A stretch of DNA of 39,836 nt from Candidatus Omnitrophota bacterium (GTDB lineage Bacteria; Omnitrophota; Gorgyraeia; Zapsychrales; Fredricksoniimonadaceae). The DNA lies in the NCBI GenBank assembly GCA_015232565.1, contig JADFZK010000029.1, forward strand, positions 1-39,836, read 5' to 3'. A program made the position numbers and the translations under genes. Below are positions 1 through 39,836 of this stretch, piece after piece. A model generated the notes under the pieces. That model did not search any database. It was given only the letters and a program-made list of their open reading frames with translations, and had not been told where the DNA came from. Position 1 is the first letter of the stretch. The number at the start of each line of letters is the position of its first letter.

Positions 1-3000
1 TGAAATAGATGCCGCTATCCACGTACAAAGCGCCGTCGATCTCCACGTTCTTGCCAAACATGGCGTTGCCGGATGTCCCCAGCACAACCTCAGCTGTATG
101 CGAAGGAATAGTCGTCCCAACGTAGATCGCACCGTCGACCTGCAATTTGCTATAAGGCGTAGTGATGCCAACACCAACCCGGCCATTATTCCTGACCAAC
201 AGAATAGAAGTAGCATTCAGGTCTTCTACATTCAGAGCGGCTGCCGTACTATCTGCCGTTGAGCCCACAACCTCTAATGAAGCATTCGGAGAACTGGAGT
301 TCTTGCCAATCGACAGACCAACGGAGTCGTAAAATAAACCCTTTCCACTAGCAACGGTAAACCGTATATTGCCTGATGCAACTTGAACATTATTGGATCC
401 CCACGTTAGAAACGAACCATTCCCATCGCTAAGCCGAACACTCGCAGATGCAGAATCTCCGTAAAGATATCCGCCAAGTACCTGCGCATTCCCGTTAACG
501 CCCAGCTTATACGCATACGTGGTTGTTCCGATCCCCACATTGCCGTTCTGGTCGATGATCATGGACGTCGAACCATTGATGTTAAAGCCCAGGCGGGTAT
601 TGCCGGGAGTGGCATTGCCATCGATGACGTAAATGTTGGAATCAAGATCCTGAATGACCGTGGAAGAACTGCTGATGCCGGTAAGCCGGGAACCATCGCC
701 CACCAGCGGGCCGGTGAAATAGATGCCGCTGTCCACATACAAGGCGCCGTCGATTTCCACGTTACTGCCAAACATAGCGTTACCCGAAGTCCCCAGGAGG
801 ACTTCAGTATGGCTGGGCTTGGTTGTGCCGGCATAGATAGCGCCGTCCACCTGCAACTTGGAAAAAGGCGCGGCGGTGCCTACACCAATATTACCGGCAA
901 AATAACCTTGCCCGGCGTTGCTTATCGTGAACTTACTCACATAACTGCCGCCGCCAACTCCGGCATCAATCAGATATTGCAACCCGCTTCCGATCGCCGT
1001 TTCGGTACGATTAATTAGCAAGTCGGTGTTTGCGGCTGTGCCGGAAGTCTGGTTGTATGTGGACAAAAGTTTTATCGTGTAGAACTGTCCGGACGTATCA
1101 TTAAAAGCATTCCTGTTTTGCAACGAGATACCGTACTTGGTAGCCGCCGTCCCCCCGCCAGCTAAATTTAAAGTAGCATTTGAGCTGTAGGTATCAATGG
1201 TCTTGACGCCGTAAAGTCCCGCTGTGGTTGCGCTCATAAAAATACTACCACCAGTAACATTCAGATTTCCTGTACCGCCAATGTCCAGAGCTTCAGAAGG
1301 AGCGGTTGTTCCAATGCCAACACAGCCGCTCTGATTCATCAAAAGTTTAGTCACGCCGTTAATATTAAAGCCCACACGCGCGTTGGTGCCGTCAACCGTA
1401 TACACTGCGGTATCTACATCATTGATGATCGTGGAAGAACTGCTGATGCCGGTAAGCCGGGAACCATCGCCCACCAACGAACCGGTAAAATAGATGCCGC
1501 TGTCCACATACAAAGCGCCGTCGATTTCCACGTTCTTACCAAACATGGCATTGCCCGAAGTCTCCAGGGCAACTTCAGTATGGCTGGGCTTGGTTGTGCC
1601 GGCATAGATAGCGCCGTCTACCTGCATCTTGGCAAAAGGAGCGGTGGTGCCAACACCCACATTGCCCTGACTGAAGATCACCGAGGAACCCTGCAAATAG
1701 AGCGGTAAGAACGCCGCACCGGTACGGTCGTAGGCCTGCACCACACCCAGGCCGCCGGTAGCCGTTAGCTCCAGCCCCCTGCCCGAAGCGGGCACAGGCG
1801 CCGCTCCGCCCAAATCCTGGGCTCGAATGTAGCCGTCACCCACATCCAGTTTGGCCGCGGCTGTTGCCACACCAATACCTACATTGCCCTGGTCAAACAA
1901 AGCCGAAGAGCCGCGCAAATAAAGCGGCAAGTACACGCCACCCGTCCGGTCATACACCTGCACGACGCCCACACTGCCCGTGGCCGTGATCTCGATACCT
2001 TTACCCGAGGCCGGATTGGTAACACTGCCGCCGCTGTCGAAAGCCCGCAGAAAGCCGTTGCGCACCTCAACAGCCGCCAACGGAGCCGTAGTGCCCACAC
2101 CAATATTGCCATTGTTATCAATAGCCACCGAAGTGGAACCATTGATGTTAAAGGCCATCCGCGCATTGGCGCCATCAACCACGAACATGCTGGTATCGCT
2201 GTCATTAACTATTGTAGTCGCACTGCTGATGCCGGTCAGCCGGGAGCCGTCGCCCACCAGCGGGCCGGTGAAGTAGATGCCGCTGTCCACATACAAAGCG
2301 CCGTCGATCTCCACGTTCTTGCCAAACATGGCGTTGCCCGAAGTCTCCAGGAGGACTTCAGTGTGGCTGGGTTTCGTTGTTCCACCATAAATAGCCCCAT
2401 CCACCTGTAACTTGGAAAAAGGCGCGGTGGTGCCAACACCCACATTGCCCTGACTTAAGATCACTGACGAGCCCTGCAAATAGAGCGGTAAGAACGCCGC
2501 ACCGGTGCGGTCATAGGCCTGCACCACACCCAGGCCGCCGGTAGCAGTTAGTTCAAGACCTCTGCCCGACGCCGGCGCCGGAGGCGTGCCGCCGGTATCG
2601 TAAGCCCGGATGTACCCATTGCTGACATCCAGCCCGGCTGAAGGCATCGCCGTGCCGATACCCACATTGCCATTAAAGAAGTTCCCGCCCGTGCCCAGGC
2701 TGTAAATATTGCCGTCGGTTTCAATAGCTCCCTCAACAAATAAGTCAGCACTGCCAGAGATATAAGTTTTTGTAGCCGGGCCGATGGAAACGTCCCCGGT
2801 GACCGTCATACTGCCGGCGACTTCCATTAAAGCGCGCGGAGCTGTGGTTCCCAGACCCAAACTTCCAGCCGCCGTTAACACCATCTTTTGTCCACTTTGA
2901 TTGGATGGTTTAGTTAAAAACTTAATATCTTTATTGGAAGCCTGCATTGCAATTGAGGTGGAGTCATTCCAGAAGCCGATACCAGAACCCCCAGTTGTAA

Positions 3001-3540
3001 AATCTTGCGTTCCAAACATAAAATATCCAAGACGCGCAACGACATCTCCTGATGCGTTCACCCAAAATGGATAATAAGCGTTATCTCCCCAAACCCCGAT
3101 CCTGCCAGCCGAATCAACCTGTAAATATTGTGATGTTGGCGTGCCGGCCACAATAAGCCTGGCCTGCGGCGAGGTGGAACCAATACCCACATTGCCGTTC
3201 TGGTCAATGATCATCGATGTCGAACCGTTGATATTAAAGCCTATGCGTGCGTTGGTGCCGTCAACCGTATACACTGCGGTGTCTACATCATTAATGATCG
3301 TGGAAGAACTGCTGATGCCGGTAAGCCTGGAGCCATCGCCCACCAGCGGGCCGGTGAAATAGATGCCGCTATCCACGTACAAAGCGCCGTCGATCTCCAC
3401 GTTCTTGCCGATCATGGCGTTGCCATACACGCCCAGGTCAACCTCGCTATGCGACGGCTTCGTCCCCGCATTCACGTAGATCGCACCATCAATCTGCAAC
3501 TTCGCCGCGGGACTGGTCGAGCCAACCCCCGTATTACCGC
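1..3540 (-). repeat. In-frame DNA repeats encoding fibre modules (five main copies)
   Basis: A block of about 115 bp that encodes the NVEIDGALYVDSGIYFTG and GDGSRLTGISS segments recurs near 3310-3425, 2223-2340, 1440-1557, 670-785 and 1-70, with only scattered mismatches between copies. A second block encoding GLELTATGGLGVVQ and YDRTGAAFLPLYLQGSS is nearly identical at about 1685-1790 and 2467-2575, with a more diverged copy near 1905-2020. Near-identity at the DNA level implies recent duplication or gene conversion. The repeats keep frame, so they are coding modules and not an independent element. Confidence 0.85.
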
Positions 3541-3727
3541 TGGTGCCATTAATGAACAGGAACGATTGGGCATCATTCTTTACATTGTAATTCTTCGCCG
3601 CGTACGCCGGCATGGCCAGCGCGAACAGAAAGCACAGAGCCGCCATCACGCCCCGTAACGCAAACGCCGCGCGCGCTCCAGGATGACGGGTCTTATCAAC
3701 CTCTCTGTGCCAACAAAACTTTTTCAT
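1..3727 (-). CDS. Large secreted repeat protein (fibre-like), partial, C-terminus beyond left edge
   Basis: The minus strand is one open frame from the ATG at 3725-3727 to the left edge (1,242 complete codons, no stop), so the gene is truncated by the window. The N-terminus has charged residues, a hydrophobic stretch and an Ala-x-Ala-type site around residues 40-44, as in a Sec signal peptide. The rest is built from modules with the motifs VGxGTTxP, KLQVDGAIY, HTEV, NAMFG(K/S)NVEIDGALY, GDGSRLTGISS and GFNINGST, ending in IDQNGNVGIG. Such modules occur in phage tail-fibre-like and bacterial surface proteins, often ahead of a C-terminal chaperone or anchor domain, which would lie outside the window. 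The start overlaps the stop of the upstream nuclease gene in a TAATG junction, suggesting translational coupling. A surface or extracellular fibre role is inferred; no enzymatic domain is visible in this part. Confidence 0.85.
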   Translation of the reverse strand, partial: MKKFCWHREVDKTRHPGARAAFALRGVMAALCFLFALAMPAYAAKNYNVKNDAQSFLFINGTSGNTGVGSTSPAAKLQIDGAIYVNAGTKPSHSEVDLGVYGNAMIGKNVEIDGALYVDSGIYFTGPLVGDGSRLTGISSSSTIINDVDTAVYTVDGTNARIGFNINGSTSMIIDQNGNVGIGSTSPQARLIVAGTPTSQYLQVDSAGRIGVWGDNAYYPFWVNASGDVVARLGYFMFGTQDFTTGGSGIGFWNDSTSIAMQASNKDIKFLTKPSNQSGQKMVLTAAGSLGLGTTAPRALMEVAGSMTVTGDVSIGPATKTYISGSADLFVEGAIETDGNIYSLGTGGNFFNGNVGIGTAMPSAGLDVSNGYIRAYDTGGTPPAPASGRGLELTATGGLGVVQAYDRTGAAFLPLYLQGSSVILSQGNVGVGTTAPFSKLQVDGAIYGGTTKPSHTEVLLETSGNAMFGKNVEIDGALYVDSGIYFTGPLVGDGSRLTGISSATTIVNDSDTSMFVVDGANARMAFNINGSTSVAIDNNGNIGVGTTAPLAAVEVRNGFLRAFDSGGSVTNPASGKGIEITATGSVGVVQVYDRTGGVYLPLYLRGSSALFDQGNVGIGVATAAAKLDVGDGYIRAQDLGGAAPVPASGRGLELTATGGLGVVQAYDRTGAAFLPLYLQGSSVIFSQGNVGVGTTAPFAKMQVDGAIYAGTTKPSHTEVALETSGNAMFGKNVEIDGALYVDSGIYFTGSLVGDGSRLTGISSSSTIINDVDTAVYTVDGTNARVGFNINGVTKLLMNQSGCVGIGTTAPSEALDIGGTGNLNVTGGSIFMSATTAGLYGVKTIDTYSSNATLNLAGGGTAATKYGISLQNRNAFNDTSGQFYTIKLLSTYNQTSGTAANTDLLINRTETAIGSGLQYLIDAGVGGGSYVSKFTISNAGQGYFAGNIGVGTAAPFSKLQVDGAIYAGTTKPSHTEVLLGTSGNAMFGSNVEIDGALYVDSGIYFTGPLVGDGSRLTGISSSSTVIQDLDSNIYVIDGNATPGNTRLGFNINGSTSMIIDQNGNVGIGTTTYAYKLGVNGNAQVLGGYLYGDSASASVRLSDGNGSFLTWGSNNVQVASGNIRFTVASGKGLFYDSVGLSIGKNSSSPNASLEVVGSTADSTAAALNVEDLNATSILLVRNNGRVGVGITTPYSKLQVDGAIYVGTTIPSHTAEVVLGTSGNAMFGKNVEIDGALYVDSGIYF

Positions 3728-4791
3728 TATCGCTTTCTTTTTTCTTTCAGTCCGCTCAGCTCGCGTTCGATGGCCGCAACAGACGGCAAACTGCCCTTAA
3801 GCGCCTTCGGTAAAGATGATGTCAAGCGGTCTTGCCACTGCGCAACTCCTATCGGAGAAGACACGTTTCTTAATGCGTACTCCACGGTCAGCTTTTTACG
3901 CCCGCGGCATAACAGCAATCCGATCGTGGGTTTATCTTCAGTGGAACGCAGTTTTTCGTCAACAGCCGAAAGATAGAAATTCAACTGACCCGCGTGTTCC
4001 GGCCGGAACTCAACCGCCTTCATCTCCACGACCACATAACAATGCAATTTAACATGATAAAACAACAGGTCGACCACATAGTCGGTTTCATCAACCTCCA
4101 GATGAACCTGCTGGCCCACAAAAGCGAACCCGGCGCCCAACTCCTGCAGGAACCGGCGCATATGAACGATCAACTGCCGTTCAACATCGCGTTCAACAGC
4201 TGCGGGGCCAACCGTTAAAAAATCAAAAACATACGGATCTTTAAAAGCATGTTGCGCCAGCCCCGCGTGCGGCGCCGGCAAGGTCCTGGAAAAATTTGTT
4301 TGTACCCGGCCCTGACGGTGAAAAAGCCTTTTGGCGACCTGGTCGACCAAACTCTCCCGGCTCCATCCTTCCGTAGCGGCACGACGGATATACCAGGCGC
4401 GCTCCTGGTCGTCCTTGACCATCTGAAGAAGCCGGACAACATGCCCCCAGGGCAATAGTGAAACAAGCTGTTTCACTATTGGGAGAGCAGGATAGCGTTC
4501 GGCAAACATCCGCATAAAGAGCAGGTTTCTGGGCGACCAGCCTTTCATGCCGGAAAATTCGGCGCTCAGGTCACGTGCGATCGTGTCGATAACCTTCGAG
4601 CCCCAGCCCTCATTCTTTTGCCGTAAAAGGATTTGCCGGCCGATCTCCCAATACAAAACGATCATCTCCCGGTTGGCCGACGCAATCGCTTTGGCCTGCG
4701 CCGAACGTATACGGGCCTTCAATCCCGAGATAAACCCGCGGTATCCATCCGGAATAATGACTGATCCTGATGCCCGACGCTTATGAAGCAT
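3727..4791 (-). CDS. YhcG-type PDDEXK nuclease-domain protein (DUF1016)
   Basis: This 354-residue protein has the usual full length of the YhcG/DUF1016 family. The N-terminal half (about residues 15-170) is the helical DUF1016_N region, including the stretch GWSPRNLLFMRMFAERYP. The C-terminal half (about 180-335) is the PDDEXK nuclease-like domain: the Asp in VVDLLFYH and the later VVVEMK segment give the D...ExK catalytic pattern, followed by the conserved GQLNFYLSAVD. Family members are predicted DNA nucleases, often near mobile or defence loci; their biological role is not settled. It begins 9 nt after the intein-containing repeat gene, with an AGG-type RBS 5 nt before the ATG, and its TAA overlaps the ATG of the next repeat gene. 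The gene appears intact. Lying between two structural repeat genes is unusual and may mark an insertion. Confidence 0.85.
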   Translation of the reverse strand: MLHKRRASGSVIIPDGYRGFISGLKARIRSAQAKAIASANREMIVLYWEIGRQILLRQKNEGWGSKVIDTIARDLSAEFSGMKGWSPRNLLFMRMFAERYPALPIVKQLVSLLPWGHVVRLLQMVKDDQERAWYIRRAATEGWSRESLVDQVAKRLFHRQGRVQTNFSRTLPAPHAGLAQHAFKDPYVFDFLTVGPAAVERDVERQLIVHMRRFLQELGAGFAFVGQQVHLEVDETDYVVDLLFYHVKLHCYVVVEMKAVEFRPEHAGQLNFYLSAVDEKLRSTEDKPTIGLLLCRGRKKLTVEYALRNVSSPIGVAQWQDRLTSSLPKALKGSLPSVAAIERELSGLKEKRKR

Positions 4792-4800
4792 AAAACCTGC

Positions 4801-6864
4801 CTATTGAAGATTAATAGCAATTTCGTCCGACGTTATCTGCAACCGCGGCGTGTTAGTGCTGTCGGCCACCGCATTACCCACCATCACATTGTTGGAAATA
4901 TTGGCATTACCGTTAACATCAAGTTTCGCTCCCGGGTTCGTTGACCCAATACCCACATTGCCGGAAATATAGGTGTTATGCGCGATGATGTCGTTGCCCA
5001 CGAAGTTGTGCGTGCCTTCTACCTCTATATCCCACACCTGCTCGGGCGGGGTATGATCGATAGACTCAATGCGCTCAAAAACCGGCTTGCCGTTATCGCC
5101 CACTACCGCCACCATCTGGCCCGCCGCCAGGTTAGCCGCTATTGTCCACTGACCGGAGCCCTTGACAAACGGCGCAACTTGTGTCAATGTTTGAACTGCG
5201 GTCGCAAGATCGTTTTTATAGGCCCCTTGCGGGCCTTTTTTATTATCCTCACCTTGCAAACCCGCCACGCGCGCATGGTCAAAATGCCCGGCAGGCAGCG
5301 CCAGATAGGGATGGTTTCCTGTGGTGCGGATCTGTTTGCCGGTAGACGTGGTGAGCACAAAGATATCCTTAACGCCCATATCCATCAACGCGTTCACCCG
5401 CGACACCGTCATCCGGCCTGAACGCTCGTCGAGAGTCATGATCTCGTCACCAGGACGGATCTGGTCAATACGGACATCCTCGAAATAATCCTCCTCGATC
5501 CACTGGCCGTCGGCATCATTGCGCTGACGCCGGCGGCGGCGCCTGAGGCGCGTATCGCCCGTCACACACTGACCATTGACGTGCAAAGGCTGGACCAGAA
5601 CCGTGGTTCCGATCCCCACATTGCCATTTTGGTCGATGATAACCGATGTTGATCCATTAACGTTAAAGCCCAGGCGAGTGTTCCCGGGAGTGGCGTTGCC
5701 GTCGATGACGTAAATATTGGAATCCAGGTCCTGAATGATCGTAAGGCCCGAGGTTAAGGTGAACACAGATTTGGCGGTGGGGATCTGCAGGTCGGTGGAA
5801 GATGAACTTACCGCCGTCACAATTGAATTCACGGTGTTGCCCGAGGCCAGCATCATGGCCTGCGCATACAGGACCCCGTCGGTCTCGATATTGCCTTTGG
5901 CAAAGATATCCGCGTTGCCGGTAGCATGCGCATTAGAGCCCGGGCCGACGGAAATATCGCCGGTGATGGTCATGCCGCCAGTGATGTCCATCTTGACCCG
6001 CGGCGTAGTGTTACCCAAACCCACGTTACGCGTGGCGCCTTGAATAAAGATGCCGGGATTGGTAAACGCGCTATCGACCGCGAAATAGACATCCGACGTG
6101 GCCGAATAATCAGTTTGATAAGCGAAAAACTGTGCACCCGATGAAGCATAAACCATGTTGCCGTTATTGTCCGAACGGATCTGCGCTTTATTAACATTGC
6201 TAAAGGTAAACGCAAAACCCGTTTGCGAGCCGGTATTGTTCATAGCAAAAATCGGCTGGGTTGCGACGTTATTAGCGTAGCTAAGCGTAAATGGCGAAGT
6301 AAGCGTGGGCGACGTGGTGCCGATGCTCACCTTGCCGGAATTGTAATAGATATCCGACCCGCTGGTGGTCCACTGGCTCGATGTTAGCCCGGTCAGGCGC
6401 GACCCGTTGCCGTATATGAAACCATCCACATAAATACTGCTGTCCACATACAATGCGCCGTCGATCTCCACGTTACTGCCAAACATCGCCTGGCCTGCAC
6501 TGCCAAGTGTAACCTGCGTATGCGAAGGCGCGGTGGTGCCAACCTGAATGGAGCCCGTATTGTAAATGCTACTATCCACATAAACCGCGCCGTCCACTTC
6601 CATATTTCCGCCGAACATGGCGTGGCCGGGCGTGGCCAGGTCGACTTCGGTATGCGAGGGCTTGGTGGAACCTCCGTAGATAGCGCCGTCAACCTGCAGT
6701 TTGCTGAACGGTATGGTGGTGCCGATGCTCACTTTGTAGGGAATAATATCGTTGCCGGTGCCGTCGGGATAGGCCCAGGCCGCCGCAGTGCCCAGGAGGC
6801 ACAGGAAAGCGCAAATCAGTGAAAATATTCTTATGGAAAAATGCGGCTTGTAAGCCAAAAGCAT
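4801..6864 (-). CDS. Secreted fibre-like repeat protein containing an intein-like Hint domain
   Basis: This 687-residue protein starts with a signal peptide (hydrophobic residues about 11-30, then AAAWA). Residues about 45-430 are modules related to the downstream giant protein: VSIGTTxP, KLQVDGAIYGG, HTEVDL, NVEIDGALYVDSS and GFNVNGST, then NGNVGIGTT. Residues 433-630 form an intein-like Hint domain, after which the modules resume with YISGNVGIGSTNPGAKLDVNG and the protein ends about 50 residues later. It is the first gene of a three-gene surface operon. The ATG at 6864 has an AAGGGA RBS about 6 nt upstream. Compared with the downstream paralogue the spliced product would be short (about 489 residues before signal cleavage). 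An exported structural protein is inferred from the signal peptide and repeats; attachment partners are unknown. Confidence 0.85.
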   Translation of the reverse strand: MLLAYKPHFSIRIFSLICAFLCLLGTAAAWAYPDGTGNDIIPYKVSIGTTIPFSKLQVDGAIYGGSTKPSHTEVDLATPGHAMFGGNMEVDGAVYVDSSIYNTGSIQVGTTAPSHTQVTLGSAGQAMFGSNVEIDGALYVDSSIYVDGFIYGNGSRLTGLTSSQWTTSGSDIYYNSGKVSIGTTSPTLTSPFTLSYANNVATQPIFAMNNTGSQTGFAFTFSNVNKAQIRSDNNGNMVYASSGAQFFAYQTDYSATSDVYFAVDSAFTNPGIFIQGATRNVGLGNTTPRVKMDITGGMTITGDISVGPGSNAHATGNADIFAKGNIETDGVLYAQAMMLASGNTVNSIVTAVSSSSTDLQIPTAKSVFTLTSGLTIIQDLDSNIYVIDGNATPGNTRLGFNVNGSTSVIIDQNGNVGIGTTVLVQPLHVNGQCVTGDTRLRRRRRRQRNDADGQWIEEDYFEDVRIDQIRPGDEIMTLDERSGRMTVSRVNALMDMGVKDIFVLTTSTGKQIRTTGNHPYLALPAGHFDHARVAGLQGEDNKKGPQGAYKNDLATAVQTLTQVAPFVKGSGQWTIAANLAAGQMVAVVGDNGKPVFERIESIDHTPPEQVWDIEVEGTHNFVGNDIIAHNTYISGNVGIGSTNPGAKLDVNGNANISNNVMVGNAVADSTNTPRLQITSDEIAINLQ
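4975..5568 (-). other. Intein-like Hint domain (198 codons) within the repeat protein
   Basis: All the residues expected of a splicing-competent mini-intein are visible. Cys433 opens block A (CVTGDTRL). TTGNHPYL is block B with its TxxH (His518). VWDIEVEGTHNFVGNDII is block F with Asp612 and His619. The domain ends in His629-Asn630 and is followed by Thr631, an acceptable +1 nucleophile. There is no LAGLIDADG or HNH endonuclease; an insert of roughly 90 residues lies between blocks B and F, and an arginine run follows block A. Joining the flanks gives LHVNGQ-TYISGNVGIG, a normal repeat unit, which argues for true splicing rather than simple Hint cleavage. A bacterial intein-like (BIL) or toxin-release Hint is the alternative. 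Confidence 0.8.
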
Positions 6865-7181
6865 ACTTTTTCCCTTGATCAGAGTGTAAAACGCTTGTGA
6901 TCTTTGCTTTGGAAGGAACAGGAACTCGCATTACCTATAACTATATTACATCTTATGTGTAATGGGTTCATGGTCAAGGTAAATACAGAAAAAATCAGGG
7001 GTGTTTTTCAAGGTCTCAGGAGTATATCGTTAAATTGCCGGGCGTAGACAAGCTCCGCCCCCCACATCCTGGCCCCTCCGGGGCCGGGTGGGGCCTTTAG
7101 GCCTACGATCATGGACTTCAGGACAGCGGCTTCATCGGGATCTGCCCGGCATAATTTGATAGCAAGGAGATAGGCTCGTGA
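6865..7181. other. Intergenic region upstream of the surface operon
   Basis: This 317-bp gap lies between the MFS stop and the start of the surface operon, both read leftwards. It holds the nested inverted repeat at 7025-7161. A weak minus-strand promoter candidate has TTGACC at 6972-6977, a 16-nt spacer and TAAGAT at 6950-6955, about 85 nt upstream of the ATG at 6864. The promoter call is tentative. No coding region was seen. Confidence 0.35.
7025..7161. repeat. Nested imperfect inverted repeat (137 bp)
   Basis: The outer arms 7025-7043 and 7144-7161 are imperfect inverted copies sharing TATC, AAATT and GCCGGGC. Inside, CGTAG at 7043-7047 pairs with CTACG at 7103-7107. At the centre GGCCCC-TCC-GGGGCC forms a GC-rich hairpin flanked by CCCCAC/GTGGGG. 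No protein is encoded. Transcribed leftwards from the MFS gene, the central hairpin might slow or end transcription, but it has no adjoining U-run. A degenerate MITE-like or palindromic repeat is the other reading. Confidence 0.5.
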
Positions 7182-8420
7182 TCAGGCTTCGGGGAAGATG
7201 CCTTTGGCGGCGTAGATTGGGCGCACGAAGGAGCGAAAACGTGGGAGGCGGAACCAGAAAAGGACCGAGGCGGTAAGCGCAAAAACGCCCGCGAAGAAAA
7301 GCGCGGTGGATACTCCGGCGCGGGACGCAATAAAACCGGCGGTCAGACTGCCAAAAGGCGACATGCCAACCAGAGCAATGCCATAAAGACTCATCACCCG
7401 CCCGCGCTTGCCTTCCTCCACCAGCGTTTGGATGATCACATTCATGCCGCCAATGCTCATGATCATGGTTAATCCGCTTAAAAAAACCGCTACCGCCGCC
7501 AAACGGATATCCAGAATAACCGCGAATAACATAAATGAAACCGCGGTCCCGGCCGAAGCCACGGCCGCCACCCTCCCCAGGCCGATAACCGTACTGCGGC
7601 CCGCCAGGTACATCGCCCCCAGTAAAGCCCCCAGCCCGGAACAGGATAAAAGCAGGCCCAAAGTCCTGGGGCCCCCGCCAAACACCTCCTTGGCAAAAAT
7701 GGGCGCCAATGCATGGAACGCTCCGCTTAACATGCTTAAGACCGATACCATGATCAATAAAAGGCGGATCGGCATGGAATGGTATACATACCGGAAACCT
7801 TCCACCAGACTGCTGCGCGCCGACAGGGAACGCCCGGCTTTAACATACGACAAACGCATTAAACACAAAGCCGCAATGACCGGCAGGAAGCTCAGTGCAT
7901 TAAGCAGGAAACAAATGCCTTCCCCGAAAACCGCAATGGTCAGGCCGGCCAAAGCCGGGCCGATCAAACGCGAGCCGTTAAAGACCGAGGAATTAAGCGC
8001 CACTGCATTGGGCAGGTCTTTGGGGTCGTCGATCATTTTACTTATGAACGACTGGCGAATGGGCAATTCGTAAGCGCTTAAAATACCCAGCACCACACTC
8101 AGCGCCATTAAATGCCATACCTGGACCGTGTGGGTAAAAACCAGCACCCACAAAATGAAAGCCTGGACCATGGAAAGAGTGTTGACCAGCACCAGAAGAC
8201 TGCGCCGGTCGAAACGGTCGGCCGCGACCCCGGCCAAGGGAGAAAATATCAAAGCCGGAAAATTAAGCGCGAAAGCGAAAGCGCCTAACAGGAAAGCGGA
8301 ATTGGTTAAGCGATAGATCAGCCAGCTCCCGGCCACGATCTGCATCCAGGTGCCGATCAGCGAGAACAGCTGGCCGGCCAGGAACAGGCGTAGGTTATAG
8401 TGTTTTAACGAGCGGAACAT
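7182..8420 (-). CDS. MFS exporter (MFS_3 / EntS-like family)
   Basis: This 412-residue polytopic inner-membrane protein has about 12 hydrophobic segments. The N-terminal region matches the MFS_3 (EntS-like) group: a conserved LFLAGQLFSLIGTWMQ start, the loop motif GVAADRFDRRSLL after the second helix, and the ELPIRQSFISKMI segment. These proteins are proton-driven exporters of small molecules such as siderophores or drugs. The ATG at 8420 has a GAGG RBS about 6 nt upstream. It follows the RND gene by only 7 nt and so is probably the third gene of the efflux operon. The substrate cannot be read from the sequence. Combining MFS and RND exporters in one operon suggests two-step removal of a shared toxic compound (inference). 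Confidence 0.85.
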   Translation of the reverse strand: MFRSLKHYNLRLFLAGQLFSLIGTWMQIVAGSWLIYRLTNSAFLLGAFAFALNFPALIFSPLAGVAADRFDRRSLLVLVNTLSMVQAFILWVLVFTHTVQVWHLMALSVVLGILSAYELPIRQSFISKMIDDPKDLPNAVALNSSVFNGSRLIGPALAGLTIAVFGEGICFLLNALSFLPVIAALCLMRLSYVKAGRSLSARSSLVEGFRYVYHSMPIRLLLIMVSVLSMLSGAFHALAPIFAKEVFGGGPRTLGLLLSCSGLGALLGAMYLAGRSTVIGLGRVAAVASAGTAVSFMLFAVILDIRLAAVAVFLSGLTMIMSIGGMNVIIQTLVEEGKRGRVMSLYGIALVGMSPFGSLTAGFIASRAGVSTALFFAGVFALTASVLFWFRLPRFRSFVRPIYAAKGIFPEA

Positions 8421-8427
8421 TGTGTCC

Positions 8428-11400
8428 TCACTGTGGCTTGGCGGTGTAGACTGCCCAGCTGTCGCGTACGGTCAGGTTGTAGACGCACGGCACCACGAAG
8501 AGGGTAAAGAACGTTGACACCGCTACCCCGCCCATGACCGCAATGGCCATTGGCGCGCGCACTTCTGCTCCGGCGCCGATCGCCAAAGCCGGGGGCACCG
8601 CCGCGGCAATAGTAGCCAGCGAAGTCATTAATATCGGGCGCAAACGTATGGGGCAAGCCACCAGCAAAGCCTCCCGCACCTTCTTGCCTTCTCCCCTGAC
8701 CTGATTGGTAAAGTCCACCAGCAAAATGGAATTCTTTTTTACTATCCCCATCAGCAGGATTATGCCGATGATACTATAAAGGTTCAAAGACTGGTTACCG
8801 GCCAGCAAGGCCAGAAAAGCGCCGGAGATGCTGAAGGGCAAAGCCAGCAGGACAATGAACGGCTGAAGAAAACTGTTGTACTGGGAACCGATAACCATGT
8901 ACGCAACCAATATACCCAGGATAAACACCATGGCCATGCCATTGGAAGATTCCTGGAAAGTTTGCGAAGTGCCGCCCAGAATGGCCCGGTAACCGTCAGG
9001 CAGAGTGTCTTTGGCGATCTTCTGGGCCCGGGCAATAGCATCGGTCTGCGACTTGCCCGGCGCCACATTGGCATACACCGATATGGCCCGTTCCCGCGCC
9101 CGGCGGGTAATGGTAAGCGCGGTGGGCCTTTCGGCCACCCGCACCACATCCTTCAGCTGGACCCGCTCGCCGCGGTTGTTCCAGACCTGCACGCTGTCGA
9201 TATCGGCCATATTGACCCGCTGGTCGCTTTCCAGCTGAACCCGGATATCGTAACGGCGGTCCGCGCTGGAATATTTACCGGCCAGCTCGCCGCCAAAAAG
9301 CACATTGACCGCCGACCCGATATTCTGCATGCTCACCCCGCGGTCGTCGGCTTTTTTACGGTCGGGCTCAACCCGCACTTCGGACGCGCCGGGTTGATAA
9401 TCGCTATCCACGTCGGTCATCAGGCCGCTTTTGGCCATTTGCTCCTGCATACTGTCCGAGTACTCCACCAGCTTGTCCCAGTCGGGGCCGCGCACACTGA
9501 ACTCAATAGGAAAACCGCGCTGGGCGGAGAAACCGCTTAAAGACAAGTCCTGTATCCGGGCCTTAAGGTCCTTGATCTTGTTAAGCTCCTTACGGAATAT
9601 ACCCATCAGATCGCCCTGGCTCAGCCGATGACCAGAGTCATTCTTTAAACCAACCTCCGCGGAAAGCGGACGGTCCTTGGGGTCTTTAAAAGTCACAAAG
9701 ATGATCCCCTTGTTTACTTCCCCGCCGCCAAAACCGCCTACGGACGAAAAATATCGCAGTGTTTCCGGCCGGCTGGCCACAAAACTTTCCGCTTGCTTGA
9801 ACAGTTTGTCTGTATAAGGCAAAGAAGCCCCCGGCGGCGCCTGCAAACTCACCATGAACATGCTCTGGTCCTGCGGCGGCACAAACTCTTTCCGCAACAA
9901 TCCCACAATAAGGAAAGAAGCCGCGAACATCACCAAAGAAATAAAGATCACCAGCCAGGAATGCCGCAAAGCCCAGCCCAGCGTTTTACCATAAAAAGCC
10001 GCCAGGCGGCGAAAACCGTCATCCACTCCGCGCCCGAAATCCGTGGAACGGCCCACCTGCAAAAACTGGGAACAGCGCATGGGCGTAAGCATCAGCGCTT
10101 CCAGCAAAGATAAAGCCACCGCCACAGCAATAGTAATACCGAACTCAAAAAAGAATTTCCCCATGATCCCCGAAATAAAGATCACCGGAATAAAAATAGC
10201 GGTGATCGCCATGGTAGTAGCAACTGCCGCGCCGGTTATTTGATTAGCGCCTTTACTGGCCGCCGAAACTTTATCTTCTCCATGCTCGCGAAAACGCACA
10301 ATGTTCTCGAGCACCATAATGGAATCGTCCACCACAATACCCACCGCCAGCGAGAGGCCCAGCACCGTAAAAGTGTTCAGGGTAAAATGCAGAAAATAAA
10401 TAATAATGAAAGTGCCCAGGATCGACGTGGGGATAGCCAGCAGGATGTTAAGCGTGGCGCTCCAGGCGCCCAGGAAGAACCAGCATACCAGGGAGGTTAT
10501 CAGCGCCGACAAGATCAAAGTGAAGGTAAGGTCGTGGATCGACTCCTCGATGAATTTGGTGCGGTCGAAGACCACATTCATATGGATGTCCGCCGGCAAG
10601 CCTTTCTTGACCTCGGCCAAACGCGCTTTTACCGCATGGGCAATAGCCACATCGTTGGAACCACTTTGTTTCTTGATGCCCAGGCCGACAGCCGGCGTAC
10701 CATTAAAACGCGTGATCCGGCGGATATCGGCCAAACCGTCCTCCACCCGGGCCACCTGGTTTAACCGGATCGGCGTAAAGATCGGCTTACCGCCGCGGGT
10801 GCTGATAAGGATATTGCCAAACTCCTCCGCGCTCTTGGCCTCACCCATAACGCGCACACTTTGCTCGGCCAGTGCGGTCTCGATACGTCCGGCCGGCACC
10901 TCGTTATGGCCCTGGCTGATAGCATCCATTACATCCTGGGCGGTCAGTTCGTAGGAGTTAAGTTTTTGGTTGTCGATCCACACCCGGAAATTGGGGTCGA
11001 TATACCCGCCCAGCGAAACCTCACCCACGCCATTGACGCTGGTGAATTTATCGCGCAGGTACTTTTCCACATACTCCATGAGCTGGACTTTAGTGCGTTC
11101 GCTGGTAACGGCGATCCACATGATCGGCTGGTCGGCCGGATTGGAACGCGACACTACCGGCGGGTCGAGGTCTTTAGGTAAATGGCGCTGGGCCTGGTTG
11201 ATCTTGGCCTGGATATCCTGGACCGCGGCGTCGATATCGCGCCCCAGTTCAAGTTCAATAGTAACGCTGGCCTGGCCCTGGCGGATGGTAGACGAAACTT
11301 CCTTGACCCCCTGAACGGTCATCATGGCCTGCTCAACAGTATCGACCACGTCTTTTTCCATTACCTCGGGCGCCGCCCCCGACCAGGTAAGGCTCACGTT

Positions 11401-11535
11401 AACCACCGGGAAATCAATATTGGGCAATTGGCTGACACCCATGCGCTGGTAACTTATAAGGCCGAAGATCATCAGCGCGGCCATTACCATCCAGGCAAAT
11501 ACCGGACGGCGTATTGAAGTATCCGAAAGGCTCAT
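8428..11535 (-). CDS. RND efflux pump, HAE-1 (AcrB/MexF-like) family
   Basis: At 1,035 residues this is a full-length hydrophobe/amphiphile efflux RND transporter. The N-terminus has the typical IRRPVFAWMVM first helix and QLPNIDFPVV. The proton-relay aspartates sit in GIVVDDSIMVLENIV (Asp403-Asp404), and the partner lysine of the other half lies in MGIVKKNSILLVDF. Both large periplasmic loops (about 35-330 and 555-860) are present, as needed for trimeric drug capture and docking. It lies in the inner membrane and expels compounds through an outer-membrane channel, here most likely the TolC protein encoded just upstream (ATGA overlap at 11532-11535). HAE-1 pumps normally need an AcrA-type adaptor, and none is encoded in this operon. 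Confidence 0.93.
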   Translation of the reverse strand: MSLSDTSIRRPVFAWMVMAALMIFGLISYQRMGVSQLPNIDFPVVNVSLTWSGAAPEVMEKDVVDTVEQAMMTVQGVKEVSSTIRQGQASVTIELELGRDIDAAVQDIQAKINQAQRHLPKDLDPPVVSRSNPADQPIMWIAVTSERTKVQLMEYVEKYLRDKFTSVNGVGEVSLGGYIDPNFRVWIDNQKLNSYELTAQDVMDAISQGHNEVPAGRIETALAEQSVRVMGEAKSAEEFGNILISTRGGKPIFTPIRLNQVARVEDGLADIRRITRFNGTPAVGLGIKKQSGSNDVAIAHAVKARLAEVKKGLPADIHMNVVFDRTKFIEESIHDLTFTLILSALITSLVCWFFLGAWSATLNILLAIPTSILGTFIIIYFLHFTLNTFTVLGLSLAVGIVVDDSIMVLENIVRFREHGEDKVSAASKGANQITGAAVATTMAITAIFIPVIFISGIMGKFFFEFGITIAVAVALSLLEALMLTPMRCSQFLQVGRSTDFGRGVDDGFRRLAAFYGKTLGWALRHSWLVIFISLVMFAASFLIVGLLRKEFVPPQDQSMFMVSLQAPPGASLPYTDKLFKQAESFVASRPETLRYFSSVGGFGGGEVNKGIIFVTFKDPKDRPLSAEVGLKNDSGHRLSQGDLMGIFRKELNKIKDLKARIQDLSLSGFSAQRGFPIEFSVRGPDWDKLVEYSDSMQEQMAKSGLMTDVDSDYQPGASEVRVEPDRKKADDRGVSMQNIGSAVNVLFGGELAGKYSSADRRYDIRVQLESDQRVNMADIDSVQVWNNRGERVQLKDVVRVAERPTALTITRRARERAISVYANVAPGKSQTDAIARAQKIAKDTLPDGYRAILGGTSQTFQESSNGMAMVFILGILVAYMVIGSQYNSFLQPFIVLLALPFSISGAFLALLAGNQSLNLYSIIGIILLMGIVKKNSILLVDFTNQVRGEGKKVREALLVACPIRLRPILMTSLATIAAAVPPALAIGAGAEVRAPMAIAVMGGVAVSTFFTLFVVPCVYNLTVRDSWAVYTAKPQ

Positions 11536-12782
11536 AATTCCACTCCTCCAACCGCGATCTTAAGCGCCCAGAAAGCCCGGCGGGCATCGGCCTTGGCGAC
11601 CGCTTTTTCCCGGCGTACCGCCTGCAGGTCTTCGATAGCCTGCAAGACATCCAGGTTGCTCACCAGGTTCTTCTGAAAATCCTCCGACTGCAAAACGTAA
11701 TTCTCCCGCACCGCTTCCAGGGCGCGTTCCAGGCCGGTTAAACGTTTTTCATAAAGGGTCCATTTGCGAAAAGCGGTGCGTAATTCCATTTTGGCTTTAC
11801 GCCGGGCCTGGTCGAGGCGCAGACTGGCCTGATTTTTCTGGGCCCGCGCCTGTTTGACCGCGCCCACATCGCTTAACCCGTTGAAGATCGGAACGCTCAC
11901 CCCCAGCGTAACATCCCAATCGTTCCCGGCCGACGTGCCCACCCTCGTAGTATAAGAATTTCCCGACAAAGTCGCCGTAGGAAAGAACTGGGAACGGGCG
12001 GCAGTCACATTTTGTTTATACGCCGCCAACGCTTCACGGGCGGCTGCAATATCCGCCCGGCTTTCCAATTCCTGAGCCATAGCCTCCAGGGTGCGCGCTT
12101 CCTGCGGCAGCACATCGTCCAGCAAAGCCTCCGGTTCACGGCCAATGAGAAACTCCAGCAAAGCCCCCGACGCTTCCTTCTGAACCATGGTCATGGCCAA
12201 ACCGGCTTCGGCCCGCCGTAACCGGGCCTCCACATTCACCACCTCGCTTTTACGCGACTTGCCAATACCCTGGCGCTTTTGCATTTCGGTAAAACGATCC
12301 TTGAGCGCTTTAATAATATCTTTCAAGGCCTCTTCATCTTCCTGCAAACTCAGGCAAAGATAAAAAGCGTCCGACACATCCACCAAAAGCAATTGTTCGG
12401 CACGCTTGAGCTCGGCCGCCCGTTGTTTGCCAATATGCCGGCTGGCCCGAATGGCGGCGAATTCCTTGAATCCGGTAAAAAGCGGCTGACTTAAAGTGAA
12501 CTTGGCTTCCGGCACATTACTATGGAAGGAGTCACCCTTGTAAACATCCTGCCATTTCTCGGAATAAGCAAAAGCCACTTTGGGCAAAGCCGTACTTAAG
12601 GACTGCAGCATGAGCCCTTCGGTTTCGAGGATCAGCTCTTTCTGAATACCTATGGCCTCACTGCGCGCCAAAGCCAGCCGGTAACAATCCGCCAAAGTCA
12701 ACGGACCTTCCTGCGCCCGGACCAAAGGCGCCAGTAACGCTCCGGCAATAACCAGCACAAGTAAAGCGCGAACTATTCTCAT
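11532..12782 (-). CDS. TolC-family outer-membrane efflux protein
   Basis: This 416-residue protein has an N-terminal signal peptide (hydrophobic residues about 5-22, LVRAQ) followed by the LTLADCYRLALARS segment that opens OEP/TolC proteins. Two structural repeats with long alpha-helical, Ala/Arg/Glu-rich stretches and beta-segments such as FTLSQPLFTGF and TLGVSVPIFNGLSDVG match the duplicated OEP fold. Such proteins form trimeric channels through the outer membrane and periplasm, so this gene is direct evidence for a diderm envelope. It is the first gene of the tolC-RND-MFS operon, with a GAGG RBS before the ATG at 12782 and an extended -10 promoter about 105 nt upstream. Confidence 0.9.
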   Translation of the reverse strand: MRIVRALLVLVIAGALLAPLVRAQEGPLTLADCYRLALARSEAIGIQKELILETEGLMLQSLSTALPKVAFAYSEKWQDVYKGDSFHSNVPEAKFTLSQPLFTGFKEFAAIRASRHIGKQRAAELKRAEQLLLVDVSDAFYLCLSLQEDEEALKDIIKALKDRFTEMQKRQGIGKSRKSEVVNVEARLRRAEAGLAMTMVQKEASGALLEFLIGREPEALLDDVLPQEARTLEAMAQELESRADIAAAREALAAYKQNVTAARSQFFPTATLSGNSYTTRVGTSAGNDWDVTLGVSVPIFNGLSDVGAVKQARAQKNQASLRLDQARRKAKMELRTAFRKWTLYEKRLTGLERALEAVRENYVLQSEDFQKNLVSNLDVLQAIEDLQAVRREKAVAKADARRAFWALKIAVGGVEL

Positions 12783-12869
12783 AAGGCCTCATCGATAATT
12801 TTAAATAATTGCAGCTGCTTTTTCCGATTGATAATCCCGGTAGCGATTGGGGGCTGAACACGTGACAAT

Positions 12870-12895
12870 CTTTTTCCTTTTGAAAAAGTATACCA
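12870..12895 (-). promoter_or_regulatory. Extended -10 promoter and hairpin upstream of the efflux operon
   Basis: On the minus strand TGG-TATACT (12887-12895) forms an extended -10 element. A TTGAAC lies 20 nt further upstream, too far for a good -35. Just downstream, CTTTTTC-AAAAG-GAAAAAG (12870-12888) is a perfect 7-bp inverted repeat that overlaps the end of the -10 box and the expected start site. It could be an operator or a 5' leader hairpin. The roughly 100-nt leader to the ATG at 12782 leaves room for further control. Confidence 0.45.
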
Positions 12896-12946
12896 TAATA
12901 CGATTTGTCACCGTTCAATTTCTTGGAATAGATATGAGCCTGTTCT

Positions 12947-14458
12947 TCAGGCCGGATTCCTGTTCTCCTCCCGGGCGAAGACCAGTGCCCACAGGATACC
13001 CGCCGTAACCAGCGGCGCACAGAGGGCCGGCAGATACGGCACAGCCTGATGCGCTACAAAGTACTGCATCAGCGCAAGTCCAGTTAATGGACCCAGCATG
13101 GTCAAAAAGTTCACATACTGATCACCTTTACTGATAATAAAACCCAGCCAGGGCAAGAACCCCCACCACACCGCCAGGATCGTAACGAACCAGGCGGTAT
13201 TATTGCGAAACTCACCCAACCGGTAATACTCCAGAAAAGCCGTGAACCCCAGGATATAGCCGGCGCAGATAAATACAAGGCACAAACTGTTCAGCCACCC
13301 GGTACCCGTAGCCGCCAGATAAAAACCATAATACGCCGCACCCTGCATTATATAGACCATTTGCGGGCCAAATGCACTGGCCCCGTCGTTGAAAGCGGAG
13401 CGGGCGACCAACTTCTTAGTGCTTAGATCCTGGTATTTTCGATACTGAAAATAACTGGGGCTTAAAAAGAACGCGGCCGCTATCCCCAGGAACACATATA
13501 CAGTACTGTGCAAGCTGGCCAGCCCGAACAAAATACCCGCCCGACCATTGTCACTCCGATAATGGGAATTAAGAATACCGGATGCGGCTTGCGGATCAAA
13601 ATAAGCACCCACACACAAGCCGGTGACCACGGTCAAAAGGAAAAAACAGATCCTCAATATGTCGTCTTTCGACCAGGCCGGGCTGTTCGGTTGACAGAAA
13701 GTCCTGAATAAAGCCCGCACGATAAAAACTATTAAGGGCACCTGGAGAACTGCCTGCAAAATAATAAGCGGTAAATTAAGGCCAAAGAACCAACCCTGCG
13801 ATCCCCAGTGCTGGCCCGGCGGAAGCGCATAACTGGCAGCTCCCAGGCCAAGAATGTGATAAAAACCCGTCCCCGCCGTAAAGGAAGTGACCATGCCGAA
13901 TAACGGCATGACAAAAAAGAACAGCCCCACCATCACCAGCGGGCTGTTTCTATGGTTCTGCCGGGTAGTTAACAGGGAGATCAAAACAGCCGCACTATGG
14001 AACAATAGAGCCGTCAAAACAAGAGAAAGGTTATACAGCATAACGCGCCACACGCCGATCTCGGTCAGCGGAGCTAAAACTACTTCGAGCAGAAACAACC
14101 CGCCGAATATCAGCCATTCAAACCAGGCCGCACCAAAGACCAGGCCGACGATCTTGTCTTTAACCGCCTCGGGTGAATTGCGATGAAAATCCAGGGTGCC
14201 GCATTGCCGCTCGCGGGAAGACAGGCTGAATACAAAAAGAGTTCCCGCCAGCAAAAGCACACCGGCCTGTGCAACTTCACATACTATCAGGAAAACCTGT
14301 AAAGCATTCATATCCCGGGCCGGAACATTCATACTGGTAAAATATGACAGGATGATGAGCCCGGCATAAAGAGCCCCCAGGCAGATAATATTAACCGGCC
14401 GGCTGCGTTCATACCAACAGCTCAGGAAAAGAGCATTATCATTAAGTTTTTTCATCAT
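12947..14458 (-). CDS. ABC transporter permease, large (Ytr-like operon)
   Basis: This protein of about 503 residues has some 12 hydrophobic segments and no recognisable soluble domain. It follows an ABC ATPase gene with a TGATG overlap, which makes it the membrane partner of that ATPase. GTG at 14461 could also be used, but the GGAGG at 14466-14470 is spaced best for the ATG at 14458. The hydrophilic loop around LSSRERQCGTLDFHRNSPEA resembles the coupling region of ABC-2-type permeases. It is the last gene of the GntR-controlled operon, 164 nt from the next operon. The substrate is unknown; related operons respond to cell-wall antibiotics or peptides (family knowledge from Bacillus Ytr). Confidence 0.75.
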   Translation of the reverse strand: MMKKLNDNALFLSCWYERSRPVNIICLGALYAGLIILSYFTSMNVPARDMNALQVFLIVCEVAQAGVLLLAGTLFVFSLSSRERQCGTLDFHRNSPEAVKDKIVGLVFGAAWFEWLIFGGLFLLEVVLAPLTEIGVWRVMLYNLSLVLTALLFHSAAVLISLLTTRQNHRNSPLVMVGLFFFVMPLFGMVTSFTAGTGFYHILGLGAASYALPPGQHWGSQGWFFGLNLPLIILQAVLQVPLIVFIVRALFRTFCQPNSPAWSKDDILRICFFLLTVVTGLCVGAYFDPQAASGILNSHYRSDNGRAGILFGLASLHSTVYVFLGIAAAFFLSPSYFQYRKYQDLSTKKLVARSAFNDGASAFGPQMVYIMQGAAYYGFYLAATGTGWLNSLCLVFICAGYILGFTAFLEYYRLGEFRNNTAWFVTILAVWWGFLPWLGFIISKGDQYVNFLTMLGPLTGLALMQYFVAHQAVPYLPALCAPLVTAGILWALVFAREENRNPA

Positions 14459-15399
14459 CACGCTACCTCCCTTGCGCCGACCTTAAGAAAAATATCTTCT
14501 ACATCATCACTGGATATGGCACATTCCAGCGGCGACACGCCCCGCCCCATGAGCTTCTGCAAAAAGCCTCCGGCCGCACCGCTGGAACCTTTAAAAATAA
14601 CCACATAGCGTTCCTGATCCTGCACGACCCGGCCGGCCTCAATATTCTCTTCCGCCAGCAGGTTCCGGAAGATCTCACCGTCCTCGGGACGGGAAAAACG
14701 CAAAGCCAGTTTCTGACCGCCGCCCAGCCGGGAACGGATATCTTCTATACTACCGCTCATCACCAGCCGGCCTTTTTCCAGGATTATCAGGGAATCCACG
14801 AACTCGCTCAACTCCGAAAGGATATGGCTGGAAATAAGGATCGCGGCGCCGTTGCCCCGGCATTCCTTAAGGATATCGCGCATTTGTTTACGGGAGATCG
14901 GGTCGAGGCCGCTGGCCGGTTCATCAAGCAAAATAATATCGGGCGTCGATAACAAAGTCCGGGCGAACACCAGCCTCTGGCGCATACCCCGGGATAAACC
15001 CCGGACCAGGGCCTCTTTCTTGGAAGTCAGGTCGGTCTTCTCCAGCCATTTACTGATATGCCCCGGCCTTTCGGCGCTGGGTAAACCATAGGCGGCGGCA
15101 AACACGTCCAGATATTCCCAAACCTGCAGATTCTCGTACACCGGAGCGAAATCCGGCATATAGCCAACTTTAAGCAAAGCTTTTTGGCGTGCCGTCGCCA
15201 GGTCATGGCCATTCAGGATGATCTCCCCGCAGGCAGGCTCCAGAATACCGGCCAGCGCTTTTATGGTCGAAGTCTTCCCGGAGCCATTCGGCCCCAGAAA
15301 ACCATAAACCCGGCCCTTTTCCAGCTCAAAAGAAATATTGTCGACCGCCCGCACTTCATCATAGTTCACCTGCAAAGAAACTACTTTTACACAGCTCAT
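14458..15399 (-). CDS. ABC transporter ATP-binding protein (second ATPase)
   Basis: This 313-residue ATPase carries Walker A (GFLGPNGSGKTST, about residues 35-47), the signature motif (LSRGMRQRL), Walker B with catalytic Glu (IILLDEPASGLDP) and the switch His (ILISSHILSEL). The C-terminal extension of about 90 residues is typical of ABC-2 drug/antibiotic-export ATPases. The start is placed at MSCVKVV (15399) because an AGGAGA RBS lies 7 nt upstream; an upstream in-frame start at 15429 lacks this support. It pairs with the permease encoded immediately downstream and is separated from the small membrane-protein gene by a strong intercistronic hairpin. Confidence 0.9.
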   Translation of the reverse strand: MSCVKVVSLQVNYDEVRAVDNISFELEKGRVYGFLGPNGSGKTSTIKALAGILEPACGEIILNGHDLATARQKALLKVGYMPDFAPVYENLQVWEYLDVFAAAYGLPSAERPGHISKWLEKTDLTSKKEALVRGLSRGMRQRLVFARTLLSTPDIILLDEPASGLDPISRKQMRDILKECRGNGAAILISSHILSELSEFVDSLIILEKGRLVMSGSIEDIRSRLGGGQKLALRFSRPEDGEIFRNLLAEENIEAGRVVQDQERYVVIFKGSSGAAGGFLQKLMGRGVSPLECAISSDDVEDIFLKVGAREVA

Positions 15400-15424
15400 G
15401 GTCTTGTCTCCTGTAGGCCCGACT

Positions 15425-15451
15425 GCCACCCTCCACGAACCGGAGGGTGGC
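15425..15451 (-). other. Intercistronic hairpin, 10-bp perfect stem
   Basis: GCCACCCTCC and GGAGGGTGGC form a perfect 10-bp stem around a 7-nt loop. It lies between the small membrane-protein gene (stop at 15464) and the second ABC ATPase (ATG at 15399). No U-run follows on the minus strand, so it is unlikely to be a simple terminator. mRNA-end protection, processing, or partial attenuation that sets unequal expression of the two ABC modules fits better. Confidence 0.6.
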
Positions 15452-15463
15452 GATATTAATTCA

Positions 15464-15673
15464 TTATTTCTCTGCCAGCGTGATGGCCGTATAAGTTATC
15501 AGCCCGCCGCTCATCATAATAGCCCCGGCGATAAAATACACTCCGGCCGCTGTGATCCAGCTTAGATCGAAGCCTATCGCATAAGGCACACACAACATGG
15601 AACCAAAAGCCCCGCACGCGAACATCACCACCGCCAAAGCCTTGCATAATGTTTTTATTGCCGCTTGTGTCAT
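15464..15673 (-). CDS. Small two-helix membrane protein in the ABC operon
   Basis: This 69-residue protein has two predicted transmembrane segments (about residues 12-33 and 39-60) and a short polar N-terminus. The ATG at 15673 has a GGAGG RBS 6 nt upstream, which favours this frame over an overlapping 80-codon frame in the same place. It sits between the first permease gene (67-nt gap) and the second ATPase gene. I do not recognise the family. Its position suggests an accessory subunit of one of the two ABC transporters. Confidence 0.65.
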   Translation of the reverse strand: MTQAAIKTLCKALAVVMFACGAFGSMLCVPYAIGFDLSWITAAGVYFIAGAIMMSGGLITYTAITLAEK

Positions 15674-15740
15674 AATAACCTCCAGATTTATACCACATTA
15701 ATTTAAATTTTGATCCTCCGTTCTCAGCTTTTCAGGTCTG

Positions 15741-17075
15741 TCAATGCAGCACCTCCTTCCGGCACCAGCGGCGAAAAGCGGTCACCGCGAACCAGGCGCC
15801 TAACCCGCCCGCCAGCAACACCTGCCAACCTAAGGCCCGGGTGGATAAATACGGCATACTCCACACCTCGGCCATCACCAAGACCACGCAAAACAGGCAA
15901 TTTATCGCCACTCCGATAACACTGCCTACCGTCGTGGCATAAACGATCCAGGCCAGCAGCATCTGGGCAAAGACCAAAGAAAAACCCAGGTACACCCAGA
16001 GCCGGGTTCCGGCCAATTCTGCCGGCAAATACATGACCCCCGGCGCTACCACCACCAGGACCGCCACAAAAAACCAGGCGCTGGCCATGGTGGCCGTTAG
16101 CAAAAAGCCCCACTGACCCACCAACCCGGCCCGGGACACCGGACGCATTAAAGCATGCTCGAAATAGGCCATAACCCGATAATTAGCCATCAAGGTAATA
16201 AAAAGCGGCAACATGACCAGCAAAAGAAAATTACCATAGGGCTGGCCGCAGATACCGCGCCCGCCGGTAACTACCACCCAGGCCATGAATAGAACCGCCG
16301 CCAAAGAACACACCAGACCGGTCTGCCCGGCGGAAGCGCCTTCCACCCAGGCCCAGTGCGCGGCCTGGCCCGCCAGGCCACAGCGTTGCCCATACGCCTC
16401 CAAACCGGCGGCCCGATATACCGGCTGAATCCCCGGGATGACACTCGCGAACGATCGATACAACGGCCAGGTTAACAGATACGGATATTCCGCACAGCCT
16501 TCACGCAAACTTCCCGCCCGCCACACCAGCCCCCCCGCTATTAACGCCGCCAGGCCCACTAACCCAATCAAAGCGCCGGGGATATTTATTACTATGTCCA
16601 GAATGTCGAGCATACGAGTCACCAAAACAAGCAACGCGCCATAAGAAATAAAAACCAGCACCGGAACCGAAATATATGCCACTACGACGGTAGCCAAATA
16701 GGTCAGGACGCAAAGCAAACCCACTACGGTCAGCGCCCGGTCCGGGACCAGCCACCGCATACTGCTTAGCCAGGCCACCGTAGCCAGGCTCACCACGCTC
16801 AGGACCATAAACGCTACGCACCCAACCGCCCGGCGGTAACCCGGCAATAACCCGGCCAATGGTGAAACCGCCTGCCGTTTAAGCAATAAGCCCACAATAA
16901 ACGCTTGGCACATCCAAACGATCAACCAAAGCGTCATAAGATCCTCGATCCAGAAATACACCCGCCGGTTCCACATTACCTGAATAACGGCCATCATTAC
17001 TACCAATCCGCCGCTGAGCAGGAGGAACAAAGGATTTCTCCAATACAAATTGAAAACCGCGTTCAGGCTCTTCAT
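15741..17075 (-). CDS. ABC transporter permease (Ytr-like operon, first module)
   Basis: This 444-residue protein has about 12 hydrophobic segments and short loops. It starts with an ATGA overlap on the stop of the upstream ATPase gene, so the two are probably made in matched amounts and form one transporter. Residues near the N-terminus (FNLYWRNPLFLLLSGGLVV) resemble the start of ABC-2-type permeases, but no more specific motif is visible. It differs in sequence from the 503-residue permease of the second module. The substrate is unknown. Two separate ATPase/permease pairs behind one GntR regulator is the arrangement seen in ytr-type operons. Confidence 0.75.
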   Translation of the reverse strand: MKSLNAVFNLYWRNPLFLLLSGGLVVMMAVIQVMWNRRVYFWIEDLMTLWLIVWMCQAFIVGLLLKRQAVSPLAGLLPGYRRAVGCVAFMVLSVVSLATVAWLSSMRWLVPDRALTVVGLLCVLTYLATVVVAYISVPVLVFISYGALLVLVTRMLDILDIVINIPGALIGLVGLAALIAGGLVWRAGSLREGCAEYPYLLTWPLYRSFASVIPGIQPVYRAAGLEAYGQRCGLAGQAAHWAWVEGASAGQTGLVCSLAAVLFMAWVVVTGGRGICGQPYGNFLLLVMLPLFITLMANYRVMAYFEHALMRPVSRAGLVGQWGFLLTATMASAWFFVAVLVVVAPGVMYLPAELAGTRLWVYLGFSLVFAQMLLAWIVYATTVGSVIGVAINCLFCVVLVMAEVWSMPYLSTRALGWQVLLAGGLGAWFAVTAFRRWCRKEVLH

Positions 17076-17947
17076 CGGGTCATCTCCAAAAAGATCTCTT
17101 CCAGATTAAGATCTTCAACTTCCACCGTGCCGCCGACGGCTTTCTCCAGGAGCGGCTGCAAAGAAGGACTAAAGCCCCGCACCGTGAACACCCCCTCATT
17201 TCCCTGGATATGACGGCTCAGGATACTGGCTCCGCCCATATCCTGCGGTAGGGCCCCCCTGGAACGTACCCGCAAGCGTTTCACCATATCTTTAAGGTCG
17301 TCCAGTCCGCCGCAAAAATCGATCACCCCGGCCTTAAGCACCGCAACGGTATCGGCAACCCGCTCAAGGTCGGAAGTGATATGCGTCGAGAAAAAAACCG
17401 TACAGGTCCTTTCCGCAACAATGGCCAAAATCGTCTTCAGAAAATCGCGCCGGGACGCCGGGTCCAGGCTGGCCACCGGTTCATCAAACACCATCAGGTC
17501 CGGCTCATGCCCCAAAGCCAGCACAATAGCCAGCTTTTGGGCCTCGCCTTCCGAAAGCGTGCCCACCCGCGCCGCCAGGTCGAGCTCCCACTCCGTGCAA
17601 AGGCGCGCTACCAGCGCGGAATTCCAGCGGGGGTAAAAAGACGCGGTATGCTCGATCAATTGCCCGGCCAGCAACCAGGGATACGGCCGATACCCCTGGG
17701 GCACATAACCAATACGGGCTTTGGCGCCAGCGCTTAACTGCCAGGCATTCTCACCCAAAGTAACCAAAGAACCACCATCGATCTGCAACAGGCCGAGCAC
17801 GCTTTTGAGAAGCGTGGTCTTACCCGCTCCGTTACGCCCCAGCAAACCGATCACCGAACCCGGACCAATGTCCAGGTTAACGCCATTTAGAACTTTTTTC
17901 TTTCCATAGGCCTTTACGACCCCTTGCGCCCGGATGATATTATTCAT
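17072..17947 (-). CDS. ABC transporter ATP-binding protein (first ATPase, YtrB-like)
   Basis: This 291-residue ATPase has Walker A (GLLGRNGAGKTTL, about residues 35-47), an LSEGEAQKL signature, Walker B (LMVFDEPVASLDP) and the switch His in VFFSTHITSDLERV. The Q-loop region (GYVPQGYRPYPWLLAGQLIEH) and the C-terminal domain resemble YtrB-type ATPases. The start at MNNIIRAQ (17947) is preferred: it lies 8 nt after an AAGGG box and overlaps the end of the GntR gene in ATGAATAA. The next upstream start at 17983 would lie deep in the regulator gene. It is coupled on the other side to its permease by an ATGA overlap. Confidence 0.9.
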   Translation of the reverse strand: MNNIIRAQGVVKAYGKKKVLNGVNLDIGPGSVIGLLGRNGAGKTTLLKSVLGLLQIDGGSLVTLGENAWQLSAGAKARIGYVPQGYRPYPWLLAGQLIEHTASFYPRWNSALVARLCTEWELDLAARVGTLSEGEAQKLAIVLALGHEPDLMVFDEPVASLDPASRRDFLKTILAIVAERTCTVFFSTHITSDLERVADTVAVLKAGVIDFCGGLDDLKDMVKRLRVRSRGALPQDMGGASILSRHIQGNEGVFTVRGFSPSLQPLLEKAVGGTVEVEDLNLEEIFLEMTR

Positions 17948-18365
17948 GGCTGTACCCTTTCCAGATCTCGTTAAAACGGTCAATTACGCGTTCGCGTTCC
18001 AGCGACATTTGCTGGGCCTGGTTAACAACTTCCCGCAACAAGGGAGCTACGGCATCCTCGGGACTGGCATGACCAGGCTCCACCCTGGGTGCAACCGGTA
18101 TCCGCATTCCCAGACCGCGCACAAACTCAACATAGCCGCTCTTCTCCAATAAGGAGTAGGCCTTGGAAACGGTCATCGGGTTTATCTCGAGCGCGGCCGA
18201 AACTTCGCGTACGGAAGGCATAAAATCGCCGACCTGCCAGCGGTCGGTGGCTAAACCCAGCTTAACCTGGTCGAATATCTGCCGATAGATCGGAACACCC
18301 GACCCGGGAGCCACCCGAAACCATATTTCGGCATCTTTTGCGCTATTTGTCTCATTTTCAGCCAT
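17940..18365 (-). CDS. GntR-family transcriptional regulator, YtrA subfamily
   Basis: This 141-residue protein has a winged helix-turn-helix at about residues 22-90: PIYRQIFDQVKLGLATDRWQ, then the recognition part REVSAALEINPMTVSKAY and the wing around YVEFVRGLGM. The remaining 45 or so residues are helical and too short to be a ligand-binding FCD or UTRA domain, which is the hallmark of the YtrA subgroup. YtrA-type proteins usually repress the ABC transporter operon they head, and here the gene is first in such an operon, overlapping the ATPase gene by 8 nt. A palindrome over the promoter -10 box fits autorepression. The inducing signal is probably envelope stress or an antibiotic (inference). 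Confidence 0.92.
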   Translation of the reverse strand: MAENETNSAKDAEIWFRVAPGSGVPIYRQIFDQVKLGLATDRWQVGDFMPSVREVSAALEINPMTVSKAYSLLEKSGYVEFVRGLGMRIPVAPRVEPGHASPEDAVAPLLREVVNQAQQMSLERERVIDRFNEIWKGYSHE

Positions 18366-18377
18366 AAAAGCCCTTTC

Positions 18378-18422
18378 GTATTACTGCATTAATAGTGTAA
18401 TACACTTTGAACAAAATGTCAA
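18378..18422 (-). promoter_or_regulatory. Promoter and putative GntR/YtrA operator
   Basis: On the minus strand TTGACA (18417-18422), a 17-nt spacer and TACACT (18394-18399) form a near-consensus sigma-70 promoter for the GntR-ABC operon. The -10 lies within the inverted repeat GTGTA-N-TACAC (18395-18405), and a second pair GTATTAC/GTAATAC (18378-18384 and 18397-18403) spans the start site. YtrA-subfamily regulators bind AT-rich palindromes with GTGT/ACAC ends, so binding here would block RNA polymerase. Confidence 0.7.
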
Positions 18423-18433
18423 GGCCTGCACTG

Positions 18434-18452
18434 AAAATAATTGAATTATTTT
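18434..18452. repeat. Perfect AT-rich palindrome at the end of brnA
   Basis: AAAATAATT-G-AATTATTTT is a perfect 9-bp inverted repeat around one base. It covers the brnA stop codon (18446-18448) and the region just upstream of the GntR operon promoter. With no GC pairs it would be a poor terminator; followed by T-rich DNA on the plus strand it is at most weak. A regulator site is possible. Confidence 0.45.
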
Positions 18453-18697
18453 TGTTTTAACGGATCAGACGAGTAGCGCGCTACATAACGATCCAGAACG
18501 GTGCGGATCATGCGCTGATACTTGAAGCCATGCTTAAGAGCTTGTTCCTTAAAAAACTTTACACTGGACTGATCAAGCGCAATTGTAACCTTAACCGGCG
18601 GATCAGGGAACCGGAGCTGATCGGGCGGCGGAAGAAAATCCGCGACTCTAGTTAACTTTCCAATGGGCATATCCCAGTCAATACGTTTTTTCTTCAT
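18446..18697 (-). CDS. brnA: BrnA-like antitoxin
   Basis: This 83-residue protein starts MKKKRIDWDM and ends in a ribbon-helix-helix-like segment (VKVTIALDQSSVKFFKEQA, then KYQRMIRTVLDRYV), the usual form of BrnA antitoxins that neutralise BrnT and bind their own promoter. The start at 18697 is chosen because GGAAAGGGAAGGGA lies just upstream; this start overlaps the toxin gene by 20 nt. An upstream in-frame start at 18733 would add 12 residues and lacks a good RBS. Its position directly after a BrnT-like gene supports the call. Family assignment rests on motif resemblance and context. Confidence 0.8.
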   Translation of the reverse strand: MKKKRIDWDMPIGKLTRVADFLPPPDQLRFPDPPVKVTIALDQSSVKFFKEQALKHGFKYQRMIRTVLDRYVARYSSDPLKQK

Positions 18698-18965
18698 ACA
18701 ATCCCTTCCCTTTCCGCCAATAACCAGCTCCAAATATCCGTAATTTCCCCTTCCGATAAGTAAAACGAACTGTCAAAACAAGACCGTTCACACATCCTAA
18801 GCAAAAATATCGAGTCTCCAAAATACTATGATGTTTATCCAGGAATATCATTCTCTCCGGATCAGAGAAGGCCTGCGCCGCACTCTTAAAATCAACTTTG
18901 TGTTTCAATAAATTCGCGCGCTCCTTGTGCGAATTCCAAATAAAATCACCGAACACCACGTCCAT
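18678..18965 (-). CDS. brnT: BrnT-like toxin (ribonuclease)
   Basis: This 95-residue protein fits BrnT in length and motifs: an FIWNSHKERANLLKHKVDF start (Trp, Lys, Asn and His as in the family), FSDPERM, a central strand region VRFTYRKGKLRIFGAG and a C-terminal AGYWRKGKGLYEE resembling the family's Arg/Glu/Tyr end. BrnT is a RelE-like RNase that halts translation when BrnA is lost. The gene has a very strong RBS (GGAGGTGAT) and precedes the antitoxin gene, the usual order for BrnTA. Upstream DNA is AT-rich with a 10-bp palindrome at 18994-19003, a plausible site for autorepression. The system may act in stress response or locus maintenance. Confidence 0.82.
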   Translation of the reverse strand: MDVVFGDFIWNSHKERANLLKHKVDFKSAAQAFSDPERMIFLDKHHSILETRYFCLGCVNGLVLTVRFTYRKGKLRIFGAGYWRKGKGLYEEKTY

Positions 18966-18970
18966 AAAAT

Positions 18971-19003
18971 ATCACCTCCACATTCTATTGTCAATATTAA
19001 TAT
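18971..19003 (-). promoter_or_regulatory. Strong RBS and AT-rich palindrome upstream of brnT
   Basis: GGAGGTGAT (18971-18979, minus strand) is a near-perfect match to the 16S anti-Shine-Dalgarno end, about 5 nt before the ATG. ATATTAATAT at 18994-19003 is a perfect 10-bp palindrome in AT-rich DNA and is a candidate BrnA operator. A -35/-10 pair could not be fixed with confidence. Confidence 0.5.
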
Positions 19004-19118
19004 ACATATAATCGTATTGCTACAATGTAAAGCCATTGAATCGTTACCCGGCCAAGCATAACAATCCATTGCATTATGTGCAACATTAATTTGACGATAC
19101 AACAAAATACATTCCGCT

Positions 19119-19142
19119 AAAAACCCGAGGTCTCCAGCCTCG
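19119..19142 (-). terminator. Rho-independent terminator after tgt
   Basis: On the minus strand CGAGG-CTGGAGA-CCTCG (19126-19142) is followed by GGTTTTT. It begins about 20 nt after the tgt stop codon and would separate the queA operon from brnTA. Confidence 0.75.
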
Positions 19143-19160
19143 TTCTACATTAATATAAGA

Positions 19161-21165
<2,005 letters not shown>

Positions 21166-21217
21166 ACAACATCCCCCAAAAAATGTATCGGTATCCAGAA
21201 GACCGAGCGTAAGTATA

Positions 21218-22222
21218 TCACACTATCAACATTGCGTCGCCGTAACTGTAGAAGCGGTAATATTCGCGGATCGCCTCGGCATACGCTTTTTGCACCAGCT
21301 CAAGCCCGCCGAAGGCGGCCACCAGCATCAACAGGGTGCTTTTCGGAAGATGAAAATTGGTTATAAGCGCGTCTACCAGCTTGAACTCGGCCCCGGGATA
21401 CATAAACAAACTTGTCGCGTCGCTGGTACGGCCCGTGCGGGCATACGCCTCCAGCACCCGGCAACTGGTGGTCCCCACCGCCACCACTGCGCGGCCATCC
21501 GCCCGGGCTTGACGCACCGCCTGCTCTGCCGCCGCGCCGATCCGGTAATCTTCGGAATGCATCGGATGAGACACCACATCCTCCGCTTCAACAGGCTTGA
21601 AGGTGCCGTAATTCACATGCAGGGTAACCCGTGCCAGATCATGCCCGGCATGTTTCAGCCCGGCCAGTAAAGGTTTGGTAAAATGCAAACCGGCCGTGGG
21701 CGCCGCCACCGAACCCGCCGGCCGGGCATACACCGTTTGATAATTGATCCGGTCGGAAGCCTCATCCGGGCGCTTGATATAGGGCGGCAAAGGTATGTGC
21801 CCGGACTTTTCCAAAGCTTTCAGCACATCCTCACGGTCAAATTCCACCACCCGGGCCGCCCGATCCACCAGGCGCGCGGTAACCCCGCCGTCGAACACCA
21901 GCGGTTCGCCATCCCGCACCTTTTTTAAGGGCCGCACCATCGCCTCGAACCGGCGGCCGCCCAGAGGCTTTAACAAGAACACTTCCACCTGTCCGCCGGA
22001 ACGCGGCTTATTGCCCAGCAAACGCGCCGGAATAACCTTGCTGTCATTAACCACCAAAAGGCTTTTTGCGGGAAGATGTGCACCGATATTATGAAAGATG
22101 TCGTGCTGGATCGTGCGGGCCGTACGGTTAACCACCAGCAGGCGGGCCGCGTCGCGCCGGGCCGCCGGATACTGGGCAATAAGCCCGGCAGGCAGTTGAT
22201 AATCAAAATCGCTCAGGCGCAT
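21218..22222 (-). CDS. queA: S-adenosylmethionine:tRNA ribosyltransferase-isomerase
   Basis: This 334-residue enzyme transfers and isomerises the ribosyl part of SAM onto preQ1 in tRNA, giving epoxyqueuosine. Family signatures are MRLSDFDYQLPAGLIAQYPA at the start, LLVVNDSKVIPARLLGNK, YARPAGSVAAPTAGLHF and SLFMYPGAEFKLVDALITNFHLPKS-type segments followed by the end FYSYGDAMLIV. Full length. The ATG overlaps the response-regulator stop in TAATG, and tgt is encoded two genes downstream, so QueA and Tgt act in order in the same pathway. Confidence 0.95.
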   Translation of the reverse strand: MRLSDFDYQLPAGLIAQYPAARRDAARLLVVNRTARTIQHDIFHNIGAHLPAKSLLVVNDSKVIPARLLGNKPRSGGQVEVFLLKPLGGRRFEAMVRPLKKVRDGEPLVFDGGVTARLVDRAARVVEFDREDVLKALEKSGHIPLPPYIKRPDEASDRINYQTVYARPAGSVAAPTAGLHFTKPLLAGLKHAGHDLARVTLHVNYGTFKPVEAEDVVSHPMHSEDYRIGAAAEQAVRQARADGRAVVAVGTTSCRVLEAYARTGRTSDATSLFMYPGAEFKLVDALITNFHLPKSTLLMLVAAFGGLELVQKAYAEAIREYYRFYSYGDAMLIV

Positions 22223-22599
22223 TACATTATCTCGCCGGTGATCCCGAGGACCTGGCGGATCCGGGCTTCCATTTTGGGAGGGTCCACCGGTTTTACAAAG
22301 TAACCCTTAACGCCTTCCGAGAAGAACATGTCCTGCATATTGTCGTTGGCAGTCAGCATGATCACCGGAGTGTCTCCGCCAACGGCCAGGCTTTTCAGTT
22401 CGGCCATAAACTCAAAGCCGCTCATATTAGGCATCTGGACATCCAGGATGATAAGGTCCGGCTTAAACTGCGCCACCGCCTTTAACCCTTCCAGGCCATC
22501 ACCAGCGGTCAGCACGTCAAAACGTTTTTCTTTCAGGGTAAATTTAAGCAAGGTGATATTAAGGCGGTCGTCATCAACAATAAGTATCTTCGGGATCAT
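22222..22599 (-). CDS. Single-domain response regulator (CheY-like receiver)
   Basis: This 125-residue protein consists of one receiver domain: acidic pocket VDDDR near the N-terminus, phospho-acceptor Asp in LIILDVQMP (about residue 53), Thr in MLTAND and Lys in YFVKPVD. No output domain follows, so it would act by protein-protein contact or as a phospho-relay. The ATG at 22599 has an AAAGG box upstream; a longer start at 22626 would lie in the hairpin region and lacks an RBS. It is the first gene of the queA-MbfA-tgt operon. No histidine kinase is encoded in the window, so its signal is unknown. Confidence 0.88.
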   Translation of the reverse strand: MIPKILIVDDDRLNITLLKFTLKEKRFDVLTAGDGLEGLKAVAQFKPDLIILDVQMPNMSGFEFMAELKSLAVGGDTPVIMLTANDNMQDMFFSEGVKGYFVKPVDPPKMEARIRQVLGITGEIM

Positions 22600-22609
22600 A
22601 CGGCCTTTT

Positions 22610-22657
22610 ATGGTGCGCGGCACCATTTATATATTCGGGTTAACCCTTGAACCGCAA
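22610..22657 (-). promoter_or_regulatory. Promoter and inverted repeat upstream of the receiver-queA operon
   Basis: On the minus strand TTGCGG (22652-22657), an 18-nt spacer and TATATA (22628-22633) form a moderate promoter. ATGGTGC-GCG-GCACCAT (22610-22626) is a perfect 7-bp inverted repeat at the expected transcript start, 10 nt upstream of the chosen ATG. It could be an operator or a leader hairpin. The -35 overlaps the -35 of the divergent plus-strand promoter by one base. Confidence 0.45.
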
Positions 22658-22675
22658 GAGCAAAAACGTTAAAAT
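22647..22675 (+). promoter_or_regulatory. Promoter for the plus-strand membrane gene
   Basis: TTGAAC (22647-22652), a 17-nt spacer and TAAAAT (22670-22675) lie only 7 nt before the ATG at 22683. Transcription would start at or next to that ATG, suggesting a leaderless mRNA or use of the ATG at 22701. Confidence 0.5.
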
Positions 22676-22682
22676 CACTGTT

Positions 22683-23042
22683 ATGTCATTCGATAATTTC
22701 ATGAACAAGGTCCGGCTTTGGGACAACCGCTCCAACCAGTGGTTCATGCGGCATTTCTACGTACTCTTCTTTGAAATGATCCTGGTAGCGGCCTTCGTGC
22801 TGTTCTTCGTGGTTTCCCTGAACACCATTAACACCGCCGTCGATCTCGAAAAACCTTCGGCCATCGAGAAACTTTTGTTAAACCAGAATTACCTCAGCCT
22901 GCTGATGATCTTCCTGATGCTCTTAAACTCGTTCTGGATGCTGTTCATGTTCTCCGGAATGCTCAAGATCCGCGGCGTCCTGAAAAACATGGATTTCAAC
23001 CTCGCCCGCCGCAGTACCGACCGCCGGACAAATAACGAATAA
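22683..23042 (+). CDS. Small two-helix membrane protein, only plus-strand gene
   Basis: This 119-residue protein has two hydrophobic segments (about residues 22-46 and 65-92) separated by a polar loop (NTAVDLEKPSAIEKLL) and a basic C-terminus (FNLARRSTDRRTNNE). I do not recognise the family. Evidence that it is real: a good promoter directly upstream, convergent packing with ftsA (8 nt between stops), and a composition with clear membrane helices. Translation could start at 22683 or 22701; no Shine-Dalgarno sequence precedes either. A role near the envelope is the most that can be inferred. Confidence 0.7.
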   Translation: MSFDNFMNKVRLWDNRSNQWFMRHFYVLFFEMILVAAFVLFFVVSLNTINTAVDLEKPSAIEKLLLNQNYLSLLMIFLMLLNSFWMLFMFSGMLKIRGVLKNMDFNLARRSTDRRTNNE

Positions 23043-23050
23043 AACCCTCT

Positions 23051-24298
23051 TTAGAAATATTCATTACACATTTCCCGGAACCGGGAAACCAGGGCGTCGC
23101 GCCAGTCGCTGGGCTTGCGGGTGTCGAACACATAGCGCATACTGCCTTTATAACCCATCTCCGCCAGGCTGGTAGACACCGCATAGAGCAAGGCCGGCGT
23201 AAGCCCGGGAATACTGCGCGCCATGGCTACCGGCAAGCCTAAGGACGCTTCCACATATTCCATCAGCCCGGGCATCAGCGCCCCGCCGCCCGCCATTACC
23301 ACGCCATTACGGATATGCCCTTCATAACCACAGGCCGCTATGCTGTCACGGATATGCTTAACCAGCTCGGCGGTTTCATCATCGATCGGCCCCTGGATGG
23401 CGGCATACTTGACCGGTACAAAGCCCTGGTCTTTCTTTATAATGATATCGTCCGAACTATGCCGGGACTTGTCGCCGGAACGCCCGTAACTTTTCTTGAT
23501 ATCTTCCGCCAGCGAAAAAGAAATATTCAACTCTTTAGCCAACCGGGCCGTTATGCGGTCCCCGCCGAACAAGGCAAAAGCAAAGTGTTTCAGCAGTCCG
23601 TCCTTAAAAATAAATATCTCGGTCTTCCGGGCCCCCACATCCACCAGCACACAACCTTCCTGCCGCCGTTTCTGGTCGACCGAAGCCTCGCTAAGCGCCG
23701 CGCCGTTAAAAAATATATTGTTAACCTCATAACCGGCCTGTTTGACCGCTTTCTGGATATTGCGCAGGCGGGTATTGTTTATCAACACCAGCAAAACCTC
23801 AACCTCCAGCTTGCGCCCGTAAAGCCCCACCGGATTCAAGGCCACATTAATATCGTCCACCTTGAACTGCCGCACAAAATCCTCGACCACCTCTTCCTCC
23901 AGCCGCATGCCGAGCAACCGGGCCTGCTGACGGGAATGCGCCACATCGCTGGGCGCAATAACCTTGTTGCCGCGTTCGGTAAGAGGTATCACCGCCCGGC
24001 TCATCCGGGTCTCCACCAGCTCGCCGCCGACACCCAGATAAACATCCTGGAATTTTATGCGGGTCTTTTTAACCAGGCCATCCAAAGCCTCGCTGATAGC
24101 GCCCGAAAAAGCGCCGATATCATTGACCGAAGCATCCTTAAAACCCCGGGTATCGACTTCATAAACACCCAGCAATTCAAAATTGTCGGCGTCCTGGACC
24201 TTGCACAAACTGGCCTTGATCTTTTGCGACCCGATATCCAGGCCGCAAAAGATCCGTTCCTGGAATAATTGCCCTATAAGATCCCTGACTTTTTTCAT
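23051..24298 (-). CDS. ftsA: Cell division protein FtsA
   Basis: This 415-residue actin-like ATPase normally tethers FtsZ filaments to the membrane and recruits later divisome proteins. Visible are the phosphate-1 loop FCGLDIGSQKIKASL (about residues 17-31), a 1C-like domain (about 90-170), phosphate-2 VLVDVGARKTEIFIF, GGDRITARLA and the adenosine motif VVMAGGGALMPGL. The C-terminus (WRDALVSRFREMCNEYF) is an amphipathic helix like the usual membrane-targeting sequence. It overlaps ftsQ in ATGA and is the last gene of the dcw operon. No ftsZ follows; the next gene is convergent. Confidence 0.93.
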   Translation of the reverse strand: MKKVRDLIGQLFQERIFCGLDIGSQKIKASLCKVQDADNFELLGVYEVDTRGFKDASVNDIGAFSGAISEALDGLVKKTRIKFQDVYLGVGGELVETRMSRAVIPLTERGNKVIAPSDVAHSRQQARLLGMRLEEEVVEDFVRQFKVDDINVALNPVGLYGRKLEVEVLLVLINNTRLRNIQKAVKQAGYEVNNIFFNGAALSEASVDQKRRQEGCVLVDVGARKTEIFIFKDGLLKHFAFALFGGDRITARLAKELNISFSLAEDIKKSYGRSGDKSRHSSDDIIIKKDQGFVPVKYAAIQGPIDDETAELVKHIRDSIAACGYEGHIRNGVVMAGGGALMPGLMEYVEASLGLPVAMARSIPGLTPALLYAVSTSLAEMGYKGSMRYVFDTRKPSDWRDALVSRFREMCNEYF

Positions 24299-25071
24299 TT
24301 CTTGGAAGTCCTTTTGCCGATCACCGGTGTTTCAAAACGCAGGTCAATGTACTTAACCTCGTTGACTGCCAGCCCCGTGCGGGCCACCATCACCGAAAGT
24401 GTTTTAAGTTTTTTAGTGTAACTCTCCTTATCCACTATCACGTCGAAGCGGGCCGGATCCGCCGACAGGCCGAAAGAAAAAACACTTTTATCCACCGCGC
24501 TCACATCGATCGTGCGCAAATGCAAAGCGGTTAACGCCGGATCTTGCGCTACCTGCTCCACCGCCGCCAAAATTGCCGCGCCATCCGGGTCGGTCAACAA
24601 AGTGCCCGTAGCCGTTTTCTGGCGCGCCAGGCCTTTAATAACCACCAAAGGCCCGTCTCCGGGCGCCCCGATAAAACAACCATCCCGGGACAAAGCCAGC
24701 ACCCGGCCATCCATCTGGGCCGCCGCAAAAGCTGTCCGCCGCGCCCCCAGGACCGCTATCTCGTCGGGAAAACGGCGCAAAACAGCCAAACCGGCAACAC
24801 CGGGATATTTGGCCAGGATCTTCTGTTCAACCACCGCCAGGTTAACCTGAAAAATATTCTTGCCCTTGATCTTGGCCAGCTCGGGTATGTTGATCTCCCC
24901 CAGGCTTTCCGCCACCACCACCTCGCGGATCAAAAAGATGCCTGAATGCCGCACGAACGAAACAAGGGCGACCACGGATATGATCACAGCTATCAATACA
25001 AAAACAGCAATAACCAACCAACGGACCAGGTCAATGCTGAAAAGAGACTGATTCGGCTTTTTTCTTGCCAT
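24295..25071 (-). CDS. ftsQ: Cell division protein FtsQ
   Basis: This bitopic inner-membrane divisome protein of 258 residues has a short basic cytoplasmic tail, one transmembrane helix (about residues 15-42), a POTRA-like domain (about 45-115, with IREVVV, IKGKNIFQVNL and YPGVAGLAVLRRFPDEIAV) and a beta domain. FtsQ links FtsA/FtsW-side proteins with FtsL and related partners at the septum. The ATG at 25071 is chosen over a TTG at 25083. It overlaps the end of murC-ddl by 41 nt and ftsA by 4 nt, as expected for its usual place in dcw clusters. Confidence 0.88.
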   Translation of the reverse strand: MARKKPNQSLFSIDLVRWLVIAVFVLIAVIISVVALVSFVRHSGIFLIREVVVAESLGEINIPELAKIKGKNIFQVNLAVVEQKILAKYPGVAGLAVLRRFPDEIAVLGARRTAFAAAQMDGRVLALSRDGCFIGAPGDGPLVVIKGLARQKTATGTLLTDPDGAAILAAVEQVAQDPALTALHLRTIDVSAVDKSVFSFGLSADPARFDVIVDKESYTKKLKTLSVMVARTGLAVNEVKYIDLRFETPVIGKRTSKK

Positions 25072-27445
25072 ACGCCATTTCAACTAAAAACAGGCACAAC
25101 TGCTGAAAGTCCAGCCCGGCGGCGCGTGCCGCTTTGGGTAAAAGGCTGGTAGCAGTAAAGCCAGGAATAGTATTTATCTCCAGAACGAACGGAGTATTAT
25201 TATCGTCCAGGAGGACATCCACCCGGCCGAAACCTTCACAATTAAGCGCCCGGTAGGCTTTTAGCGCCACCGCCTGAACTGCACTGGTAACCCCGGCCGA
25301 AAGTTTGGCCGGAACAATATACCGGGTAGTATCCTTTTCGTATTTGGCAGACGAGTCGAATAGAGCACTCCCCTCCCCCGTAGGGGCCACGCAGATCTCC
25401 ACTATCGGCAAAGGGCAATTGCCCAGGATGCCGACGGTCAATTCCCGGCCGCGGATAAATTCCTGGATAACGATATCACGGCCAAAAACCTCGGCCTCAC
25501 GCACCGCTGCCAGCAAAGCCGGCTCGTCGTTAACCAAAGCCACCCCGATGCTCGAACCTTCACAAGCGGGCTTGACCACCAAAGGAAAAGCACCGGCAAC
25601 TTTTAATACCTCTTCCACCGACAAAGCGGCGGCGCCTTTAATGGCCACCGTCCGGGGCGTACGCACCGCATGATCCTCAAAACGCTTCTGGGCCACTACC
25701 TTATTAAACGCCGCATAACTGGCCGAGGGAGCGCACCCCTGGTAAGGGATATCCATCTCGTCCAAGATGACCTGCAGTCCGCCATCCTCACCGAAGCGGC
25801 CATGCAGGGCAATGAACGCCATATCGATCTTTTCCGACTTGAACCACTCTTTTATAAGGTCGCGGTCCTCGGTAGTAAGGTCCAGGGTCTTCACCCGGCA
25901 ACCGGCCTCGGTCAAAGCCTTGACCACCGCGCCGCCGGAACGCAAGGACACTTCACGTTCGGAAGAACAACCGCCCAGGATCACCCCGATGGTACCCAGC
26001 GCGCGTATCTCGTCTACCGTGCGCTGGCGGGCCGAAGGTATATGGTCAAAACCCACCCGCCCGGACAAAGCGCCCACAAAAGTATCCGATATATTAGTGA
26101 TGTCGCCGGCGCCCAAAGTGAGCACCAGGTCGCCGGAACGCACCACCGACAATAAATGAGGCACGATCTCCTCTTTTTTCATAAAGCACAGCTCCTGCGG
26201 CCGCTCGGCGTGGATCCTGGCCAGAAGAGCCTCGGTCGTAACGCCTTCAATAGGCTTTTCACTAGCCGGATAGATATCCATCAGGATCAAATGATCGGCC
26301 AGGGTAAAACAAGCCGCAAACTCATTCATCAAAAGCTGGGTACGGGAATAACGATGGGGCTGAAAGACCACTATTAAACGTTTGCGGCCCAGCGTGCGGG
26401 CGGCCTGCAAAGTAGCCGCGATCTCGGTCGGATGATGGCCATAATCGTCCACCACCAGCACCCCGCCCGCCTCCCCCTTGCGTTCAAAGCGGCGCTTGAC
26501 TCCCTGAAAAGTCTGCAAAGTTTCCATGATCACCGGCATTTCGATCTTTAACTCGAACCCCAGCACAATGACCGCCAGGGAATTCAGGATATTATGCTTG
26601 CCCGGCACCGCCAGCCCGAAACGCCCCACCAGCTTGTGCCCGCAATAACAATCAAAAGAAGAACCGTTGGCGTCGCATTCAATATTGGTGGCCATCCATT
26701 CATTATCATCGCCGAAACCGTAGGTTACAAAACGCCGGCCGCCTTTCTCGACGATCGCGCGCAAGTCCTTATTATCGCCGCAGGCTATTACTACTCCGCC
26801 CGGCACCGTGCGCTCCACGAACTTGGCATACGCCGCCAGGACATTATCCATGGACTTGTAATAATCCAGATGCTCGCGGTCGATGTTGGTAATGATCGAA
26901 AAATGCGGCGAGAAATAAAGAAACGAGCCATCGCTCTCATCGACCTCCGCTACAATGTGCCGGCCAATACCCAGATTGGCGTTATAACCCTGCAGGATAA
27001 CCCCGCCGACCGCCGTAGTAGGCTTAAGGCCCGCATTGATCAAAAGCAAGGAAGCCATGGACGAAGTAGTGGTTTTGCCATGCGCGCCGGCCACCGTGAT
27101 CCCCACTTCCTTGTTCACCAGCTGGGCCAGCAATTCCGCCCGTTTAAGGATAGGCATGTGCAGCCGCACCGCTTCGAACATTTCCGGATTCCGGGCAGTA
27201 ATGGCCGAAGAATAAACCACGCAATCCACACCGTCAATGTTGCGCAGGTCATGGCCAATGAATATTTTGGCGCCCTTGGTCCGCAACTGGCGCGTTAATT
27301 CGCTTTCCTTCTCATCCGAACCGCTGACGCTGTAACCTTTGGCCAGCATCAAAAGAGCCAGGTTCCCCATTCCCATCCCGCCGATCCCGATGAAATGGTA
27401 CTTCTTGATCTCGGTTTTCACTTTGGTTTTATTATTTCTTTTCAT
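25031..27445 (-). CDS. murC-ddl: MurC-Ddl fusion: UDP-MurNAc-L-alanine ligase and D-Ala-D-Ala ligase
   Basis: One 804-residue protein joins two enzymes. Residues about 14-465 are MurC: dinucleotide-like start HFIGIGGMGMGNLA, P-loop GAHGKTTT at about 120-127, the EVDESDGSF segment and the C-terminal region with IVVFQPHRYSRT. Residues about 486-795 are Ddl: VILGGCSSEREVSLRSG, ALHGRFGEDGG, KPACEGSSIGV and EINTIPGFT of the ATP-grasp fold. MurC adds L-Ala to UDP-MurNAc; Ddl makes the D-Ala-D-Ala that MurF adds later. The frame is uninterrupted across the linker, so this is a true fusion, as known in Chlamydia. It overlaps its neighbours by 14 and 41 nt. The murB gene often found beside murC is absent. 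Confidence 0.95.
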   Translation of the reverse strand: MKRNNKTKVKTEIKKYHFIGIGGMGMGNLALLMLAKGYSVSGSDEKESELTRQLRTKGAKIFIGHDLRNIDGVDCVVYSSAITARNPEMFEAVRLHMPILKRAELLAQLVNKEVGITVAGAHGKTTTSSMASLLLINAGLKPTTAVGGVILQGYNANLGIGRHIVAEVDESDGSFLYFSPHFSIITNIDREHLDYYKSMDNVLAAYAKFVERTVPGGVVIACGDNKDLRAIVEKGGRRFVTYGFGDDNEWMATNIECDANGSSFDCYCGHKLVGRFGLAVPGKHNILNSLAVIVLGFELKIEMPVIMETLQTFQGVKRRFERKGEAGGVLVVDDYGHHPTEIAATLQAARTLGRKRLIVVFQPHRYSRTQLLMNEFAACFTLADHLILMDIYPASEKPIEGVTTEALLARIHAERPQELCFMKKEEIVPHLLSVVRSGDLVLTLGAGDITNISDTFVGALSGRVGFDHIPSARQRTVDEIRALGTIGVILGGCSSEREVSLRSGGAVVKALTEAGCRVKTLDLTTEDRDLIKEWFKSEKIDMAFIALHGRFGEDGGLQVILDEMDIPYQGCAPSASYAAFNKVVAQKRFEDHAVRTPRTVAIKGAAALSVEEVLKVAGAFPLVVKPACEGSSIGVALVNDEPALLAAVREAEVFGRDIVIQEFIRGRELTVGILGNCPLPIVEICVAPTGEGSALFDSSAKYEKDTTRYIVPAKLSAGVTSAVQAVALKAYRALNCEGFGRVDVLLDDNNTPFVLEINTIPGFTATSLLPKAARAAGLDFQQLCLFLVEMAYGKKKAESVSFQH

Positions 27446-28208
27446 GATTTAAATGGCCCTTCCAGTCGGCCTCCAGGGCATTAATGGTCTGATACTTCAT
27501 ATATGCTTTTTTTAAAGCCCACTCAAAACGCGTGCCGCTATTCAACTCCCGGCACAGCCGCGCAAACCGGTACATCTCTCCCTCGTCGATCAGAAAACTG
27601 GTCAGGCTGGCGGCTTCAACATAAAAGATCCGAACCAGTTCACGGTCGGAATCACGCCCCAGCTCAAGCCTGGTAAGGTCTTCCAATGGTATAAACTTGC
27701 CCTGCTCAATGATCTGCCGTACTTCGGCATCGGCGCCCCAGCGGCCGGATTCCTCCTGGTACATCGCCGCGCCTTCCTCAAGCCACAACGGCACAGCCGC
27801 CTCACTGCCCACAAAATCACGAAAAATAATATGCCCGATCTCGTGCGGCAAAGTGGAATCAAAGAACCCTTGCGCCGCCGGAAAAGCCGAGATCGTTTTC
27901 GCCCGGGTCTGTACCGAGCCTGCCGCCCAACCCAGCCCGGAGGCGGCCTGGTAATCCGCGGCATCGTCGTAAATATAGATCTTTACCCGGCCGCTCCAGG
28001 TCCATCCCTTGTAACGCGTAAACCCCAGGCTCACTGCCGTACGCCGGTAATTATCTTCGGCCCGGGTGGAGGTGTTCTCCACAAAACGCAGCGGCGCTTT
28101 TTTGTAATAAACCACAAAATGCTCGCTCTTGACCTCGCGCCATTCCGCGGCGCCGGCCAATGACGAACATAAAAAGAAGCACAACCAAAGTGACCCGCGA
28201 TAGAACAT
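27432..28208 (-). CDS. Secreted peptidase-MA-type zinc metallopeptidase
   Basis: This protein of about 258 residues has a signal peptide (hydrophobic residues about 5-20, then AGAAEW). The sequence EWREVKSEHFVVYY followed by a strand/helix region leads to the zinc motif HEIGH at about residues 122-126, with a downstream WLEEGAAMY that supplies the gluzincin-type Glu ligand. It would act in the periplasm or at the cell surface. Start is ATG 28208; a GTG at 28214 is possible. It lies between murG (overlapping or 2 nt apart) and murC-ddl (14-nt overlap), so it is co-expressed with peptidoglycan and division genes. The substrate is unknown; a cell-wall or divisome protein target is inference from context only. 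Confidence 0.8.
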   Translation of the reverse strand: MFYRGSLWLCFFLCSSLAGAAEWREVKSEHFVVYYKKAPLRFVENTSTRAEDNYRRTAVSLGFTRYKGWTWSGRVKIYIYDDAADYQAASGLGWAAGSVQTRAKTISAFPAAQGFFDSTLPHEIGHIIFRDFVGSEAAVPLWLEEGAAMYQEESGRWGADAEVRQIIEQGKFIPLEDLTRLELGRDSDRELVRIFYVEAASLTSFLIDEGEMYRFARLCRELNSGTRFEWALKKAYMKYQTINALEADWKGHLNHEKK

Positions 28209-28210
28209 AG

Positions 28211-29293
28211 TCACAAACGTTCAACCTCATCAGCCAAACGAACTACAGCGTCGAATGCGATATCTTTGGATAAGGCCTGCAGGACCACTTCCCTGGACCG
28301 GGGCGCTTGAAGCACTGAAAAAATCTTATCCCCAAGCAGTGCGGGGTTCAAGTCTTTTTCCCGAATAATTACGGCGGCATTATGCCGCACTAATACCCGG
28401 GCATTGGCTTCCTGATGGCTATTGGCAAAAGGATAAGGTATCAAAATGGCCGGCAGTCCCAAAAGTCCCAGCTCCGTGACCGTACCCGCCCCGGAGCGGC
28501 AGATAACCAGATCGGCGGCCGCGTAAGCATCCGACATGCCTTCCGAATAATCCCGCAGATAAAAAGGAAAGGGCAAAGCCTCATAACGCGGGCGTAAGCC
28601 TTCCGCCCGGCCCTGGCCCGCCAAATGAATAACCTGCAATGGAGCATCCTTGCCTAACGCTTCCAAACAGGAGAGCACCGCCTGGTTAATTGCTTGACTA
28701 CCCTGGCTACCCCCGAAGATCAAAACAGTTTTGCGCCCCGCTTCCAGGCCGAACGCTTTTAATACCTGCGCCCGCGGCCGGCCGGCGCCTAACGGCCGCA
28801 TGGGATACCCGGTACATACCACTTTAGAACGGGCAAAAGAACTCTGGCTATCATTAAAACTGACCGCCACCTTCCGCACGAACCGGCCCAGGATCCGGTT
28901 AGCCAGCCCGGGGCAAACATTCTGTTCATGGATCATGGTTTTGCGGCCCAGCGCCCAGCCGATAAAGACCGCCGGAAAAGAACTGTACCCGCCGAAGCCC
29001 AGGACCACCGCCACATCCGAGCGCCAGACCTCCCCCAGGCAAACAAAGCAGGATTTAATCAGGCAGATCAACGCCAGAAACACCTGCCACGGCCCCCGGG
29101 AAACAAAACCTTGGGCCGTAATATTACGATAGGCGAAGTTGCGCGCGCTCAGCTTGTCCACCGCCGAACCGAACCGGCCGATGAATTTAACCGTCCAGCC
29201 GCGGCGCCGCAATTCTTCCGCCGTAACAATAGCCGGATAAATATGCCCGCCGGTGCCTCCGGTAGCAATGAGTATGTTTTTTTTATTATGCAC
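28211..29293 (-). CDS. murG: UDP-GlcNAc:lipid I GlcNAc transferase MurG
   Basis: This 360-residue GT28-family enzyme turns lipid I into lipid II at the cytoplasmic face of the membrane. Motifs are IATGGTGGHIYPA (first glycine-rich loop), GFGGYSSFPAV, HEQNVCPGLANRIL, VLIFGGSQGSQAIN and the UDP-GlcNAc site VICRSGAGTVTELGLLGLPAILIPYP. The start is a GTG at 29293 that overlaps the ftsW stop by 8 nt. Full length. Confidence 0.95.
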   Translation of the reverse strand: MHNKKNILIATGGTGGHIYPAIVTAEELRRRGWTVKFIGRFGSAVDKLSARNFAYRNITAQGFVSRGPWQVFLALICLIKSCFVCLGEVWRSDVAVVLGFGGYSSFPAVFIGWALGRKTMIHEQNVCPGLANRILGRFVRKVAVSFNDSQSSFARSKVVCTGYPMRPLGAGRPRAQVLKAFGLEAGRKTVLIFGGSQGSQAINQAVLSCLEALGKDAPLQVIHLAGQGRAEGLRPRYEALPFPFYLRDYSEGMSDAYAAADLVICRSGAGTVTELGLLGLPAILIPYPFANSHQEANARVLVRHNAAVIIREKDLNPALLGDKIFSVLQAPRSREVVLQALSKDIAFDAVVRLADEVERL

Positions 29294-30383
29294 TGCCCAG
29301 GTCCTGTGTGCGTGAAATGTTAAGGATCAGCCCCACTGCCATCATATTGAATATCAAGGCCGATCCGCCATAGCTAATGAATGGCAAAGGCAGGCCTTTG
29401 GTCGGAAGTGCTCCAATACTAACGCCAAAATTAACCACCACCTGGATCCCCAGCATCATCAAGAAACCAAAGATCAAATAATAGCCAAACGGATCGACGA
29501 TCTGCTTTAATATCCGGATAACCTGCCAAATGAACAAGGCAAAAAGACCAATAACCGCCAGGGCGCCCAGGAAACCCAATTCCTCGCCAATGATCGAGAA
29601 AATAAAATCCGTATGTGCCGCCGGCAGGTACAACAATTTCTGTTCGCTCTGCCCCAGGCCAACGCCCCAAAAGCCACCCGAGCCAAGCGCGATCTGCGAC
29701 TGGGATAACTGGAACCCCGCCCCCTGGGGGTCTTCCCAGGGATTCAGGAACGCCACTACCCGCCTGATGCGGTAGGGCTCCAGTAAAACCAGCAGGACCA
29801 CCAGCGGAATGGCCGGAAGGAAGATCGACACCAGATGCTTGATGCGCGCTCCGGCGATGAAAAGCATGGTCATGGTGATAAGAAAGACCAGCACGGTATT
29901 ACCCATGTCAGGTTGTTTCATAATAAGCACCGACAGCAGGCCCATCACCAGCAAGGCCGGGCAAAAACCTTTCCACAAATTGCGTAACAAACCCTGCTTG
30001 CGGGCGCAATAATCCGCCAGATAAATGATCAGCCCGACCTTGGCCATTTCCGAAGGCTGAAAATTGATCGGCCCCAGATTAAACCAACGCCGGGCTCCGG
30101 AGGATATCTTGCCGATGCCCGGCACCAGCACCAGCACCAGCAATACGATGACCACTACCATGATCGGCCGGGCCCATTTGCGTAAAAGACGATAATCCAT
30201 CAACATCACGCCCAGCATCAACGCCGTTCCGATGCCTAAGAACATTAAATGCCGGGTCAGAAAATGCGAGCTGTTATGCATCACTTCCAGGGCATAAATC
30301 CCGCTGGAACTATAGATCATGACCACGCCCAGGCACATCAATATGCTAAAGGTCATAAAAAGTTCCATCCTGGCATTGCGCAT
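29286..30383 (-). CDS. ftsW: SEDS-family lipid II polymerase FtsW
   Basis: This 365-residue inner-membrane protein has about ten transmembrane helices. SEDS signatures are GARRWFNLGPINFQPSEMAKVGLIIYLA, IIGEELGFLGALAVI and the C-terminal ALPTKGLPLPFISYGGSALIFNM. FtsW polymerises glycan strands together with its transpeptidase partner, here most likely FtsI of the same operon. ATG 30383 overlaps the murD stop in TGATG, with an AGGGA RBS; a TTG one codon earlier is possible. A RodA role cannot be excluded by motifs alone, but the location between murD and murG is that of ftsW. Confidence 0.93.
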   Translation of the reverse strand: MRNARMELFMTFSILMCLGVVMIYSSSGIYALEVMHNSSHFLTRHLMFLGIGTALMLGVMLMDYRLLRKWARPIMVVVIVLLVLVLVPGIGKISSGARRWFNLGPINFQPSEMAKVGLIIYLADYCARKQGLLRNLWKGFCPALLVMGLLSVLIMKQPDMGNTVLVFLITMTMLFIAGARIKHLVSIFLPAIPLVVLLVLLEPYRIRRVVAFLNPWEDPQGAGFQLSQSQIALGSGGFWGVGLGQSEQKLLYLPAAHTDFIFSIIGEELGFLGALAVIGLFALFIWQVIRILKQIVDPFGYYLIFGFLMMLGIQVVVNFGVSIGALPTKGLPLPFISYGGSALIFNMMAVGLILNISRTQDLGSA

Positions 30384-31630
30384 CAAAAATCCCTCACGAT
30401 ATCCTTGAACACTTGCCCCCGGTGTTCAAAGTTGTTGAACATATCAAAACTCGCCGTCATGGGCGACAACAAAACGCATTCACCCGGTAAGGCCGCCTTA
30501 CGCGCACAAGCCACCGCCGCATCCAGCCCGCCGTCTATAACCTCGACGGGCAACACATCAGCGAAAGTATCTTTAAATTGCTGTCGGATAGCCCCAAAAG
30601 CCACCATTACGCGCACCTTGCTCCGCACCAGTTCACGTAAACAGGAATAATCCATATGTTTATCCGAACCGCCCACGATCAATACCGCCTTCTGCCGTAA
30701 ACGCTCCAGGGCCCAACGCCCGGCCTCAACAGTGGTCGACTTGGAATCATTAATGAATTCAACTCCATCCAAAACCCGCACCCGCTCCAGCCGATGCTCC
30801 ACTCCGGTAAAATCAGCAAAAACTTTTTGGGTTACCGTATCCGGTATCCCCAGCGCCCGGGCTACTTCCAGCACCGCCAATTGATTGGGATTCTCAGACT
30901 CACCATCCTTGTTAAAAACGCGGACCTGAGCGCGAACCTGGTCTCTAAGGCTATAAACCAATGGGTCACGCGCATTAAGCACCGCCACATCCGCCGCAGT
31001 TTGATTCATGAAAATACGCTGTTTAGCCGCAAAATAATCGGACATATCCGGATGACGGTCCAGATGGTTCTGGCTGAAATTAAGGATAGCCGCGATCGAC
31101 GGCCGAAAAGAATCCACCAGCTCCAGCTGAAAAGAGCTGATCTCGACTACAAAGAAATCCACATCGGTCCTGCGGGCATACTCGGAGAAAGGCAGGCCAA
31201 CATTGCCGCACAGGCAGGCTTTTTTACCCGCGGCTTCAATAACCCGGGCGATTAAAGTTACGGTGGTGGTTTTGCCATTCGAACCCGTAACGGCAATAAC
31301 CGGCTTGCGGCAATGCCGCCAGGCAAATTCGATCTCGCCATAAACCGGGATACCGGCCTCGCGCGCCCACTGTAATGGCAAAGCGTCACGCCAAACCCCC
31401 GGACTGGCCACCACCAGGTCGCTGGCAATAACAAAAGCCCTCGTATGCCCGCCAGCCTCGATAACTGCGCCGGCCCGGTCTTTGAGCCCGGACAGGGCGG
31501 AAGCAATATCGGCCAGCGGTTTGCCATCCGTAACCTTTACCACGCCGCCCAGGTCGCTCACCAGGTTAGCGGCCGCAATACCGCTCCGGGCCGCGCCGAC
31601 TATACACACTCTTTTCCCTTTGATATCCAT
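30383..31630 (-). CDS. murD: UDP-MurNAc-L-Ala-D-Glu ligase MurD
   Basis: This 415-residue Mur ligase adds D-glutamate to UDP-MurNAc-L-Ala. It shows the N-terminal Rossmann start VCIVGAARSGIAAA, P-loop VIAVTGSNGKTTT (about residues 111-123), SSFQLELV, LNFSQNHLDRH and the C-terminal EFINDSKSTTVEA and LIVGGSDKHMDY motifs. The start MDIKGKRV at 31630 is 14 nt after mraY. An in-frame extension reaching 31834 overlaps mraY antigenically meaningless sequence and is rejected. The downstream gene ftsW overlaps in TGATG. Confidence 0.95.
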   Translation of the reverse strand: MDIKGKRVCIVGAARSGIAAANLVSDLGGVVKVTDGKPLADIASALSGLKDRAGAVIEAGGHTRAFVIASDLVVASPGVWRDALPLQWAREAGIPVYGEIEFAWRHCRKPVIAVTGSNGKTTTVTLIARVIEAAGKKACLCGNVGLPFSEYARRTDVDFFVVEISSFQLELVDSFRPSIAAILNFSQNHLDRHPDMSDYFAAKQRIFMNQTAADVAVLNARDPLVYSLRDQVRAQVRVFNKDGESENPNQLAVLEVARALGIPDTVTQKVFADFTGVEHRLERVRVLDGVEFINDSKSTTVEAGRWALERLRQKAVLIVGGSDKHMDYSCLRELVRSKVRVMVAFGAIRQQFKDTFADVLPVEVIDGGLDAAVACARKAALPGECVLLSPMTASFDMFNNFEHRGQVFKDIVRDF

Positions 31631-31644
31631 ACGTAACCTGCCGC

Positions 31645-32736
31645 TTACCGGATTTTCAACGTTGTTAATGTCACCAGAGCCAGGATTATGCCCACGATCC
31701 AGAACCGGATCACGATCTTGGATTCCTTCCAGTTCAATTTCTGCAAATGATGATGATACGGCGAACAAAGGAAGATCCGCTTGCCGGTCAACTTGAACGA
31801 AGTTACCTGCATGATCACCGATAAAGCCTCCCAAACAAACACGCCTCCCAGAATGCCCAGCAAAAGCTCCTTTTTAATGAATACCGCAATGATCCCCAGC
31901 GTGCCGCCCAGCGCCAGCGCGCCCACATCCCCCATAAACACCGTCGCCGGATGGGCATTAAACCACAGGAAGCCCAAACTGGCGCCCACGATCGCGGTAC
32001 AGAAAATCGTCAGCTCTCCGGATCCCGGGATATAAGGGATGAACAGGTAATCGCTGAAATTCACGTTACCCGTAACATAACAAAGAATAGCCAGCGTAAG
32101 CGCCACCAGTAAAGTACAGCCAATAGCCAGCCCATCCAGGCCATCGGTAAGGTTCACCGCGTTCGATGCTCCGATAAGGATCAACATTACCAGCCCCATG
32201 TAATAGGGGCCCAGATTGATCACCATTTTCTTCATGAACGGCACGTCCAGAGCCGTAGACACATCCAAATAGGCATATACGTAATAGCTGACAATGATCG
32301 CCAATACAGCCTGCCAGATCATTTTTATCCGCGCCGGCATCCCGTTCTTGTTCATGCCGGACAACTTCATGTAATCATCCGCAAAACCTACCATCGCCAT
32401 CCAGACCATGGTCAACATGGTCAACAGAATATACGGATTGGTCATATCCGCCCACAGAGCTACCGAAACCAAAATACTGCCAATGATCAATATCCCCCCC
32501 ATGGTCGGGGTACCCAGTTTGGGCCTGAGCTCCGCACCCAGGATCGCTTCCCGGCCCTGGCCCATCACCGGCTTCTCACCCAGATTCCACTCGCCCAGCT
32601 TGCGAATAAACCACGGCCCGATCACTACCATGATCAAAAAAGTGGTCACTGCCGCCAACCCGGCACGAAAAGTGATGTACTTGAAAATATTAAGCGGAAA
32701 GAACTCATACCTGAACTGTGATAAAAAATAAAACAT
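31645..32736 (-). CDS. mraY: Phospho-MurNAc-pentapeptide translocase MraY
   Basis: This 363-residue polytopic membrane enzyme (about ten helices) transfers phospho-MurNAc-pentapeptide to undecaprenyl phosphate, forming lipid I. Active-site aspartates are visible in MVGFADDYMKL (about residues 120-121) and in NLTDGLDGLAIG, and the histidine cluster SPYHHHLQKLNW is near the C-terminus. MGDVGALALGG is also typical. Full length, 28 nt from murF. Confidence 0.96.
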   Translation of the reverse strand: MFYFLSQFRYEFFPLNIFKYITFRAGLAAVTTFLIMVVIGPWFIRKLGEWNLGEKPVMGQGREAILGAELRPKLGTPTMGGILIIGSILVSVALWADMTNPYILLTMLTMVWMAMVGFADDYMKLSGMNKNGMPARIKMIWQAVLAIIVSYYVYAYLDVSTALDVPFMKKMVINLGPYYMGLVMLILIGASNAVNLTDGLDGLAIGCTLLVALTLAILCYVTGNVNFSDYLFIPYIPGSGELTIFCTAIVGASLGFLWFNAHPATVFMGDVGALALGGTLGIIAVFIKKELLLGILGGVFVWEALSVIMQVTSFKLTGKRIFLCSPYHHHLQKLNWKESKIVIRFWIVGIILALVTLTTLKIR

Positions 32737-32764
32737 GTTCGGCCTCTGGAAATATTGCTATTTA

Positions 32765-34129
32765 TTATTTAACCGCCAGCATTTGCTCCACCAGACGGTC
32801 CATATGCATGCCCCGCGAACCTTTTACCAGCACGCAATCGCCCTCGCGCAGGATCTCGCCGAGCGCAACAAAGATATCTTCCTGCTTGGCAAATTGCCTG
32901 GTTTGCACCGCCGGAGCGACCTCCCTGGCTCGCTCGGCAATCAGCCCGGCAAAACGGCCAATGGTAAAAATATGGTCCACCCCCGCCCGCGCCGCCGCTT
33001 CTCCTACCGCGGAATGCAAAGCTTCCGAACGGTCGCCCAGCTCCAGCATATCCGCCGCCACCAGGACCCGCTTGCCCTTCACGCTCATCAGGGATAAGGT
33101 GCGGATAGCATTATAATACGATACCGGATTAGCGTTATAGGTATCATCGATCACCCTTACCCCGCAGACCACATGGAAACACTGCCGTCCAGGAGCCGGT
33201 TTTACCCGCCCCAGGGCCACAGCGATATCCTTAAAAGGGACTTTCAAGACCTGGCCGCACACTGCCGCCGCCAAAGCGTTGGAAACATTACCCCACACCG
33301 GCGTCGCCAGCCGAAAAGACCGGCCTTTATCCAAAACCACCTCCAGGCCTGCGCGATAGGCCCGTACCGTCTGGGCCTTAAGATCCGCGGCCTGCTCGAT
33401 ACCGTATGAAAGCACCTTTTGCGCAAGCTTCATATCGAGGATCGCCCGTAAATGGACATCGTCCTTATTAACGACCACCGTGCCTTTCTTTGCGCAATAC
33501 TGGAGCAGAGAAACTTTTTCCCGAAAAACCCCCTCGGGGCTTTCCAGCCCAGCCAAATGCGATTCCCCGATATTGGTAAACACCACCATATCAGGGCGGA
33601 TCAGCGAACCAAGCCAGGCGATCTCGCCAAAATGATTGGTCCCCGCTTCAATGACCGCGGCCTGATGCTTTTTGTTCAATTGCAACAACGCCATCGGGAC
33701 GCCAATATGATTATTCTCGGTGCCTTTAGTGTACAGCACCCGATATTTACAACTCAATACCTCGGCTATAAATTCTTTGGTCGTGGTCTTGCCGGCACTG
33801 CCGGTCACCGCGATGACTGGACATTTGAAGCGTAAACGATGAAAGAGCGCCAGGTGTCCCAGGGCAATAACAGTGTCTTTAACCAGTATCACGGCTACCG
33901 ACAGCGGGCATTCCACATCTGCGCGGCTCACCAGTACCGCCACGGCCCCCGCCGCCGAGGCTGAAGCGGTAAAAAGATGGCCATCAAACCGGTCGCCTTT
34001 TATCGCCACAAAAAGTTTCCCCCGCTTGACCTTACGGGTATCGGTGGAAACCCCCTTCAGGCGCAAAGTCAGCGCCCCCCGCAACAACTTGCCGCCCACC
34101 GCCTTAACGACCTCCTTTACCGTGAACAT
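32765..34129 (-). CDS. murF: UDP-MurNAc-tripeptide:D-Ala-D-Ala ligase MurF
   Basis: This 454-residue ligase attaches the D-Ala-D-Ala made by Ddl to the UDP-MurNAc-tripeptide. Domain 1 has GVSTDTRKVKRGKLFVAIKGDRFDGH; the P-loop is VIAVTGSAGKTTTKEF (about 106-121). KGTENNHIGVP, GTNHFGEIAWL and IDDTYNANPVS follow, and the protein ends in VKGSRGMHMDRLVE. All are standard for MurF. It overlaps murE by 13 nt with an AAAGGG RBS inside murE. Confidence 0.95.
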   Translation of the reverse strand: MFTVKEVVKAVGGKLLRGALTLRLKGVSTDTRKVKRGKLFVAIKGDRFDGHLFTASASAAGAVAVLVSRADVECPLSVAVILVKDTVIALGHLALFHRLRFKCPVIAVTGSAGKTTTKEFIAEVLSCKYRVLYTKGTENNHIGVPMALLQLNKKHQAAVIEAGTNHFGEIAWLGSLIRPDMVVFTNIGESHLAGLESPEGVFREKVSLLQYCAKKGTVVVNKDDVHLRAILDMKLAQKVLSYGIEQAADLKAQTVRAYRAGLEVVLDKGRSFRLATPVWGNVSNALAAAVCGQVLKVPFKDIAVALGRVKPAPGRQCFHVVCGVRVIDDTYNANPVSYYNAIRTLSLMSVKGKRVLVAADMLELGDRSEALHSAVGEAAARAGVDHIFTIGRFAGLIAERAREVAPAVQTRQFAKQEDIFVALGEILREGDCVLVKGSRGMHMDRLVEQMLAVK

Positions 34130-35556
34130 GCCGCCCTTTCCGCAACCACCCTTTTCACAATATCCCGCTCCACAAAATCCACCGAACCTTCTTTAAGCAC
34201 CTGATAAGTTTCATGGCCTTTACCGGCCAGCAAAATAATATCTCCCCGGCTCGCCAGCTCTATGGCACGACCGATAGCCGCTTCCCGGTCCACCTGAACT
34301 TCATAATTGTTTTTAGTAAAACCCGGGATGACTTCTGCAATAATTCCGGCCGGATCCTCACCGCGCGGATTATCCGAAGTGATTATGGAAAGGTCCGCCA
34401 GTTCACAGGCCACTTTACCCATACGGGGACGCTTGGTACGGTCGCGGTCACCGCCACAGCCAAAGACCACGATCAACCGTTTATGTTTTACTTCCTGCAA
34501 AGCCTGCAAAACATTCTTCAAGCCGTCGTCAGTATGCGCGTAATCAATGAATACCTCAAAGTCCTGCCCGCAATCCACCCGCTCCAGGCGGCCCGGAACA
34601 TTCTTCAGCGCTTCAATGCCTTTTTTTATAACCTGAGGGTCAAACCCCTCGCCCAGCCCGGCCGCAAAAGCCGCCAGGATATTGTAAACATTATGTTTGC
34701 CGGTGAACACCGTGTTGATCTCAACTTTACCGCCGGGGAAATGAATATCGAACCGCGCCCCTTGCCGGCCGAATTCATGCACCTGAGCGTACACCTCGGC
34801 AGAATTGCCCGGTTCAATACCATAAGTAAAAACCCGGGCCCGCGTCAAAGCCGCCAGTTTCCGGCCATAGGAATCATCAACATTTATTACAGCGTAAGCG
34901 TCGGCCGCCAGACCGGTGAACAAAAGGCTTTTGGCGGCAAAATAAGCCTCCATGGTGCCATGATAATCAATATGATCACCGGTAAGGTTGGTAAAAAGCG
35001 CCCCCCGAAAAGCGATCAGATCCACCCGTCCCTGATGCAAAGCATGGGAAGAAACTTCCAGCACGGCATGCGTAATACCCCGCTGGCGCAGATCGGCCAG
35101 AAAGATCTGATTATCCAGCAGGCCCGGAGTAGTATTGGTGGACGGTACAACTTTACCAGCCACCCGGTAATTAACCGTCCCCACTACGCCGCTTGACTTC
35201 CCGGCCGCTGCCAAAATCGCCTCCAGGAAATATGTTATCGTGGTCTTGCCGTTAGTCCCCGTAACCCCGATAGCCCGCACCTGCTCGGACGGCCGGCCAT
35301 AAAAGGCCTCCACCGCTGTCCGAAAAGCCTGCCGGGGATCAGCTACTCCCACAAACTTTACCTGCGGATAACGAGCGCTAAACGCCTCTTGGCTCTTTTC
35401 CGACAACAAGATCACTACCGCACCCTGCTCCACCGCCTGGGGAATAAATTCCTCACCCCGCCGGTTCGGGCCATCCAGGGCCGCGAACAAACTGCCCGGG
35501 ACCACTCTGCGCGAATCATCCCAAACCGAGTTAACCGCAATATTCTTAAAAAGCAT
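34117..35556 (-). CDS. murE: UDP-MurNAc-dipeptide ligase MurE, meso-DAP type
   Basis: This 479-residue ligase adds the third residue of the stem peptide. P-loop AIGVTGTNGKTTITYF (about residues 95-110), LEVSSHALHQGRV, NLTGDHIDYHGTM and VFIDYAHTDDGL are visible. The motif DNPR at 395-398 is the signature of enzymes adding meso-diaminopimelate rather than lysine, consistent with a Gram-negative wall. The N-terminal domain begins directly with the DDSRRVVPGSLFAAL region. It overlaps ftsI by 11 nt and murF by 13 nt. Confidence 0.95.
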   Translation of the reverse strand: MLFKNIAVNSVWDDSRRVVPGSLFAALDGPNRRGEEFIPQAVEQGAVVILLSEKSQEAFSARYPQVKFVGVADPRQAFRTAVEAFYGRPSEQVRAIGVTGTNGKTTITYFLEAILAAAGKSSGVVGTVNYRVAGKVVPSTNTTPGLLDNQIFLADLRQRGITHAVLEVSSHALHQGRVDLIAFRGALFTNLTGDHIDYHGTMEAYFAAKSLLFTGLAADAYAVINVDDSYGRKLAALTRARVFTYGIEPGNSAEVYAQVHEFGRQGARFDIHFPGGKVEINTVFTGKHNVYNILAAFAAGLGEGFDPQVIKKGIEALKNVPGRLERVDCGQDFEVFIDYAHTDDGLKNVLQALQEVKHKRLIVVFGCGGDRDRTKRPRMGKVACELADLSIITSDNPRGEDPAGIIAEVIPGFTKNNYEVQVDREAAIGRAIELASRGDIILLAGKGHETYQVLKEGSVDFVERDIVKRVVAERAACSR

Positions 35557-37240
35557 CGCGCTGACCTTTCCGACTTGCCAGATATTTCAAGGTATTCTCC
35601 ACCACTTCCTTAAAGACCGGCCCGGCCACCACCCCGCCATAATACGCCGGATGCGGCTCGTCCACATTTACCACCACCGCCAGCCGGGAACCCTCTACCG
35701 GAGCAAAGCCGATAAATGAGGCCACGAACTGACTGTGTGAATAAGTGCCATTCACCACTTTCTGCGCGGTACCGGTCTTGCCTCCGGCCGTCACGTCCTT
35801 GATCTTGGCCATCTGCGCCGTGCCTTCATCAATAACTCCCTGCAAAATACTGCGCACCCGCCGGGCAGTCTCCACACTCATGACCCGCGACACCACTTGT
35901 GGTTTGTTCTCGGCGATCACCATACCGTTAGCGGCTTTTACCTGTTTGACAAAATAAGGCTTCATGATAACCCCGTCATTGGCAATGGCGGCTATAGCCA
36001 CTGCCAACTGTATAGGCGTCACCGTCACTTCCTGGCCGATCGGTATTGCGGCCATCGAGGTCTTGGACCAGCGGCTGGTGGCTTTTAGCAAGCCGCCGAC
36101 CTCGCCGGTCATGCCAATATTGGTCTTCAGCCCAAACCGGAACCGATGAGCATATTCATATACTTTATCGGGGCCCAGGCGCTGGGCCACCTTAACGGTG
36201 CCAATATTGCTGGATTCCTCAATAACCTGCCGGAAAGTCAGCCGGCCTTTCGGATGCGCATCTTTAAGAATATGATTACCCACCCGATATTTGCCATTCT
36301 CGCAAAAAAACACTTCCTGTTCGTTGGTCACACCCTCTTCCAGCGCGGCAGTAGCGGTAACTATCTTAAAGACCGAACCCGGTTCATACACAAAGGCCAC
36401 CGCGCGATTAGTGCGGTTCTCCGCCGGGCTTCTGTCCGGAGCGTCGGGCCGAAATGTAGGGCGGTTGGCAAAAGCCAGCACCTCGCCGGTCTTCGGGTCC
36501 AGCACAATAACGCTGGCCGATGCGGCATTATACTTGACGAAAGCTTTCTCCAAAGCTTTCTCGGCGATGAACTGAATGGTCTCGTCTATGGTAAGTATTA
36601 CATCACTCCCGTCTTTGGGAGCGATAAAGTCTTTTTCGATCATCAGGTCGCGCTGACGGGCATCGCGCAGAAACTGCGCCACCCCTTTGGTACCGCGCAA
36701 ATACTTGTCGTACTCCAGCTCTACGCCCTGCAGACCGACATTGTCGATGTTCGCGAACCCTATCACATGCGCCGCCATTTCGCCATTGGGATACGACCGC
36801 TTGCTTTCCCTGATAAAAGCCAAACCGCTGATCCGGTCCGCTTTTAATTTTTCATACGCCTCCTGGGGGATCTTGCGGGCCAGCCACACAAAGCTCTTGG
36901 ACTTTTCCATCTTCCTGAGCAAGGCCTCCGAACTGACTCCCAGGACCCTGGACACTTTTTGCGCGGCCAGGGATTTTTGTTCGTTCGTCATGGCCTTGGG
37001 ATTAGCAAAAAGTGAATACGCCGCCAGATTACGCGCCAGCTCGCGCATTTCCCGGTCGCAGATCTTGCCGCGGATCGGCTCAAGGTCCACCACATGGTTG
37101 TGCTGTTTGTCGGCCTTATCTGCCAAATAACTGGAACGGAACAACTGAATAAGAGACAGTTTGATGGTGAACATGCCCAAAAGCAGGAAGATGCTAAAAA
37201 AGATAAAACCAAGGCGTAGGGAATAGCGCTGGGAATTCAA
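35546..37240 (-). CDS. ftsI: Septal class B penicillin-binding protein FtsI (PBP3-like)
   Basis: This 564-residue transpeptidase has a single N-terminal membrane helix (about residues 11-30), a PBP dimerisation domain and a transpeptidase domain with SVFK (Ser289, Lys292), SSN (343-345) and KTGT (488-491). It cross-links septal peptidoglycan with FtsW. There is no C-terminal PASTA domain. No ATG lies in frame before the membrane helix, so a TTG at 37240 is the likely start. ftsL lies 84 nt upstream and murE overlaps at the other end. Spo-type variants of this family share these motifs, but position in the dcw operon supports FtsI. Confidence 0.93.
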   Translation of the reverse strand: MNSQRYSLRLGFIFFSIFLLLGMFTIKLSLIQLFRSSYLADKADKQHNHVVDLEPIRGKICDREMRELARNLAAYSLFANPKAMTNEQKSLAAQKVSRVLGVSSEALLRKMEKSKSFVWLARKIPQEAYEKLKADRISGLAFIRESKRSYPNGEMAAHVIGFANIDNVGLQGVELEYDKYLRGTKGVAQFLRDARQRDLMIEKDFIAPKDGSDVILTIDETIQFIAEKALEKAFVKYNAASASVIVLDPKTGEVLAFANRPTFRPDAPDRSPAENRTNRAVAFVYEPGSVFKIVTATAALEEGVTNEQEVFFCENGKYRVGNHILKDAHPKGRLTFRQVIEESSNIGTVKVAQRLGPDKVYEYAHRFRFGLKTNIGMTGEVGGLLKATSRWSKTSMAAIPIGQEVTVTPIQLAVAIAAIANDGVIMKPYFVKQVKAANGMVIAENKPQVVSRVMSVETARRVRSILQGVIDEGTAQMAKIKDVTAGGKTGTAQKVVNGTYSHSQFVASFIGFAPVEGSRLAVVVNVDEPHPAYYGGVVAGPVFKEVVENTLKYLASRKGQRDAF

Positions 37241-37324
37241 ACTGAGGCTTCTCTGTTTGGGAACCGTTAATGTTCTGTTATACGCTCATTCTAGGAAAAT
37301 TCCGAGGGAAGAAAAGCAAAAACC

Positions 37325-37636
37325 TTAAAATTTCGCCAAAGCCAAAAGCCCCGCCAGAGGATTACCGGCCGTTTCCTCAACTTCAACCACATTATTCCGG
37401 CCCAGGAACTTGTAATCATTTTCTTTGGCCAGTAACTGCCGTCCCATATGATCGGAGGACTTCAGGCGTAAAATTTCGTTCTTCATAATGTTATTATTTT
37501 CGGCCAGCTTCTCGATCTTGTCCTCACGCCTTTTACCCTGATAAGCGAGGTCATAAATATTCATCTGCAAATGGATGTAAAGCACACCCATGGTAGTTAT
37601 AAGGAACATAACCTTAAGAAAATCACTGACCTTCAT
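37325..37636 (-). CDS. ftsL: FtsL-like division protein
   Basis: This 103-residue bitopic protein has a short N-terminus, one transmembrane helix (about residues 7-25) and a polar helical stretch with heptad-like leucines and isoleucines (about 35-65, IEKLAENNNIMKNEILRLKS). Sequence identity in FtsL is low, so the call rests on topology, size and place between rsmH (ATGA overlap) and ftsI. FtsL forms a complex with FtsB and FtsQ that activates FtsWI. Confidence 0.8.
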   Translation of the reverse strand: MKVSDFLKVMFLITTMGVLYIHLQMNIYDLAYQGKRREDKIEKLAENNNIMKNEILRLKSSDHMGRQLLAKENDYKFLGRNNVVEVEETAGNPLAGLLALAKF

Positions 37637-38568
37637 AATATCCTTTCCAATGCCCGTAAACGCGCACTGCGGGAACGGGGGTTCGCCTGCTCTTCTTCTG
37701 GAGCAGGCCTTAAGGGTTTTTTAGTTAATACCATGGCTTGCCCGGACAGGGCCAACGCCCGAAACTGGTCTTTTACAATGCGATCTTCGAGAGAATGAAA
37801 AGAAATAACACACATCCTGCCGTGTACCTTCAACCGGGAGAAAGCCGTTGCCAGCACTGCTTCCAGCGCCGCCAGCTCCTGGTTTACCGCTATCCTGATG
37901 CCCTGAAATGAACGAGTCGCGGGATGTGCGCCATCCCGGGAATGCTTGTACGGCAACGACCGCAAAATGATATTGGCCAGCTCGGCCGTGGTATCAATGG
38001 CACTCGCCGCACGCGCCTTAACAATATTGCGGGCGATCCTCCGGCTAAAACGCTCCTCGCCGTACTGCCACAAAACCCGGGCCAACTCTTCTTCCGCAAA
38101 AGTATTCACGATCTCAAAAGCCGAAACCGGAGCGCCGGAATCCATCCGCATATCCAGCGGGCCATCCCGGCGAAAACTGAACCCCCGGGAAGCATCGTCC
38201 AACTGAATACTGGAAACCCCCAGGTCGAAAAGGATCGCATCCACCGCTTTGATCTCGAGGCCGTCGAGAACTTCCGCCAGGCGCCGAAAATTGCTTTTTA
38301 CGATGTCCAACCGCCCGGGAAACTCGCTCAAGCGCGCTTTAGCCGCCGCAATAGCCTGGTCGTCCTGGTCTATACCCACCAACCGGCCTTTGGGGCCAAT
38401 AAGCCCGCCCATAATCAAGGAGTGCCCGCCCAAGCCCAGAGTGCAATCCACTACCAACATCCCCGGGCGTAACATCAGAGCCTCCACCACTTCCCGGCTC
38501 ATTACCGATACATGCCCAAAACTTTCCGGCACCACAGATTCATCAGGCTTTACAACTTTCAATTTCAT
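37633..38568 (-). CDS. rsmH: 16S rRNA m4C1402 methyltransferase RsmH (MraW)
   Basis: This 311-residue methyltransferase modifies N4 of C1402 in 16S rRNA. Family motifs are HVSVMSREVVEAL, SAM-binding VVDCTLGLGGHS, GIDQDDQAI, DAILFDLGVSSIQLD, the GFSFRRDGPLDMRMD segment and ISFHSLEDRIVK. The start MKLKVVKP at 38568 overlaps the stop of the small upstream gene in ATGA; a longer in-frame start at 38646 lies wholly inside that gene. Its own stop overlaps ftsL in ATGA. Confidence 0.95.
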   Translation of the reverse strand: MKLKVVKPDESVVPESFGHVSVMSREVVEALMLRPGMLVVDCTLGLGGHSLIMGGLIGPKGRLVGIDQDDQAIAAAKARLSEFPGRLDIVKSNFRRLAEVLDGLEIKAVDAILFDLGVSSIQLDDASRGFSFRRDGPLDMRMDSGAPVSAFEIVNTFAEEELARVLWQYGEERFSRRIARNIVKARAASAIDTTAELANIILRSLPYKHSRDGAHPATRSFQGIRIAVNQELAALEAVLATAFSRLKVHGRMCVISFHSLEDRIVKDQFRALALSGQAMVLTKKPLRPAPEEEQANPRSRSARLRALERIL

Positions 38569-38852
38569 AAAGCCGCGAATTCCGGACTGGCCGCCACAAA
38601 ACTTGGTATCTTGCGTTCCATAACCGCTAATTCGAACCCTTCCCAAACATTCTGCCGATCCTGCTCATCGAGCACCTCTTCCCAGTTGCCGCGGGTACCA
38701 TTGCGCTGATAAACCTTGCGGCGCTCCTTGAACAGGAGAAAGATCCTCGTCCGACCGGTGAACTCCTCCTGGGTAGAACAAAAAACACATTCACAATGCG
38801 GCAATTCCACCATGTGCTTGAAGACGAGCCTGGACTGGATCATGGTCATCAT
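38565..38852 (-). CDS. Unknown small CxCxxC-containing protein between mraZ and rsmH
   Basis: This protein of about 95 residues has no family I recognise. It contains a HCECVFC cluster (about residues 20-26) that could bind a metal, a basic and aromatic middle (RTRIFLLFKERRKVYQRN) and an acidic end region (NWEEVLDEQDRQNVWEGFELAV). No signal peptide or membrane helix is seen. Evidence for a real gene: the AGGGGGT box before ATG 38852, a stop that overlaps rsmH in ATGA, and 45 nt from the mraZ stop. GTG 38858 and ATG 38849 or 38843 are alternative starts. Co-expression with mraZ and rsmH suggests a role linked to growth or division, but no function can be named. Confidence 0.75.
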   Translation of the reverse strand: MMTMIQSRLVFKHMVELPHCECVFCSTQEEFTGRTRIFLLFKERRKVYQRNGTRGNWEEVLDEQDRQNVWEGFELAVMERKIPSFVAASPEFAAL

Positions 38853-38897
38853 AGGCACCCCCTGGTTCGAAAAAGTTTTTCCCCGATCGCCTGTTTG

Positions 38898-39335
38898 TTA
38901 CAGGTCGATCATCTTCTCGGCTGTTTGCTCAAACAGCTCGGTCGACTTGCTATAGAATTCCTGCCAGCGCGCGGTGTCCCAGATCTCGATACGATTCGAA
39001 ACCCCGATCAACACTGTTTTTTTACTGATACCCGCAAAATCCTTTAAATACTGAGGGATAACAAAACGGCCTTGCTTATCCGGCACCACATCCACAGCGC
39101 CGGAAAAGAACATGCGGTTAAATGTGCGTGCATCCTGCTTGGTGAAAGAAAGCCCCTTGAACTTCTGCTCTTGGACCTTCCACTCGTATTCCGTGAACAT
39201 AAAAATGCACTTTTCCAGCCCGCGGGTAACAAAGAACTTTTCGATATTGTTGTCACGGGCCGCATCACGAAAACGGGAAGGCATGATCAGACGGCCTTTG
39301 GTGTCCAGATTGTGAGCGTATTCGCCGTAGAACAT
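38898..39335 (-). CDS. mraZ: Transcriptional regulator MraZ
   Basis: This 145-residue protein has two SpoVT/AbrB-like domains, with the repeated motifs DTKGRLIMPSRFRD (about residues 11-24) and DKQGRFVIPQYLKDFA (about 85-100). MraZ binds repeats in front of the dcw operon and represses it. The start MFYGEYAHNLD at 39335 has an AGGTGA box just upstream; an in-frame extension to 39392 would run through the operator and is unlikely. It is the first gene of the dcw operon. Confidence 0.95.
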   Translation of the reverse strand: MFYGEYAHNLDTKGRLIMPSRFRDAARDNNIEKFFVTRGLEKCIFMFTEYEWKVQEQKFKGLSFTKQDARTFNRMFFSGAVDVVPDKQGRFVIPQYLKDFAGISKKTVLIGVSNRIEIWDTARWQEFYSKSTELFEQTAEKMIDL

Positions 39336-39363
39336 ATCGTCACCTTTTTGCCTGTTCCGGTGG

Positions 39364-39392
39364 CCACACCACTTTACACCACTTCCCTCCAC
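39364..39392 (-). promoter_or_regulatory. mraZ: MraZ-binding repeats
   Basis: On the minus strand GTGG occurs at 39389-39392, 39379-39382 and 39369-39372, exactly 10 bp apart, the last two within AAGTGGTGT-type boxes. A fourth GTGG is at 39364-39367. MraZ is known to bind short GTG-containing direct repeats spaced one helical turn apart next to the dcw promoter. They lie just downstream of the -10 box, so binding would hinder promoter clearance. Confidence 0.75.
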
Positions 39393-39401
39393 CTAATGAC
39401 A

Positions 39402-39430
39402 AGTATATGCCCCCCGGCGTCAGAAGTCAA
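39402..39430 (-). promoter_or_regulatory. dcw operon promoter
   Basis: TTGACT (39425-39430), a 17-nt spacer and TATACT (39402-39407) on the minus strand give a near-consensus sigma-70 promoter about 65 nt upstream of the mraZ ATG. The start site would be near 39395, directly before the MraZ repeats. Confidence 0.75.
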
Positions 39431-39435
39431 CAGGG

Positions 39436-39461
39436 AAAAGTGCAAAACCGGCACTTTTTTT
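39436..39461. terminator. Terminator-like hairpin upstream of the dcw promoter
   Basis: AAAAGTGC and GCACTTTT form a perfect 8-bp stem with a 7-nt loop. Seven T follow on the plus strand; on the minus strand only TTTT then CCC. It ends 6 nt before the dcw -35 box, so it may insulate the operon from leftward transcription entering from the right. Confidence 0.5.
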
Positions 39462-39836
39462 AAGGCCCTAAAAACACCCTTACACCGTCGGTGACATTAA
39501 GAAACAATTACTGTTTGGGAGAAATGCGCGAAAAAGGCAGGCTTAATTACGGAAATGAGCCCCAAAAGAGGGCCCGAAAGAGTAAATGGCGGAATTATGG
39601 GTAACCTGCTCCACTAGTGATCATCTAAAAAAGGTACATGTTTAGCGAATCGAGAGATTTAATCATTTTCGTAGGGGCCGACCTTGTGTCTGGCCCGGCG
39701 GAGAAGCGATCGCAACTCGATTTGCTTCTTATGCCGGGCCGACACAAGGTCGGCCCCTACGCTCGACGAGCTCTCGATTCGCTCCTGACTTCGTCAATGG
39801 GACACCCAAATCAGCCTTTTTGAACGATGTTGTAAA
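39462..39836. other. Non-coding right end of window
   Basis: No credible gene is seen in these 375 bp. A short open frame at 39638-39823 on the plus strand is produced by the palindromic element inside it. Apart from that element and a small CACCG-T-CGGTG repeat at 39483-39493, nothing was recognised. Confidence 0.6.
39645..39782. repeat. Nested palindromic element (MITE-like), 138 bp
   Basis: The outer 12-bp arms GCGAATCGAGAG (39645-39656) and CTCTCGATTCGC (39771-39782) are perfect inverted copies. Inside, 39670-39699 and 39733-39761 are inverted copies of about 29 bp that differ by one inserted T; they contain GTAGGGGCCGACCTTGTGTC. A third, inner AGAAGC/GCTTCT pair completes a long hairpin. 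No transposase and no obvious target duplication are seen. The form fits a miniature inverted-repeat or palindromic intergenic element. Confidence 0.75.

Follow-up and report, generated by a model that had tools for sequence, protein, structure and literature searches.

Genes nested out of frame within giant Omnitrophota ORFs and a related small gene overlapping rsmH in the dcw cluster

The 95-codon ORF located between mraZ and rsmH in a single 39,836-base contig from a 2.64 Mb Omnitrophota genome (the window, meaning the whole stretch of DNA that was analysed) is, judged from comparisons of sequences, a real gene rather than a product of chance, and a member of an undescribed protein family of uncultured Omnitrophota. 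This family occurs in three settings: linked to mraZ as in the window, nested within giant ORFs on the same strand and, for a few members, as stand-alone genes. Its anatomy and its coding status appear, from the same comparisons, to be almost certain. The explanation that we favour as a whole, and consider on balance probable, is that the nested copies are internally initiated genes, that the copy in the dcw cluster descends from one of them, and that the nested products function as cis partners of the proteins encoded around them.

The small gene occupies positions 38565 to 38852 on the minus strand, from ATG to TGA, and is flanked upstream, at a distance of 45 nt, by mraZ (38898 to 39320, minus strand; PF02381, 4e-36) and downstream by rsmH (37633 to 38568, minus strand; PF01795, 4e-105), encoding the 16S rRNA m4C1402 methyltransferase. 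A Shine-Dalgarno-like (SD) sequence, AGGGGGTG (38856 to 38863, minus strand), is positioned 3 nt before the ATG, and relatives within the genus have a strong SD, either AGGAGG or AGGGGGTG, at this site. The ATG at 38852 is the start favoured by position and by relatives, with a GTG at 38858 as a possible alternative. The TGA (38567-38565) and the rsmH ATG (38568-38566) share an ATGA stop/start overlap (38565 to 38568, minus strand), which is likely to result in translational coupling, and the preliminary description of this DNA was thus accurate in reporting a gene of about 95 codons next to mraZ with its own RBS and an ATGA overlap with rsmH. By a count limited to script-detected starts, the -4 overlap with rsmH is present at 7 of 27 mraZ-linked loci, those of the genus and of a few, but not all, other members of the taxonomic family. 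Further downstream on the same strand are an FtsL/DivIC-like gene (37325 to 37636; weak match) and a gene for a class B penicillin-binding protein of the FtsI/SpoVD type (35546 to 37240). The gene order and coupling are those of an ordinary mraZ-rsmH-ftsL-ftsI start of a dcw cluster, from which the window differs by the addition, between mraZ and rsmH, of a 95-codon gene without a family match. Near the contig end, at 39665-39785, there is a long imperfect palindrome (GTAGGGGCCGACCTTGTGTC...) for which the genome yields 29 matches; this dispersed palindromic repeat may be why the assembly ends there.

Homologues are present in 41 of 92 related genomes, and the best-matching loci that include both neighbouring genes retain the order mraZ-sORF-rsmH, so the ORF is not a chance one. 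Among the named relatives matched by the small protein, almost all are MAGs of Omnitrophota. Pairwise dN/dS values for the mraZ-linked copies, where synonymous change is unsaturated, are 0.044-0.088, consistent with purifying selection. Conservation of the frame between relatives and conservation of the Cys residues had been named beforehand as the two points on which the gene would stand or fall; neither refutes it, and with its conserved frame and Cys it is well described as a real lineage-specific gene. Profile searches with the translation, also proposed at the outset, found homologues in Omnitrophota genomes but no curated family: neither the single protein nor 47 members gave a significant match in Pfam, NCBIfam or PHROGs, with a match counted if it exceeded the curated cut-off, or if it had E < 0.001 supported by several members. 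A sequence search of the PDB returned nothing of weight. An AlphaFold2 model built from 14 sequences (pLDDT 77, pTM 0.66) shows a five-stranded antiparallel sheet and a C-terminal helix, and the product is predicted to be a small soluble protein. Foldseek comparisons with the PDB and BFVD gave no match at E <= 0.001 (best E 1.2), and the polo-box and immunity-protein rows, being weak, were set aside.

A profile search of 384 genomes, Omnitrophota according to their record titles, gave matches in 74, and these mostly led to nested copies. The distant homologues are not near mraZ, and at 18 of 21 such loci the homologue is enclosed by an ORF of the same strand that takes up all, or most, of the DNA fetched. 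Of 40 further loci fetched by homology alone, 39 hold nested copies in the same phase, the exception (L123) having two copies that are not nested. The giant ORFs extend to 16,007, 12,705 and 12,145 codons, several are still open at contig ends, and individual giant ORFs contain up to three nested copies. Unknown bases do not create these frames: N is absent from most nested loci, and where it does occur, in a few, the phase is unchanged. The phase of nesting is always -1, with the giant frame corresponding to the small frame +1. Stops were counted over the small gene's final 85 codons, where the giant frame has none in the 18 copies of the first set and the third frame has 133. In 28 mraZ-linked copies, the frame corresponding to the giant frame has 69 stops, and is stop-free in only 3, and the other alternative frame has 171. 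With that other frame so full of stops, no special machinery is needed to account for the constant -1 phase. The window gene itself has a stop in the giant-equivalent frame and so is free-standing, not nested. A changed genetic code was considered and rejected, as the nested genes end with TAA, TAG and TGA, all three of which are avoided by the giant frame.

That the nested frames are accidental open frames has, in our estimate, a negligible probability. Long alternative-frame ORFs do occur by themselves, with 29 of at least 80 codons in the other phase of 527 kb of giant ORF used as a control, but the -1 phase of the same DNA has 71 ATG-initiated ORFs of that length, and the fact that 68 of these are family members is inconsistent with background. 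The homology within the family, and the presence of an ATG and SD in essentially all copies, also argue against accident, and the substitution pattern already refutes it. In codon alignments of five pairs of related loci, substitutions within the overlap are concentrated at the second codon position of the giant frame, which is the third position of the small gene, and the third-position bias of the giant frame is normal in most of the flanks. The same codon-position shift is seen in two more distant pairs. The small frame has dN/dS values of 0.035 (G053/G061), 0.25 (G036/G044), 0.15, 0.10 and 0.23, all simple Nei-Gojobori counts that an overlap-aware model would refine, although such a model is not needed for the position shift. 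In the overlap, the giant frame has an apparent dN/dS of 0.7 to 6 where computable and never a stop; it shows no sign of amino acid constraint, and drifts yet stays open. In one pair of loci (L037/L039), giant codons from about 895 to 1662, a stretch of roughly 770 codons upstream of the nested gene, have a low and flat substitution rate over all three positions, unlike the rest of the ORF. This stretch might reflect recombination, unusual evolution of the protein or a further overlapping constraint.

All 68 scored nested copies start with ATG and 63 have a perfect SD of at least 6 nt. The SD, ATG and stop of these genes strongly suggest that ribosomes initiate internally on the giant mRNA to translate the nested copies, which would yield a second protein from one stretch of DNA. 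Programmed -1 frameshifting at the SD-like site would instead cut the giant protein short and leave the small domain as its C-terminal end. In dnaX, -1 slippage is stimulated by SD-like sequences, and the constant -1 phase of the nested copies would fit such an event, but the phase is explained more simply by the stops in the other frame (171 versus 69). Furthermore, frameshifting needs no start codon, whereas an ATG is present at canonical SD spacing in 68 of 68 copies, an in-frame stop lies as near as one codon before the ATG, leaving almost no window for slippage, and the same ATG starts the stand-alone homologues. We consider frameshifting very unlikely. Translational bypass was also rejected, as it would not require a stop-free overlap.

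Fully nested, conserved same-strand overlapping genes in bacteria are, to our knowledge, rare and disputed, and the overlapping genes of which we are aware are mostly isolated cases or short terminal overlaps. Much of the dispute stems from the difficulty of obtaining evidence for selection. The giant-ORF homologues described here are wholly inside another gene on the same strand, are under purifying selection and have their own start signals. As for other bacterial same-strand, out-of-frame nested genes (PMC2542354, PMC7531306), two frames of one strand are used, the phase is explained by composition, consistent with the compositional phase bias of bacterial overlaps (PMC2542354), and there is selection on the small frame, the property by which overlapping genes have been detected (PMC7531306). 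They differ in that one family is nested repeatedly across a class, with 68 copies scored, and has stand-alone members elsewhere. A single family provides dozens of naturally repeated nested cases, for which the stand-alone relatives serve as an internal control. The codon-position signature is clean, the host genes are among the largest known in bacteria, and the family offers a concrete handle on the translation of giant ORFs. As gene callers drop short ORFs inside longer ones, the family is probably missed in most Omnitrophota genomes. The giant ORFs were already known. They have been documented in Velamenicoccia and Omnitrophia, as exemplified by the 39,678-aa ORF of Ca. Velamenicoccus archaeovorus, and those with many membrane helices have been tied to attachment and predation, and proposed as predation factors (PMC10066038). 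The hosts of the nested genes resemble these in having thousands of codons, membrane segments and few annotated domains. The genes nested within them appear to be the new part: the words 'overlap' and 'nested' have zero occurrences in the main text of PMC10066038, and no report of genes nested in Omnitrophota giant ORFs was found in the literature searched, the scope of which did not include bioRxiv.

In a tree of 99 members, unrooted and based on 95 columns, the mraZ-linked copies form one clade (support 99/81), which is joined to most of the nested copies of the same order (100/98). The other side of the tree contains the nested copies of other orders and one pair from taxonomic family f6 of the same order. 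As nested copies are found class-wide and dcw copies are confined to one order, the simplest history is that a copy left a giant gene once and entered the dcw cluster. It seems likely from the tree and the alignments that the window gene is an escaped, Cys-acquiring descendant of a nested copy that would have moved once into the dcw cluster of the ancestor of the order and gained a CxxC there.

Numbered from the ATG at 38852, the motif HCECVFC comprises residues 19-25 (38778 to 38798, minus strand). H19, C20, C22 and C25 are all invariant in 14 close sequences, but only C22, F24 and C25 are invariant over 27 scored mraZ-linked copies, with C20 present in 21 and H19 in 14, mainly in the window gene's own family, and fixed only in close relatives. 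Conservation of the His and the three Cys residues, a check proposed in advance, thus holds for the CxxC pair and fails for the His and the Cys that precedes the pair. Of 67 nested copies, 3 retain C25 and 15 retain C22, and the CxxC, invariant in one clade and nearly absent from the nested copies, was therefore gained or fixed in the mraZ-linked clade. The preliminary description had suggested a motif that could hold zinc or an iron-sulfur centre, in a protein that may be a lineage-specific regulator or ribosome/division factor. A full four-ligand centre does not survive these comparisons: C22 and C25 are the only two of the four ligands invariant in the mraZ-linked clade, the additional ligands are variable and the nested homologues have lost the motif. 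Given homologues that lack HCECVFC, the fold itself needs no metal at this site. The residues that are conserved family-wide, H13, V15, F24, L39, Y48, R50, W57, A76 and P83, resemble the core of a fold together with a single common surface, rather than a site for metal. The window clade shares an invariant CxxC pair with small CxxC or zinc-binding proteins, but differs from them in that the additional ligands are not conserved, homologues lack these Cys, and the motif is predicted to lie in a strand, the AlphaFold model placing C22-C25 in a beta strand and not in a knuckle. With the pair so placed in the model, C22 and C25 may or may not bind a metal.

An alternative, in our view somewhat unlikely, is that the mraZ-linked protein works independently as a zinc-binding regulator, acting on the dcw operon or on RsmH, and that the nested homologues are paralogues doing unrelated jobs. 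The restriction of the invariant CxxC to the mraZ-linked clade, the coupling to rsmH and the strong purifying selection are all as expected of such a regulator, but two invariant Cys residues could not make up a mononuclear site unless other ligands or dimerisation contributed, and no DNA- or RNA-binding family was matched. Under descent from a nested copy, the dcw gene would have been redeployed, its product becoming a partner within the mraZ-rsmH-fts unit that depends on a thiol or a metal and whose synthesis the ATGA coupling keeps in line with that of RsmH. The genome that contains the window yielded no nested copy, so a giant protein need not be the target of the dcw copy; a giant sequence from another genome (G011) was not found there either, and the Laminin_G and SLT matches in the window's genome lie in ORFs of at most 2502 aa. 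The dcw cluster gains a lineage-specific coupled gene with a clade-specific CxxC.

Two of the stand-alone copies, at L046 and L048 (genomes G061 and G053), have an SPFH/Band 7 gene on one side and, on the other, a TPR gene that is followed by LptE, HolA and MurJ, an envelope-biogenesis setting. The minus-strand ORF at L123:4245-7178 encodes 978 aa, with the family domain N-terminal and TPR-like repeats C-terminal, and is the only fusion seen.

The domains that flank the nested gene in the giant frame vary, and include SLT and M23, SecA-like, GGDEF and M42-like peptidase domains. Relative to the start of the small gene, hydrophobic segments show a slight rise in frequency about 50 residues upstream and again 120-140 residues downstream. 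Based on location only, the nested product could be a small cytoplasmic cis partner, or autoregulator, of the giant membrane or surface protein made around it; this function is the weakest step in the account that we favour and, taken separately, is doubtful. Immunity against toxic or wall-lytic domains of the giant protein is a quite improbable alternative. SLT and M23 wall hydrolase domains are encoded downstream in the giant frame at some loci, and the proposal that giant proteins are predation factors (PMC10066038) would be consistent with a need for protection. However, wall hydrolases act outside, whereas the small protein has no hydrophobic N-terminal segment, and the dcw copies have no adjacent toxin. 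Immunity proteins diversify along with their toxins, but here the neighbouring domains differ by locus (SecA-like, GGDEF, M42, SLT/M23) and the small protein is conserved. In L039 and L134, the giant frame encodes SecA-like domains and a GGDEF domain a short way downstream of the nested gene; these functions are cytoplasmic and unexpected in a surface protein. A giant ORF fragment (L033:2-6496) matches the phage integrase family near its start and, beyond the nested gene, weakly matches a glucosaminidase.

A second nested gene, of about 50 codons and with a strong SD, encodes a helical product (FxEExxxLExxYxIxxLxExR) and is located about 340-780 nt upstream of the family member, in the phase not used by the latter (+1 with respect to the giant frame), at L148:2089, L135, L138, L137, L143-L145, L146, L125, L126, L129 and L115. 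We tentatively raise the possibility that the giant genes are layered, their mRNA carrying in the two other frames a small nested operon with products that would govern translation, export or folding of the giant protein, and that the dcw gene is an escaped member of this set. In 776 kb of giant ORFs, there are 3 strong SD plus ATG sites in frame and 94 in the two other frames, which suggests that in-frame internal initiation is avoided.
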